Positions 1 through 64,000 of a stretch of DNA of 64,000 nucleotides are shown here, one piece after another. The DNA lies in assembly GCA_947493005.1 (NCBI GenBank), contig CANLOY010000005.1:186001-250000 (forward strand). Reading direction: 5' to 3'. Position 1 is the stretch's first letter. The number at the start of each line of letters is the position of its first letter. A program made the translations under genes and the position numbers. This DNA comes from an uncultured Roseivirga sp. (GTDB lineage: Bacteria; Bacteroidota; Bacteroidia; Cytophagales; Cyclobacteriaceae). Under the pieces are notes generated by a model. The model had not been told where the DNA came from. It saw only the letters and a list, made by a program, of their open reading frames with translations, and did no database searches.

Positions 1-1131
1 GCTACTGAAATAGAGTACATCATGTTCCCAATGGTAAAAAGGACTTACCTCATTGTTTCGGGTATTGATAATAGGGCCAAGGTTCTTGGCCTTTGTCCAT
101 TTACCTTTTTTGTCTTTTGTACTGTAGTATAGGTCAGACAGGCCAAAACCACCTCTTCTATCAGATGCGAAGTATAATGTGTCTTCTGTGGCGTTTAGTG
201 TTGGGTGTGAGTCCCATCCATCTGAATTGACGAGTTCACCAAGATTTTCCGGAATAGTCCATAAACTATCTCCTTGGAAGTGTGTTTCATATAAATCGCA
301 ATTACCAAGGCCATCAGGTGATTCGCAGCGTGAAAAAAGAAGTGTTTTTCCATTTTGGCTCAAGTAACCCGAACCCTCATTGTAACGAGAATTAATTTCA
401 GGGACCATTTCTGCTTTGCTCCATTGTTCACCAACCTTCTTGGTGAAGAAAATGTCTTCATTGATGTATTTATTGATTCCTGTGTTAATAGAGTTTCTCT
501 TAGAAGTGAAAATGAGGACGGAATCATTTTTTGAAACCATGGGAGCATAATCTTCATTGTCAGAATTGACCATTTTTCCCATGCTGGTAAGAATACCCCT
601 TGGTGGGATAAGTGTATCGACTTGTCTTCTGAAATCAACTAGATCATAGTAATACTCTAATGGAACAAAATATTGTTTTTTGTTCTTATCAAGTGAGTCA
701 TATCTGGCCAATATTGATGATATGTCTAAACCTTGCCTGTGATGCTTCAAAACCATGGCGTACAAAGGCTTAGCTTGTTCAGGCGATCCAAAAACCTCTG
801 TAAGCTTAGCAAGCCTCCAGATATAATAAGTCTGAAGAGCAAAGTTTTGGGTACCGAAATTTGATACAAACTCTTTTAGTTCAGGATATAAAGCTTTCCA
901 GTCTCGGGCTTTATCTAGTTTTTCAACCTTCTTCTGAAGTTTAGAGTTAATGTAAACCGGAGTTTTGTTAATGTTCGTAAAAACAAGGTCATTGATTTCA
1001 ATACTAATGGAATCAGAGTTGAGTGCTACCTTCTTTGCACGCTTTTGTTTGTTCCTTTTGAAGAGTTGCCCTTGTACTGCAAGAGAGCAATGCAGCATAA
1101 CGAGAATGTATATGATGCCTCGTTTGAGCAT
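1..1131 (-). CDS. PD40/WD40-like beta-propeller exported protein (OmpA-type family likely), partial, runs off window start
   Basis: Manual reverse translation from ATG at 1131: MLKRGIIYILVMLHCSLAVQGQLFKRN...; repeated DLYYST / LYFSSDRRGGFG / NSDGWDSHP PD40-type motifs; open to window edge so missing from the ORF track. Confidence 0.75.
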   Translation of the reverse strand, partial: MLKRGIIYILVMLHCSLAVQGQLFKRNKQKRAKKVALNSDSISIEINDLVFTNINKTPVYINSKLQKKVEKLDKARDWKALYPELKEFVSNFGTQNFALQTYYIWRLAKLTEVFGSPEQAKPLYAMVLKHHRQGLDISSILARYDSLDKNKKQYFVPLEYYYDLVDFRRQVDTLIPPRGILTSMGKMVNSDNEDYAPMVSKNDSVLIFTSKRNSINTGINKYINEDIFFTKKVGEQWSKAEMVPEINSRYNEGSGYLSQNGKTLLFSRCESPDGLGNCDLYETHFQGDSLWTIPENLGELVNSDGWDSHPTLNATEDTLYFASDRRGGFGLSDLYYSTKDKKGKWTKAKNLGPIINTRNNEVSPFYHWEHDVLYFSS

Positions 1132-1293
1132 AAGTTAAAGACGATTAGTTAGTAGTGAAGGTTATAAAAATGAAGATACGCGTTTTTAAGGACTAATACG
1201 TGCGGATATGACACTATTTTGGATTGGCATAGCCCTTGCAATAATAGGAAAACTTTATTTTTCAGATATTATGTGTCAGTTTGGCACCCCATT

Positions 1294-3759
1294 ATGAAGA
1301 TTGATAAAAACACAATAGGATCGATATTAGCAGCGGAGTTAAGTGAAGAGGAAAGTGGAGAGTTCATTCAAATGATTGCTCCCGAAGAAGAGGAAGGTGG
1401 TGAGCTAAAGGATCTTCCCGATGAACTACCCCTTTTGGCAGTAAGAAATACCGTGCTTTTTCCTGGTGTTCTTATTCCAATAACGGTAGGAAGACAAAAG
1501 TCAATTAAGGTTGTTAAACAAGCCTACAAAGGAGATAAAATCATAGGTGTACTGGCACAGGAAAATCCGCAGGTTGATGACCCAAAGCCAGCCGATCTTT
1601 TTAAAGTTGGTACGATTGCCAAAATCGTAAAAATGTTGGTATTACCGGACGGTAATACAACTATTATCGTACAGGGTAAACAACGATTTGCTGTTGATGA
1701 ATTCACCGCAGCTTCACCTTTTCTTAAGGCAAAAGTTACATACCTGGCAGAAAATTTTCCAAAGCGATTGAGTAAAGAAGTAAAGGCTTTAATTCAATCA
1801 ATACGTGATACTGCAAATCGAATTATGACCTTGAACCCTGAGATTCCAAAAGAAGCTCAGGTTGCCTTGGATAATATTGAAAAACCTAGTTTCCTGGTAC
1901 ATTTCCTTTCTTCAAACATCAATGCTGAACCTAAAGAAAAGCAAGTTTTGCTTGAGGTTAATGACAGTGTTGAACGTGCTACTCAATTGCTGGAGCATAT
2001 GATGAAGGAACAGCAGATGCTTGAACTGAAGCATGAGATTCAGAATAAAGTTCATTCCGATATAGACCAGCAGCAACGTGACTACTTTTTGCGTCAGCAA
2101 ATGAAGGTTTTGCAAACCGAACTTGGAGATGGCGGTGCAGAACAAGAGGTGGAAGCTTTAAGGCAAAAGGGAGCTAAAAAAGACTGGCCTGAAAAGGTAG
2201 CTAAGCACTTCAATAAAGAACTGGACAAGATTCTTCGTATGAACCAGATGGCGGCCGAATATCCAGTGGCCATGAATTACGCAGAGTTAATGGTAGACCT
2301 ACCATGGAGAGAATACTCTGAAGATAATCTTGACCTTAAAAGAGCGAAGAAAATTCTGGATGAAGATCACTATGGTTTGGAGAAAGTCAAAGATCGAATT
2401 CTGGAATACCTTGCGGTTCTTAAACTAAAGAACGATTTAAAAGGGCCAATCCTTTGCTTGTATGGACCTCCTGGTGTTGGTAAAACTTCACTAGGAAGGT
2501 CAATTGCCAAGGCATTAGACCGCCAATATGTCAGGATGTCATTGGGAGGTGTGCATGATGAGGCTGAAATCAGAGGGCATAGAAAGACTTACATAGGCGC
2601 AATGCCTGGGAAAGTAATCCAGAACATCAAAAAATCGAATTTTTCGAATCCGGTTTTTGTACTTGATGAGATTGACAAGGTTGCCTCAAACTTTAGAGGG
2701 GATCCTTCTTCGGCCTTATTGGAGGTTTTAGATCCCGAACAAAACAGTGAATTCACAGATAACTACTTAGAGGTAGAATATGATCTGTCGAAGGTATTGT
2801 TCATTGCAACTGCTAATTCATTGGATACTATCCAACCTGCTTTAAGGGATAGAATGGAAATTATTGAGGTTTCTGGGTACACCATTGAAGAGAAAATAGA
2901 GATTGCCAAGAGACACCTGATACCAAAGCAGAAAAAAGAACATGGATTGAAGCCAAACGACCTTTCTTTTGATAAGAAAGCTATTCAGTTTATGGTTGAG
3001 GGATACACAAGAGAGTCAGGCGTTAGGAGCCTTGAAAGAGTCATTGGTTCTGCTGTGAGAAGTGTAGCCAAGTCGGTTGCATTGGAAGAAGAATACCCCA
3101 AAAAGCCAACTACGGAATTTCTGGAAAAGGTTTTGGGGGGCCAGCGCTTTGACAAGGAAATTTATAATGACAATAAATCTGCAGGCGTAGTTACGGGATT
3201 GGCCTGGACAGCAGTTGGAGGTGAGATTCTCTTTATTGAATCAAGCCTAAGCAGAGGTAAAGGTAAGCTTACACTTTCAGGTCAGTTGGGAGAAGTGATG
3301 AAAGAATCTGCTATGGCAGCCATTTCATATCTAAAGTCCAATGCTGAAAAGTACGACATTGACTATAAAGTCTTTGATAAATACGATTTGCACATGCACG
3401 TACCAGCTGGTGCTGTACCTAAAGATGGGCCTTCAGCAGGAATTACCATGCTAACTGCACTGGCTTCTTTGTTTACACAGAGGAAAGTAAAGAATAAACT
3501 GGCCATGACAGGTGAAATCACCTTGAAAGGCAATGTACTACCCGTTGGAGGAATTAAGGAGAAAATTCTGGCGGCAAAAAGAGCAGGGATCAAAGAAGTG
3601 GTGCTGAGTAAGCGTAATGAGAAGGATATCAACGAAATTGATGAGCAATACTTGAAGAACCTTAGCTTCCATTTTGTAGAAAAAGCAGATGAAGTGCTTG
3701 AAATTGCATTGACAAATCAAAAGGTAGATAATCCGGTTAAGTTTGTAGTAGAAGATTAA
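1294..3759 (+). CDS. lon: ATP-dependent endopeptidase Lon (start probably 1294 rather than 1219)
   Basis: LPLLAVRNTVLFPGVLIPI N-domain, GPPGVGKTSLGRSIAKAL Walker A, KDGPSAGITMLTAL catalytic Ser region. Confidence 0.97.
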   Translation: MKIDKNTIGSILAAELSEEESGEFIQMIAPEEEEGGELKDLPDELPLLAVRNTVLFPGVLIPITVGRQKSIKVVKQAYKGDKIIGVLAQENPQVDDPKPADLFKVGTIAKIVKMLVLPDGNTTIIVQGKQRFAVDEFTAASPFLKAKVTYLAENFPKRLSKEVKALIQSIRDTANRIMTLNPEIPKEAQVALDNIEKPSFLVHFLSSNINAEPKEKQVLLEVNDSVERATQLLEHMMKEQQMLELKHEIQNKVHSDIDQQQRDYFLRQQMKVLQTELGDGGAEQEVEALRQKGAKKDWPEKVAKHFNKELDKILRMNQMAAEYPVAMNYAELMVDLPWREYSEDNLDLKRAKKILDEDHYGLEKVKDRILEYLAVLKLKNDLKGPILCLYGPPGVGKTSLGRSIAKALDRQYVRMSLGGVHDEAEIRGHRKTYIGAMPGKVIQNIKKSNFSNPVFVLDEIDKVASNFRGDPSSALLEVLDPEQNSEFTDNYLEVEYDLSKVLFIATANSLDTIQPALRDRMEIIEVSGYTIEEKIEIAKRHLIPKQKKEHGLKPNDLSFDKKAIQFMVEGYTRESGVRSLERVIGSAVRSVAKSVALEEEYPKKPTTEFLEKVLGGQRFDKEIYNDNKSAGVVTGLAWTAVGGEILFIESSLSRGKGKLTLSGQLGEVMKESAMAAISYLKSNAEKYDIDYKVFDKYDLHMHVPAGAVPKDGPSAGITMLTALASLFTQRKVKNKLAMTGEITLKGNVLPVGGIKEKILAAKRAGIKEVVLSKRNEKDINEIDEQYLKNLSFHFVEKADEVLEIALTNQKVDNPVKFVVED

Positions 3760-3791
3760 TGTCCTGATATTTTCAACTTCACAATCAACAG

Positions 3792-4826
3792 ATGAGAAAG
3801 CTTCCCTTGTTCGCAATAGTGTGCCTTGCTATGATCTGGCACTCGGCTAGCGCTCAACTAGGGGGAAGTCGTGCATTTGAATATCTCAATCTGCCGAATA
3901 ATGCCAGACAGGCCGCATTGGGAGGTGTAAATGTCACTTCAGGCTGGGAAGATCCTGGACAAGTGATTTCTAACCCGGCTTTGATTAATTCAGAAATGGT
4001 AAATCAGCTAGTGATTTCCAGGTTAGGTTATTTTGCAGACATTGCTAATACCTCTCTTACTTACGTGTCTGAGGTTGGTAAATATGGCACTTGGGCCTTC
4101 CACTTAGACTATTTAAGCTATGGAGATATTCAGAGTTTTGATGAAGAGGGTTTTTTAAATGGGGCATTCAGTGTAAATGAATACGCACTGTCCATTGGAA
4201 ATAGCCAGGTTTTTGGACCCTTTAGCGTTGGTGCTGGTTTAAAACTTGCAGTTTCAGATTTGGCCTCTTTTAAGGCTACGGGATTGATGTTTGATGTAGG
4301 AGGAACATTCAAACACCCAGAAAAAGACCTCACCTTAGGTTTTGCTGTAAAGAATGTTGGTTTTTTGTTATCTGACTATACCGATGATAACAATAGTCAG
4401 TTGCCTACAGATATTCAGTTAGGAATATCTTTCAAACCAGAGTTTATGCCGTTTCGTTTTTCGGCAACAGCAAGAAACCTGGTGAGAAGCGATGTTACTT
4501 TTTTTGATCCGTCTAGTAATTCATTGCTGGGTCAGGATAAGCAACCCGGCTTTGGAGAAGAAATTTTCCGAAGGCTCGTTTTTGGAGCAGAGCTACTTTT
4601 CTCTCCAAACTTTCAGCTAAGATTTGGGTACAACCATTTACTGCGGCAAGAATTGAAGCTTGAGAATGCAAGTGGAGGTGCAGGTTTCTCTTTTGGGTTG
4701 ATGTTTAAAATAAAAAGATTTGAATTTGCTTACAGCCGGGCATTGTATCACACTGCCGGAGGTAGCAACTCCCTTCAGATGAATTTGAATCTGAGTGGAC
4801 TTATAAAGAAAAAACAAAATGATTGA
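3792..4826 (+). CDS. porQ: Type IX secretion system outer-membrane protein PorQ
   Basis: Signal peptide; GGSRAFEYLNLPNNARQAALGGVNVTSGWEDPGQVISNPALIN is typical of PorQ. Confidence 0.88.
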   Translation: MRKLPLFAIVCLAMIWHSASAQLGGSRAFEYLNLPNNARQAALGGVNVTSGWEDPGQVISNPALINSEMVNQLVISRLGYFADIANTSLTYVSEVGKYGTWAFHLDYLSYGDIQSFDEEGFLNGAFSVNEYALSIGNSQVFGPFSVGAGLKLAVSDLASFKATGLMFDVGGTFKHPEKDLTLGFAVKNVGFLLSDYTDDNNSQLPTDIQLGISFKPEFMPFRFSATARNLVRSDVTFFDPSSNSLLGQDKQPGFGEEIFRRLVFGAELLFSPNFQLRFGYNHLLRQELKLENASGGAGFSFGLMFKIKRFEFAYSRALYHTAGGSNSLQMNLNLSGLIKKKQND

Positions 4827-6213
4827 TAGTAGCTTTTTGACACCAAGGCAGATCGTTGCCGAACTGGATAAGTACATCATTGGTCAGGCCGATGCTAAGA
4901 AGAATGTGGCGATTGCCTTGAGAAACAGATGGAGACGTATGCATGTGCATTCAGAAATGCAAAAGGAAATTGTTCCGAATAACATTTTGATGATAGGTGC
5001 TACTGGTGTTGGTAAAACAGAGATAGCCAGAAGACTGGCAAAAATTGCTGATGCACCCTTTACGAAGGTTGAGGCTTCAAAATTTACTGAGGTTGGTTAT
5101 GTCGGGAGAGATGTCGAAAGTATGGTCCGCGATCTTGTTGAACAATCAGTTAACCTGGTGAAGCAATCAAAAAAAGAAGAAGTCAAAGAAAAAGCACAAT
5201 CTTCAGTAGAAGATATTATTCTTGACGCCTTAATCCCTCCTGTACGTTCGGCTTCCAAAACACCAGCCGGTTTTCAAACAGAGGAAAAAGATGTTGCCAA
5301 AATGAGTGACACAGAATTGAATGAGAAAACACGTGAAAGGTTCAGAGAGAAAATAAAGTCTGGTGAAATAGATGACAGAAAGATTGAAATATCGATTCAG
5401 GCCTCTTCTGGTAATGGAATGGGAATGGTAGGAGGAGGAATGGACGAAGTGTCCATGATCAATCTACAGGATATGCTGAGCAATGTGCTTCCGAAAAAAC
5501 AAAAAAAGCGCAAAGTGACCATTGCTGAAGCGAAGAAACTTCTTTTGGAAGAGGAAAGTGCAAAGCTTATCGATATGGATGAGGTGAAGGAAGAAGCTAT
5601 TCGTAAAGCTGAAAATACAGGAATTATATTCATAGATGAAATTGACAAGATAGCTGGAGGTTCAAAAAAAGGAGGTGGAGGTCCTGATGTCAGCAGAGAA
5701 GGAGTGCAGAGAGACCTTTTGCCAATTGTTGAAGGAAGTTCTGTTACTACCAAATATGGCGTTATTCAAACAGACCATGTATTGTTTGTAGCAGCTGGAG
5801 CTTTCCATGTTGCTAAACCATCCGATCTTATTCCTGAACTTCAGGGTAGATTCCCAATACGTGTTGAGCTCAATAGTTTGACCGTGGAAGATTTCTATCA
5901 GATTTTGAAAGAGCCCAAAAATGCTTTAACAAAGCAATATGAAGCTTTGATAGACTCTGAGGATGTTTCTTTGGAGTTCACCGATGAGTCTTTGAGGGAA
6001 ATCGCTCAGTTAGCCTTTAGAATTAATGACGAGGTAGAAAACATTGGGGCCAGACGTTTGCATACTGTGATGAGCAAATTGCTCAATGATATCTTATTTG
6101 ACATTCCTGAAGAGATTCCACCAAATGCCAAGGTAATCATCACCAAAGAGATGGTAGGTGAAAGATTAAATGATCTGGTTCAGGATAAAGACCTGAGTGA
6201 GTTTATTCTTTAA
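4819..6213 (+). CDS. hslU: HslUV protease ATPase subunit HslU
   Basis: TPRQIVAELDKYIIGQADAKKNVAIALRNRWRR, GATGVGKTEIARRLAKIADAPFTKVEASKFTEVGYVGRDV. Confidence 0.97.
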   Translation: MIDSSFLTPRQIVAELDKYIIGQADAKKNVAIALRNRWRRMHVHSEMQKEIVPNNILMIGATGVGKTEIARRLAKIADAPFTKVEASKFTEVGYVGRDVESMVRDLVEQSVNLVKQSKKEEVKEKAQSSVEDIILDALIPPVRSASKTPAGFQTEEKDVAKMSDTELNEKTRERFREKIKSGEIDDRKIEISIQASSGNGMGMVGGGMDEVSMINLQDMLSNVLPKKQKKRKVTIAEAKKLLLEEESAKLIDMDEVKEEAIRKAENTGIIFIDEIDKIAGGSKKGGGGPDVSREGVQRDLLPIVEGSSVTTKYGVIQTDHVLFVAAGAFHVAKPSDLIPELQGRFPIRVELNSLTVEDFYQILKEPKNALTKQYEALIDSEDVSLEFTDESLREIAQLAFRINDEVENIGARRLHTVMSKLLNDILFDIPEEIPPNAKVIITKEMVGERLNDLVQDKDLSEFIL

Positions 6214-6707
6214 AAAATCCTTGACTTGGGAAAGTCGTAGTAAAACTGCTTTCCCTTGTTATAAAGAATGTCTGACCATGTATTAAACTCGAAATCAATT
6301 CCACAAATAGCGCAGGTTGGAAGGTTGTCAAGATAAAAGTCCGATAGGTCATTGATTAAATAAGTAAGACCAGGGTTATGACCGAATACCGTCACTGATT
6401 TTAACTTGTTATCAAGTTTAGAAAGAACCTCCTTGATTGTATGATGTGATGCATGAAAAAACCTCTCTTCCAGTTTTATCTGCGGATATGGAATCCCAAT
6501 AGCTGAAGCAAAACCTTGTGCGGTAGCCAAAGCTCTATTGGCAGGAGAGGAGATTAAACAATCAACGTCTAAATGCAGTTGTTTGAACCGATCTGCCATG
6601 TCAGGTAGATCTCTTATTCCTCTTTTGTTTAGAGGGCGTTCAAAGTCCGTTAGATGTGGATAATCCCAACTAGACTTTGCATGTCGTACAATAAATAGCC
6701 TTTTCAT
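6210..6707 (-). CDS. SixA-type histidine phosphatase
   Basis: MKRLFIVRHAKSSWDYPHLTDFERPLNKRG RHG motif; internal Met preferred as start. Confidence 0.88.
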   Translation of the reverse strand: MKRLFIVRHAKSSWDYPHLTDFERPLNKRGIRDLPDMADRFKQLHLDVDCLISSPANRALATAQGFASAIGIPYPQIKLEERFFHASHHTIKEVLSKLDNKLKSVTVFGHNPGLTYLINDLSDFYLDNLPTCAICGIDFEFNTWSDILYNKGKQFYYDFPKSRIF

Positions 6708-6784
6708 ACTGCTTATGATAGGAAGTTTCGAACTAATCACTAGTTTTGCCGACTAATATTTTTATAATCTTAATACAAATTACA

Positions 6785-6976
6785 ATGAGAACTGGTACCG
6801 TAAAATTCTTCAATGATGAAAAAGGCTTCGGCTTCATCGTTGATGACGAAAATGGAGCAGACGTATTTGTCCATGTTTCAGGTACAATGGATGAGATCAC
6901 TAAAGGTGATTCTGTTTCTTTCGAGATCGCAGATGGTAAGAAAGGACCTAATGCGGTAGACGTCAAGAAAATATAA
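6785..6976 (+). CDS. Cold-shock DNA-binding domain protein
   Basis: MRTGTVKFFNDEKGFGFIVDDENGADVFVHVS RNP motifs. Confidence 0.95.
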   Translation: MRTGTVKFFNDEKGFGFIVDDENGADVFVHVSGTMDEITKGDSVSFEIADGKKGPNAVDVKKI

Positions 6977-7006
6977 TTAAAAGAGTTATAGATTTTTGAT
7001 TACCAA

Positions 7007-7032
7007 CCCCGGCCAACTGGTCGGGGTTTTTT
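7007..7032 (+). terminator. Rho-independent terminator after the cold-shock gene
   Basis: CCCCGGCC-AACT-GGTCGGGG stem-loop followed by TTTTTT. Confidence 0.85.
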
Positions 7033-7044
7033 ATTGCTCATTTG

Positions 7045-7998
7045 CTAATCGTTCCAAATCATTTCGGCTGTATAATATCCACCTTCTCTTTCCCAGAATT
7101 TACCATCAAGAAAACGATAGCCTTTATCGAGTGCATTGATTTGCTCCATTTCATCAATGCTCAACGAAATGCTGGCGGATTCAAGGTTTTGCTTTAATCT
7201 TGCAGGGTTAACTGACTTTGGAATTACAGCTGTGCCTCTCCCTTCCGCCCACTTAATGAGTATTTGAGCAGGGTGTACTCCATGATTTGTCGCAATGGAT
7301 TTCAAAGTTTTATTTTCAAACAAATCAGGTTCATTTGCTCCCTTCATGTTCGGGCTTCTATCTCTAGAACCTAATGGAGAGTAGGCTGTATAAAGAATTC
7401 CATTATTCGAACAAAACTCGAAGAGCTCATTTTGGGCAAGTAAGGGATGAGACTCAACCTGATTCATTTCTGGAACAATCGCAGCTATATCCATTAGCCT
7501 TTGAAGCTTTGGTACATTGAAATTAGAAACACCAATATGCTTTACCAAACCCTTCTGAACCAGTGCTTCCATGGCTTTCCAGGTTTTGGCAATAGGATAT
7601 TCATCTAAAGTGGCAAAACCACTGGCGTCTTCTGAAAAGATCACACCGGGTTTATGCGCTATTGGCCAGTGGATCAAATACAAATCAAGATAATCTAGCC
7701 GTAAGGCAGTTAATGTTTCTCTTAAACCCTTTTCTACATCCTCGGGAGCATGGAAGGAATTCCACAGTTTAGATGTAATAAACAATTCTTCCCTGGTAAC
7801 TATATCAGCAGTAAACACCTCTTGAAATGCATCACCAATTTCTTTCTCGTTTTGATATATCCATGCACAGTCGATATGGCGATAGCCAATTTTAATGGCT
7901 TCTTTTACTGCCTGACCTACTTCCCCTGCATCTGATTTCCAGGTTCCAAGACCGATTGCATCTATTTTATCTCCGTTTTTAAAGGCGAGTTTATTCAT
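7045..7998 (-). CDS. Aldo/keto reductase
   Basis: IGLGTWKS, GYRHIDCAWIYQNEKEIG, LYLIHWP, HIGVSNFN, KWAEGRGTAVIPKS. Confidence 0.95.
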   Translation of the reverse strand: MNKLAFKNGDKIDAIGLGTWKSDAGEVGQAVKEAIKIGYRHIDCAWIYQNEKEIGDAFQEVFTADIVTREELFITSKLWNSFHAPEDVEKGLRETLTALRLDYLDLYLIHWPIAHKPGVIFSEDASGFATLDEYPIAKTWKAMEALVQKGLVKHIGVSNFNVPKLQRLMDIAAIVPEMNQVESHPLLAQNELFEFCSNNGILYTAYSPLGSRDRSPNMKGANEPDLFENKTLKSIATNHGVHPAQILIKWAEGRGTAVIPKSVNPARLKQNLESASISLSIDEMEQINALDKGYRFLDGKFWEREGGYYTAEMIWND

Positions 7999-8059
7999 TG
8001 TCTTTTGGCTTTTGTATCGCTGTTAAGCTACTAAGAAATCTAAGCCAATCCAATGAAGT

Positions 8060-10705
8060 TTACTCACTACGAAGGACTTTTGTAGGGTTGACTAATGCCA
8101 TTTTTACACCCTGATAACTAACGGTAATAAATACCAGTACTATGGTAATAACTCCCGCAATTAGAAAGGCTAAAGCACCAATGCTAATATGGTAAGCAAA
8201 ATTCTCTAACCAGGCATTCAATGCAAAATAGGCTATTGGAGTACCTATTAAGAATGCTATCATAATGAGTAGTAGAAAGTCTTTGGCAAAAACAGTTATG
8301 ATACTGGGCAAAGAAGCGCCAAGCACTTTTCTGATACTCATTTCTTTGCTTCTTTGATTAACCACATATGTTGCCAGACCAAAAAGACCGGTACATGACA
8401 TGATAATGGCAATAAATGTGAAGATATCGAACACAGAAGTTGAAGCCTTGTCTGATTCGTATTGTCTTTCAAGGTTGCTATCTAAAAAGGAGTACTTAAA
8501 AGGTTGTTCAGAAACGGTTTCCCATTCCTGTTTAATCTGGGCAACGGTGCCCTCAATATCATTGGAATTAATACGCATTACTATCACATTGGGAATGAAG
8601 TTATTTCCTCCATAAAACATAAAAATCGGCCCAATCTCTGAATGAAGAGAATAGAAATTGTAATCTTTTACTACTCCTACTATTGTGAATTCCAGTGTAG
8701 GGGCATTGGGGTTATTATTACTTAGGAATTTCATGCCAATCGGGTTTTCAACCCCCATTGCTTGAACAGTAGCTTCATTGATAATAAGGCTCAACGAATC
8801 ATTGAATGCCCTATCAAAGTTTCTGCCCATAACAATTTCGAACTCCATTGTTTCAAGGTAAGCTTGATTGGCACTCAAAGTATTACCTCTTACATCATTT
8901 ACCTCAGGGTCATTTACTTTAAAGACTCCACTTCCCAGAAACTCTCCAGGAATAAAGGTGGAGCCACCTATGCCTTCAATACTGCTTATTTGAGATACCT
9001 CGTTGAAAAAGGCATTATAGTTATTGGCGATACGCCCCGTTTGATGTACAACTAATACATTGTCTTTGTTAAACCCCAGATCTTTATTGGTAAGGTATTC
9101 CATTTGCTGGCTTACAATTAGGGATCCCGAAATCATGAAAATTGAAATCACAAACTGAACGATGATCAGTCCGTTTCTGAGCCAAATGCCTTTACTACTG
9201 TTCTTATAACTTCCTTTTAGCACATGAGAAGGTTGCAATGCAGAAATCACTAATGCTGGGTAAAAACCAGATACTGTTCCAATAAGTAGGATAAATACAA
9301 GTAAGACCCCTACTGCTAAAGGTTGAACGATTGTAAGAAAATCTAATGAGGTACCCAGAATACGATTAAACTGAGGTATTGCAAAGAAAACCAAACCTAT
9401 AGATACAATGGAGGAGACCAGGCATATGAAGATAGATTCTGTTAAGAATTGGGAAATCAACGCAGATCTTTGAGAGCCCATTACTTTTCTAATACCTACT
9501 TCTTTGGCTCTTTCGGTTGATCTGGCAATTGATAAGTTAATGAAATTGATGCTGGAGATAGCCAGTATAATTAGGGCTACAACAGAAATGATATACACAT
9601 AAACAATATCACTATTTGGCTCTACCTCAACATCAAGCTTAGACTCCAGATGAATTGATTCAATGGGTTGAAGAAAGTAGTTATAACTATGGCCTTTTTC
9701 TTTCCAATCTGAACCAGAATTCTGAGCAATGTTCGCTCCTCCATGAGTTTCCACTAATGCTGGAAACTCTCTTTCAAAGTCAGTTGGATTAATCCCTTCA
9801 TTCAACTTTAGATAAGTGTATACCCAAGGATTTACCCAACTTCCTATTTCAATAGCATTGTTAAGTGGGGGAACGGATCTGGTTGAACCTAGTAAATCAA
9901 AGTGAATATGAGAATTGGCAGGAATGTCTCTGATAACTCCAGTTACTCTTCTTGTTCCAGTATTAACGTTTATGATCTTATCTAGTGCATCCGTAGTTCC
10001 AAAATACCTAATGGCAGTTGATTCTGTTAGAACCACATCAGTAGGATTGTTTAGGGCTGTTTTACTGTCACCAACAATAAATTCATGAGAGAATACTTTG
10101 AAGAAAAGTGAATCACCGAAAAGGAATTTTGTTTCGGTAAAAGTTTTGTCACTATCGGGGAATGAAATAGGTACTTCGTTGTTGAAAAACAAACGATGAA
10201 GTCGGGTGACGGCTTCTACTTGTGGGTAATGTTCCCGAAGAGTAGGGGCGAGCATAATGGATGATGTACCAAATGTTTTTACCCTACCAGGATACACCCT
10301 TTCAAGCGCAGCCCTATATATACGATCGCTGTCTTTAAAGAACTTATCGTAAGATGTTTCATAATTAACATAAACAGCAATAAGCACGACGCATGCTATG
10401 CCAATTGATAGGCCTAGAATGTTGATAAATGCGTAAACCTTATTTTTTTTGAGGTTTCTATACGATATTTTGATGTGGTTTCCTGTCATCATGATTCTGT
10501 TGTATTGCTTGGTTTTTTTAAAAATATGAGGACGGAGTAACCGAATTACTTCCAGCCAGTATATGAGCTTTGCTTTTCTTAAACCCTTTTGGTCTACATT
10601 GTCTATGAACTGCTCCTCCAGGTCTCCTGCTAATTCATTCCACCATCGATCGTCTACAAACCTCTCAAGTAGTCTTTCTGCTCGTTTTGGTGGTTTATTA
10701 CCCAT
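8060..10705 (-). CDS. ABC transporter permease, FtsX/MacB type with N-terminal permease-prefix domain
   Basis: N-term ERFVDDRWWNELAGDLEEQF; two FtsX blocks (ERAKEVGIRKVMGSQR; QRSKEMSIRKVLGASLPSI). Confidence 0.92.
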   Translation of the reverse strand: MGNKPPKRAERLLERFVDDRWWNELAGDLEEQFIDNVDQKGLRKAKLIYWLEVIRLLRPHIFKKTKQYNRIMMTGNHIKISYRNLKKNKVYAFINILGLSIGIACVVLIAVYVNYETSYDKFFKDSDRIYRAALERVYPGRVKTFGTSSIMLAPTLREHYPQVEAVTRLHRLFFNNEVPISFPDSDKTFTETKFLFGDSLFFKVFSHEFIVGDSKTALNNPTDVVLTESTAIRYFGTTDALDKIINVNTGTRRVTGVIRDIPANSHIHFDLLGSTRSVPPLNNAIEIGSWVNPWVYTYLKLNEGINPTDFEREFPALVETHGGANIAQNSGSDWKEKGHSYNYFLQPIESIHLESKLDVEVEPNSDIVYVYIISVVALIILAISSINFINLSIARSTERAKEVGIRKVMGSQRSALISQFLTESIFICLVSSIVSIGLVFFAIPQFNRILGTSLDFLTIVQPLAVGVLLVFILLIGTVSGFYPALVISALQPSHVLKGSYKNSSKGIWLRNGLIIVQFVISIFMISGSLIVSQQMEYLTNKDLGFNKDNVLVVHQTGRIANNYNAFFNEVSQISSIEGIGGSTFIPGEFLGSGVFKVNDPEVNDVRGNTLSANQAYLETMEFEIVMGRNFDRAFNDSLSLIINEATVQAMGVENPIGMKFLSNNNPNAPTLEFTIVGVVKDYNFYSLHSEIGPIFMFYGGNNFIPNVIVMRINSNDIEGTVAQIKQEWETVSEQPFKYSFLDSNLERQYESDKASTSVFDIFTFIAIIMSCTGLFGLATYVVNQRSKEMSIRKVLGASLPSIITVFAKDFLLLIMIAFLIGTPIAYFALNAWLENFAYHISIGALAFLIAGVITIVLVFITVSYQGVKMALVNPTKVLRSE

Positions 10706-11031
10706 TAAAATGAAGGTTTGTTAGTTACCAGTTTGTTCCACATTGCCTGACGAGTTTCTTGTACATGGTGCACATTCCCGTATCCCTTGGCCGTTAGATT
10801 GTAGAGCCGTTTGCTTCTTCCACCTCGTTTGTCCGAAGCCCCTCCCATGGCAGACTTCAACAGTCCTTTCTTTTCAAGTCTGTAAAGAATAGTGTGTATG
10901 GTACCCAATGACCAATTTGAACCAGCCTGATCTTTGATTTCTTTTTGGATGCCATAAGCATATGCTTCAGGTTCAAGGCTGCCCACACTTAAAAGCACAA
11001 TTTCTTCCTGACTACTAATGGTTTCTTGTGT
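10705..11031 (-). CDS. PadR family transcriptional regulator
   Basis: LLSVGSLEPEAYAYGIQKEI...WSLGTIHTILYRLEKKGLLKS; abuts the permease gene. Confidence 0.9.
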   Translation of the reverse strand, partial: TQETISSQEEIVLLSVGSLEPEAYAYGIQKEIKDQAGSNWSLGTIHTILYRLEKKGLLKSAMGGASDKRGGRSKRLYNLTAKGYGNVHHVQETRQAMWNKLVTNKPSF

Positions 11032-11160
11032 CATGAATTGATTTGTTCTCTGATTACAAAACAAATAATATCAATATTGACGAAAACTACTAAGTGAAGG
11101 TTATCTTTTCTTATTTGTTGTAGTCATTAATGACAAATACTCCAAGGCTACCGAAGCTTT

Positions 11161-12165
11161 TTAATTACTCATAGAAACCAATACTCTTCTTTCACCTTTG
11201 AAAGGCATTCTGCCATGTGAAATGAGCATGTTGTCAACTATGAGAAAATCACCACGTTGCCACTTTGGCTTGACACACAGTTTGTCTGTGGTGTCATGAA
11301 TGGTTTGGAGGTCTTCTAAGGAAATAGAAGAACCATCTCCATGGCAACAATGTTGAGGAAATGCTAATTCATTTCCTTTGTAAAGTAGTTTTATAGCATC
11401 ATAAAGCTCTTTACCCAAGCTTGAGGCATGAAACTGATCTGCCTGATTAAACCATATCTTTTCACCAGTATCAGGGTGGTTTTTAATGGCGTCACGTTGT
11501 TGTTCAATGTGTAATTGACCGTCATCATTCCAGTGAAAAATGGCGTTTTCATTTTCTAGAATTTCATTGACTTTGTTTTTGTCACTGGTCTCAAAAGTTT
11601 CTTGCCATGAAACACCAAGTCCATTACCTCCATGTAGATTTCGGATGTATTTTAAGCCTTTATTTCTCCACCTGTTTATCAGGTCTTTAGGAAGAATTTC
11701 TAAAATCTTCCTGCAATCAGCTAAAGGAGTTTCTCCACCTTCTTCGGCCGGAGTTATACAACAGAAGTATAGTTTCCGGGGCCATTTATATGCGTAAGAC
11801 AATTCATTGTGCAGTGTAATAAAAGCTTCGCTAGGAAATTCAGTTGAAGTGTAAACCCCTTTGCCTAGAGATGTTCTTGGAGAATTACCATCAATATAGG
11901 CCATCTTTGCGGGGACTAATTTATCTACGACAGTTTCAAACTCAGATTCACTATTAATATTAAAACCGCGAAAAAGAATTGCTCCAAATATGTTAAGCTC
12001 TTTCCTCAGGTCTGGATTAGACTTTACGAAATCCACTAAGTGTTGTGGAGAGCCCTCCTCTTCGTTGGCCTGGTAGGTTACAGGAAGGTGCTCTTTAGAT
12101 AAGAAGTACTTCTGCATGGTATTGGTGTTTGGGAATTGATAATTGAAATAGTGTGACATACTCAA
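11161..12165 (-). CDS. TauD/TfdA-family Fe(II)/2-oxoglutarate dioxygenase, SyrP-like
   Basis: HNELSYAYKWP HxE motif; AEEGGETPLADCRKIL; distal His in SHGRMPFKGERRVLV; paralog of 32954-33925. Confidence 0.88.
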   Translation of the reverse strand: MSMSHYFNYQFPNTNTMQKYFLSKEHLPVTYQANEEEGSPQHLVDFVKSNPDLRKELNIFGAILFRGFNINSESEFETVVDKLVPAKMAYIDGNSPRTSLGKGVYTSTEFPSEAFITLHNELSYAYKWPRKLYFCCITPAEEGGETPLADCRKILEILPKDLINRWRNKGLKYIRNLHGGNGLGVSWQETFETSDKNKVNEILENENAIFHWNDDGQLHIEQQRDAIKNHPDTGEKIWFNQADQFHASSLGKELYDAIKLLYKGNELAFPQHCCHGDGSSISLEDLQTIHDTTDKLCVKPKWQRGDFLIVDNMLISHGRMPFKGERRVLVSMSN

Positions 12166-12234
12166 TCGAACATGAGATGGAGAACAATGGCTTAAATTGG
12201 ATATTATGCAGTTTTACGCTCATGATTTGATCAG

Positions 12235-13149
12235 TTAATTACCTTCTGACTTATTCTCCTCTTTTGATTTGTCCACTTCTCCATTAAGTATAATGGGCAA
12301 ATCTTTATCAGTACCGAGTACTACTAATTTAGTATTGGGTGATTGAGCAAGTTTTTCTGTTGCTTCCAGGCCTCGCCATTGTAAGATTGAAATTTTAGAA
12401 ATTTTATTAAAAGACTCAATTCCAGCTGCTTCAATTTGTTTTCTGATTGCTTCTTGCCTTTCACGTTTTAGAATGTAGTCATATGTCAGGTACTGTTGTT
12501 CTGCTATGATTTTCTCTTCTATGGTTTTTGCGACTTGGGTAGGTAGCCGGATGTTGGTGATAAACAAGTCTTCAAAGATGATATATTCTTCTCCTTTTTC
12601 CCCACTTGCCAAATATGGGTCTACCAGTATTTGCTTGTTTAGTCCATGTAGTACTGATTTAGATAAGGAATCCTGAATTTCTACCCTGTCTGTTGTATAA
12701 AGCCCTTCCAGGTCATAACTACTAATTGCATTCTTTGTCTGAGCTTTGACCTCTGGTAGTACTACTTTCTCAAAGTAATCTGGGCCTATGTATTTGTGCA
12801 TAATACCCAATGTTTTGACATTAGGACTATACCGCATAGAAACGGCTGTTTCTACCATCAAACCATCTTTTGTAAGTACTGAGAAGTATTCGCTTTTTTC
12901 CTGTAACCTGACGTCATAAATGTACATGATGTCCCATGGAGCTACAATATGAAGGCCTTCCTTGTAATGTTTATCAGTTACAGTTCCTTCTCCAAACCTC
13001 TTGAAAAGAACCCCTGCTTCACCTGGGTAAACAACGATTAATACTTTGGGAGCGAAAAAAACTGCTATTAAAAGCAATGTCATGAAAATGATCATGAAAA
13101 TTAAAAGTCGCCTTCTTAGCCATTCCTTGACTTTTTTCAGTTTAGCCAT
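12235..13149 (-). CDS. SPFH/band-7 (prohibitin-like) membrane protein
   Basis: N-terminal TM; YPGEAGVLFKRFGEGTVTDKHYKEGLHIVAPWDIMYIYDVRLQEKSE. Confidence 0.88.
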   Translation of the reverse strand: MAKLKKVKEWLRRRLLIFMIIFMTLLLIAVFFAPKVLIVVYPGEAGVLFKRFGEGTVTDKHYKEGLHIVAPWDIMYIYDVRLQEKSEYFSVLTKDGLMVETAVSMRYSPNVKTLGIMHKYIGPDYFEKVVLPEVKAQTKNAISSYDLEGLYTTDRVEIQDSLSKSVLHGLNKQILVDPYLASGEKGEEYIIFEDLFITNIRLPTQVAKTIEEKIIAEQQYLTYDYILKRERQEAIRKQIEAAGIESFNKISKISILQWRGLEATEKLAQSPNTKLVVLGTDKDLPIILNGEVDKSKEENKSEGN

Positions 13150-14797
13150 TCTTGTTTGGGTTTAGCGAACTTAGTTGACCATCCTGAAGTCTATAGCAAG
13201 CGTCTGCCAGATGGAAGTACTCATTATCATGTGTCACCATAATCACTGTTTTTCCCTGCGCCTTGAGCTGCGATAGGATTTCAGTGTAAAAGAATTTCTT
13301 AAAGACAGGGTCCTGATCAGCCGCTATTTCATCAAATATGTATAAAGGTTTGTCCTCTAAGAGAGAGATGACCAGAGCCAACCTTTTTCTTTGACCAGTA
13401 GAGAGGTTTAGGTTTGAAATCTTGCCATCCACAATTTCAGTTTTGTTATGTATCTGCATTAGCTCCAGCAGTTCATCTATCTGTTCCTGTTGTACTTCAG
13501 GTAGACCGAACAGGCGTTCGAATAGATGAAAATCGGTAAGTACAATACCAAGCATTTCTCTGTATCTCTGATAGTTTCCACTCGATACCTTTACTTTGTC
13601 AACTAGTATTTTACCGGCTTTGGGATAATATAGACCACAAAGTAACTTTAGCAGGGTTGATTTACCAGCTCCATTGCCTCCTGTAATAAACACGGCTTGC
13701 CCTTTGTTGATGGTGAGATTTATAGGACCGACAATAAAGCCATCCGTATCATATTTTCTCTGATATTGATATTCAATACCTTCCATCTTCACTGCATGTT
13801 CAAATGTCAGAGGTCTATAGTCGGAGATTTCCTTCTCAATTTCTTTCTGTTCTACTGGTTGATTAAGCTGACCTTCTATTTTTCTTTCAAGGTTGGCAAT
13901 ATTCATTGCTGAAGCATTGGACTCTACAACTTTTGGAATAGCACTAATGAGACCTTCTAATGGCCCCAAAATAAAAAGTATAGCTGCCGAAATTTTTACT
14001 ACAGATTTGTCAGGATGATGCTCATAGGCTGGAATAATAAAAATGATTGCCATTAGCAGTAGGTAAAAAAGAAAGCGAGAGATTAGGTTGCTATTGACCA
14101 TAGAAAACATGGCTTTAACATGAAGGTTGCTTGCTTCCTTTGTGATTTCCTTGAAAAATTGAAAAGCACCATTACTCTTTTGCGAGTTGACCTTTACTTC
14201 CTTAAAACCTAGTAAAAACCCATTTAACATGCTCAGAAACTCGTTTTGCTTTTGAGATGCCTGGGAATAAATTTTTCCGGTAACTTCTGCAGTCCTGTAA
14301 AAACTGAGCGCGCCAAGTACAATCACTCCAATGATTACTGCCAACGCCTTAACAGACATGAAACCAATATAAATGAATGAAAAAAGTACCAACAGTGCAG
14401 ATTGGAAAGCACGAACCATTGTTTCAATAGACTGCGAAATGGTCAATGCATCAGAAGTAACCCTTCCATAAACATCAGATTGACCTAACTCCTCGATGGT
14501 TTGAAGCTCTGAGCGTCTTATTTTATTGATAATGCGTATCCGGATTTTTCGAATAATCCGTTCAATCTGTTGTGAACTCTTACGTTGGACATACCAATTG
14601 GAAAGTAGGTATAGGCCTACGCAAATCAAACAAGCAATAAAGAGGTAGGAATTATCTTTCCCTGTAGAATCGTTTTCGGCTGCCTGGTTGATAATAATTA
14701 ATAATGCACTATTACTGATGCCAGAGGTCAGTGCTACTGCCACCAATATGTAGATGTTATTTTCTGACTCCTCCCGGAGCATTTCAATTATCTTCAT
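13142..14797 (-). CDS. Cyclic-peptide export ABC transporter (SyrD/PvdE-like, fused TM and ATPase)
   Basis: TM half; FITGGNGAGKSTLLKLLCGLYYPKAGKI Walker A; LNLSTGQRKRLALVISLLEDKPLYIFDEIAADQDP. Confidence 0.88.
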   Translation of the reverse strand: MKIIEMLREESENNIYILVAVALTSGISNSALLIIINQAAENDSTGKDNSYLFIACLICVGLYLLSNWYVQRKSSQQIERIIRKIRIRIINKIRRSELQTIEELGQSDVYGRVTSDALTISQSIETMVRAFQSALLVLFSFIYIGFMSVKALAVIIGVIVLGALSFYRTAEVTGKIYSQASQKQNEFLSMLNGFLLGFKEVKVNSQKSNGAFQFFKEITKEASNLHVKAMFSMVNSNLISRFLFYLLLMAIIFIIPAYEHHPDKSVVKISAAILFILGPLEGLISAIPKVVESNASAMNIANLERKIEGQLNQPVEQKEIEKEISDYRPLTFEHAVKMEGIEYQYQRKYDTDGFIVGPINLTINKGQAVFITGGNGAGKSTLLKLLCGLYYPKAGKILVDKVKVSSGNYQRYREMLGIVLTDFHLFERLFGLPEVQQEQIDELLELMQIHNKTEIVDGKISNLNLSTGQRKRLALVISLLEDKPLYIFDEIAADQDPVFKKFFYTEILSQLKAQGKTVIMVTHDNEYFHLADACYRLQDGQLSSLNPNKNG

Positions 14798-14851
14798 TTC
14801 TATAATCTATTGGGACAAAACAGAATGACTTTTGAAGATTAAAAACACCTG

Positions 14852-15013
14852 TTAATGACTTTTAGTAAAAAGAACCCCAACTACCGCTACGATTAAGGGT
14901 GTTAAAAGAAGACAAAGGACAAACATTAGAATAAACCCTCCATTTCTGTTCTTTAGTAACACCGCAATAATTAAACTAAGTAGTAGATAAGCTGTAATTC
15001 CGAAGATTAGCAT
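14852..15013 (-). CDS. Small membrane protein, unknown (start at internal Met MLIFGITAYLL preferred)
   Basis: Two hydrophobic segments LIFGITAYLLLSLIIAVLLKNRNGGFILMFVLCLLLTPLIVAVVGVLF; longer ORF would run through a strong hairpin. Confidence 0.5.
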   Translation of the reverse strand: MLIFGITAYLLLSLIIAVLLKNRNGGFILMFVLCLLLTPLIVAVVGVLFTKSH

Positions 15014-15063
15014 GAAGTTGTATCTGTTTGTGTGAGTATTGGTTCCTATTAATCTTTTACATA

Positions 15064-15095
15064 GAAACCTAATGCCTTTAATGGCATTAGGTTTC
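15064..15095 (-). other. Perfect 13-bp stem hairpin in the intergenic stretch between two minus-strand genes
   Basis: GAAACCTAATGCC-TTTAAT-GGCATTAGGTTTC; no clear T-tract either side. Confidence 0.75.
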
Positions 15096-15148
15096 AGTAT
15101 TAATAACATTCATTGTGTTTAGAACTATCGAATAGGTCTATTGTATAA

Positions 15149-15670
15149 TTAGTCTGCTTTTTCTTCGAAGTGTAGCTTGTAAGCTTCTTTGGCTTCTGCA
15201 GGATCAAAATTCAAAAGAGTCTCTCCTGAGGCAAAATGCGAATGAAATACTTTCCCTACAGCATATGTTGAAGCAGCATAATAACCTGGAGATGCCACCA
15301 TACTAATAGCGGTACCAATTCCTGGAATTATTTTTAGCAAGCTACTACCTGCAGTTGCTATAGAACCAGAAGGTAGAGTTGTCGCCATAGACGAAATGGC
15401 TAATTTCAATGCGCTGTCTGATAATTTTCCAACATTGTGCTGCTTACTGATACTATGTACCATTTTAATCTGTATGCCTGCCAATGCAGCTAGATCAAGT
15501 GTAGGCACAGGTACCAATGCAGCTGCAGCTGCAATGGCTGAATACTTTTTAATGATTGCCTGAACTGCTTCCTCATCGTGCTGATTAATTTGACTTTGGT
15601 TTGTACTCTTTTTATTAGCTGCTGCTTTGGTTTTAGGAGCAGTCTGTGTTTTCTGAGTTGAACTTTCCAT
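15149..15670 (-). CDS. DUF697-type (YcjF/GTPase-associated) membrane protein
   Basis: EEAVQAIIKKYSAIAAAAALVPVPTLDLAALAGIQIKMVHSISKQHNV...IPGIGTAISMVASPGYYAASTYAVG. Confidence 0.8.
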   Translation of the reverse strand: MESSTQKTQTAPKTKAAANKKSTNQSQINQHDEEAVQAIIKKYSAIAAAAALVPVPTLDLAALAGIQIKMVHSISKQHNVGKLSDSALKLAISSMATTLPSGSIATAGSSLLKIIPGIGTAISMVASPGYYAASTYAVGKVFHSHFASGETLLNFDPAEAKEAYKLHFEEKAD

Positions 15671-15940
15671 TATTAAATATTTTTAGTATGTGATTTGACA
15701 TCCCTTCTTAGTAGGAATAGAAAATTTTTGATATGAATGTAGACCACCGCTGAGTGGTTTAAAAAAAAATGTGACAGCGCTTCAATAAATCAGGGTAACA
15801 GGGATTAGACATGGGGTGAGCAATTTCTGAAACCTCAAACATATTGAATTCAGAACCATACAGATTAGAGCTTCTTTAAGCTGAATGAGCAAGGTTTTGT
15901 CCTCTTATTCAATGTGTTAGCACTTTCAATAAGGCTGCTA

Positions 15941-15998
15941 TTGTCCTAACCTCCACACGCTTTGGTCTGATCCGGCCTCTTGTTCTCAGCTAATTTTC
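15941..15998 (+). promoter_or_regulatory. Candidate LytTR-type direct-repeat operator + -7 element (P1, 110-aa gene)
   Basis: TTGTCCTAA-N13-TGGTCTGAT-N19-TAATTTTC; same geometry as 16740 and 34730. Confidence 0.6.
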
Positions 15999-16146
15999 GG
16001 AAGTCAAACAATGAAATAATTGTTCGGCAAATCAAAAGCTTTTGAGGTGGAGCAGCACCCACTTTAAAAAACGATCCTTCCTTTTGGGTAAAAAAATGGA
16101 GGCGGAAAACCGAAAAGCCTTACGAGTAGGTAGCTAAATTTTAAAA

Positions 16147-16479
16147 ATGTCAAACTATCAATTAACTGCTGCAGATGCAGCAAATCTTGCGAATAATATC
16201 AGTGGATCGAAAAGTTTTGGACCATTAACAATCAATTATGACCTGGACTTGTCCATACCTCAACTAACGGTAAACGCAAGTATCTATGGAACATCCATTG
16301 GGCATGTTGTAATTAACAAAGACAATCCATCGGCTACCTTAGGTGGAAGCGTGGGTATTGCCAAAGCTGAGGTTGGACTTACTGCTAACTTCGATGCTCA
16401 GGAATTAGATTATTCTGTAGATGTAGAGGTTTTGGGAAGCACTGTTTACAAAGGCAGTGGTAAACTATTCTCCTGGTAA
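16147..16479 (+). CDS. Small uncharacterised, probably beta-rich protein
   Basis: 110-aa ORF with no signal peptide or known motif: MSNYQLTAADAANLANNISGSKSFGPLTINYDLDLSIPQLTVNAS... Confidence 0.7.
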   Translation: MSNYQLTAADAANLANNISGSKSFGPLTINYDLDLSIPQLTVNASIYGTSIGHVVINKDNPSATLGGSVGIAKAEVGLTANFDAQELDYSVDVEVLGSTVYKGSGKLFSW

Positions 16480-16739
16480 GGTGAAAGGGAACTCTGATAC
16501 TACTTTAAATGAGGTGTCCTCAAATGACAACAACTATTTTAAAATTGGTTGTCTAACATCGTAGCTGAAGTACCAGAGCTGGTTGGTAATCATTATTGGT
16601 TGCTGACCAGCTAATTATTTACGCATTGTTTCTTCACACTTTTTGCTTTTAGGTCATTCCTAGCAAGTAAGCATATTCTTCAGCTTCTTTTGTCCGAGTA
16701 AGATTGTTGAACTTTTAAAATTTTCTTTGGACTTAACTA

Positions 16740-16797
16740 TTGTCCGAATAGCCGCACATAATCGTCTGGTTCAGCCTCCGGGTCACACCTAGCTTCG
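16740..16797 (+). promoter_or_regulatory. Candidate LytTR-type direct-repeat operator + -7 element (P2, NRPS)
   Basis: TTGTCCGAA-N13-TCGTCTGGT-N19-TAGCTTCG. Confidence 0.6.
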
Positions 16798-16857
16798 TCA
16801 GTGAAATATTGATAGCACAAAGTTATGGTTTGTGTTGTCGTCAACCCTGAAATTTGT

Positions 16858-19800
16858 ATGTCAGAAAATCCTCAAACCAAAGACACTGCTGACGAACTCA
16901 GCCCTCTAACTGCTAACCAGAAAGCCATTTGGCTTGAACAAAAACTATATCCTGATAGCCCTTTGTACAACATTGGTGGATATTCGATAATAGAAGGTGA
17001 AATCAATGAAGAAGCCTTTAAAAATGCTGCTACGATTTTGGTTTGTGAAACCGATGCTCTTCGAATAAGGACAAGAGAAATAGATGGACAGGCTTTTCAG
17101 GAATTTGTTGATGTACCCGGTTATGAGATACCGATCCTTGATTTTTCAGAAGATAAGGATTCTTATCAAGAGGCAATGTCCTGGATGAAGTCGGATTTTG
17201 GTGAGCCAATCAGTCTGAGTCAAAAGGAATTGTTTGTGTTCAGATTAATCAAACTGAATACTCAGCATTATATATGGTATACCAAGTTTCATCACATTAT
17301 CATTGATGGTTTTGGTATCTCTTTATTTGCTAACCGACAGGCAGAAATCTACAATGAAATACTGACAGGAGAAGAGCAACCGACTAAGGGATATTATTCC
17401 TACGAAACCTATGTCGAGTTTGATGCTCAATATCGGAAATCGGCAAGCTTTGATCAAGATATGGCTTATTGGATGGGTAAGTTTGAAACACTTCCAGAGC
17501 CCTTAGTGCCTGATTTGAAAAATGTTTCTATAGAAGGAACTCCACCTAAAGAAACTGTTCGAATAAGCCGAAGCCTTTTTGATAAGCTTGTACTTCTATG
17601 TACCGACCAAAGGGTGTCTGTCTTTCATTATTTTCTGGCAGTTTTATATGTCTATTTCTCTAAGTTCTACCAAAAGAAGGATTGGGTTATTGGTTTGCCA
17701 ATTCTAAACAGGAGTAGCTTTAAACATAAACGAACGATAGGGATGTTCACAGGAAATATTCCACTGAGGCTAGACACACCCGATGACAATACTTTGGTTG
17801 GCTTAATGCGGTTGATAAGGAGCGAATTAAGTGAAAGTTATAGGTACCAAAAGTTCCCATTTGATGAATTAACTAGAGCAATAAACCTTATTGGAAAGGA
17901 CCGTCAACGCTTATTTGATATCTCCTTTTCTTATGAAAAGCATACTTATGCAATGACCTTTGACGGAGCTCCAACAAAGACCATCCCCCTGTCTGGAGGT
18001 ACTGGTTTTGACCCTTTGGCAGTCTTTGTGAGAGAGTTTGAAGACGATGAATGGATTGATATTGACTTCAGTTATAGTCCGGCTTATTTCAAGCAATCAG
18101 AGGTGTCCAGGATGATCTCTCATTTCAAATACCTTGTTGAAAACCTTTCTAAAGACCTTAATCAGGAAATTCAGGATATTTCGATTTTACCTGAAAGGGA
18201 AAAGAAGAACTTGCTTCTGGACTTTAATAAAACAGAGGTTACTTATGGCAAGGACAAAACAATTGTCCAATTGTTCGAAGAACAGGTAATAAAAACTTCT
18301 GATGCTATAGCTGTAGTATTCAAAGAGAGCCAACTAACATATAGTGAGGTTAACGCTAAAGCCAATGCACTAGCACATTTTCTAATAGAAAATGAGTCGA
18401 TTGAAAAAGGAAAGATTGTAGGAGTTTTACAAGAGCGTAGCGAATGGATGCTGGTGAGTATACTCGGTATTTTGAAGGCTGGAGCTGCTTACCTTCCCAT
18501 AGATCCGGATTATCCAGAAGAACGTGTACGCTATGTTATTGAAGATAGTGGAACTTCGATAGTATTGTCGGAAGAAAAATTTACCTACCACAAAGAGCAG
18601 GATAGTAAGGTTTCGATAATTGATGTCAGAACAGTATCTCATGCTAATACTGACAATCCTGTTTTGTCAGCAGACCCTGATGATCTGGCTTATGTAATCT
18701 ATACCTCAGGGTCTACCGGTAAGCCGAAAGGCGTGATGGTAGAACACGGTAATGTAGTCAATTTCTTTGCTGGAATTGACAATAAAATCCCAGTTAGTAA
18801 CAGCCAGAATACTCTATTGGCAGTCACGACTATATCGTTTGATATATCCGTTTTGGAGTTGTTGTGGACACTTACCAGTGGTTTTAAAGTGGTCATTAAA
18901 CCTTCCCAAAACCAAAATTCTTCAAGAGACACTAAAGCCCTATCTACCAGGAAAGTGGATTTTAGTCTATTCTATTTTGCTAGTGAAGTAGATGTTGAGA
19001 ATAAGTACAGATTGCTTTTAGAAGGAGCCAGGTTTGCTGATGAGAATGGTTTTTCAGCGGTTTGGACCCCAGAGAGGCACTTCCATGAGTTTGGTGGAAT
19101 CTATCCTAACCCTTCTGTCACCGGAGCAGCAATAGCCACAATAACTGAAAATATTCAGATTAGATCGGGTAGTTGTGTCCTACCAATACATAACCCGATC
19201 AGAGTGGTAGAAGAATGGTCAGTAGTTGACAACCTTTCTGACGGCAGAGTGGGTATGTCCTTTGCCTCAGGCTGGGTACAAAACGACTTTCTGGCATTTT
19301 CTCCCAATGGTTTCGATGTTAGAAAGCAAACCATGCAGGATGGTATAGAAACTGTAAAAAAACTTTGGGCCGGTGAATCAATACAATTAGAGAATCCAAA
19401 TGGGCCTGATGCAAAGGTGAAGATTTATCCCCAGCCGATTCAACCTGAACTTCCTATATGGGTTACTGCTGCGGGAAGCCCTGAAACTTTCAGGATGGCT
19501 GGGGACTCTGGTGCTTATTTGCTTACTCATTTATTAGGGCAGACTATTGAAGAGCTTGGTGAAAAGATTGCGATTTATCGAGCTGCTAGAAAAGAGGCGG
19601 GATATATAGGTGAAGGGCATGTAACCTTAATGATTCACACGTTTGTTGACGAAGATATTGAACGAGTAAGGGAAGAAGTCAGAGCACCATTTCGGAATTA
19701 TATAAAAAGCTCTACCGGTTTAATGCGAATGGTTGCAAAATCTATGGGGCAAGACCCCGATACGCTGAAAGGTGAAAATCTTGAGGCACTATTGGACCAT

Positions 19801-22800
19801 GCTTACAACAGATACTTTGATACGGCAGCCTTATTTGGAACTCCCGATTCTTGTTTGGAAATGGTTAATAAACTTAGCCTGATAGGAGTTAACGAGCTTG
19901 GGTGTCTTATTGATTTTGGCATTGACGCAAACTCTACTCTTGAAGGGCTAAGACACTTGAATGCTCTTAAGAACAACTATCATCACCAGATAACAGAACC
20001 TAAAGAAGAGTTCACAGCAACTGATTTAATTAAGCAGCATGAAGTAAGTCATCTGCAATGTACCCCATCAACACTTAAGATGCTCCTGATGGAATCAGGT
20101 GCAGAGGCGAAAATGGGTTCTTTGTCATGCTTGATGGTTGGTGGAGAACCTCTGCCAAAATACCTGACAGATTCAGTACATGAACGGCTTGATGTGAAGC
20201 TGTTTAACATGTATGGTCCGACCGAAACAACCATCTGGTCGAGTATTAGTGAAGTACTTCCTGATCAGGGTATAAACATTGGTAAACCAATAGCTAATAC
20301 CAGCATATACTTACTTGATGAGAGTTTAATGCCAGTTCCGGTTGGAGCTATAGGCAATATTTATATAGGGGGAGATGGTGTAACAAGAGGTTACATAAAT
20401 CAACCAGAGTTAACCGCTGATAGGTTTGTTTCTAACCCATTCAGTAAGAAAGGGAAGATTTACAAAACAGGAGATAAAGGCAGGTGGCTGGAGGATGGAA
20501 ATATAGAATTTCTGGGACGTGATGATGAGCAAGTGAAGGTACGCGGTTATCGTATCGAGACTGGTGAAATTGAATATCGTCTAAACAATCATCCAGATGT
20601 AGATGAAGCAGCTGTTACAATTGCTAAAAATGAGGAACAAGGAGACACAGAACTAGTAGCTTGCATTGTATGTCGAGGAGGTAATCCAGACCTGGTGTCA
20701 TTGACCGATTTCCTTCAACAAGGTTTGCCGGCCTATATGGTACCAAGTAGGTTTATGGTGCTTGAAGAACTGCCGCTAACTCCCAATGGTAAAGTAGATA
20801 AGCGTGGTATGCTGGGGCAAGCAGGTTTACAACTAAGTTCGGAGGCTACTTACATTGATCCACGTACAGAGACGGAAGAGCAACTGGCGCAAATCTGGAA
20901 AGATCTGCTTAATACTGACAGAGTTGGTGCTAAAGATCATTTCTTTAGAATGGGAGGGCATAGTCTTACTGCTATGCGAATGGTCTCTCGAATCCAACAC
21001 GATTTGGGTTTTGAAGTAGCTCTAAGAGATATATTTGAGTACCCAACACTCGAAGCACTTGCAGCCCAGTTGGCTAACAAAGCCTTTGCTGGTTATGAGT
21101 TCCTTGAACCACTTCCAAATCAGGATTTTTACCCGGTATCTCATGCTCAACGCAGGCTTTGGGTTTTAGATAAGCTGGATGAAGAACATATTGCCTATAA
21201 CATGCCAGCAGCCTTTTCTATGAAAGGGTCATTAGATATTCCTTCACTCCACAAGGCCATTATAGCAGTTGTTCACCGCCATGAGTCATTGAGAACTTCG
21301 TTTAGAACAGAAAACGAAACCCCTGTACAAGTAATTCATTCGGAGATAGATTTCAAGTTAATAGTTCATGATTTAAGCAAAGAGACTAACCGATCGGATC
21401 AGGCAAATAAGATCATTACGGAAGATGCAATTGCTGCATTTGATCTCAGCAAACCAGAACTCCTTAGGCTTCAGGTGATAAAGTTAGAGGAGACTGATTT
21501 TATTTTGGTGTTTAACATGCATCACATCATTTCAGATGGATGGTCTACCAACATCCTGATTGAAGAACTGATGCACTTTTATCATGACTTTCTGAATGGC
21601 AAAGAACCAGATCTTAAGGCATTAGATATTCATTATAAAGAGTATTGTAACTGGGAAAATAAGTTGCTGCAAAGTGATATTGGTCATGAGCTAAAAAAGT
21701 ATTGGACAGATACTCTTTCTGGTGAACTACCCATACTTAAACTTCCCGGTGATCGCCCAAGACCAAGGGTAAAGACTCACAAAGGAGGAAGAATATCGCA
21801 CCAACTTGATATTGAGCTAGTCAATCAACTTAAGCAGTTATCGCTCAATCATGAGTCTAGTTTATACATGACATTAATTGCTGTATTGAATGTTTTACTT
21901 CACCGATATAGTGGTCAGAATGATATTATAATAGGCACATCAACAGCTGGACGCCAACACCCTGAGTTTGAAAAACTGATGGGATTTTGTGTAAATACTT
22001 TGCCAATTCGTAACAAGGTTGATCAGAAATCCGGTTTCGACAGCCTATTGTCCAAAGTAAAGAAAAGTGTAACGGGAGCTTTTCAGCATCAACTTTACCC
22101 TTTTGATTCTCTGGTAGACGATTTAGATACTGAACGAGATATGAGTCGTCATGCCATCTTCGATGTGATTGCAATTGTTAACAATCATGAGCAAACACAA
22201 CTTGATTTAGATGAAATAGAGATTACACCTATCCATAACCCAAACCCGGTAAGCAAATTTGATTTAGGATTCTATTTCGATGAAAACAGTGAAGGCCTGA
22301 ATATTTCTGTTGTATACAATGCGCACCTTTTTGATTATGAGAGAATTGCTCGAATGCTTTCTCATTTTGAACAGCTTTGTACAAGTGCAGTGCTTTCTCC
22401 TTCTGCCTTAGTGGAAGACCTTGATATGCTTCCGAAAGAAGAAAAAGGTCTTCTGGATTCATTTAGTGATGATGTTGACTCGGCTTTCTCAAATATTAAT
22501 TGCGATGTAATAGAGCTGTTTGAGAAGCAAGTAGCCGCCTCACCAAATGCCATTGCAATAAGATGCCATGGCTATGAAATGACTTATGAGGAGTTGAATC
22601 AAAACGCAAACCGACTTGCCAATGGACTCCTTGCTTTGGATAACATAAATACTAATTCAGTAGTTGGCCTTTTAGTTGAGCGCAACGAGTTAATGGTGGT
22701 AGGAATGATAGGTATTCTTAAGGCCAGGTGTATATATCTGCCGCTTGTATCCAGTTTGCCAAAATCACGAATAAACAATATCCTCAATGATGCTAATTGT

Positions 22801-25800
22801 GAGTTGATTCTTTCAAGTGAAAATTTGCTGTCAACTATTGAAGGACTAGAGGTTAAAAGCAAGGATATAGCTAAGGTTCAGAGTAATGAACCAACCAATC
22901 CAGGTATTTCAATACCACAATCTGATATGGCATATATTGTTTTTACCTCTGGCTCCACCGGAACCCCCAAAGGAATAAAGGGTACATATTCCGGGTTGGG
23001 TAATTACATATCATTCTTACATGATAAAGTGAGCTTGAATGAGAGTGATCATGTGCTTCAATTAGCCTCACTGAATTTTGATGCCTCTTTTCGCGATATA
23101 ATGGCCCCACTTACTGCAGGAGCGAGTATTTCGATATTAAATGATCAGGACCCGGAAAAAATGGTTGGGTTAATACTGAACAGTCAAGTAACATGCTTGC
23201 TTAGCATAGTACCATCTGTGTTTAATGTACTATTGAAAGAATGGGAAGAACAGGGAGAAACAGATCACCTGTTAAGGTTGGTAATTCTGAGTGGAGAAAG
23301 GCTATCCCAAAAACTAAGTGCAAAAGCCAGAGAACTTCTGGGTAGTGAAGTTAGGTTATTCAATTTTTACGGTCCGAGTGAATGTACAATGACTACTACG
23401 TTTTTCGAACTGCCGGATACCTTAAATGATCTTGATGAAATTCCTGTAGGGAGACCTATTCCTAACACAGAAGTTATAATTCTTAATGGTAATGAGAGAG
23501 TCCCTGTTGGCGTACCTGGTCAGATCTGTATAGGTGGAGTTGGACTTACACATGGCTACCTGGGAGATAAAACATTAACAGAGTCTGCTTTTATTGAGCA
23601 CCCTTTTAGAAGCGGCCAAAAAACCTATAAAACAGGTGATTTGGGGTATTGGTTACTCGATGGAAATATTGCCCTGATGGGTAGAATAGATGACCAACTA
23701 AAAATCAGAGGTGTTCGCATAGAGCCAGGAGAAATTGAACAGCATCTACTCAGCTTTAGCGGAGTTTCAAACGCTTTAGTATTGGCTATTGACAATAGCA
23801 AAGGTGACAAAGAGCTTATTGCTTTTATTCTCTCAAGAGTTCGATTTGATGTAAAGGAGATGAGGTCTCATTTACAAAAGCAATTACCAGAATACATGGT
23901 TCCGGGACGTTTGATCAGAGTTGAAGAATTTCCATTGACGCCTAATGGGAAGGTAGACAGACAAGAACTGGAAGAATTAAGTAAGCATGAACTAAGCAAT
24001 GAAGATAGTAATGAAGCCCCAAGAAATGAGCTGGAAAGGGCTTTGCAAAAGATATGGATCGATATCCTCGGTTATTCTGAAATAAGTATTCACGATAACT
24101 TCTTTGCTAGTGGAGGACATAGTCTTTCCGCCATCAAAATGGCCGCTCGAATACATAAAGTAATGGGGGTAGAGGTTTCTTTAAAAGAGATTTTCGGGTG
24201 TCCTACTATTGCAGAACTGTGTGCCACATTTGTTGACAAGACTCAAACGGATTTTGTTAAGATAAAGAGGGTTGAGAAAGCCGAACATTATGCGCTTTCC
24301 CATGCACAGTATAGGCTATGGGTTTTAAGCCAGTTTGCGGAGTCAAGTAGTGCCTACAATATTGTCAAAGCACTTAAGGTAAGTGGAGGGCTAGACATTG
24401 AGATATTGGATAGAGCACTCTTGACTCTTGTAATGCGGCATGAAACGCTTCGTACACGGTTTGTAACAATTGAAGGAGAGCCAGTACAGGTTGTAGAAGA
24501 TCAGATAGAAACTAGCATTGAACTTCAAGACCTGAGCTTGCAAAAGGACCAAAAGCAAAGTATTGCCGATATCATCAGGCAAGAAGAATTAACACCCTTT
24601 GACCTTGATACTGCCCCACTTTTAAGGCTTCGGCTATTACAACTTGATGCAGGAGAATATGTATTGATTCTTAACATGCATCATATCATTTCAGACGGGT
24701 GGTCAATGACTATCTTGGCACGCGAGCTCATGACTCTTTACCATGACTTCTATGATGAGCAAACTCCTGTCTTATCAGAGTTATCGATACAGTATAAAGA
24801 CTATTGCGTTTGGCAAAATGAATTGCTTGCAGGAGCAAAAGCTAAAGGTTTGCGAGAATATTGGTTCAAAAAACTAGCTGGAAAACTCCCTGTGCTTCAG
24901 CTCCCCCTTGATCACCCAAGACCAAAAGTAAAGTCCTACAAAGGGTCAACATTAGCACGGACATTTGAAGTAGAGTTAACCGCTGAGTTTCATGAGTTTG
25001 CTAGGAGGAATGACTGTACGCTTTTCATGGTACTAATGGCAACAGTAAAGGTGTTGCTATATCAATATAGTAAGCAGACAGATATTATAGTCGGTACACC
25101 AGTGGCGGGGCGTAAGCATAACGATTTGGAAGGATTAATTGGAATGTTCGTGAATACCCTTGCCATAAGATCTGATATTGATACAGATGAGTGCTTCGAA
25201 TCATTTCTGGTGCAAGTCAAAAATAATATGACTGAAGCATTTCAACATGAAGAGTACCCGTTTGATTGCCTTATTGACGAGTTACAAGTTACAAGAGATT
25301 TGAGCCGTTATCCTCTTTTTGACATAATGGTTGCTATGAATAACAATGACAATGTTGATTTAAGTAGCGAAACGTTGTCATTTGGAACGGTTCCTGTTTC
25401 AAACAGCACAAGTAAATTTGACCTTGGCTTCTTCTTTACAGAAGTAGATGGAAGTTTAAAGCTCTCTTTAGACTATAGTACTGACTTGTTTGATTCGAGT
25501 AGTATAGAATTTATACTCCAACATTTTGAGCAACTGAGCAATGAAATTCTGAAAAGACCAGAGACAAAAATTGGCAGACTCAACTTGCTGTCTGACACAG
25601 AAGAACAGTTGTTACTCGAAGAATTCAATGATACTAATGTTGATTATCCTGAAGGTCATACACTGATATCGCTTTTTGAAGAGCAAGTACTCCAGACCCC
25701 AGATGCAGTCTCATTGGTTTTTGGAGATGGCCAACTTACTTATGGAGAGCTGAATGCCAGGGTAAATCACCTGGCGAGATATATTCTGGAAACTTTTTCT

Positions 25801-27492
25801 CCTTCAAAAGATAATATTATCCCTGTTGTAGTTGAACGCAATGAGTGGATGCTGATTTCGCTTTTGGGAATTATGAAATGTGGTGCGGCTTACCTTCCAA
25901 TTGATACTGCCTGTCCACCTGAGCGTTTGAAATTTCTAATAGAAGATAGCGGAGCAAAACTCCTGTTGACTGATCAGAAAGTAGGTGAGCTACCACATAG
26001 TATATCTGATTTTGAGGTAGTGTTTATCCCAGAAGTGAGTCATGAGGACTCCTCAAATCCTAAAAGCAATGTTACTCCTGACGAGCTGGCATATGTGATT
26101 TATACTTCCGGTTCTACTGGTAATCCAAAGGGAGTAATGATAGAACATCAATCCATTGTCAACAGGTTGCAATGGATGCAACAGGAGTTTGCTATTGGTG
26201 GAGATGAGGTTTTCCTTCAGAAAACACCATATACTTTTGATGTATCCGTATGGGAATTGTTTTTACCTGTTGTTACCGGAGCAAAGCTCTGCTTATTACC
26301 TCCAGGTGCTGAAAAATCTCCAGATGTAATCTCAAACCATATTGCAGATTATGGGGTGACTAATATTCATTTTGTGCCATCAATGCTTGAGGCTTTTCTA
26401 CACTTCTGCAAAGCCAATGCTGAGAACATCAATCTACAAACACTCAAACGAGTGTTTGCCAGCGGAGAGGCCCTTGCAAAGCATCATGTTTCAGATTTTG
26501 AACTACTGATTAATGAACCATTCAATGTATCACTTATCAATAAGTATGGACCAACGGAAGCGGCAGTAGATGTTTCGTTCTTTGATTGCTCCTTGAGTAA
26601 TAATTACCAGAATGTTCCAATTGGAAAGCCAATTGGGAATGTAAGGCTTCACGTTTTGAATGACACAGATAACCTTCAGGGAATAGGAGTGCCAGGAGAA
26701 CTATGCATCGGTGGAGTTGCACTTGGCAGAGGTTATTTGAATCGTCCAGAACTGACTAAGGAAAAATTCTTCAATCACTCAGTTGAAAACGGGGGGCGCT
26801 TATATAGAACGGGAGATCTTGCCAGATGGCTTCCTGATGGTCAAATAGAATACCTTGGACGTATTGATGATCAAGTTAAGATTAGGGGATATCGTATTGA
26901 ACCAGGTGAAATAGAACATGTACTACTTAAGCATCAGGAAATTGAAGAATGCGTGGTATTACCTGTGCTTGAAAAGAATAAGCAATATGAATTAACGGCC
27001 TTCATTGTCACAAATAATCCTGAGCTACATAGTACTGAGTTAAGAAACTACCTGAATAAACACTTACCAGACTATATGGTACCGGGTAACTATATCTCGA
27101 TTTCATCTGTTCCTGTAACTTCTAATGGAAAGGCAGATAAAAAGACTCTTCTCGAAGAACAAAAACGGGGAGCCTTGCTGGGAAGTGGTGTTGAATATGT
27201 GGCTCCTGTTACAACAACTGAAATTAAGCTAGCTGCAATTTGGAGTGAGCTTTTGAATAGAGATCAGGTTGGTACAAGGGATAACTTTTTCAACCTGGGT
27301 GGACATAGTCTTAAGGCAACACGAATGGTAGCACATATACATCGGGAATTCAACTGTGAGATTTTACTAAGGCAAATTTTTGAATACCCGGAAATGGGGC
27401 AACTGGCTACAGAGATTGACAACACACTCTGGTTACAAGAATCAGAACACAATATTGAAGCAAACAATAACACATACACAACCACACTATGA
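16858..27492 (+). CDS. Nonribosomal peptide synthetase: C(EntF-like starter)-A[LLM insert]-T-C-A-T-C-A-T
   Basis: Four-domain-type motifs repeated: HHIIIDG, 2x HHIISDGW; YTSGSTGKPKG / FTSGSTGTPKG / YTSGSTGNPKG; three T sites GGHSL; start at MSENPQ preferred over 16825. Confidence 0.97.
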   Translation: MSENPQTKDTADELSPLTANQKAIWLEQKLYPDSPLYNIGGYSIIEGEINEEAFKNAATILVCETDALRIRTREIDGQAFQEFVDVPGYEIPILDFSEDKDSYQEAMSWMKSDFGEPISLSQKELFVFRLIKLNTQHYIWYTKFHHIIIDGFGISLFANRQAEIYNEILTGEEQPTKGYYSYETYVEFDAQYRKSASFDQDMAYWMGKFETLPEPLVPDLKNVSIEGTPPKETVRISRSLFDKLVLLCTDQRVSVFHYFLAVLYVYFSKFYQKKDWVIGLPILNRSSFKHKRTIGMFTGNIPLRLDTPDDNTLVGLMRLIRSELSESYRYQKFPFDELTRAINLIGKDRQRLFDISFSYEKHTYAMTFDGAPTKTIPLSGGTGFDPLAVFVREFEDDEWIDIDFSYSPAYFKQSEVSRMISHFKYLVENLSKDLNQEIQDISILPEREKKNLLLDFNKTEVTYGKDKTIVQLFEEQVIKTSDAIAVVFKESQLTYSEVNAKANALAHFLIENESIEKGKIVGVLQERSEWMLVSILGILKAGAAYLPIDPDYPEERVRYVIEDSGTSIVLSEEKFTYHKEQDSKVSIIDVRTVSHANTDNPVLSADPDDLAYVIYTSGSTGKPKGVMVEHGNVVNFFAGIDNKIPVSNSQNTLLAVTTISFDISVLELLWTLTSGFKVVIKPSQNQNSSRDTKALSTRKVDFSLFYFASEVDVENKYRLLLEGARFADENGFSAVWTPERHFHEFGGIYPNPSVTGAAIATITENIQIRSGSCVLPIHNPIRVVEEWSVVDNLSDGRVGMSFASGWVQNDFLAFSPNGFDVRKQTMQDGIETVKKLWAGESIQLENPNGPDAKVKIYPQPIQPELPIWVTAAGSPETFRMAGDSGAYLLTHLLGQTIEELGEKIAIYRAARKEAGYIGEGHVTLMIHTFVDEDIERVREEVRAPFRNYIKSSTGLMRMVAKSMGQDPDTLKGENLEALLDHAYNRYFDTAALFGTPDSCLEMVNKLSLIGVNELGCLIDFGIDANSTLEGLRHLNALKNNYHHQITEPKEEFTATDLIKQHEVSHLQCTPSTLKMLLMESGAEAKMGSLSCLMVGGEPLPKYLTDSVHERLDVKLFNMYGPTETTIWSSISEVLPDQGINIGKPIANTSIYLLDESLMPVPVGAIGNIYIGGDGVTRGYINQPELTADRFVSNPFSKKGKIYKTGDKGRWLEDGNIEFLGRDDEQVKVRGYRIETGEIEYRLNNHPDVDEAAVTIAKNEEQGDTELVACIVCRGGNPDLVSLTDFLQQGLPAYMVPSRFMVLEELPLTPNGKVDKRGMLGQAGLQLSSEATYIDPRTETEEQLAQIWKDLLNTDRVGAKDHFFRMGGHSLTAMRMVSRIQHDLGFEVALRDIFEYPTLEALAAQLANKAFAGYEFLEPLPNQDFYPVSHAQRRLWVLDKLDEEHIAYNMPAAFSMKGSLDIPSLHKAIIAVVHRHESLRTSFRTENETPVQVIHSEIDFKLIVHDLSKETNRSDQANKIITEDAIAAFDLSKPELLRLQVIKLEETDFILVFNMHHIISDGWSTNILIEELMHFYHDFLNGKEPDLKALDIHYKEYCNWENKLLQSDIGHELKKYWTDTLSGELPILKLPGDRPRPRVKTHKGGRISHQLDIELVNQLKQLSLNHESSLYMTLIAVLNVLLHRYSGQNDIIIGTSTAGRQHPEFEKLMGFCVNTLPIRNKVDQKSGFDSLLSKVKKSVTGAFQHQLYPFDSLVDDLDTERDMSRHAIFDVIAIVNNHEQTQLDLDEIEITPIHNPNPVSKFDLGFYFDENSEGLNISVVYNAHLFDYERIARMLSHFEQLCTSAVLSPSALVEDLDMLPKEEKGLLDSFSDDVDSAFSNINCDVIELFEKQVAASPNAIAIRCHGYEMTYEELNQNANRLANGLLALDNINTNSVVGLLVERNELMVVGMIGILKARCIYLPLVSSLPKSRINNILNDANCELILSSENLLSTIEGLEVKSKDIAKVQSNEPTNPGISIPQSDMAYIVFTSGSTGTPKGIKGTYSGLGNYISFLHDKVSLNESDHVLQLASLNFDASFRDIMAPLTAGASISILNDQDPEKMVGLILNSQVTCLLSIVPSVFNVLLKEWEEQGETDHLLRLVILSGERLSQKLSAKARELLGSEVRLFNFYGPSECTMTTTFFELPDTLNDLDEIPVGRPIPNTEVIILNGNERVPVGVPGQICIGGVGLTHGYLGDKTLTESAFIEHPFRSGQKTYKTGDLGYWLLDGNIALMGRIDDQLKIRGVRIEPGEIEQHLLSFSGVSNALVLAIDNSKGDKELIAFILSRVRFDVKEMRSHLQKQLPEYMVPGRLIRVEEFPLTPNGKVDRQELEELSKHELSNEDSNEAPRNELERALQKIWIDILGYSEISIHDNFFASGGHSLSAIKMAARIHKVMGVEVSLKEIFGCPTIAELCATFVDKTQTDFVKIKRVEKAEHYALSHAQYRLWVLSQFAESSSAYNIVKALKVSGGLDIEILDRALLTLVMRHETLRTRFVTIEGEPVQVVEDQIETSIELQDLSLQKDQKQSIADIIRQEELTPFDLDTAPLLRLRLLQLDAGEYVLILNMHHIISDGWSMTILARELMTLYHDFYDEQTPVLSELSIQYKDYCVWQNELLAGAKAKGLREYWFKKLAGKLPVLQLPLDHPRPKVKSYKGSTLARTFEVELTAEFHEFARRNDCTLFMVLMATVKVLLYQYSKQTDIIVGTPVAGRKHNDLEGLIGMFVNTLAIRSDIDTDECFESFLVQVKNNMTEAFQHEEYPFDCLIDELQVTRDLSRYPLFDIMVAMNNNDNVDLSSETLSFGTVPVSNSTSKFDLGFFFTEVDGSLKLSLDYSTDLFDSSSIEFILQHFEQLSNEILKRPETKIGRLNLLSDTEEQLLLEEFNDTNVDYPEGHTLISLFEEQVLQTPDAVSLVFGDGQLTYGELNARVNHLARYILETFSPSKDNIIPVVVERNEWMLISLLGIMKCGAAYLPIDTACPPERLKFLIEDSGAKLLLTDQKVGELPHSISDFEVVFIPEVSHEDSSNPKSNVTPDELAYVIYTSGSTGNPKGVMIEHQSIVNRLQWMQQEFAIGGDEVFLQKTPYTFDVSVWELFLPVVTGAKLCLLPPGAEKSPDVISNHIADYGVTNIHFVPSMLEAFLHFCKANAENINLQTLKRVFASGEALAKHHVSDFELLINEPFNVSLINKYGPTEAAVDVSFFDCSLSNNYQNVPIGKPIGNVRLHVLNDTDNLQGIGVPGELCIGGVALGRGYLNRPELTKEKFFNHSVENGGRLYRTGDLARWLPDGQIEYLGRIDDQVKIRGYRIEPGEIEHVLLKHQEIEECVVLPVLEKNKQYELTAFIVTNNPELHSTELRNYLNKHLPDYMVPGNYISISSVPVTSNGKADKKTLLEEQKRGALLGSGVEYVAPVTTTEIKLAAIWSELLNRDQVGTRDNFFNLGGHSLKATRMVAHIHREFNCEILLRQIFEYPEMGQLATEIDNTLWLQESEHNIEANNNTYTTTL
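18955..19975 (+). other. Luciferase-like monooxygenase (MupA/Atu3671 class) domain embedded between A4 and A5 of adenylation domain 1
   Basis: FDISVLELLWTLTSGFKVVI (A4) ... DFSLFYFASEVDVENKYRLLLEGARFADENGFSAVWTPERHFHEFGGIYPNPSVTGAAIA ... NALKN, then A domain resumes to NMYGPTETTIW (A5). Confidence 0.9.
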
Positions 27493-30400
27493 GTTTCAGA
27501 GACTTTATTACTAAACTAAGAAAGGAAAATGTCAGGTTAAGTGTAACAGGTAATGATTTGACCGTCAGTGGTGATGGTCAGATCGATGAAAGCCTGTTAA
27601 GAGAACTTAAGGAACGCAAAGCCGAGACGGTCGAATATCTTCGAAAGTCCAAAGGCAGCCAGTCTTATGAACCAATCCCTGTTGCAGAAAGTAAGAAATC
27701 ATACCCTCTTTCTTTCGCTCAACAAAGACTTTGGGTGCATAATGAGTTTGTAAATGATAACTCTGTGTACAATATGTTATCGGCCATTCGGCTGAAAGGT
27801 GATTTGGATATAGGAGCATTCAGAGGAGCATTTTCATCACTTTCACTTCGACACGAAGTACTTAGAACATCCATTAGAGCAGTAGAGGGTAAACCTGAAC
27901 AGGTGATACTTGATGAAGCCCCAATCGAGTTAATGTATCAGGATTTAGTTGGTCATTCTGATCAAGAAGGTATTATTGATCATATAATAAAAGACAGTAC
28001 CTCAAAAAAGTTCGATCTGGGTAATCCACCTTTGGTGTTGCTACATCTTCTAAAGCTCGAAGAACAAGAACACATCATGCTATTAAATATACATCATCTG
28101 ATAGCGGATGGCTGGTCTATCAATATACTTCTGAAGGATCTTATTTATTTCTATGAGTCGTTTAGAGAGGGGAAACCAATGGTTGAATTGCCTCAATTAA
28201 AAGTTCAGTATAAGGATTATGTACAATGGCAGTTAGAATTATTAAATGGCGACCTGGGACGTGAATTGGGAGAATTCTGGAAAAATTACCTTTCGGGAGA
28301 ATTGCCAGTATTAAGCATCCCGTACGATCACCCTCGACCAGTAGTTCGCAGGGATATAGGCTCCACAATCAGTGTCAAAATAGATGACAAATTGAACACT
28401 AACCTAAAGGAGCTTGCTAAACAGCAAGGAGTCAGTTTGTTTATGTTAATGACTTCTATCGCGAAAACCTTGTTTTACAGATATAGTCATCAGCGAGAGG
28501 TTATTATCGGAACAACAACAGGAGGAAGAGAACACACTGATTTGGAACATGTGATCGGCCTCTTTATCAATGCAGTGCCTATTCGTACAGTTATTGATCC
28601 GGACATTACATTTAATGATTTTCTTCAAAAGGTTCGTATTTCTACTACCAAAGCGTTTGAGCATAAAGCCTATCCATTCGATTTAATAGTAAAAGATTTA
28701 GCACTTGAGCGTGATCCTGGAAGACACCCGGTCTTTGATGTTATGGTGATCATGCAAAATTCGGAAATGAACCAAAAGGAATTCGGGGCTATTGAAATGA
28801 GCTCAATTCCAATTCAGAAGTCCATCAGCAAATTCGACCTCACATTTGCATTTAACGAGCAGTCAGACGGAATAGGGTTTTCGATTGAATACAATACCGA
28901 TCTCTTTGAATCAGAAACGATTGATCGTATGACACAACACTTTATGGCGTTGTGTAGAAATATCATTTCTTCACCAGGTTCAACTATCGAAAAATTGTGC
29001 TTTTTATCTTCAGATGAAGAGTATCAGTTAAAAACAGCTTTCAATGATACAGCCCTGGAAAAGCCTAAATATCAAACAATTGCTCAACTATTTGAACAAG
29101 CTGTAGAAAAGTCTCCAACCGCTGTTGCTGTTACCTACAATGGTAGGTCATTTACCTATCAAGAGGTGAACGAAAAGGCCAATAAGCTGGCCAGCTATTT
29201 GGATGAACTAGAGATTGGAGCTAATGATTTTGTAGGTCTGTATCTCGAAAGGGGACTTGCACTTATTGTCAGTATGTTAGGAGTAATGAAGTCGGGCGCT
29301 GCTTTTGTACCATTAGATACTGGACAGCAGGGAGACAGGCTAACATACATGATGAGAGATTCTGGAATGGAGTTACTGATTGTACAATCACACCTGACTT
29401 CAAATGTGAATGTTTCTGATTTAGATCTCATGATTGTAGATGAGGAAGATGTAGTTACTGATTGGCTAGAGGGGTATGAGGTGTCTAATCCTACACTGCA
29501 GATAGTAGAAAATCGGGCGGCCTATGTCATATACACATCGGGAAGTACTGGAAAACCAAAAGGGTGTATTGTTAGTCAAGGGAACATTCTGAACTATATT
29601 AATTGGGCCAATAGAGCCTTCTTTGAAGAAGAAGATTCAGGTAATTTTGGGTTGTTCACATCCATTGGTTTTGACTTTACGCTGACTTGTATTCTCAGTC
29701 CGTTGACTAGAGGAAAGCAACTACACGTGTTTCCTTCTGATCAGGAAATTACAGACATTTTAAAAGAGGTTTTTGATCCTAAGAACCTTATCGATGCAGT
29801 TAAGCTGACTCCTTCCCACGTTTCTTTACTGAATGGAATTGAAAATACTAATATCAGAACAGTTGTCTTGGGTGGTGAGGCTCTGAAAAAGGCACATCTG
29901 AATCGGTTAGATTCAATTAGTTCAAATTTAAGAATAATTAATGAGTATGGCCCAACAGAAGCAACTGTAGGCTGTGTGGCTAAAACAATGACGTTGGATG
30001 CTCCTATTCTCATAGGTTCACCAATTGATAATACCAGTATTTTTATTCTTGACGACAAACTGCAACTGGTCCCCATTGGAGTAGTGGGTGAACTATGTAT
30101 AGCGGGAGCCGGAGTTGCCATCGGTTATATGAACAAGGAATCATTGACAGCCGAGAAGTTCATAGATAATCCTCATAAGCCAGGAGAGCGGTTATACCGA
30201 AGTGGAGATAAGGCCAGGTGGTTGGCTTCTGGTGAAGTTGAATATTTAGGTCGTTTTGATGAACAAGTAAAGGTCAGAGGACATCGTATTGAACCAGGTG
30301 AAATAGAACAACAATTGATTAGCCATGATCGTGTTTCAGAAGCAGTTGTCGTAGCTAAAAATGATCATGCTGGTAATGTTTTTCTGGACGCATATCTGCA

Positions 30401-32936
30401 TGCTGAAGAGAGCCTGGATGTGGCTCAGTTAAGAAACTTTTTGAGTAAAGGTTTACCTGAGTTTATGATTCCTGCACATTTTATTGTTGTTGACAAGATT
30501 CCATTGACCTCTAATGGTAAGGTTGACCGTAGAGCTTTGCTAGAGCTCGATTCGACATCTTTGTCTCTTGGAAGCGAAGCTGAGGCCCCTCGGAATTCAA
30601 TAGAAAGGCTCTTGGTTGAAATTTGGCAAGAACTTCTCAATTCATCAGAAATTGGCATAAATGATAACTTCTTTCATTTGGGCGGAGATTCTATTAAAGC
30701 GATACAACTCAGTTCTAAAATTCAGAAGTGTGGCTTGCAAGTAGATTTGAATATGCTATTTCAATATCCTACGATTAAATCCTTAAGCGCACAAGTAAAG
30801 GGCTTAAGAGTAGAGGCACCTCAGGGAAAAATAGAAGGTCCTGTAATGTTGACTCCTATTCAACAAGAGTTCTTTTCGGCTAACCACCCTGAACCGAACC
30901 ATTTTAACCAATCAGTCATGCTCTTCAGTAAGACAAACCTGGTGGAAGAGTATGTTTTAACAGCTTTAAATGCCCTTTGTGATCATCATGATGCTTTACG
31001 TTTGAGGTATGATATCAGTAAAAAAGCTGTTGAACAATGGTGTGATGACAATGCCGAAGAGTCTTTTGTGCTGAGCACATTTGACATGGAAACGGTTGAC
31101 TCTCCAGAGAAGGAAATACTCTTCGAAGCCGAGAAGATACAACAGAGTCTGTCAATCGAAAAAGGCCCTGTATTGCATTGTGGAATTTTTCATACTTCAC
31201 AAGGAGATTACTTACTGGTTGTTGCTCATCATCTAGTTATAGATGGAGTCTCATGGCGTATTTTGCTAGAAGATTTTGTAGATATTTACAGGAACTTAGA
31301 GTCAGGACACTCTTTTGAATTGCCATCGAAGACCTCTTCTTATCAACAGTGGGCTGCAAAACTCAATTCTTATGCCAGCGATTCGGCTCTGCTATGCCAG
31401 CTTGATTATTGGCAGAAAGTAGTCGAAACCCCTGTTTTAGAACTCCCAAGGAACAAGGTTGCAAGAGAGAATTCTCTGAAGATTACGGAAGTACAGTCAA
31501 TGCACTTGACTCCAGAAATGACCGAAAAGCTTGTTTCACAGGTACATAAAGCCTACGATACCCAAATCAATGATCTATTGCTTACTGCCTTGGCACTTTC
31601 AATCAATGATTGGATCGGAACCAGCAAAGTACGAGTCCATCTGGAAGGGCACGGAAGAGAAGACTTATTTGATGAGTTAAATTTGAATAGAACAATCGGA
31701 TGGTTTACCAGTTTGTTTCCTGTTCTTCTTCCTGTTGAAGCCCCTGAACTCCTGGGAGATTGCATAAAGGGAATAAAAGAGAATCTTCGTGAAGTACCAG
31801 ACAAGGGTATAGGATACGGTATTTTGAGTCATCTTAGTTCTTTAGATGGATCAAAAATGGTTTCCTTACACCCTGAAATAGTATTCAATTATCTGGGGCA
31901 ATTTGATAAAGACGCAGGGGATGGTTTGTTTGTCAGGTCAGACCTATCTTCAGGTAAAAACAAAAGTGATTCTTGTTTTCGAGAACAAGTTTTGGGAATA
32001 AATGGCTCCATTACCAATGGAGCACTTCACCTCAGATTTGATTACAACATCCTGGAATTCTCAGAAACGACCATCACCAATTTTGTTTCAAGTTTTAAGG
32101 ATCATCTTGAAGCGATTATTCATCATTGTTTGGAAATAACAGCTCAACACCCAGAAGTATCCTCGGTTGAAAAAGAGGGTTCCATCGAAGAGGAAAATGA
32201 GATTGGTATCAAGTTGAGCAATGACAAATCAGAAAAGGTGTTCGCATTTCCTTCTCTATACGGGATGGCTATAGGCTATGCCTCTTTAGCAAACGAGCTT
32301 AATGATGTTTGCATGGTAGCTTATGACTTCCTTGATGATAGGAGGTGGCGTGAGCGATATTATGAATCAATCAAGGATTATCAACCAATGGGTCCTTACA
32401 CATTCTTTGGATATTCTGGAGGAGCCATTCTGGCTTACGAAATGGCGACTTTCTTCGAGAGTAAAGGAGATACTGTTTCCAACCTCATTTTAATAGATCA
32501 GGCACCTGTTTTAAAGACAGAGGTTGTTTCTGAAACAGCTCTTTCAAACCTGGCGGATAGTATGCTGGATCCTTCTGAGGAGGCATTGAGGAATAATCCT
32601 TATGGTAAAGTGCTTTTGGAAGACCCTGTTCTGATGAAGAAGGTCAGGAATGGAATTATTGCTTATAAAAGACTCTTGAGTCAGTCTAGAACAGAAGGTA
32701 GTATTAGGTCTGATATTCATCTTCTTTCAGAAGAAAGTGATTGTGGGCGGGCACTGGAAGACAAGTTGAGTTGGAACCAATTCACCTCGGGAAGTATGAA
32801 TTATATTCAAGGGTCTGGGGGGCACAGGCAAATTTTTACTCCTCCCCATTTCCAGACTAACGTAGAGCACATTAGGAAAATAATGCGTCAGATTCTTACA
32901 AAAGAGGAAGTATACCAGTTTCAACCAACACACTAA
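27489..32936 (+). CDS. Nonribosomal peptide synthetase: TubC-like docking domain-C-A-T-E-TE
   Basis: N-term FRDFITKLRKENVRLSVTGNDLTVSGDGQIDESLLRELKERKAE; A-domain YTSGSTGKPKG; T GGDSIKAIQ; E-domain HHLVIDGVSW, EGHGRE, RTIGWFTSLFPV; TE GYSGG. Confidence 0.97.
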   Translation: MSFRDFITKLRKENVRLSVTGNDLTVSGDGQIDESLLRELKERKAETVEYLRKSKGSQSYEPIPVAESKKSYPLSFAQQRLWVHNEFVNDNSVYNMLSAIRLKGDLDIGAFRGAFSSLSLRHEVLRTSIRAVEGKPEQVILDEAPIELMYQDLVGHSDQEGIIDHIIKDSTSKKFDLGNPPLVLLHLLKLEEQEHIMLLNIHHLIADGWSINILLKDLIYFYESFREGKPMVELPQLKVQYKDYVQWQLELLNGDLGRELGEFWKNYLSGELPVLSIPYDHPRPVVRRDIGSTISVKIDDKLNTNLKELAKQQGVSLFMLMTSIAKTLFYRYSHQREVIIGTTTGGREHTDLEHVIGLFINAVPIRTVIDPDITFNDFLQKVRISTTKAFEHKAYPFDLIVKDLALERDPGRHPVFDVMVIMQNSEMNQKEFGAIEMSSIPIQKSISKFDLTFAFNEQSDGIGFSIEYNTDLFESETIDRMTQHFMALCRNIISSPGSTIEKLCFLSSDEEYQLKTAFNDTALEKPKYQTIAQLFEQAVEKSPTAVAVTYNGRSFTYQEVNEKANKLASYLDELEIGANDFVGLYLERGLALIVSMLGVMKSGAAFVPLDTGQQGDRLTYMMRDSGMELLIVQSHLTSNVNVSDLDLMIVDEEDVVTDWLEGYEVSNPTLQIVENRAAYVIYTSGSTGKPKGCIVSQGNILNYINWANRAFFEEEDSGNFGLFTSIGFDFTLTCILSPLTRGKQLHVFPSDQEITDILKEVFDPKNLIDAVKLTPSHVSLLNGIENTNIRTVVLGGEALKKAHLNRLDSISSNLRIINEYGPTEATVGCVAKTMTLDAPILIGSPIDNTSIFILDDKLQLVPIGVVGELCIAGAGVAIGYMNKESLTAEKFIDNPHKPGERLYRSGDKARWLASGEVEYLGRFDEQVKVRGHRIEPGEIEQQLISHDRVSEAVVVAKNDHAGNVFLDAYLHAEESLDVAQLRNFLSKGLPEFMIPAHFIVVDKIPLTSNGKVDRRALLELDSTSLSLGSEAEAPRNSIERLLVEIWQELLNSSEIGINDNFFHLGGDSIKAIQLSSKIQKCGLQVDLNMLFQYPTIKSLSAQVKGLRVEAPQGKIEGPVMLTPIQQEFFSANHPEPNHFNQSVMLFSKTNLVEEYVLTALNALCDHHDALRLRYDISKKAVEQWCDDNAEESFVLSTFDMETVDSPEKEILFEAEKIQQSLSIEKGPVLHCGIFHTSQGDYLLVVAHHLVIDGVSWRILLEDFVDIYRNLESGHSFELPSKTSSYQQWAAKLNSYASDSALLCQLDYWQKVVETPVLELPRNKVARENSLKITEVQSMHLTPEMTEKLVSQVHKAYDTQINDLLLTALALSINDWIGTSKVRVHLEGHGREDLFDELNLNRTIGWFTSLFPVLLPVEAPELLGDCIKGIKENLREVPDKGIGYGILSHLSSLDGSKMVSLHPEIVFNYLGQFDKDAGDGLFVRSDLSSGKNKSDSCFREQVLGINGSITNGALHLRFDYNILEFSETTITNFVSSFKDHLEAIIHHCLEITAQHPEVSSVEKEGSIEEENEIGIKLSNDKSEKVFAFPSLYGMAIGYASLANELNDVCMVAYDFLDDRRWRERYYESIKDYQPMGPYTFFGYSGGAILAYEMATFFESKGDTVSNLILIDQAPVLKTEVVSETALSNLADSMLDPSEEALRNNPYGKVLLEDPVLMKKVRNGIIAYKRLLSQSRTEGSIRSDIHLLSEESDCGRALEDKLSWNQFTSGSMNYIQGSGGHRQIFTPPHFQTNVEHIRKIMRQILTKEEVYQFQPTH
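30840..32150 (+). other. Epimerization domain of NRPS 2
   Basis: MLTPIQQEFF, HHLVIDGVSWRILLEDF, EGHGREDLF, NRTIGWFTSLFPVLLP. Confidence 0.9.
32220..32870 (+). other. Type I thioesterase domain of NRPS 2
   Basis: VFAFPSLYGMAIGYASLANEL...MGPYTFFGYSGGAILAYEMA. Confidence 0.88.
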
Positions 32937-32953
32937 GATTTTAAAATAGTTCA

Positions 32954-33925
32954 ATGAAAAGATTTGATCTTTCAGAGGACAGTTTTGTCCTGAATGCACA
33001 GTCAGATGGAAAAAGAGCCATGGATTGGGTTAGCGAAAATGAGGAAATAATTCAAGAGAGACTCTCCAGGCAAGGGGCATTGCTAATAAGAGGTTTGAAT
33101 ATAATCAGTGGGAAACAGTTCGGCTCCATTTTAAGCAGGATGTTTGGTGCTGAACTTCTCAAATATTCATATCGGTCTACCCCCAGGACTGGTTTAAAAG
33201 GCAATGTTTATACGGCTACAGAGTACCATAAGGATAAGATCATCCCTATGCATAATGAAAACTCTTACTCTAATGTCTGGCCTATGAATATTGGTTTTTT
33301 GTGCATGGTACCTGCTGAAAAGGGAGGAGAAACTCCTATAGTAGATAGTAGGATTGTATATGAAAAAATACCCATAACCATTCGAAAAAAATTTGAAGAA
33401 AAGGGAGTTAAGTACGTAAGGAACTATGGAGATATTGACTTGCCTTGGGAAGAAGTGTTTCAAACCTCTGATAAGCATGAAGTAGAGGCGTTTTGTAATG
33501 AAAACAAACTGAAATATAAATGGCTGGATGATAATCGTTTGCGCACCTGGCAAGTAAATCAAGCCACCGCACTCCATCCTGTTACCAATGAATGGGTTTG
33601 GCTTAATCAGGCACATTTATTTCATATTTCTAGTGTAGATAAAGAGACACGTGCCAGTATGTTGTCTATGTTGGGTGAGGATAATCTTCCAAGAAATACA
33701 TACTATGGTGATGGAAGCCAGATAGAGGAAAGTGACCTGGAAGTCATTCGCCAGGTATATAAGGAAGAGCAGTTCACATTTTCCTGGCAAAAGAATGACT
33801 TTTTGTTGTTGGATAATATGCTGTATGCACATGGCAGAAGGCCTTTTGAAGGAGAAAGAAAAGTACTGGTTGGAATGGCAAAACCTTTCGAAAGGAAGAA
33901 GGAGTCATATACCAGCATAAACTAA
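32954..33925 (+). CDS. SyrP-like Fe(II)/2-oxoglutarate dioxygenase, probable amino-acid hydroxylase of the NRPS pathway
   Basis: HNENSYSNVWP (HxE), AEKGGETPIVDSRIVYE, AHGRRPFEGERKVLVG; 17 bp after NRPS 2. Confidence 0.88.
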   Translation: MKRFDLSEDSFVLNAQSDGKRAMDWVSENEEIIQERLSRQGALLIRGLNIISGKQFGSILSRMFGAELLKYSYRSTPRTGLKGNVYTATEYHKDKIIPMHNENSYSNVWPMNIGFLCMVPAEKGGETPIVDSRIVYEKIPITIRKKFEEKGVKYVRNYGDIDLPWEEVFQTSDKHEVEAFCNENKLKYKWLDDNRLRTWQVNQATALHPVTNEWVWLNQAHLFHISSVDKETRASMLSMLGEDNLPRNTYYGDGSQIEESDLEVIRQVYKEEQFTFSWQKNDFLLLDNMLYAHGRRPFEGERKVLVGMAKPFERKKESYTSIN

Positions 33926-33933
33926 CAAGTTTT

Positions 33934-34683
33934 ATGATTGGTATAATTGGAGGAGTTGGTCCCTATGCTGGTTTAGACCTGGTATCAAAGATACTGGACA
34001 ACACCCGAGCTAACCATGACCAGGAACACATCCCTCTACTTCTTTGGTCACTTCCCAATCAAATATCGGATAGAACAGAGTACTTGGAGGGAAAGTCAAC
34101 AATTAATCCGGGTATTGAGCTAGCTCGGTTAACAAAACAAGCAATTTCTTCAGGGGCTCGAGCAATAGGAATCCCATGCAATACAGCGCATGTCCCTGAT
34201 ATTTTGAACCATGTTTCTAATAGTATTAATGCTTACCATAAAAAAGTAGTGCTTGTGAATATGGTGGAAGAGGTGACCAAGGCCTTATTAAATTATGATA
34301 CTCCTTTAGAGACGATAGGCATACTAAGCACCAATGGTACTTATCAATCAGGGTTATATAAGACGAAATTGAGTAAAGCTGGTTTTCGAGTACTTAGGCC
34401 CGACAATATCACTCAAAGAGAAGTAATTCACCCAGCAATTTATGCAACCTATGGTATTAAAGCATTTTCAAACCCGGTAACTGATCGCGCTGCAAATGAC
34501 ATTAAAAAGGTTGCATGGAGCCTTATTATGGATGGTGCTCAGGCCATTGTTCTTGCGTGCTCAGAATTGCCTTTGGTCTTTCCAGGTGAGCATCATTTTG
34601 AAGGAGTGCCACTTATTGATTCCACCAAAATACTAGCTAGAGCCTTAATATGGCGAGTTTGTCCAGAGAAATTGAAGCCATAG
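33934..34683 (+). CDS. Aspartate/glutamate racemase family protein
   Basis: MIGIIGGVGPYAGLDL; paired Cys motifs IPCNTAH and LACSELP. Confidence 0.9.
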   Translation: MIGIIGGVGPYAGLDLVSKILDNTRANHDQEHIPLLLWSLPNQISDRTEYLEGKSTINPGIELARLTKQAISSGARAIGIPCNTAHVPDILNHVSNSINAYHKKVVLVNMVEEVTKALLNYDTPLETIGILSTNGTYQSGLYKTKLSKAGFRVLRPDNITQREVIHPAIYATYGIKAFSNPVTDRAANDIKKVAWSLIMDGAQAIVLACSELPLVFPGEHHFEGVPLIDSTKILARALIWRVCPEKLKP

Positions 34684-34729
34684 TGTGTTGATGAGGATAA
34701 TGTCATTTATCGGATGAACCATCTCTGTT

Positions 34730-34787
34730 CTGTCCGATGACTACCCTTACCTTGTCCGATATACATCTCTTTAAGTAGATAAATTTG
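34730..34787 (+). promoter_or_regulatory. Candidate LytTR-type direct-repeat operator + -7 element (P3, regulator genes)
   Basis: CTGTCCGAT-N13-TTGTCCGAT-N19-TAAATTTG; TAAATTTG matches TAnnTTTG. Confidence 0.7.
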
Positions 34788-34813
34788 ATTAATAAACACA
34801 CACAACATTAACT

Positions 34814-35362
34814 ATGGCAATTATGATAATAGAGGATTTCCCCTCTGAGGGGAAAGACCTTACTAAAATGGTTAAGACTATGGGATACTCGATTGTTGGA
34901 GTCAACAGAAGAGAGTCTATAAGTCGAATTAAGAATTTACATGACTATGAGTGCTTATGGGCTGTTCAAAGAAGCAATACAGACTATTCTTTGTTGAAAT
35001 CACATATTCAGGTACCCACATCAGAATTCTTATGGTTAAATAGTATTCAGGTATACATTGTAAAACACATGAGTAACTCTCTGTTAACAGCAGAAAGTAT
35101 AGCTTATGAACACGCGATAAGCGTGAGACACTTGTCGAGAAAGCTGAAAAAGCTTACTAATAGCAATACGACCGAATACATTAGAGAGGTACGCCTAAGA
35201 AAGGCTTTGGAATATATTGAAAGTGGTGTATGTTCTTCTGTTAAGGCCGTGAGTCACACAGTGGGATACCATGATCAGAAATATTTTTCCAAAATCTTTC
35301 GTAATAAGTTCAAAGTGTCGCCATCAGAGCTTATCAAACGAGAGGCAGAGTGCTTGCTATGA
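34814..35362 (+). CDS. AraC-type HTH regulator with truncated/degenerate receiver-like N-terminus
   Basis: N-term MIIEDFPSEGKDLTKMVKTMGYSIVGV; C-term AraC HTH VSHTVGYHDQKYFSKIFRNKFKVSPSEL. Confidence 0.85.
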   Translation: MAIMIIEDFPSEGKDLTKMVKTMGYSIVGVNRRESISRIKNLHDYECLWAVQRSNTDYSLLKSHIQVPTSEFLWLNSIQVYIVKHMSNSLLTAESIAYEHAISVRHLSRKLKKLTNSNTTEYIREVRLRKALEYIESGVCSSVKAVSHTVGYHDQKYFSKIFRNKFKVSPSELIKREAECLL

Positions 35363-36066
35363 AAGTTCTTATAGTTGAAGAATGTCCATTTGAAGGAAAA
35401 TACCTGGCAGAGATGGTTGTTGATCAGGGTTATTCTGTTTTAGGCAACGTTGGAAGTTTCAAGGAAGCAGACGTGCTTTGGAGAGATAATAACCCAGATT
35501 TATGCATCTATGATGATAAACTTGAGTCAAGCTCTCAAAATTGGCAATGGCTTTCTGAAATGATCTCTAAAAAACCATTACCATTAATTGTTTCAGCAAA
35601 GAAGGTAAGGCCTGAGATAAGAGATTGTCTTGACCATTATTCACATATGCCAAAGCCAGCTTCAACTGAAGACTTCAAACTTGCTGTTTCTGACTCGGTG
35701 GTTAAGTTTCAAAAGAACAAGTCATACGATTCTTTTCTTGATGTTCGATTGTCAGATAGGATGTTCATTAAGGATCACATGAACAACTATAAACTTGTAA
35801 TGATGGACGATATATTATGGGCTAAAGGCGAAGGAAACTATACACGCATTGTCACAACACACGGATACTATCTTATCCGTGTGTTTCTGGGAGATTTTCT
35901 TAGGAATATGCCTGCTGATAGCTTCGCTAGAATTCATAAGTCTTATATGATTAATTTACGTTCAGTAACCGAAATCAGAGCAGGTAATGTACTGATAGAG
36001 GATACAGAAATTCCACTAGCCAAATCTTATAGAAATAATGTATTGACACGATTTCAGACTTATTGA
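35359..36066 (+). CDS. LytTR-family response regulator
   Basis: Receiver MKVLIVEECPFEGKYLAEMVVDQGYSVLG, DLCIYDDKL, MPKPAS; LytTR domain ILWAKGEGNYTRIVT...FARIHKSYMINLRSVTEI. Confidence 0.92.
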   Translation: MKVLIVEECPFEGKYLAEMVVDQGYSVLGNVGSFKEADVLWRDNNPDLCIYDDKLESSSQNWQWLSEMISKKPLPLIVSAKKVRPEIRDCLDHYSHMPKPASTEDFKLAVSDSVVKFQKNKSYDSFLDVRLSDRMFIKDHMNNYKLVMMDDILWAKGEGNYTRIVTTHGYYLIRVFLGDFLRNMPADSFARIHKSYMINLRSVTEIRAGNVLIEDTEIPLAKSYRNNVLTRFQTY

Positions 36067-36076
36067 AATCGTGTCA
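36044..36076. terminator. Perfect 13-bp hairpin between convergent genes, containing the LytTR stop codon
   Basis: TGACACGATTTCA-GACTTAT-TGAAATCGTGTCA; no T-tract. Confidence 0.6.
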
Positions 36077-36733
36077 TCAAGATAAGTATGAAATAATATC
36101 TGAACTCCACTCCTTAATAATGGGAATGTTATTAGCCATGTCAATTGGAATGGCTAAATGAGTTTGATATAAGGAATTGATGTCTAATTGAAGCAGCTTA
36201 TACTCGTTTCCAGATAGGCATGCAATGTCTTTATTGATAAGCACATGTTTCGGGTGAATACTGAAACCGGTACCAGCCACTTTGAGTACCGCTTCTTTTT
36301 GAGTCCAAAGCGTATAGAATTTCTGATGGTTTCCTTTGATCTCTTCCCATTCCAATGGTCGGAAAGTGTGAATGAAGTCATCCCATTCTAATTCGGGATT
36401 CATGTATTCTATGTCAATGCCAAGCGAATGATTGGTGGTCAAAGCACAAACAACATGTTGATGAGAGTGTGAAATGTTAAAATGTACTCTCTGAAGTGGA
36501 TCCGGTTTATCAAAATCGTTAAAGGAAAAGGGGGGGAGAATTGAAAGACTCAAACCCAAATCGCTCAAACCAGCTAAAAGCAATAGACGCCCGAATAAGC
36601 CAGTTTTGAAATCCTGTGGTCTCTTATATTGTCTTAATTTCTCTTGGTGACTCTCATCTAATAAAGCCATAGCTGTTTTCCAACTTTCAGTACTAAGATC
36701 TGCTCCGCAGTCTATATGGTAGATTCGAATCAC
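36077..36733 (-). CDS. 4'-phosphopantetheinyl transferase (Sfp type)
   Basis: SLGIDIEYMNPELEWDDF, FYTLWTQKEAVLKVAGTGF. Confidence 0.92.
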   Translation of the reverse strand: MIRIYHIDCGADLSTESWKTAMALLDESHQEKLRQYKRPQDFKTGLFGRLLLLAGLSDLGLSLSILPPFSFNDFDKPDPLQRVHFNISHSHQHVVCALTTNHSLGIDIEYMNPELEWDDFIHTFRPLEWEEIKGNHQKFYTLWTQKEAVLKVAGTGFSIHPKHVLINKDIACLSGNEYKLLQLDINSLYQTHLAIPIDMANNIPIIKEWSSDIISYLS

Positions 36734-36927
36734 AAGTATGAATATAACTACTCACCAATGGTTTTATAGACTCTTAATAGTAAAATGATACTGAGGAGTC
36801 TGAATATTAAATCTACTCCTGGTTTAGAATTGTGAACTAGGCCTTCAATTCTAATAATATCACTTTGTATACCTGATAAAGCTGTTGGGTAAAAAAGCAA
36901 CGAGGGCTGTAGAGCCATAGAAACAAA

Positions 36928-36959
36928 AAAACCTCCAGTAGTTACTAGAGGTTTTTTTT
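36928..36959. terminator. Bidirectional terminator hairpin downstream of the S9 peptidase gene
   Basis: AAAAAAACCTCcAGTA-GT-TACTaGAGGTTTTTTTT. Confidence 0.8.
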
Positions 36960-36983
36960 GTTCTAAATTTTCGGAGGACAATG

Positions 36984-39911
36984 TTAGAAACTTCTCTTTT
37001 CTAAATGCTCTTTCAGATCAACCTTATCAATTCCTTTTTCTATCCAGTCTGGTGCTTTAAGACCTTTCAAATGGTGATCGAAAAATTCCATCATTCTTAC
37101 GCTATAATCCTTTCGGTTTTCCAGCTTCCTGAGGCCGTGATTTTCTCCTTTGTATTGCACAAGTATGACCGGCTTTTTCAAACGTCTTAGTGCCGAGTAA
37201 TACTCGATACCTTGCGTAAAGTCAACAGCTCCATCTTTATCGTTATGCAGCATTAAGAGTGGGGTGTTTACTTTTTTCACGTGATAAACAGGACTGTTTC
37301 TTAAGTAAGAGTCCCAGTTCTCCCAAGGTGCGCCCCGGAATCTACCTTGAGAAGATTCGAAGATACCCATATTACCACCACCAGAATTCCAATAAATTAA
37401 ATCATACATGGAAACCATGTTGGTGAGAGGTGCTCCTGCAGCAGCTGCCTTGAACATATTAGTCTGGGTAATCAAGAATGCTGTTTGATAACCACCCCAT
37501 GAATGACCATGGATTCCAATGTTATCTGCGTCTACTACTCCCGTGGCAATTGCAGCTTTTACGGCAGGAAGTACTGCCCAAACTGCCGACATCCCTGGAT
37601 CATCTAGCTTGTAAACAATGTCTGGAATAAATACCGCATAGCCATTGCTGGTATACATGTTTGGGTTCCAGCCTGTACCACCAAAGCCTGGGTTCGACCA
37701 GTTATGGCGGGTCTGCGATAACTTTTCATAGTAATAAACTATGGTCGGATATTTTTTACCCTTTTCATAATTCGCGGGAAGGAATAGCGCGCCTTGGAGT
37801 TTATCTCCTTTATCAGTTACATAATCTACTAACTGAGTGCCTTCCGACCATGCGTATTTATCGGCATCTGGTGTATTGGCGGTAACTTGTTTTGGCGAAG
37901 AAAGCGATAAATCTGTCACAAACATTTCAGGTGGAGTATTGAAGGTTTGTTTGCTCAAGAATAAGATATCGGCATTTTCAGCTTTTCTAAGGCCACCAAT
38001 GTTTGCATCTTCCCAAATTAGAGAAGTAACACCAGGTTTTAGACCGCTTTTTCTTGTAGGCGAAAGTGTTGCTATTCCACTTTTCTTAGTCCATTCACCA
38101 TAGGTACGTATGTAAACCGTTTTGCTTAAATCGATTCCTTTTTCTTCTGGATCCAAACCAAATCTATACTGGTAGCGTATGCCTTCAGTTCTTCCATTTT
38201 GAGTCAGGTTTACTGGTTTAGCCTTGCCTGTTAAAGGGACCTGCCAAATATCCCATCCATCTCTAAGTAAAACGTACTTACTATCAGAACTCCAGCCGAG
38301 GATACTCACCATAGGCTTTTCTACATTATGATCGTCTTCAACATTTACAAAAGTGACAGGTAGGTTTTCAGTGATGTTTTTTGTAGTTCCACTAACTATA
38401 TCATGCACGAAATAATGCCCATCTTCACCATAAATGAATTTCGTACCATCGGTTGATGGCCTTGGATTAGATCCAAAAGAAGGAAGATAGAACTTGGTGA
38501 AAAGTTCTTTTTTCACACCTGTTTTCAGGTCTACAAGGTAAAAATCACTGTATCGCTGACCATCTAAATTCATGTCTAATTCGTAGTTCTGAGCATCAGA
38601 ACCTAAGGCATAAAGATGTTTTGGAAAAATACTCAAATTCTTCATGCTACTGTCTTGCAAAGCAGTATGCTTAGCAGTAGCAACATCATACATCGCCCAC
38701 ATGCTATAGCTTTTGTCTTGCCTCTCTGTTACTTGCTGACGTGATTGAAGTCTGCTGTCGTTCCAGTGCCAAAGCGTCATGTCAGGTTTGTCGGCATCAT
38801 TTTTCTTTTTCGGTTTTGCTTTCTTGGGGCTTACCTTAGCAATTGCCTTTTGTAAGTCCGAAATAGATTTAAGTGAAGTATCGGCCATGATTTCTTTTAA
38901 GGCCTTGGCTTGAGCTGATTTCACTGAGTCCTTATCTATCTCTTTTTTGGGAGTTGGTTTTTTCACAAGCTCTAATGGGTGAATCCCGTAGAAGAGTCTA
39001 GTCAGGTCTTCAGACCACATTGGTCTTCTATTGCCACTGATTGTATAATTCTGATCAAAGCCGGTGCTATCTTTCAGAGCATCGTATATAGTGACTTGTG
39101 GTTTATTCAGGTTTTTTACCCCAACTACTTTACCATGAGCTTGCTTGTACTTTTTGTCATCAACCATTTTCAATGCTGCAAATGCATCACCTTTTTCGGT
39201 CCAATTAATAAACTTGTATGAAGCTTTATCAGAGTCTAAAATTTGTGTGCTATTGCCGGTCATATCCATCAGATAGATACCATTTCCGGTTTTGTTAGCT
39301 GCATCAACAACATATGCCAGATGACTACCAGACTTATTGAACCTGAATTCAGTAACATTTCCAATGTTCTGAGATTTGTCAGTATTTAGATGATAAACCA
39401 AAAGGTCGGAACCTCTGGCTTTACCATTGCCATCTTTTGCCAGGTTAATAGCAAGCTGTGATGCTTCTTTATTGTTAAAAGAATAGCTGATCACATTTTC
39501 GAAAGTTTTCTTTTCGTCTTTGCCTAGCTCTAGTAAAGCGAGTTTATCTCTAAGTGGTTTACTTCTAGGGCCTTTATTTGCTTTTCTTGCACTAAACTTC
39601 GGGTATTCTTTGAAAGCGATCCATTTACTATCATCGCTGAATTCTATCGAAGGAAAACTGGTGGAACCAATTGGGAAAGACTTTGCTAAAGAATCTGGGT
39701 CGGAAATCTTTTTGAGAATTATTTCCCCATCGGCTTCTAGTGCTATGATTCCATAAGCAATCCATTGACCATCGGGGGATATTTTGAAAGAACCGCTCTG
39801 CATATATTTCCAAGTAGGAATGTCTTGCCAAGACATAGGCTTTTTTTCCTGGGCTATCGAAAAGCTGGCGAATAAAAAAAGTGCCCAGAGGGTGAGGAGT
39901 TGTTTACGCAT
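36984..39911 (-). CDS. S9 family (prolyl oligopeptidase-like) secreted serine peptidase
   Basis: Signal peptide; GIHGHSWGGYQTAFLITQT catalytic Ser, ...MLHNDKDGAVDF, KGENHGLRK. Confidence 0.92.
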   Translation of the reverse strand: MRKQLLTLWALFLFASFSIAQEKKPMSWQDIPTWKYMQSGSFKISPDGQWIAYGIIALEADGEIILKKISDPDSLAKSFPIGSTSFPSIEFSDDSKWIAFKEYPKFSARKANKGPRSKPLRDKLALLELGKDEKKTFENVISYSFNNKEASQLAINLAKDGNGKARGSDLLVYHLNTDKSQNIGNVTEFRFNKSGSHLAYVVDAANKTGNGIYLMDMTGNSTQILDSDKASYKFINWTEKGDAFAALKMVDDKKYKQAHGKVVGVKNLNKPQVTIYDALKDSTGFDQNYTISGNRRPMWSEDLTRLFYGIHPLELVKKPTPKKEIDKDSVKSAQAKALKEIMADTSLKSISDLQKAIAKVSPKKAKPKKKNDADKPDMTLWHWNDSRLQSRQQVTERQDKSYSMWAMYDVATAKHTALQDSSMKNLSIFPKHLYALGSDAQNYELDMNLDGQRYSDFYLVDLKTGVKKELFTKFYLPSFGSNPRPSTDGTKFIYGEDGHYFVHDIVSGTTKNITENLPVTFVNVEDDHNVEKPMVSILGWSSDSKYVLLRDGWDIWQVPLTGKAKPVNLTQNGRTEGIRYQYRFGLDPEEKGIDLSKTVYIRTYGEWTKKSGIATLSPTRKSGLKPGVTSLIWEDANIGGLRKAENADILFLSKQTFNTPPEMFVTDLSLSSPKQVTANTPDADKYAWSEGTQLVDYVTDKGDKLQGALFLPANYEKGKKYPTIVYYYEKLSQTRHNWSNPGFGGTGWNPNMYTSNGYAVFIPDIVYKLDDPGMSAVWAVLPAVKAAIATGVVDADNIGIHGHSWGGYQTAFLITQTNMFKAAAAGAPLTNMVSMYDLIYWNSGGGNMGIFESSQGRFRGAPWENWDSYLRNSPVYHVKKVNTPLLMLHNDKDGAVDFTQGIEYYSALRRLKKPVILVQYKGENHGLRKLENRKDYSVRMMEFFDHHLKGLKAPDWIEKGIDKVDLKEHLEKRSF

Positions 39912-40078
39912 GGTTAAGTTTTTTTGTAGGGGAAATTAACTAAAAATTCATGGTTCTAGTAGGGGTTGACAGATTTTAACAGGAGAGTTATGGTATGCCA
40001 GAACCTAAAAATTAATTAGTCAATAACCTTAACCGCCTTTGCCTCTTACTTAATCTCAACTTGTGTTGCCTGAAGGTC

Positions 40079-40768
40079 TTACTGATTCGAAGGTATCTTG
40101 ACAACATTATAGATCGCATGAAGCCTGCCTCTTTCAATAGCCCAACCAACGTTTCCATAATCGAAATGCCAGTACTCTTTAAGATCGCAAACAAAGCCTT
40201 CTTTTTCAAAGAGTCTCATCAGTAGCGTCCTGTTCTCTCTTGCCTCTGCAGATATATCTGGGTGGTGGGGATAACAGTGTTCGGTTAAATCAATGTCATA
40301 TCCTTTATTAGTGCCAAAATTCAAGACAGACTTCGTTTTCTTGTCATAAATCAAAGCATCAACAGCTCCTCCAGTGGCATGGGTGGACTTTTGTTCAGAC
40401 GCTATGAAACGGGCGACAAGTTCTTTTAACTGTGTCAGAGACTCTTCAGGGTGCTTTTTTTGAAGAAGCATCAGTTTATTATTCCATAACTTCCTTTGAT
40501 GTTCGAAGGACCGCCAGGCAGACCGTATGATCAAAGTCTTGTTTTGTTTATCCAGGGTCTGGCTTATTCGGCCAATTTTCTCTACCAATGCCTTACGAAC
40601 CAAGTATTGATAGTCTTTCACTATTGAAGGTTCGAAGATTAGGTTGAATCCAGCACTCAACAGACTGACTAACACCTCATGATTTTCTTTAATGGGAAAG
40701 GAGGGTTCCAACTGCTTATGCAATAAATCCTGTCTGTTTACATAAGCACAATATTCCTTAGCGTTCAT
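40079..40768 (-). CDS. M15-type D-Ala-D-Ala dipeptidase (VanX/DdpX-like)
   Basis: KSTHATGGAVDALIYD metal site and EYWHFDYGN. Confidence 0.85.
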   Translation of the reverse strand: MNAKEYCAYVNRQDLLHKQLEPSFPIKENHEVLVSLLSAGFNLIFEPSIVKDYQYLVRKALVEKIGRISQTLDKQNKTLIIRSAWRSFEHQRKLWNNKLMLLQKKHPEESLTQLKELVARFIASEQKSTHATGGAVDALIYDKKTKSVLNFGTNKGYDIDLTEHCYPHHPDISAEARENRTLLMRLFEKEGFVCDLKEYWHFDYGNVGWAIERGRLHAIYNVVKIPSNQ

Positions 40769-40772
40769 TGAC

Positions 40773-41834
40773 CTATTCTACAATTAATTTGGAGACATAA
40801 GAAGATGTCATGAGTGAAAGTAGCGCATTATAGTTGATATTGAACCGTACTTCTTGCCCTACCTTTAAATTGGTTTTACCTGTATCTACCACGATATGGT
40901 CACTGCTGGAGGAAAGGATGTCAATTTTCGATAAAGGAGTAAGGTCAGAGATCATAACGTCTTGTTGGCCAATGCCTAAAAGTGCTCTTTTTATAGTGCC
41001 TCTATCTTTGAACGAAGGCTTACACCCAGCAGCATTTTGACCTATAATGCCAAAAGGAAGGCTTGGTTTGGACTGTACTTCGATGGCTTCGGCCACTAGT
41101 TGAAAAGCATCTGTAAACAAACCCGGGATTGGCTTTCTGTGTATTGTTTCGCAGCCGAGAAAAATGGACTCACCTAATCGGAGATCATTGACCCGACCAA
41201 TGTCAGTGGTGTGCATAAACCAATGATAGTTGGCCGAATTACCACCGGAAATGACCTCTAACTTTATTCTGAACTTCTTTTCGACTGAATTGGCAATAGC
41301 TGAGAGTTGATTCATATTATTTTCATCAGGTATAATTCCTCCCATGCATGCCAGGTTGGTGCCTAACCCCATTAGTCTCAGCCCTTTTAATTCCAATAAT
41401 TTGGCAATAGTTTTATCCAGTTCATCCGGCATAAGGCCTTCTCTTAAATCACCAAGTTCTACCATTAAAATTACCTGATGAATTAGACCAAGTTCCAAGG
41501 CAAATTTCGAAAGCGCCCTGAGGATCACTATTTCTGAATTAAGGCTGCAATCTGCGTTTTGAACGACTTGCTCAACCTGACTGAGCATCGGGCCTCTTAA
41601 TAGTAGGAAATGGGCTTCAATTCCGTTTTCCCGCATGTTTATGATGTTGCCAAGCCGTGAATCCCCAAGTGTCTTGATACCGCTATTAATGAGTGTTGCG
41701 ACAATCTCAGAATGACCGCATATGGCTTTGGTCACACCACTTACCTTGATGCCATTTGACCCATAAAGATCAACAAGGGTTCGTGCATTATGGGCTATTT
41801 TTCGCAGATTTATTTCTATTCGAGGTGATATCAT
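40773..41834 (-). CDS. PLP-dependent alanine/ornithine racemase family protein
   Basis: SGVTKAICGHSEIVATLINSGIKTLGDSRLGNI; LEVISGGNSANYHWFM; RLGESIFLG. Confidence 0.87.
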   Translation of the reverse strand: MISPRIEINLRKIAHNARTLVDLYGSNGIKVSGVTKAICGHSEIVATLINSGIKTLGDSRLGNIINMRENGIEAHFLLLRGPMLSQVEQVVQNADCSLNSEIVILRALSKFALELGLIHQVILMVELGDLREGLMPDELDKTIAKLLELKGLRLMGLGTNLACMGGIIPDENNMNQLSAIANSVEKKFRIKLEVISGGNSANYHWFMHTTDIGRVNDLRLGESIFLGCETIHRKPIPGLFTDAFQLVAEAIEVQSKPSLPFGIIGQNAAGCKPSFKDRGTIKRALLGIGQQDVMISDLTPLSKIDILSSSSDHIVVDTGKTNLKVGQEVRFNINYNALLSLMTSSYVSKLIVE

Positions 41835-42901
41835 TTGAGACTCAAAGGGAGTAGATATAAACGCGATAGCTGTGCGACAAGCTTGTCACAACCTTGAGTA
41901 AGCACATCTGTCACCGGAATTCTGTGTTTTTCTTCGTATTGAACAATATGGCTATCCAGTTCCTTGTCAGTCATTCCCTCATGGTTGAGCGTTATGGCTA
42001 CTACTTTTGATTTGGAAAAAACCTCCAGAAGCTCTATTTCACTAACTATTGTTGGCATTTGGTAGTCTGGAAAATCACAACGCGTTTTTCTTTTCGGAGG
42101 GTGTTGTAAGATGATGGCATTGGGCATAGCCCCACGAATAATGGCTGAAGAAGAGGTGAATGCGGGATGACCCAATGCTCCTTGCCCTTCGACAATAATA
42201 ATGTCTGGTTTTTCTTCTTCATACGCGGTTACAATCGCATGCTCTACAGCACCACTGGCAAAGCCTGAGCTGAGCATATCTACAGCAAAACCATATTTGG
42301 CTCCCTGAAGTAAGCCTGTTTGACCTGTGGCAATGAAAACTACTCTTATTCCTTCAGCTCTTAAAGCTTTTACTAATTCTACGGCTGTGGTTCTTTTTCC
42401 TACAGCACAGTCAGTGCCCAACACTGCAACTACCGGTGCTTTTACTGTTTTGATTTTACCAGTAAACGAATGCAAATGCTTTCTTTTTAAAGGTTTTCGG
42501 ATATCATAGATTTTCACTCCAAATTCTGCGGCACTTTGAGCCAATTCAGGATCATCAGAGAAGAATTCAGGAAGTCCATTCACAATGTTCATTCCCATTT
42601 TCATGGCTGAAAGGATTACTTCACGATCTTCATTGCCAATAACAGGTGTTAGAGGTGCGATGCCATAAATGAAGTATTTTGGAACTTGGCTCAGGTTAGC
42701 AATGGCCTCATAAATACTGTGAAAAATAGGTATACCATTTTTCACACCATCTAAGTGTTCACCTGCATCCATAACGTTTTTGGTGCTATCGATCACTCCA
42801 ACAATTTTGAATTTTTCCGAATGTCGGACTAACCCATTGGCGACTTTCCCATCTAATTTTCCAAACTCGTTTTCACAATATATTAATGCTTCTGATTCCA
42901 T
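41831..42901 (-). CDS. DUF1611 / DgcN-like protein (P-loop NTP-binding)
   Basis: APVVAVLGTDCAVGKRTTAVELVKALRAEGIRVVFIATGQTGLLQGAKYGFAVDMLSSGF; IIIVEGQGALGHPAF. Confidence 0.85.
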   Translation of the reverse strand: MESEALIYCENEFGKLDGKVANGLVRHSEKFKIVGVIDSTKNVMDAGEHLDGVKNGIPIFHSIYEAIANLSQVPKYFIYGIAPLTPVIGNEDREVILSAMKMGMNIVNGLPEFFSDDPELAQSAAEFGVKIYDIRKPLKRKHLHSFTGKIKTVKAPVVAVLGTDCAVGKRTTAVELVKALRAEGIRVVFIATGQTGLLQGAKYGFAVDMLSSGFASGAVEHAIVTAYEEEKPDIIIVEGQGALGHPAFTSSSAIIRGAMPNAIILQHPPKRKTRCDFPDYQMPTIVSEIELLEVFSKSKVVAITLNHEGMTDKELDSHIVQYEEKHRIPVTDVLTQGCDKLVAQLSRLYLLPLSLK

Positions 42902-42973
42902 GGTTGCTTGATTATCTGATGACCCTGAATAGGATCAGAGACTTGTTTGTTGAAATAGTATTACTGTGAGTTT

Positions 42974-43177
42974 TTATGATTTCCTGAGTGGTTCAACTAG
43001 CTCTCGCTCATAGTAAACCAATTCATCATCTTCAGGGGCATCGACTATTTTGCAGTAGTAAACTCTATGCACGTAACGTCTGATGATCAAAGGAATGGAG
43101 GGGCACTCTTTGGCATAAACGACTTCTCCTTCTTTGAATTTGTTGTCCAGGCTTGGTTTAAATCGATCCATTCCCAT
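42974..43177 (-). CDS. Small conserved Bacteroidota-type hypothetical protein
   Basis: KFKEGEVVYAKECPSIPLIIRRYVHRVYYCKIVDAPEDDELVYYERELV; overlaps the upstream ORF in operon orientation. Confidence 0.65.
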   Translation of the reverse strand: MGMDRFKPSLDNKFKEGEVVYAKECPSIPLIIRRYVHRVYYCKIVDAPEDDELVYYERELVEPLRKS

Positions 43178-43529
43178 ATTCTTCTGGTCTTTTCATTTCA
43201 ACAAATACGTCTTCTTGTTTTGTGTCTATTGGAATTAATTGAAGTAGCAAAGGTGACTGCTTATCTTTCCTTGTATTGAGTGTAAACCGATTACATACGG
43301 TTTTTAGATAAGTAAAGACCTTAGATGTGACTTGATTCCATGCGTTGAAAACTTCTCGATAAGTACCTAAAATTGAATTGTTCAGGATGTCGAAGAGATT
43401 GGATTTGCTGACTTTCAAATTAGTCAAAACTAGCTTTCTTCCATCAATGCTATTAGCAGCATAATAATGATGAAATGAATTGCTTTTCTTTTGATTGATA
43501 TTCGCTATTTTAAGTTGTCTTTTGTTCAT
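43158..43529 (-). CDS. Hypothetical protein
   Basis: 123-aa ORF with a candidate promoter at 43554-43609. Confidence 0.6.
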   Translation of the reverse strand: MNKRQLKIANINQKKSNSFHHYYAANSIDGRKLVLTNLKVSKSNLFDILNNSILGTYREVFNAWNQVTSKVFTYLKTVCNRFTLNTRKDKQSPLLLQLIPIDTKQEDVFVEMKRPEEYGNGSI

Positions 43530-43553
43530 GATTTAGAGTTTTATGACTACCTG

Positions 43554-43609
43554 CAAAACTGATAATAATCACTTGGCTATACGTTACAGATTGCTAAGCA
43601 AGGGTTACA
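43554..43609 (-). promoter_or_regulatory. Stress-type promoter motif S1
   Basis: Minus strand: TGTAA-N16-TGTAA-N22-CAGTTTTG. Confidence 0.55.
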
Positions 43610-43772
43610 TAAACCTCACATGAATTATTAAAGAAAATCTTTCAGATGATCCTTCCCTACTTATTGACGTCTGAAAGTGTAAGCCCAAAGAATTGACTGC
43701 AACCTTAAATGTCTTCAAACAGGGTATTAGCCAAGTTCAATGGGCTTAAAAGATGTCTTAATAATCAATGGG

Positions 43773-43898
43773 TTATAAATCATTGGAGGTACGAAGCTTC
43801 TCGTTCCGTTTCTCAGCTTTAGCCGCACGTTTTTCCTTTAGTGTTTTGGAAGCCGGGGTTTTTCCGGATTTTTCTTTTCCATTTTTTTCTTTCGACAT
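43773..43898 (-). CDS. Small highly basic protein (41 aa), not in supplied ORF track
   Basis: Reverse translation MSKEKNGKEKSGKTPASKTLKEKRAAKAEKRNEKLRTSNDL*; own promoter motif at 43929-43984. Confidence 0.7.
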   Translation of the reverse strand: MSKEKNGKEKSGKTPASKTLKEKRAAKAEKRNEKLRTSNDL

Positions 43899-43928
43899 AT
43901 CTATACTTTACGGGTTCAAACTCTTTCT

Positions 43929-43984
43929 TAAAGGTGCGTTTTATCATGAATGGGCGCCTTACATCGAAGTCATAAATACTTACA
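43929..43984 (-). promoter_or_regulatory. Stress-type promoter motif S3
   Basis: Minus strand: TGTAA-N16-TGTAA-N22-CACCTTTA. Confidence 0.5.
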
Positions 43985-44039
43985 GATATGCCATATTTCT
44001 TTATTGTGACTTAAGGTTTTTAGAAAGCTTGTGATTGAG

Positions 44040-44315
44040 CTAGTTCCTGCGAGTCAAATTTCGCCTGGTTTTGAAACGTATTTGCACGCCCCTTTTTGGA
44101 AAACTCTTTTCCAGAATCCGCATTACTTCTTCACGTGAAAGCATCAATCTGCCTTCTACTTTATTCAATAATTCATGTTCTGCACCAAAAGCAAATTGTA
44201 AATCTTCATTGGTCAATTGAGGATATGCCTTCTGGAGTAGCTTTGACTGTTTTAACCAATCCCCCTTTATTTTAAAGGTCATTCCACTTCTATAGTATAC
44301 TATTTTTGAGCTCAT
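44040..44315 (-). CDS. CsbD-like stress protein with C-terminal basic tail
   Basis: IKGDWLKQSKLLQKAYPQLTNEDLQFAFGAEHELLNKVEGRLMLSREEVMRIL resembles CsbD; start at MSSKIV because the -7 element lies upstream of 44315. Confidence 0.65.
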   Translation of the reverse strand: MSSKIVYYRSGMTFKIKGDWLKQSKLLQKAYPQLTNEDLQFAFGAEHELLNKVEGRLMLSREEVMRILEKSFPKRGVQIRFKTRRNLTRRN

Positions 44316-44336
44316 TTCTTTCGTTTTTACATGGTG

Positions 44337-44392
44337 CAAAGCTGGCATCTATCTACTCACGGAATATTACATTTTATGAAATCAGGCTTACA
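44337..44392 (-). promoter_or_regulatory. Stress-type promoter motif S2
   Basis: Minus strand: TGTAA-N16-TGTAA-N22-CAGCTTTG. Confidence 0.55.
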
Positions 44393-44466
44393 TAAACCTT
44401 AGTATTTCAGGGTTATGTCAGTTTATAAGTGAGCGTTTACGTATATATGTTCAAAATCATTAAGAT

Positions 44467-44691
44467 ATGGACAAGCACATCTTGCTTTCAATGGGATTAC
44501 CAATGCGCATCCGAAGCCGTGCTGGGAAATGTGCCACAGTAGAAATGAACAAGGGTTTTTTTGTGGTTTGCAGGTTTCATCCAAATAGCAGCCTATATCT
44601 GAACGATGCTAATCTCCAAGGCTGGTACCCAGTTAACTACCTATCTCGAATTATCTATATGATTAAAAACAAACTTCGGCAACATGCCTGA
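44467..44691 (+). CDS. Hypothetical small protein
   Basis: 74-aa ORF, plausible composition, no recognised motif. Confidence 0.4.
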   Translation: MDKHILLSMGLPMRIRSRAGKCATVEMNKGFFVVCRFHPNSSLYLNDANLQGWYPVNYLSRIIYMIKNKLRQHA

Positions 44692-44703
44692 ATATAGTGC
44701 TGA

Positions 44704-45264
44704 TCAGAGGTTTTCGAGATTGGATTTTCTTTGTTCTTTGAGCTTTTTGTAAAAGGAAGGAGTCAGACCTGTTATCTTCTTGAACTGATTGGACATATGA
44801 GCGGCACTACTGTAATGCAGCTTAAACGAAATTTCTGATAAAGTGAGTTCATCATAGAGTATCAATTCTTTTACTCTTTCTATTTTATTGAGAATGATGA
44901 ATTGCTGTATTGTCAATCCATTCACCGCTGAAAAAGTATTGGCCAAATAGGTGTAATCATAACCTAGTTTTTCACTGATGTGATCTGAATAGTTTACCTT
45001 TGGTAATTCATCAGAATGATGGATCATTTCAATAATCACATTTTTTATTCTATCTACCAGAATACTTTTCTGATCATCGAGCAGTTCCAAGCCTGAGCGC
45101 AGTAAATTGGCCCTCAATAGTTCCCGTTGTTCATTGGAAAAACTACTGAGTATCTCTACCGCACCTAATTCCACTACGGCATGCTTTAATCCCAACGTCT
45201 CTAATTCTTGCTTCACAAGAATTTTGCAGCGCAAGCTTACCATATATTTAATATAAATTTTCAT
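44704..45264 (-). CDS. AraC family transcriptional regulator
   Basis: LTLSEISFKLHYSSAAHMSNQFKKITGLTPSFYKK. Confidence 0.9.
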   Translation of the reverse strand: MKIYIKYMVSLRCKILVKQELETLGLKHAVVELGAVEILSSFSNEQRELLRANLLRSGLELLDDQKSILVDRIKNVIIEMIHHSDELPKVNYSDHISEKLGYDYTYLANTFSAVNGLTIQQFIILNKIERVKELILYDELTLSEISFKLHYSSAAHMSNQFKKITGLTPSFYKKLKEQRKSNLENL

Positions 45265-45609
45265 GTTTACTTTCTATGTTATACGCGGTCTATGTCAAAA
45301 GAATTGACAGGATTGAAATTATTTACCATATGTTCCTTCAAAGCAGTTGCTTGAGTCCATTACATCACTGGCATTATTAATTTTGACAAATATTTGCCTC
45401 GATTAACTGTATAGTCGATCGTAAGGTCACGTATGTACAAATACAGAAGAAAGGTTGGACCCAATTCAATTTTTGAACCCTTCTTAATAAAATGTTTATT
45501 GGTCACTTTGTAAGGCATACCCCGTATGGTTCTGGATTCTTGAATGATAAAACCTGTCGTGACATCTAAAAAGCCTTACCTTGGAATAAGTATCACATTA
45601 ATTAACCTA

Positions 45610-46356
45610 ATGTCTATAGAACAAAAATTAGCCGTCCTTATCGATGGTGACAATATTCCTTCCAAATACGTCAGGCAAATGATGCAGGAGGTTACCAAGT
45701 ATGGTAACCCTACGATCAAGAGGATTTACGGAGATTGGACTCAGCCACACTTAACCAAATGGAAAAACCTCCTATTGGAAAACGCCATCATTCCGATCCA
45801 GCAATATGCATACACTGTTGGCAAAAACGCTACAGATTCAGCCATGATTATTGACGCAATGGATATTCTATATTCAGGAAAAGTGGACGGTTTTTGTTTG
45901 GTATCTAGTGATAGTGATTTTACCCGTCTTGCAACAAGGCTAAGAGAGGCTGGCATGACAGTCATTGGTATTGGTGAGAAAAAAACCCCTGAACCTTTTG
46001 TGGTGGCCTGCAATCGCTTTATTTTTCTTGAAATACTTAGTTCAGAAGAAGAGTCTGGTAAGAAAAAGAGTTCTCCAGAATCTGGTGCTAACGCAACCGT
46101 AGATAAGTTAACACCTATGGATATTAGATTCATAGCTTCAACAATTTCTGATGTTGCAGATGAAGATGGTTGGGCCTTTTTAGGTGATGTGGGGAGCTTA
46201 CTTCAGAAGAAACGACCCAGTTTTGATTCCAGAAATTACGGCTTTCAGAAACTCACTCCTTTGATTAATTCCATTGATCGCTTCGAGATTGAGCCCAGAC
46301 AGAGTTCCAAAGATCGTTTTAAACTGATCTACGTAAAGGATAAGAAAGCGAAGTAG
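45610..46356 (+). CDS. NYN domain protein with C-terminal OST-HTH/LOTUS-like domain (LabA/DUF88 type)
   Basis: LAVLIDGDNIPSKYVRQMMQEV, DSAMIIDAMDILYSGKVDGFCLVSSDSDFTRLATRLREAGMTVIGIG. Confidence 0.9.
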   Translation: MSIEQKLAVLIDGDNIPSKYVRQMMQEVTKYGNPTIKRIYGDWTQPHLTKWKNLLLENAIIPIQQYAYTVGKNATDSAMIIDAMDILYSGKVDGFCLVSSDSDFTRLATRLREAGMTVIGIGEKKTPEPFVVACNRFIFLEILSSEEESGKKKSSPESGANATVDKLTPMDIRFIASTISDVADEDGWAFLGDVGSLLQKKRPSFDSRNYGFQKLTPLINSIDRFEIEPRQSSKDRFKLIYVKDKKAK

Positions 46357-46439
46357 GATTATAGTAGAGACTTTGATTTTGTACTTAGTGAAAAGTTTCT
46401 AGCGGATAGTTAGGAAATTAAGGGGATTCCTCTTTGATC

Positions 46440-46660
46440 ATCAATTTCCAATCTAGCTTCTTAAATCCAATATGCAAACGCACTCCACATGACATGTTTG
46501 TTTGACTAAATATCGCCCTCTATTGGTCGTTTAAGCTGTTTTTTGTCCGTTCTTTGTCATCCTCGAACAAAAAAGGGGCAAAAGAATGTTGGCTTCTCAG
46601 TATTTTCTTATCTCAGATAGGAAATTGATGAGAAATGCTTCTCATTTTTTCAGAAGATAG
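46440..46660. repeat. Dispersed repeat copy A
   Basis: CCACATGACATGTTTGTTTGACT...GGCTTCTCAGTATTTTCTTATCTCAGATAGGAAATTGATGAGAAATGCTTCTCATTTTTTCAGAAGATAGG. Confidence 0.85.
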
Positions 46661-46739
46661 GGAGTTGAATATTACAGGAGACTCTAAATATTTATGTCTG
46701 CTATTTTCTTTTTTAAATGCGTTGCCCTGGAACAATAGT

Positions 46740-47387
46740 CTATTCATCTTCTTTGAACGGGAAATAATCCAGCACATCATACTCCCAGACGTTGGTAGGA
46801 AAAATGACCACAAGATTGGCTGTCTTTTCCCCTATGTTTTTAAAGGCATGAGGAACCATGGGAGGAATGTTGACTATATAAGGTGCCTCAATGGTGAAGA
46901 GGGTATCTCCCAGTGCATACAGAATTGTTCCTTCTAGCAACACGTGTGATTCTTCTCCCTTATGTGTATGCATAGGAGGTGCACCACCCGGAAAGGTTTC
47001 AGTAATACCAATTACCAGGTTCTGATACCCGTGTTTATAGCCCTCCATAACATGGACGTATTCACCAGGGCCGGGATTGATGGCTGGTAGATCTTCTACT
47101 TTGGCAGCATAGTCTTTCCAGTACTTTAGATTTTTAGTTTCGTAACCTGCCGGTACTGTTCTTCTTTCCAATACCTTGTGAGAATGATGTTGGGCATGCA
47201 GGTATTCAATGATTGAATCTGGTACTGTTTTGACCTCTTCTACTAGTTTATCAATAGAAAATGTTTCTTTGGTTTGGTCATGCGTGTGTGTGCCCTCTCC
47301 ATGCGAATGTGTATCGCTTTTTTCTTTAGAGCAGGAAAACAATAGGGTTGCAAAAAGAGCTGCAAATGTTAGTTGTATGGTTCTCAT
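46740..47387 (-). CDS. Cupin-domain lipoprotein with His-rich N-terminus
   Basis: Lipobox LLFSCSK; DTHSHGEGTHTHD; PPMHTHKGEESHVLLEG...PPMVPHAFKNIG. Confidence 0.85.
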   Translation of the reverse strand: MRTIQLTFAALFATLLFSCSKEKSDTHSHGEGTHTHDQTKETFSIDKLVEEVKTVPDSIIEYLHAQHHSHKVLERRTVPAGYETKNLKYWKDYAAKVEDLPAINPGPGEYVHVMEGYKHGYQNLVIGITETFPGGAPPMHTHKGEESHVLLEGTILYALGDTLFTIEAPYIVNIPPMVPHAFKNIGEKTANLVVIFPTNVWEYDVLDYFPFKEDE

Positions 47388-47494
47388 GATAAATGGTTAA
47401 GTTTCGGAGGGCTAAGTTAAGATGGTTGTGAGAAAAGTACTGTGTGAAATGATTCAGACATTGTGCAAAAACAGCCAAAAACCCTTATTAGTGT

Positions 47495-50383
47495 ATGTTA
47501 GTGCAGAAAATGGATTTAAGTATTTATCAATTAAGCCTTGGTCTTAAGGGCCTGGTTTTTCTTGCTTTTCTGGGATTGATTAGTTTCAAGGTTGAAGCAC
47601 AGCAACAGAGGGCAGATAGTCTTAAGGAAGTGCTTGAAAATACCAAGTCTGTACCAGCACGTTTAAATGTATTGCTGGAGTTGAGTAGAACTCATTCCCG
47701 AATAGACCCTCAGGCTTCACAGCAGTTTGCACAACAAATACTTTCGGATAGCACAGTGAGTACACAGCATCAAAAGGCAATGGCCTACTATTTCCTTGGT
47801 CTTTCCTATATGAGCCTTAACGAGTATGACAGTGCCTTAATTGAACTCAACAAGGCCTGGAGACGTGCGCAAAACATAGATGATCAAACTGATAGAATTC
47901 AGATTGCCAAATCACTTTCCGATTGTCAGCGTGCCTTGGGTAATTTCAATGCTGCTTTTGAGGTTGCCTTTGAAGGCTTGCACATTACTGAGGAGACCAG
48001 GAATTACCGTGAGTCTGGAGCTTTGAATAATAAAATAGGGGAACTATATCGTGAGCAGTACGAAACCGAAAAGGCAATACAACACCTAAAGGCAGCCTAT
48101 GATAGCTATTCCAAAGCCAATCGCGAACGAGGAATGCTTGCAGCTAAAGCAAACATGGCTCTTGCCTACAAACAGCGGGACGCGGACAAGGCTCTTGATG
48201 TTTATCAAGAGTTGTTGGACGAATTCAATCACTTGTTCAATAGCTGGGACTCAGCGCGTATCTATTCAAATCTCGCGAATATCAACCTTGACCTTAGCCG
48301 ATTTGAAAAAGCCGAAACCTATTTGATGCAGGCATTGGCATGTCATGAAAAGATCGACCGACCAGTTTCTCTGGCTTATGTGTACAAAGAATTGGGAGAA
48401 CTATACATCAGAACAGATCAGCCCAATAAGGTGATCCAATTTGCTGACAAGGCTTTGGGGATGGCCAATGAACTGAGTCACCAGTCTCTCCGTTATCAAT
48501 CATCAAAGCAATTGGCCGATGCTTATGCGAAACTGGGAATGTATCGTTTGGCACACCGGTATTTGCTTGACTTCATTGGGCTCAAGGACAGTATTATCAG
48601 TAGAGAAAAAATTGAACTGAGCAATGAGCTGGAGGCCCGGTATGCTACTGCTCAAAAAGAACAGAAAATCCAGCTACAAGAGGAACAGCTCGCGAGGCAG
48701 GAAGCCGAAATAAACAAGGAATTGTTGTTACGAAATGTCTTGATCGGGGGAGTTATCCTACTTTTTCTACTTGGTGTGTTTATCTATCGGAATGCTCAAT
48801 TGCAGGTCAGAAAGAAGAATGAGATCAAACAAATAGCCGATAAGGTTCAGGAGCTGCAATCTACCCAGTCGCGTTGGTTTACAAACATTGCTCATGAATT
48901 GCGGACTCCCTTAACGCTCATTCTTGGCCCAATCCAGAATCTCAAAAAAAGTAGTGAAATGCCACAACATCTGCAAAGCGAAATTTCTTTGGCCAAGAAG
49001 TATGGAGATCAATTGATCGATCGGGTTAACGAGATTTTGGAGATTTCAAGATTGGAAGCCGGCAAGTTGGTTTTGAATCAGCGTCCTACTGATATCGTCA
49101 GGTTACTGAGGCAGGTAGAAGCGTCTTTTGAGTCGTATGCTTCAGAAAAAGATGTAGAGCTGACATTAGAATGTGATCCATCTCCCATAACAATGAATAT
49201 AGATCCAAGTAAAGTGATCGCCATATTTAATAATCTAGTCTCTAATGCTATCAAGTTTACAACGGCTGGTAATTCCGTCAATATTGAACTGAAAAAACAG
49301 AAGAAAAACACTGGTGATGTTGAGATCAGTGTGGTAGACTCTGGGGTAGGTATTTCAGCCGATGATTTACCCCATGTTTTTGATCGGTTCTATCAAGTTT
49401 TTCGCGGAGATGACCAACAATATGGTGGATCCGGAGTCGGATTGACTTTGTCTCAGGAATTGGCCAAACTTCATGGGGGTCGAATCACGGTTGCTAGTAA
49501 AATTGGCATAGGAAGTACTTTTACCTTGTCTCTTCCCTCTTCCTTGATCACCCAAGAAGTGCTTGAAACGATTGCTGAAGATAATTCCCTCTCAGATGAA
49601 TTTGATACCAGGAAAACTCTGAGATCACCTGAAAATTCAGCGTGCAAAATTCTATTGGTAGAAGACCACCCGGATATGCGAAACTATATCCAAGAACTTC
49701 TAAGTCCATATTATGATGTGATCGAAGCCGTAAATGGCGTTCAGGCCTTAAGAGAATTAGATCACCTTTCTCCTGACTTGATCATCTCAGATGTGAGAAT
49801 GCCTGAAATGGACGGTCTGACCTTTGCGAAAAAGGTTAAGGCAAATGAAAAACACAGGCTCACGCCATTTATAAATCTAACTGCTCATGCCAATGAAAAG
49901 GATCGGCTGATTGCCTTAAAGACCGGGGTAGATGACTATCTCGTCAAACCTTTTGATGCTGAGGAACTGCTGGTGAGAGTGAATAATCTAATCCGTAATG
50001 CACAGGAAAGAAGAGAGGCCAGCGCTGAATTGGTGGAGCATCAGTCAAAAAATGGGAATTTGAGTCACGATGAAAAAGTGATGGAAAATCTGGAAAATCT
50101 GGTGTGGGAAAATATGAAGGAGAGCTCATTCTCCGTAACTGATTTGAGTCAAATGGCCGCTATGAGTACAAGTTCCCTGAACAGGCACGTAAAAAAAATG
50201 ACAGGACTTACTCCGGGCCAATTGATCAGGGATATTCGCCTGCAAAAGGCGATTGAATTACTTGAGTCAAAGCAATTTGGCAGTATTTCAGGAGTTGTTT
50301 ATGAAGTCGGATTTGAGGATGTATCCAGTTTTTCAAGGTTGTTTAAAAAACGCTTTGGGAAAAGCCCGTCAAGCTATAAGTAG
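47495..50383 (+). CDS. TPR-containing hybrid histidine kinase / response regulator / AraC (HTCS-like)
   Basis: TPR repeats; FTNIAHELRTPLTLILGP; ILLVEDHPDMRNYIQELL...DLIISDVRMPEMDG; AraC VVYEVGFEDVSSFSRLFKKRFGKSPSSYK. Confidence 0.93.
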   Translation: MLVQKMDLSIYQLSLGLKGLVFLAFLGLISFKVEAQQQRADSLKEVLENTKSVPARLNVLLELSRTHSRIDPQASQQFAQQILSDSTVSTQHQKAMAYYFLGLSYMSLNEYDSALIELNKAWRRAQNIDDQTDRIQIAKSLSDCQRALGNFNAAFEVAFEGLHITEETRNYRESGALNNKIGELYREQYETEKAIQHLKAAYDSYSKANRERGMLAAKANMALAYKQRDADKALDVYQELLDEFNHLFNSWDSARIYSNLANINLDLSRFEKAETYLMQALACHEKIDRPVSLAYVYKELGELYIRTDQPNKVIQFADKALGMANELSHQSLRYQSSKQLADAYAKLGMYRLAHRYLLDFIGLKDSIISREKIELSNELEARYATAQKEQKIQLQEEQLARQEAEINKELLLRNVLIGGVILLFLLGVFIYRNAQLQVRKKNEIKQIADKVQELQSTQSRWFTNIAHELRTPLTLILGPIQNLKKSSEMPQHLQSEISLAKKYGDQLIDRVNEILEISRLEAGKLVLNQRPTDIVRLLRQVEASFESYASEKDVELTLECDPSPITMNIDPSKVIAIFNNLVSNAIKFTTAGNSVNIELKKQKKNTGDVEISVVDSGVGISADDLPHVFDRFYQVFRGDDQQYGGSGVGLTLSQELAKLHGGRITVASKIGIGSTFTLSLPSSLITQEVLETIAEDNSLSDEFDTRKTLRSPENSACKILLVEDHPDMRNYIQELLSPYYDVIEAVNGVQALRELDHLSPDLIISDVRMPEMDGLTFAKKVKANEKHRLTPFINLTAHANEKDRLIALKTGVDDYLVKPFDAEELLVRVNNLIRNAQERREASAELVEHQSKNGNLSHDEKVMENLENLVWENMKESSFSVTDLSQMAAMSTSSLNRHVKKMTGLTPGQLIRDIRLQKAIELLESKQFGSISGVVYEVGFEDVSSFSRLFKKRFGKSPSSYK

Positions 50384-50454
50384 TTAATTGATCTGATGGC
50401 TTTTGAATAACCCCTGCCACGATCCTTGGATTGAAGATGACTAACAGGGCTTCA

Positions 50455-50692
50455 TATCAATATCCAATCAATTTTTCAACCCCAATAAAACCACATTCTC
50501 CACATGATATGTTTGTTTGGCTTAAAAACATGTTTTTTAGCTCGTATACGCTAATTTTTCACTAACAAGCCTTATACGCGGACAAGACTCGGACAAAGCC
50601 ATGTGCGCTTCTCAGTATTTTCTCATTTCAAATGGGAAATGAATAGGAAAAGCTTCTCATCTTTTCAGAAGATAGGAAATGGATGAGAAATA
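50455..50692. repeat. Dispersed repeat copy B
   Basis: CTCCACATGATATGTTTGTTTGGCT...GCGGACAAGACTCGGACAAAG...GCTTCTCAGTATTTTCTCATTTCAAATGGGAAATGAATAGGAAAAGCTTCTCATCTTTTCAGAAGATAGGAAATGGATGAGAAATA. Confidence 0.9.
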
Positions 50693-50751
50693 GGCCGTTC
50701 CAATGTATTAGGCATTGATTCGTCATTATGATGTCCCTTTAGACAGAGTAA

Positions 50752-53004
50752 TTAATTGATGTAATCCATTAAAAACCTTCCTGTATGGCTAGTTGCTTCC
50801 TTTATTATTTCATGTGGACTTCCTTCAAAAATAACCTCTCCACCTGAAATGCCACCTTCTGGACCAATGTCAATAATCCAATCTGCAACATGGATGATGT
50901 CCAGACTATGTTCGATCACAATCAATGTATTACCATTATCAACTAATTCATTAAATAGCTTAATAATTAGTGATATATCAGATAAGTGTAATCCTGTGGT
51001 GGGTTCGTCCAAAATGTAGATATTTCCCTCTTTGTGTAATTCACTTGCCAATTTCACACGCTGACACTCTCCTCCTGAGAGGGTTGATAAGGATTGCCCT
51101 AACTTTAGATAACCTAGTCCTACTTTTTCAAGTAATGATAGTTTTTTGAGAATAGCTTGTTGGTCAAAAAACAGCAATGCTTCATTGATAGTTAGGTCTA
51201 ATACCTCTACTATATTCTTGTCATTCAATTTGTAAATAAGAGCTTCTTCATTATATCTGTTCCCTCCGCATTGTTCACATTGTGTTTTCACCGGGTCAAG
51301 AAATGCCATATCAATATGAATAAATCCTACACCTTTACATTTAGTGCATGCCCCTTTAGCATTGAAGCTGAACAAGGATGGATCAACATTGTTAACAGAA
51401 CCAAATAACTTTCTAATGTCGTTAAACACTCCTACGTATGTAGCAGGATTAGAACGATTTGATTTTCCAATCGGACTTTGGTCGATCACAATTGAATCGG
51501 GATATTCTCTCAGGAAAGCCTGGTGAATAAGTGAGCTTTTACCAGAACCTGCAACACCTGTGATGCAGGTGAAAATATTCTTTGGAATAGCCACTGATAC
51601 ATTTTTAAGGTTATTATCATTTGCATCTTTAATGTGGAAATGACCTTTAACTTTTCGGTAATTGTCTTTCTGGGGAGCTCCTTTTAGGAGCATTTTTCCT
51701 GTCAACGATTTACTACCCTTAATGGCCTCATACGTCCCTTGAAATACAACCTCACCACCATATCTCCCTGCCCTTGGCCCCATATCTACAATATGGTCAG
51801 CTATCTTGATTACATCAGGATCATGTTCCACTACTAAAATGGTATTGCCAGCATCTCGTAAATTAATAAGTAAATCATTTACCAAATGAACATCACGAGG
51901 GTGAAGCCCTACACTTGGTTCATCCAATACATAAAGCATTTCCGTAAGACTATTACCTAATTGCTTAGATAATTTTACTCTTTGTGCCTCTCCACCGGAT
52001 AGCGTTCCTGTTTGTCGTGATAAATTCAAGTAACCTACACCTAAGTCGATTAGGTTTTTCAAACGATAGGTGACTTGATCCAAAACTGTTGATGCTTCTT
52101 CATTGTCAATTTTTGAAATGAAACAGTGAAGGTCGTTTAATTGAAATTCTGATAACTCATGAATGTTTTTTCCATTGATTTTTACCGCTAATGCTGTTTG
52201 ACTTAAGCGACTTCCAAGGCAAACATCACAGGTTCTTGAAGTAATGAACTGATCAATGATTTTTCTTCTTCTCTCTGTTAGACTGCCAACGTCCTTGTTC
52301 AAAAATCCTTTTTTGATTTTGGTGACAATTCCATTAAAGTTGGCATCAAAAGCAGTATTGCCTTCTCCATACTTAAAGCTTTCACCGTCTGCGTAAAGTA
52401 ATCGTTCTTTTTCTTCTTCTGTGTATTTGCCGAGAGGTTTGTTTGTATCAAAAAAACCAGAATTAGCTACAATCTTCCATGCCAGAGAATCAACTTTAAA
52501 GTCAGGGAACCGAATTGCACCTGTATTGAGTGATTTTGACCAATCAAATACTTTGTCTAGATCAATTTTGTTCACTTTGCCAACACCACCACAGTTAGGA
52601 CACATGCCTTCGGGTGAATTGAAAGAGAAGTAATTGGAAGGTCCTATAAATGAATCACCAATACGGGAAAATAATAGTCTAAGAAAGCTACTAATTTCTG
52701 AAATTGTCCCTACGGTTGATCGTGAGTTTCCTGTAATTCGTTTTTGTTCCAATAGGATTACTGGTGAAAGTCCCTTAATCAAATCATAATCAGCCTGTTC
52801 ATACTTGGGCAATCTGCTTCGTGCGAAAGTACTGAAGGTGTCATATAACTGACGTTGTGCTTCAGCTGTGATGGTTTCAAAAACCAATGATGATTTACCT
52901 GAACCAGAAACACCAGTAAATACCACTATTTTGTTTCGTGGGATTTCAACGTCAATATTCTTCAGGTTGTTTTGACGTGCTCCCGTGATAATAATTGAAC
53001 TCAT
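50752..53004 (-). CDS. UvrA-like ABC ATPase (short, 750 aa)
   Basis: [63 protein letters not shown]. Confidence 0.9.
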
Positions 53005-53008
53005 AGGC

Positions 53009-53545
53009 TTATTTTTTCTTGTAATGAACTTGTATTAAGCCCGATTCATATTTTTTACTGGAAATTGCTTCTAAATGGATTCTTGGTGTTTCACCTCTAA
53101 ATAGACGTTTTCCATCACCCAAAATGATAGGAATGATACTAATACTATATTCATCAATCAGGTTATGATCCATCAACATTTTTACGACCATTGCACCACC
53201 ATCACAATAAATGTTTTTGCCACCCTGTCCTTTTAACGCTTTGATTAGATTCTCCACTCCGTTGTTGTAAAACGTTACGCCATTTTCGTTATCGCGCTCT
53301 TGTCGTGTGATAATATAACATCTGTGCTTATTTGCGGGAGGGAAAACACCACCAGTCATGCTTAATACTTTTTCATAGGTCTTGCTTCCAACTATATAGG
53401 TATCCACGGTTTCATTAAATGCAGTGTATCCATAATCCTCACCTTCTTTTTCGACTATTGATAGCCATGATAAATCATCATCCTTTGCTGCCAAAAATCC
53501 GTCCAGACTCATACTGATATAAAGGATTAGTTTTCTTCTTTCCAT
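53009..53545 (-). CDS. Dihydrofolate reductase family (RibD C-terminal-like) protein
   Basis: RKLILYISMSLDGFLAAKDDDLSWL; NIYCDGGAMVVKMLMDHNLIDEYSISIIPIILGDGKRLF. Confidence 0.9.
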   Translation of the reverse strand: MERRKLILYISMSLDGFLAAKDDDLSWLSIVEKEGEDYGYTAFNETVDTYIVGSKTYEKVLSMTGGVFPPANKHRCYIITRQERDNENGVTFYNNGVENLIKALKGQGGKNIYCDGGAMVVKMLMDHNLIDEYSISIIPIILGDGKRLFRGETPRIHLEAISSKKYESGLIQVHYKKK

Positions 53546-53620
53546 TTTTGTACTCATTTTTACTTGAATACAAAAGTCAATACGTGAAGAGAAAAAAAAT
53601 TGTACAGGGTTTACGCACGG

Positions 53621-54430
53621 TTAAGATTGGTTCTTTTGAAATTGCTTTGGAGTGCATCCATGATGTTTTTTAAACACCCGAATGAAGTGAGATTGGTCAT
53701 AAAATCCAGATTCAAGACCTACCTGGGTAAGTGCTGCTTTGGGATGTCTCTGAATTAATTGAGTTGCGTAATTTACCTGTTTTAGCCTGAGATATTCGCT
53801 AGGTGTTAAGGTGTAAAACTTCTTAAATTTCTCAATAAAGGATTTCTGTGTAATGGATGTCGAATTACTAAAATCCCGTAAGGCTCCATTTCGCATCAGT
53901 TCTGGCGAGATGTGCTTTTCAAACTTCATTAAATCAGGATCAATGTCAACAAGGCCAAAGAATTTGGCTAAAGTAGATTCCACGTTTTTGAACTTTGGAG
54001 TTTCAGGTTCGACCAGTTCTTCAAAGAGAACATCAGAAAGTTGTCGCATGCCGGGGCCTGCAAACCTCTCCAATAATATTCCATAATAATGAGGCTTTAA
54101 AATAAATCCCACATTTAGGTGCTTTCCTGATGTGATCGTATGAAATGGAGAGGTTTTTAGTCCTGATATGATATAATGGTCGGACATTGACACAAAACTC
54201 TCAATATTTTCACCTTCCACTTGAAATTGATCACCATAATTGAAGATTAATTCTGTAAATAAAGCGGCATGGTGGCTGGCTGATACATCAAAAGCATCAG
54301 CTTTGGCAATCCATATTGTCTCAATGATTTGATTTAGTGGGAAAGCTGGTCGATATATGGACTGGTCTATTATCCAACAAAGGTAGTTAGTTATGGCTTC
54401 TCGATTCCAACAAGCAGATGCATTCAACAT
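53621..54430 (-). CDS. AraC family transcriptional regulator
   Basis: LTQVGLESGFYDQSHFIRVFKKHHGCTPKQFQKN; start codon lies at the edge of repeat C. Confidence 0.9.
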   Translation of the reverse strand: MLNASACWNREAITNYLCWIIDQSIYRPAFPLNQIIETIWIAKADAFDVSASHHAALFTELIFNYGDQFQVEGENIESFVSMSDHYIISGLKTSPFHTITSGKHLNVGFILKPHYYGILLERFAGPGMRQLSDVLFEELVEPETPKFKNVESTLAKFFGLVDIDPDLMKFEKHISPELMRNGALRDFSNSTSITQKSFIEKFKKFYTLTPSEYLRLKQVNYATQLIQRHPKAALTQVGLESGFYDQSHFIRVFKKHHGCTPKQFQKNQS

Positions 54431-54616
54431 GATATGTTTGTTTGGTTGAAAAACTGTCCTTATGGTCTATGTAGGTCATTTTTTGCTGGCGGAACTTGTT
54501 CGCGGACAAGATTAGGACAAGAATATGTCAGCTTCTCAGTATTTTCTCATTTCAAATGGGAAATGAATAGGAAATGCTTCCCATCTTTTGAAAAGGTAGG
54601 AAATGGATGAGAAATA
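54424..54616. repeat. Dispersed repeat copy C
   Basis: CAACATGATATGTTTGTTTGGTT...GCGGACAAGATTAGGACAAG...GCTTCTCAGTATTTTCTCATTTCAAATGGGAAATGAATAGGAAATGCTTCCCATCTTTTGAAAAGGTAGGAAATGGATGAGAAATA. Confidence 0.9.
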
Positions 54617-54747
54617 AGGTGTATAAACACTCAATGAATATTCGTATGGTAACGTCCCGGATATGGCACGTGCCTCTGGGTTTTGTTTATTTCTTCTGAG
54701 CTAGCTGTTTTGCACTGCACTTTCAAGTAGTTACTTAGAGGCATGTG

Positions 54748-55605
54748 CTATATCGTCTGTTGTGAGGAGTTTATTAGTTCCCAAAAATTTTGCCTGGGCG
54801 TATAACCAAGTTTACTTTGAGCCTTGCTTATATCATATACCCGATCTATTGAAGTTGGGAAGTCCCAATTCATAGCTCTATATATTTTTTCTGCACCTGG
54901 GTAATACTTTAATATCACTTGTTTAGGGTTAATTTTTAGTTGTTCTAAATCATCTATTTGAAATGGTGATTTATTCGAAATGTTAAATATCTCAAACCCC
55001 TGAAAATCGTTGGTTGCAGCTAGAAAATGTGCAATGGCACCATCTTGTTCATCCAAACCTCGATACAGGCGATAATTGGCAATGTTATTCTTCGATTCTT
55101 CCATAAACCTTGATACTCTCAGAACAGTAATTTTTAAACCTTCGATTTTGTGAAAATCTTTGCAGAGCTCTTCGGCTGTCTGTTTGGTTATATCATAAAT
55201 ATCTCTGGGCTCAGGAATTAGAAGTTCATCAACCCAGATTGCTTGTTTTTCAGAGACCATAGCACTTCCATAAATAGACGTTGTACTAGTGTAGATGAAT
55301 CTATCGACATTATGCTGCACCGATAAATTCAGTAGATTTAGGGTTCCCAAGATATTTGTATTGACAAATTCTTCCCTTGGGACATTTAGATCAGTATGCT
55401 TTCCATGGAGCGCTGCTGTATGAATTACGTGACTTACGCCATTAAATAATTTATTCAATTGCAGCTCATCTCTTATGTCTACCTGTTTATCTGTTGTATC
55501 GGCAGCAGTCAAATCAACACCTACAGATTCGATATTTCTGTCCCGAAACATGTCAATGATTTCTTTCCCAAGTTTTCCAGAAGATCCTGTTACTAAAACT
55601 TTCAT
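54748..55605 (-). CDS. NAD-dependent epimerase/dehydratase
   Basis: MKVLVTGSSGKLGKEIIDMF; DIYDITKQTAEELC. Confidence 0.9.
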   Translation of the reverse strand: MKVLVTGSSGKLGKEIIDMFRDRNIESVGVDLTAADTTDKQVDIRDELQLNKLFNGVSHVIHTAALHGKHTDLNVPREEFVNTNILGTLNLLNLSVQHNVDRFIYTSTTSIYGSAMVSEKQAIWVDELLIPEPRDIYDITKQTAEELCKDFHKIEGLKITVLRVSRFMEESKNNIANYRLYRGLDEQDGAIAHFLAATNDFQGFEIFNISNKSPFQIDDLEQLKINPKQVILKYYPGAEKIYRAMNWDFPTSIDRVYDISKAQSKLGYTPRQNFWELINSSQQTI

Positions 55606-55795
55606 AACTTTGCTCTAATTCCTCACAACGTCTATATAAAGGTAATTTAGCTAGATATTACTTTTAACCACCTGAAATGGAGGGTTATGCGGTGTTTTCT
55701 TGGCCTAATACGGTCGATTTGGTTTTAATCAGTATAGCTGATTTCAAAAGGCATTTTCCTAGTTCTTCTTAAAAATTACCTATTCAACTTCCAAT

Positions 55796-57202
55796 TTACT
55801 TTCTCAATTGGAGTAAAATCGAGCATTCCACATGGTGTGTCTGAGGAAACATATCTACCGGTTGAACACGCGTTACTCTATATTTACTATCGAGTAAAGC
55901 CAGGTCACGAGCTTGTGTGGCTGGATTACAGCTTACATAAACGATTTTGTTAGCCTCGATCTTCAGAAGCATATTCACTACATCCTGATGCATACCTGCT
56001 CTTGGAGGATCTGTAATAATTACATCAGGTCTTTCATGGTTTGCCATGAATTCATCGTTGAGCATGTCCTTCATATCCCCAGCATAAAAATCAGTGTTGG
56101 TAATGCCATTAATTTGAGAGTTGACTTTTGCATCTTCAATAGCCGCTTCTACATATTCAATTCCAATAACTTTTCTGGCTTCTTTGGCCACAAAGTTGGC
56201 AATGGTGCCTGTGCCAGTATATAAGTCGTACACAACTTCATTGCCAGTTAGGCCAGCATAGTCGCGGGCTATTTTATACAATTCATAGGCTTGTGTGGCA
56301 TTGGTCTGATAGAAGGATTTAGGTCCAACCCTAAATTCAATACCCTCCATTTCTTCAGTAATGAAGGCTTGGCCATGGTGAATTTTTACTTCAAGATCGT
56401 GAAAGGTCTCATTGGCTTTGTTATTGATCACATACTGCAAGGAAGTGATTTCAGGAAAGGAGTCTTTGATGAACTCCATTAAATCCATGTTTCTGTCTTC
56501 ATCCAGAGCAAATTGAACGATCACCATCCATTCGTTACGAACAGAATTACGAATGATTAAATTTCTCAGAGACCCGGTCTTTTTCTTTAGGTCGTAATGA
56601 GGGAAATCATGCTTTCGGCAATATTCCTTAACTGCATTGCGTAGGGCATTCGATGGGTCGGGTTGATGATAACATTGATTTATGTCTAGTATCTTATCGA
56701 AGCTTCCCGGTACATGAAAACCTAAGCCTCTGCGATCTATCTCATCGCTGTTTTCTATTTCCTCTCTTGTGAGCCATCTCCAATTGGAGAAGGTGTATTC
56801 TAATTTATTTCGGTAAAACTGGATGTTTTCAGAACCTAGAATGGGAGTGATTTCTGGTAGCTCTACTTTTGCGATTCGTTCCAGATTATCAACAACCTGT
56901 TGATGCTTGTACTTCAGTTGTACTTTGTATGGGATATGTTGCCACTTACAGCCTCCGCAGGTACCAAAGTGGTTGCAAAAAGGTTCAACTCTTTCTTTGG
57001 AGTAGGAGTGAAACTTTACAGGAGTAGCCTCCATAAAGTTAGGCTTCTTACGAGTGATGCGAACATCCACAACATCACCAGGAGCCACCTTTTCTACGAA
57101 TATTACCTGTTCGTCAACTCTGGCTATACACTTACCTTCTGCAGCAATACCTTCAATAAGTACTTGCTCTAAAATCTTCTGCTTGCCCCTGAATTTTCCC
57201 AT
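55796..57202 (-). CDS. rlmD: 23S rRNA (uracil-C5)-methyltransferase RlmD-like
   Basis: TRAM domain; CNHFGTCGGCKWQHIPYKVQLKYK; VYDLYTGTGTIANFVA; IVYVSCNPATQARDL. Confidence 0.92.
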   Translation of the reverse strand: MGKFRGKQKILEQVLIEGIAAEGKCIARVDEQVIFVEKVAPGDVVDVRITRKKPNFMEATPVKFHSYSKERVEPFCNHFGTCGGCKWQHIPYKVQLKYKHQQVVDNLERIAKVELPEITPILGSENIQFYRNKLEYTFSNWRWLTREEIENSDEIDRRGLGFHVPGSFDKILDINQCYHQPDPSNALRNAVKEYCRKHDFPHYDLKKKTGSLRNLIIRNSVRNEWMVIVQFALDEDRNMDLMEFIKDSFPEITSLQYVINNKANETFHDLEVKIHHGQAFITEEMEGIEFRVGPKSFYQTNATQAYELYKIARDYAGLTGNEVVYDLYTGTGTIANFVAKEARKVIGIEYVEAAIEDAKVNSQINGITNTDFYAGDMKDMLNDEFMANHERPDVIITDPPRAGMHQDVVNMLLKIEANKIVYVSCNPATQARDLALLDSKYRVTRVQPVDMFPQTHHVECSILLQLRK

Positions 57203-57306
57203 GCCGCGAAATTAGTAAATAGTTAATCAGAAATTTGTAATCAGGAATGAGTTCTTTTCCTTGGCCCGTTAGTCAAGTATCGAATCTTATAACTCGAAAC
57301 TTGTAA

Positions 57307-57708
57307 CTATTCTATCTCTTGACAAAGCTCTATCAACACCCCATTAGTTGTTTTTGGATGGAGGAAGCAAACGAGTTTGTTGTCGGCTCCTTTCTTTGGT
57401 TCAGTGTTTAACAATGTGAAGCCTTCTGCTTCCAGTCTTTTCATTTCAGAACGAATATCCTCTACATCATAAGCAATATGGTGAATGCCTTCCCCTCTCT
57501 TCTCAATGAACTTACTAATAGGGCTATCGGGGTTTGTAGCTTCCAATAGCTCAATTTTATTAGGGCCAACTTGAAAGAAGGATGTATTTACTCCTTCGGA
57601 TTCAACGCTTTCTACTTTATAATGAGGTTTGTTAAAAAGCTTGGCGAAAAGATCATTAGAAGTGTTCAGGTCTTTTACTGCAATGCCGATATGCTCTATT
57701 TTTTTCAT
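57307..57708 (-). CDS. mce: Methylmalonyl-CoA epimerase
   Basis: KKIEHIGIAVKDLNTSNDLFAKL...GEGIHHIAYDVEDI...GVLIELCQ. Confidence 0.92.
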   Translation of the reverse strand: MKKIEHIGIAVKDLNTSNDLFAKLFNKPHYKVESVESEGVNTSFFQVGPNKIELLEATNPDSPISKFIEKRGEGIHHIAYDVEDIRSEMKRLEAEGFTLLNTEPKKGADNKLVCFLHPKTTNGVLIELCQEIE

Positions 57709-57722
57709 ACATTTTTTCTTAG

Positions 57723-57792
57723 AACGTCATCTCCATAAAGCAGGAACCTCATGATTTAATATGGAGATTCCCGTTTTCACGGGAATGACGTT
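57723..57792. repeat. REP/MITE-like palindromic element with potential three-way junction
   Basis: Outer AACGTCAT...ATGACGTT; inner CTCCAT...ATGGAG and TTCCCGT-TTTC-ACGGGAA. Confidence 0.75.
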
Positions 57793-57885
57793 GGTGCTAG
57801 TATCTTACGATTACTTATCTTTGTATTTCAATACAGGAAACTAATTCTGTTAGTCTTCTGTTTAAACAGCGCTCAATATATTGAA

Positions 57886-58323
57886 TTGAGTTTAAATTGT
57901 TGCCATATGAATATGACAGGTACAGGCACGGATATCCATGTAGAGAGTGTTAAGCTTCAGAAGAAGATTGAAAACCATCTTGGAATTCAGGGAAGTGAAT
58001 TGAGTTTTGAGTTTGCGGCTACTGAAGGTAAGACTAAGCTCGATATGATTACCATTAACCCAAGGCATAATCAATCTTTTCTGTTTCATTCTGAAATCGG
58101 AATTGACAAGCTTGATGCACTTAGAAAAATGCTGGAGTATGTAAAGTCTTATAAAGACAAATACAACTCATATACCATTCAATGGATTGCAAAAGGTGAA
58201 ACAGAATTGCATACCTCATATTTTACGGCTAGTAACATGTATGATGCGCTTGATAAATTATATTACGGTCGCGACATCAATACAATAACAGTATTTAGTG
58301 TAGTACTTAACCCTGTAGCGTGA
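57886..58323 (+). CDS. Conserved hypothetical protein preceding IscA-type gene
   Basis: 145-aa ORF ending in overlap with the next gene; likely start at MNMTGTGT. Confidence 0.65.
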   Translation: MSLNCCHMNMTGTGTDIHVESVKLQKKIENHLGIQGSELSFEFAATEGKTKLDMITINPRHNQSFLFHSEIGIDKLDALRKMLEYVKSYKDKYNSYTIQWIAKGETELHTSYFTASNMYDALDKLYYGRDINTITVFSVVLNPVA

Positions 58324-58649
58324 TGATAACAGTAACAGATACAGCAAAGAATAAAATTGTAGAACTCCGTACTAAGGAAGGTAAGGATGAGAACCAAAAT
58401 ATAAGAGTAGCGGTTCAAGGAGGAGGGTGCTCTGGATTAATGTATGATCTTGAGTTTGATGCAGAAATCAAGGAAAAGGACGAGGTGTTTGAAGACAAAG
58501 GAGTGAAAATTCTGGTAGACAGAAAGAGCTTACTTTACCTACTTGGAACTACACTTGATTTTTCTGATGGCTTGAATGGTAAAGGTTTTCAGTTTATCAA
58601 CCCAAATGCCTCTCGTACCTGTGGGTGTGGAGAGAGTTTCTCAGTTTGA
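58323..58649 (+). CDS. Iron-sulfur assembly accessory protein (HesB/IscA/ErpA)
   Basis: VAVQGGGCSGLMYDLEF; NASRTCGCGESFSV. Confidence 0.95.
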   Translation: MITVTDTAKNKIVELRTKEGKDENQNIRVAVQGGGCSGLMYDLEFDAEIKEKDEVFEDKGVKILVDRKSLLYLLGTTLDFSDGLNGKGFQFINPNASRTCGCGESFSV

Positions 58650-58671
58650 TTACCAGTAAAAAGAATTTAAG

Positions 58672-58703
58672 AGCCCCTATTTCTATAGGGGCTTTTTATT
58701 TTT
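58672..58703 (+). terminator. Rho-independent terminator
   Basis: AGCCCCTAT-TTCT-ATAGGGGCT followed by TTTTATTTTT. Confidence 0.85.
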
Positions 58704-58716
58704 CCTTTAGTAGATG

Positions 58717-59382
58717 TTAAGAGGTTTCTGTGATTAAAAGCCCCAGGCCATAATGAAAATTAACAGAGATAATCAGCCTGACTATCGGGTCTTGCATCTC
58801 AGCTATAGTTAAATCATTAATGAGTGTTTTTGCTAAAAGACTCGGGCTTAGATCAACACCTTTCTCAATAAACTGAAGATATTCACTAACAACTTTAACC
58901 TTGTTGAGCTGGATCAAAGACTTGATATAAGCTCCTTTTGGATTGAAAACCATTGTCTCAAATGGAGCTTCATTTTTTTGATACCCTGGAGTTGGAGGAA
59001 TTTCTGTTAGTTCTTCGTCTGCCTTTACTAACGACAGTGGTACCATTTCTGATTCATAGAAAGATGAAGCTCTTAACCTTTCTAAGTCTGATTTGAATGC
59101 AGAATACCTGAAGAAATGAAGAGGCAAGTTATTATTAGCAAGGTCTTGCAAGTACTGGAAGTAAGCTTTCTCAACATCTTTACCATAGACATTAGTGGCC
59201 AACTCCTCAAATCTATATGTCAGAGAGTTTAATAGTTCGACATCTTCTTTATTCAAACCAACCAGTGAATTGGCGTAATCAACTGACTTTTTCCCTTGAC
59301 AACTTATTACAAGTGCTAGAAGGATGATCGACAATGCTTTTGTTTTCATGTTCTCTTTAACTTTTGATCTGTCGAAGTTCAA
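58717..59382 (-). CDS. Putative lipoprotein, unknown function
   Basis: MKTKALSIILLALVISCQGKK lipobox (internal start). Confidence 0.65.
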   Translation of the reverse strand: MNFDRSKVKENMKTKALSIILLALVISCQGKKSVDYANSLVGLNKEDVELLNSLTYRFEELATNVYGKDVEKAYFQYLQDLANNNLPLHFFRYSAFKSDLERLRASSFYESEMVPLSLVKADEELTEIPPTPGYQKNEAPFETMVFNPKGAYIKSLIQLNKVKVVSEYLQFIEKGVDLSPSLLAKTLINDLTIAEMQDPIVRLIISVNFHYGLGLLITETS

Positions 59383-59401
59383 AATTCTTGAATTAGGAGG
59401 T

Positions 59402-60676
59402 TTAATGTCTTACTAACTCACTATGCGAATAGCCTGCCCAGATGGCTTCGAATACGATATCTTGATCTTGGCGAATTACCCAACCCTTTGAACTAAGTTC
59501 TTTCCTAACAGTATTTTCATCTTTTTCCTTAATAAATAATAAGTAAGCCACGAAGTCAACCACTTCCGGAGGAACTCTACTCATTTGATAAGAAGTTAAG
59601 GAACTCATTAGCCTCATTAGTGCCACATAATAAATGATTACAAGTTGAAGAATGAATAGAATTAATAGCCCAATCCACCCAGTATTTAAATTATCAAGTT
59701 TAAAACCAACCTCGAATCGAAACTTAATAAATTGATAAAAGGAAAATGACTGTTCTGGAAAATCTAAGATATAGTCTAAGTAGATAAAATACTGTCCAAG
59801 TATTACAATAAGTAGGACAGACACTCCCATAATGGCTCTAAGATTCAGGTAATTAGTATAATTGCCTACTTTAATACTTGCGCTGAGTATATACGTCAAA
59901 GCTAAACCTATGATTGATTCAGCTAGCAGAACTAGATGGAAATATCTCATGACAAGAGAAAGCAGAAACCCCAGTATTACAGTTGCAAGAATACTCGCCA
60001 TTATCGGGAAAACTAGCCGAGGAGGCTTTGCTACTTTAGGTCTGGGAAGCTTTTCGGGAACGATGTAATCTGCCCACGTCTCACTTATTTCTACTTCCTT
60101 TACGAGCTCTTGAAGTTTTGTCTCATCATATTCTGAAAGAACAATGTTAAATACATGAATTAGAAGTTTAACTCGTTTAGAATTTCTGCCAACATCCCAA
60201 AGTGAACCATCTAGAGATTCACTAGTAATATTGATTTGCCCTGTTTTGTTAATCTTTACAATAATCTTTTCTGTCCAGGTATTGTAAGAACTAGGGCGTT
60301 TTGCTTCAATTTGGTCTGTTTGATGATAAACTATATCCCAATCTAACTCTTCAAATGCCATTGCAAATAGGCTGCTGATTACCTTATATTCAATAGCTGT
60401 TTGAATACTTTCGGAATACCTAAGGCTAAAGCCAAAACTAGACTTAGGCTTTATACTTTTTATGAAGCCTCTGTATTTATCTTCTCCTGTTATTATGTTT
60501 GGTCTAATGTGCTCATCTATTGTGATTTCATCGCCATTATCTATTCTTTTATTCAATTCCCATTTAGCCGCATCAATTGCTTCTTTTACGTAGTCATTAG
60601 GGTTGTCGATGATTTTCTTTAGCTCGCTTAAGCTCTTTCCTTTCATCTTGGATGAGAAATTACTTTGATCAAACAT
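59402..60676 (-). CDS. Multi-TM membrane protein, unknown function
   Basis: 424-aa ORF; several hydrophobic segments in the C-terminal half. Confidence 0.75.
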   Translation of the reverse strand: MFDQSNFSSKMKGKSLSELKKIIDNPNDYVKEAIDAAKWELNKRIDNGDEITIDEHIRPNIITGEDKYRGFIKSIKPKSSFGFSLRYSESIQTAIEYKVISSLFAMAFEELDWDIVYHQTDQIEAKRPSSYNTWTEKIIVKINKTGQINITSESLDGSLWDVGRNSKRVKLLIHVFNIVLSEYDETKLQELVKEVEISETWADYIVPEKLPRPKVAKPPRLVFPIMASILATVILGFLLSLVMRYFHLVLLAESIIGLALTYILSASIKVGNYTNYLNLRAIMGVSVLLIVILGQYFIYLDYILDFPEQSFSFYQFIKFRFEVGFKLDNLNTGWIGLLILFILQLVIIYYVALMRLMSSLTSYQMSRVPPEVVDFVAYLLFIKEKDENTVRKELSSKGWVIRQDQDIVFEAIWAGYSHSELVRH

Positions 60677-61414
60677 TTACAAAGAATTGAGTATGTTTTC
60701 TTTTTTGGGGATGTTGAACACCGAAAACCCTCTTTCATGTCTATCCAATTCTTCAATTAAATCACCATTGCTATTCCAGACTGCAGATTTCCCTACAGCA
60801 ATATCTCCATCGCATGATCCTATACAATTGGACATAGCTACAGTCATTTGAAATTGACTGGCAATTTCTGAAAGGGTTTTATGAGCACTTTCAACACCTT
60901 TGGCCGTTTTAGCCACACTAGCTAAATAAACATTGGCTGCATTTTTAGCAGCTTTTTGAGAATGCTCCTGTATTGATATTTCATAACAAATAGCCAAGGC
61001 TATTCGATGACCATAAAGCTGAACAATTCCACTACTTTCAGCTCCTGCAGCAAAGAATGGCTCTTCATCCTCATGCAAGTACTGTTTTGAGTAAAGCGAT
61101 CTTTCCTGATCTGGTTGAAAAATGATGAGACTTATAGAAGTGCCATCGTTTCCTCTGGTGGGCGCACCAATACAAATAACAATGTCTTTGGTATCGGAAA
61201 TATTCTGAAAGCAATCCAACCTCTCATCTTTAATATTGATTGCCAATGCATCTGCTAGTTCAGGCTCATAACCAGTCAGTGAAAGCTCGGGAAAAAGAAT
61301 AAGCTTGGCACCTTCCTCAGTAGCCTGATTTACAACCTTAAGGTGGTTACTAATATTTGCTTCGATATTCCCTTTAACAGGTTTCGTTTGTGCAATGCAT
61401 ATTTTCATTGCCAT
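60677..61414 (-). CDS. Carbon-nitrogen hydrolase (nitrilase superfamily)
   Basis: LILFPELSLTGYEPE; ALAICYEISI; E-K-C triad positions present. Confidence 0.9.
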   Translation of the reverse strand: MAMKICIAQTKPVKGNIEANISNHLKVVNQATEEGAKLILFPELSLTGYEPELADALAINIKDERLDCFQNISDTKDIVICIGAPTRGNDGTSISLIIFQPDQERSLYSKQYLHEDEEPFFAAGAESSGIVQLYGHRIALAICYEISIQEHSQKAAKNAANVYLASVAKTAKGVESAHKTLSEIASQFQMTVAMSNCIGSCDGDIAVGKSAVWNSNGDLIEELDRHERGFSVFNIPKKENILNSL

Positions 61415-61501
61415 GAATATCTACAAATATTTGCTGCTGCGAAAGGGTAGATTTCTAAAGAAACATTAATAGTCTCAATAAGCAATACGTTGTACTAAAT
61501 A

Positions 61502-63388
61502 CTAGTATGCCCTTACCTCTTTGCCTTCCATAAAATTGATGAAAGCCTTGTTTACAACACGATTTCCCCCAGGGGTAGGATAGTTGCCTGTGAAGTACCA
61601 ATCACCAAGGTTTTTAGGGCAAGCCTGATGTAAATTGTCCACAGTTTGGTATACCACTTCTAACTCAGCTTTCAAGCCTTCTGGTCTTACAATGTCTGTT
61701 ATCTTTTCAGATACTTCATCGTAAGAAAACTGGTCGTAAAGCTCCTTTACATAGTTTGCCTGATCTTCAGAGTCGATATTAGCGAGGGCTTTTTGATAGG
61801 CTTCTTCCAGCAAGTTTTCCTTGCTGTTTTCTTTTATCAAAGCCAACATAGCTCTGAAGGCAACAAACTCTTTGATTTTAGACATGTCTATACCATAGCA
61901 ATCAGGATATCTGATTTGAGGTGCTGACGAAACGATAACAATTTTTTTAGGCTCAAGCCTATCAAGCATTTTCAGAATACTCTTTTCCAGAGTGGTTCCC
62001 CGAACAATTGAATCATCGATAACTACCAGCGTATCAACATTTTTGTTAATTACCTCATAGGTTGTATCATAAACGTTGGCTACCAATTCATCACGACTAT
62101 TGTCATCGGCAATAAAAGTTCGAAGTTTGGCATCTTTGATTACCAGTTTTTCTACTCTGGGCTGGAAACTCAAAAGTTGTTCTGCACTTTCCAAGGAAGG
62201 CTTATCATCAATAATCACTTCCTTTCTGCGCTTAAGCATGTATTCATCCAATCCCCTCATCATACCCAGAAAAGAGATTTCAGCGGTATTCGGTATATAA
62301 GAGAATACAGTATTTTTTAAGTCCATGTTGATGGACTTCAGAATCTGAGGAATAAGTAGTCTTCCCAACTCTTTTCTCTCTCTGTAAATATCAGGATCTG
62401 TACCTCTGGAGAAATATATTCTTTCAAAAGAACAGGCTTTTAGTTCACCCGACTCCATGATCGGGATCTCTTCCCATTCGGCATTCTTATGAACGATAAG
62501 TGCGTGCCCTGGAGCTACCTCTTCAATCTCTTCGTAATTGACGTTGAAGGCGGCTTTGATAGCTTGTTTTTCAGAAGCAACAACAATTACTTCATCGTCA
62601 ATGTATTTAAAGGCAGGGCGGATACCATTAGGGTCGCGAACTATAAAGGAAGCACCATGTCCAAGTAAACCTACCATTGCATACCCTCCATCGAAATCTT
62701 TGAAAGAACGCTTCAGTACGCGCTGAAGATTCATTTCATTTTCGATGTGAGTGGTAATCTCGTGGTTCTCTTTCTTACCTCGATATTTATCAAAAATGCG
62801 TTGATTTTCTTCATCGATAAAGTGACCAATTTTTTCCATTACGGTCACTGTATCAGTTTTTTCTTTTGGATGCTGACCTAGTTTAATCAAAAGGTCAAAA
62901 AGCTCATCGACATTAGTCATGTTGAAGTTTCCTGCCATTACCAGGTTTCGACTTCTCCAATTGTTTTGTCTCAGAAAAGGGTGGCAGCTCTCAATGCTGT
63001 TTTTCCCATGAGTTCCATAACGAAGGTGGCCCATCCAGAGCTCACCAGTGAATCCCATATTGTTTTTGAGCCAGTTAGCATCTTGAGGATCATAGCCCAC
63101 TTTCTTCTTAGCCTTCTGAAACTTTCTGCTGATTTTGGCAAAAATTTCGGCAACAGGCTGTGGATTAATGGTTCTGTATCTACTGATGAACCTGGTTCCT
63201 GGTTCTACATCTACTTTGATGTTAGCCACTCCGACACCATCCTGGCCTCGGTTGGACTGCTTTTGCATCATGATGTAAAGCTTATTTACCGCGTATGTTG
63301 CCGAACCATACTTGTCAATGTAGTATTGAAGCGGTTTTCTTAGGCGAATGTGTGCTATACCACATTCGTGTTTGATCTGCTCACTCAT
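61502..63388 (-). CDS. purF: Amidophosphoribosyltransferase (PurF-like)
   Basis: CGIAHIRLRKP N-terminal Cys; MGHLRYGTHGKNSIESCHPF; LVVIDDSIVRGTTLEKSI PRPP loop. Confidence 0.88.
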   Translation of the reverse strand: MSEQIKHECGIAHIRLRKPLQYYIDKYGSATYAVNKLYIMMQKQSNRGQDGVGVANIKVDVEPGTRFISRYRTINPQPVAEIFAKISRKFQKAKKKVGYDPQDANWLKNNMGFTGELWMGHLRYGTHGKNSIESCHPFLRQNNWRSRNLVMAGNFNMTNVDELFDLLIKLGQHPKEKTDTVTVMEKIGHFIDEENQRIFDKYRGKKENHEITTHIENEMNLQRVLKRSFKDFDGGYAMVGLLGHGASFIVRDPNGIRPAFKYIDDEVIVVASEKQAIKAAFNVNYEEIEEVAPGHALIVHKNAEWEEIPIMESGELKACSFERIYFSRGTDPDIYRERKELGRLLIPQILKSINMDLKNTVFSYIPNTAEISFLGMMRGLDEYMLKRRKEVIIDDKPSLESAEQLLSFQPRVEKLVIKDAKLRTFIADDNSRDELVANVYDTTYEVINKNVDTLVVIDDSIVRGTTLEKSILKMLDRLEPKKIVIVSSAPQIRYPDCYGIDMSKIKEFVAFRAMLALIKENSKENLLEEAYQKALANIDSEDQANYVKELYDQFSYDEVSEKITDIVRPEGLKAELEVVYQTVDNLHQACPKNLGDWYFTGNYPTPGGNRVVNKAFINFMEGKEVRAY

Positions 63389-64000
63389 TTAGGGTATCCA
63401 AAGCTCAAAATTAATACTATTCATAATGCTGACCAACCAATCCGATCTAAAGAATAAAAGTAACAAAGGGGAGACCAATAAAGTGCCCCAAAGCCAATCT
63501 GTAAATCTTCTGGTGTTCGGTTGGATTTCTTGAGGTGCTGTTTTGAAAAATAATAAATAAGGCATTTTTAGGTAGTAGAAAAGTGCTACCACAGTGTTCA
63601 TCAGGCCAATGACAAAAACCCAAATTAAAATGGGATGTCCTTCATTTAAATGTGCTTCCCAGAGTGCCGAAAAAATAAAAAGCTTAGCGTTAAATCCAGC
63701 AGTTGGTGGTAAGCCTGTAAGCGAGATCATAATAACGAGTACCAGTATTGATAGGTATGGCAGTTTTTGGCCCAGACCTTTGAAACTATCGAACTGAGAA
63801 CTTCCAGTATTTCTTTCAAATATCTGGACAAGCAGAAATCCCGCAAAGTTCATTATCAGATAAATACTTGCATAAAAGAGCATGGCTTGATTCCCTGAAC
63901 CTGTAAAGGCCAGAATACCGACCATTAAAAAGCCCGCATGGGCAATAGAGGAATAGGCTAGCATACGCTTTACATCTTTTTGCCAGAGTGCAGAGAAGTT
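63389..64000 (-). CDS. nuoN: NADH-quinone oxidoreductase subunit N, partial (runs off window end)
   Basis: QKDVKRMLAYSSIAHAGFLMVGI; LPPTAGFNAKLFIFSALWEA. Confidence 0.88.
   Translation of the reverse strand, partial: NFSALWQKDVKRMLAYSSIAHAGFLMVGILAFTGSGNQAMLFYASIYLIMNFAGFLLVQIFERNTGSSQFDSFKGLGQKLPYLSILVLVIMISLTGLPPTAGFNAKLFIFSALWEAHLNEGHPILIWVFVIGLMNTVVALFYYLKMPYLLFFKTAPQEIQPNTRRFTDWLWGTLLVSPLLLLFFRSDWLVSIMNSINFELWIP

Follow-up and report, generated by a model that had tools for sequence, protein, structure and literature searches.

Three short elements on the minus strand of the window (the whole 64-kb stretch of DNA that was analyzed) are, judging from their sequence, very probably operator-promoters through which an AraC-family protein, the product of the minus-strand gene at 44704-45264, would activate a small stress-type regulon. 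The regulator, its putative operators and the associated promoters constitute a real, conserved and probably undescribed unit. A description of the circuit was not found in the open literature searched, most subscription papers being outside its coverage.

The three elements conform to TGTAA-N16-TGTAA-N22-CANYTTTR, with coordinates and spacings exactly as given in the original prediction. P1 (TGAGG-N4-TGTAA-N16-TGTAA-N22-CAGTTTTG; 43554-43618, of which 43554-43609 spans the repeat to the -7 element) is the candidate operator/promoter of a 123-aa gene, P2 (TGTAA-N16-TGTAA-N22-CACCTTTA; 43929-43984) that of a 41-aa gene, and P3 (TGTAA-N16-TGTAA-N22-CAGCTTTG; 44337-44392) that of a CsbD-like gene; their PWM scores are 31.3, 24.0, and 17.0. 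The identity of P1 and P3 over AGGTTTATGTAA, also part of that prediction, was confirmed. The start codons lie 24, 30, and 21 nt past the -7 elements of P1, P2, and P3, respectively. P1-P3 hold the only exact TGTAA-N16-TGTAA repeats of the window, and a PWM scan of the window gave positive scores at these places only, the next best scoring about -10. An equivalent of P2 precedes the same 41-aa gene in Roseivirga sp. E12 (L119 10566), and equivalents of P1 were located at L119 10929 and L120 11069. The suggestion that P1-P3 share an operator class with the NRPS genes was not supported: nothing similar was detected in the window by repeat search or PWM, and the 250 nt preceding each of the two large ORFs at 16825 and 27489, taken as the NRPS genes, contain no direct repeat of at least 7 nt with a period of 20-22 bp.

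The genome scan that had been proposed gave a divided answer. The bare TGTAA-N16-TGTAA repeat occurs at chance level in the genome of origin (42 matches, compared to 46 in a backwards control), and was dropped as a genome-wide signal. The full composite, TGTAA-N16-TGTAA-N22-YANNTTTR, is rare: pattern searches of the 4.9 Mb returned four exact matches, three of which are P1-P3, and only one further match at one mismatch. The fourth exact match (C2:661302) was treated as a chance occurrence; no place around it has a positive PWM score, the best in that locus (L031) being -23.9. The composite was defined after the fact on P1-P3, which makes independent genomes the decisive test. The exact composite ending in NANNTTTG was found 34 times across 59 genomes of the order, compared to 2 times in the backwards control, and a phylum-wide scan of 249 genomes (counts summed by hand) yielded 99 sites, compared to 15 control matches.

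The architecture of the element was resolved in 80 loci carrying AraC orthologues at least 68% identical to the window protein, most of them spread over Bacteroidota and a few on Ignavibacteria-type contigs. These loci were picked by the AraC gene, so the site density near the gene is partly a matter of ascertainment; unbiased scans are weaker but agree. At a spacing of 16, equal to a repeat period of 21 bp, the loci contain 80 pairs of TGTAA boxes; most other spacings have about 10 each, and the reversed control has 12 pairs at 16. TTTG lies exactly 26 nt past the second TGTAA in 49 cases, and at any other offset in four cases at most. Both the box spacing and the -7 position are sharply peaked, and the predicted activator-type geometry is supported. 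A smaller peak at TGTAA-N20-TGTAA was set aside, as it derives mostly from coding sequence of repeated Chryseobacterium AraC genes. The logo of 58 sites reads AACRTGTGAWWTRTGTAA-N16-TGTAAYAYTT, followed by a free stretch and CCAnCTTTG, with an additional conserved TGTGA-like box 9 bp upstream of the distal TGTAA, which P1-P3 match only in part. A PWM derived from the sites scored above 8 bits at 154 places, compared to 0 in reversed sequence. The -33 consensus is absent, and 51 of the 58 sites begin the -7 element with C or G, whereas upstream regions of these loci overall most often have T there. These two features fit an activator-dependent promoter.

Several observations connect the element to one clade of AraC proteins. 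Among the homologues found in the 59 genomes of the order, all 12 closest ones (L061-L072, 100-51% identity) have a site within 1.5 kb, with scores of 11-57; among the other 18 (L073-L090, 51-33%), some of which bear CxxC, positive scores were obtained only for L080 (11.1) and, weakly, for L081 (3.6), and reversed loci never exceed -4.6. When composite sites were collected without reference to the AraC gene, 19 of 34 in the order and 24 of 66 in the phylum lay within 10 kb of an AraC homologue. Sites are present in 13 of the 20 phylum genomes that have a close AraC gene (E up to 1e-60), compared to 28 of the 229 that do not (Fisher p 4e-7); the remaining 7 of the 20 have no site at the two-mismatch level. 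Two genomes of family f31 (G069 and G074) carry 8 and 7 near-consensus sites with an AraC homologue only 33% identical, and in seven genomes of genus g51 a recurrent site lies 2-3 kb from a paralogue 39-41% identical. Most of the matrix sites (120/148) lie 3' of the AraC gene, on the strand that encodes it. In about 26 of the 148 (L119-L198), the first TGTAA begins 8 nt past the last AraC sense codon, so that the TGA stop codon of the regulator forms part of the TGTGA box. A 21-bp unit (AGGCCGTGAAAGAGTTGTAAG) repeated in tandem beside the AraC homologue of L078 (2164-2460) mimics the repeat period, and was rejected as an operator array.

The window gene at 44704-45264, overlooked in the original prediction, is probably the cognate regulator of P1-P3, as its position and clade membership suggest; it lies just upstream of the sites, 0.3 kb from the first of them (P3), on the same strand. 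A 74-aa ORF without a Pfam match (44467-44691), a putative gene, occupies the opposite strand between this gene and P3. The 186-aa product, whose closest relatives are from Roseivirga (87%), carries a C-terminal double-HTH AraC domain (Pfam HTH_18, 8.8e-15; HTH_AraC, 4.7e-12). Its AF2 model (pLDDT 85) consists of a b-a-b-b-a-b N-terminus followed by the AraC double HTH. Foldseek matched the C-terminus to AraC/MarA-type HTH domains with a probability of 1.00, and the N-terminus, more weakly, to GolB (TM-score 0.67, probability 1.00), Atx1, and HAH1 (both 0.99), with E-values of only 0.14-0.19 for these three matches, the query being the whole two-domain model. Residues 1-62 are thus predicted to adopt an HMA-like ferredoxin fold, and the Pfam HMA model did not detect this domain in the window protein. 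The metal-binding CxxC motif is replaced by SxxC in 79 of 79 motif-bearing orthologues, the second cysteine being invariant, which makes classical metal binding by the clade unlikely. The HMA-like domain may read a stress signal via its single conserved cysteine, and a thiol-based signal would be our guess. The paralogues L020, L073, and L074 keep CxxC. The first of these, a second AraC/HMA gene of the same genome (L020 915-1475; C3:485839), directly precedes an HMA+MauE gene (1561-2277), and has another conserved stretch, TTACAA..TCAA.CCCA.AAT, in common with L073 and L074, suggestive of a separate operator code for the metal-type CxxC clade. The TGTAA-N16-TGTAA downstream of this paralogue was not counted as a site (PWM -12.3; TTTG absent from the right place).

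The candidate targets begin with a 91-aa CsbD-like protein (44040-44315, minus strand, as are all genes below), whose ATG is 21 nt past the TTTG of P3. The window protein gave no match to Pfam CsbD (PF05532); an HMM built on CsbD-like proteins that stand behind the motif in other genera recovered it at 2e-24, and one member of that homologous cluster passes Pfam CsbD (55.2 bits; cut-off 40). P2 precedes the gene for a basic 41-aa KEKRAAK protein (43773-43898), and P1 that for the 123-aa protein (43158-43529), orthologues of which stand behind the motif in L119 and L120. The latter ORF is overlapped by that of a 67-aa YYCK protein (42974-43177), which is probably on the same transcript, in a possible operon headed by the 123-aa gene. 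This operon perhaps continues through the genes for a DUF1611 (DgcN-like) protein (41831-42901; Pfam DUF1611, 3.1e-69; same order in L119 and L120), an ornithine/alanine racemase-like protein (40773-41834; NCBIfam racem_Orr, 2.2e-119, below cut-off; synteny), and an M15 peptidase (40079-40768; Pfam Peptidase_M15, 2.1e-10; synteny), the last being its possible end. In L142 a motif precedes the DUF1611 homologue.

The gene order in Roseivirga sp. E12 (AraC, site, KEKRAAK, site, 116-aa, 67-aa, DUF1611, racemase, M15 peptidase) equals that of the window except for the extra CsbD-like gene of the latter. Judged by sequence signature, 23 sites in 22 loci are followed by CsbD-like proteins, and sites in 14 loci by KEKRAAK proteins, in 8 by the YYCK family, and in 15 by cupins; in 4 loci the target is itself an AraC-type gene. 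Further targets include SPFH, YtxH, universal stress protein, NfeD-like, response regulator, and outer-membrane genes, where all names other than YtxH, cupin, and CsbD come from a reading of the sequences. Each target family of the window is thus found behind the element elsewhere. The original view that the three small genes share one regulatory element, and that they look like a stress-type set with a CsbD-like member, is supported. CsbD is stress-associated in other bacteria, and we infer that the CsbD-like gene and the other targets are under stress control.

In the proposed mechanism, the AraC protein, probably as a dimer, would bind the direct repeat of 21-bp period that the TGTAA boxes form, with the extra TGTGA-like box further upstream. 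The proximal TGTAA occupies the place of the Bacteroidota -33 element, and the bound protein would bring RNA polymerase to a weak -7 element (NAnnTTTR) that lies a fixed 22 nt away. The CsbD-like, 41-aa, and 123-aa/67-aa genes would thereby be activated, forming a small stress-type regulon. Direct binding by the product of 44704-45264 is the most likely arrangement, and the geometry of the sites points to activation rather than repression.

Control might instead be exerted by another DNA-binding protein, such as a LytTR-type response regulator, an OmpR/PhoB protein, or a CRP/FNR protein reading TGTGA, with the AraC gene as a co-regulated neighbor. LytTR proteins likewise use direct repeats about 21-22 bp apart, AraC-type genes are among the targets in four loci, and the many sites of G069 and G074 occur where a close AraC orthologue is absent. 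However, site presence follows AraC clade membership, the co-occurrence of site and gene across genomes is strong (p value above), and a CRP/FNR protein would need an inverted repeat, none of which is seen in the logo; we regard this explanation as unlikely. The sites could also be repressor operators, at which the AraC-type protein blocks the -33 region until released by a ligand or metal, a role suggested by the overlap of the proximal box with that region and by the metal binding of many HMA domains. The fixed phase to the -7 element, the missing -33 consensus, and the weak -7 element fit activation instead, and the regulator clade lacks the CxxC motif, making repression rather improbable.

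An alternative (ECF-type) sigma factor reading TGTAA as its -35 element, with the repeat as a secondary feature, would account for the location of the proximal box at about -33/-35 and for the unusual C/G in place of T at the first -7 base. It is nonetheless very unlikely, given that the downstream element keeps the AnnTTTG typical of a housekeeping Bacteroidota promoter, and that the distal TGTGA/TGTAA boxes are strongly conserved though outside sigma contacts. That three AT-rich upstream regions merely resemble one another by chance is hardly conceivable; the background frequency of the bare repeat is what such a resemblance would predict, but the rarity of the composite, its excess across genomes, the spacing peak, the PWM control, and the clade link all contradict it.

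If P1-P3 are operators of the AraC protein, the system offers a defined regulator whose operator is resolved to the base, together with a promoter architecture and a list of targets, and points to a rule for designing regulated promoters in Bacteroidota. We know of no established counterpart of sigma-B, RpoS, or PhyR-EcfG as a general stress regulator in this phylum. A phylum-wide general stress response, built on an AraC-type activator, a metal-less HMA-like thiol/redox sensor with one conserved cysteine, -33-less promoters, and a rigid 21-bp direct repeat, is a tentative extension that we consider doubtful at present. The candidate targets come from culturable genera, among them Chryseobacterium, Echinicola, Algoriphagus, and Dyadobacter, which puts the question within reach of experiment.

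Among known systems, the closest are the class II activators of the AraC/XylS family, including E. coli AraC at araBAD I1-I2 and MarA/SoxS/Rob, with which the window protein shares the C-terminal double HTH. The 21-bp direct repeats of I1-I2 next to the promoter are established, and class II activators use this period with the proximal half-site over the -33 region. The window sites likewise present 21-bp direct repeats abutting the promoter, with the proximal half-site over -35/-33, where binding is predicted from sequence. Unlike these activators, the window protein has an HMA-like rather than a cupin N-terminal domain, its sites have a Bacteroidota -7 element, and its targets are stress-type small proteins. 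The predicted b-a-b-b-a-b fold of residues 1-62 resembles the HMA domains of GolB, Atx1, and HAH1, although the window clade has SxxC in place of CxxC and is fused to an AraC HTH. Relative to the housekeeping Bacteroidota promoter (TAnnTTTG at -7, TTTG/TTG at -33), AnnTTTR is retained at the -7 position, whereas the -7 element starts with C/G and an operator box replaces the -33 consensus. The CsbD-like, YtxH, and UspA-type targets are reminiscent of the CsbD-containing stress regulons of Bacillus sigma-B and E. coli RpoS (YjbJ); control here, however, apparently runs through an AraC-type activator site rather than an alternative sigma factor.
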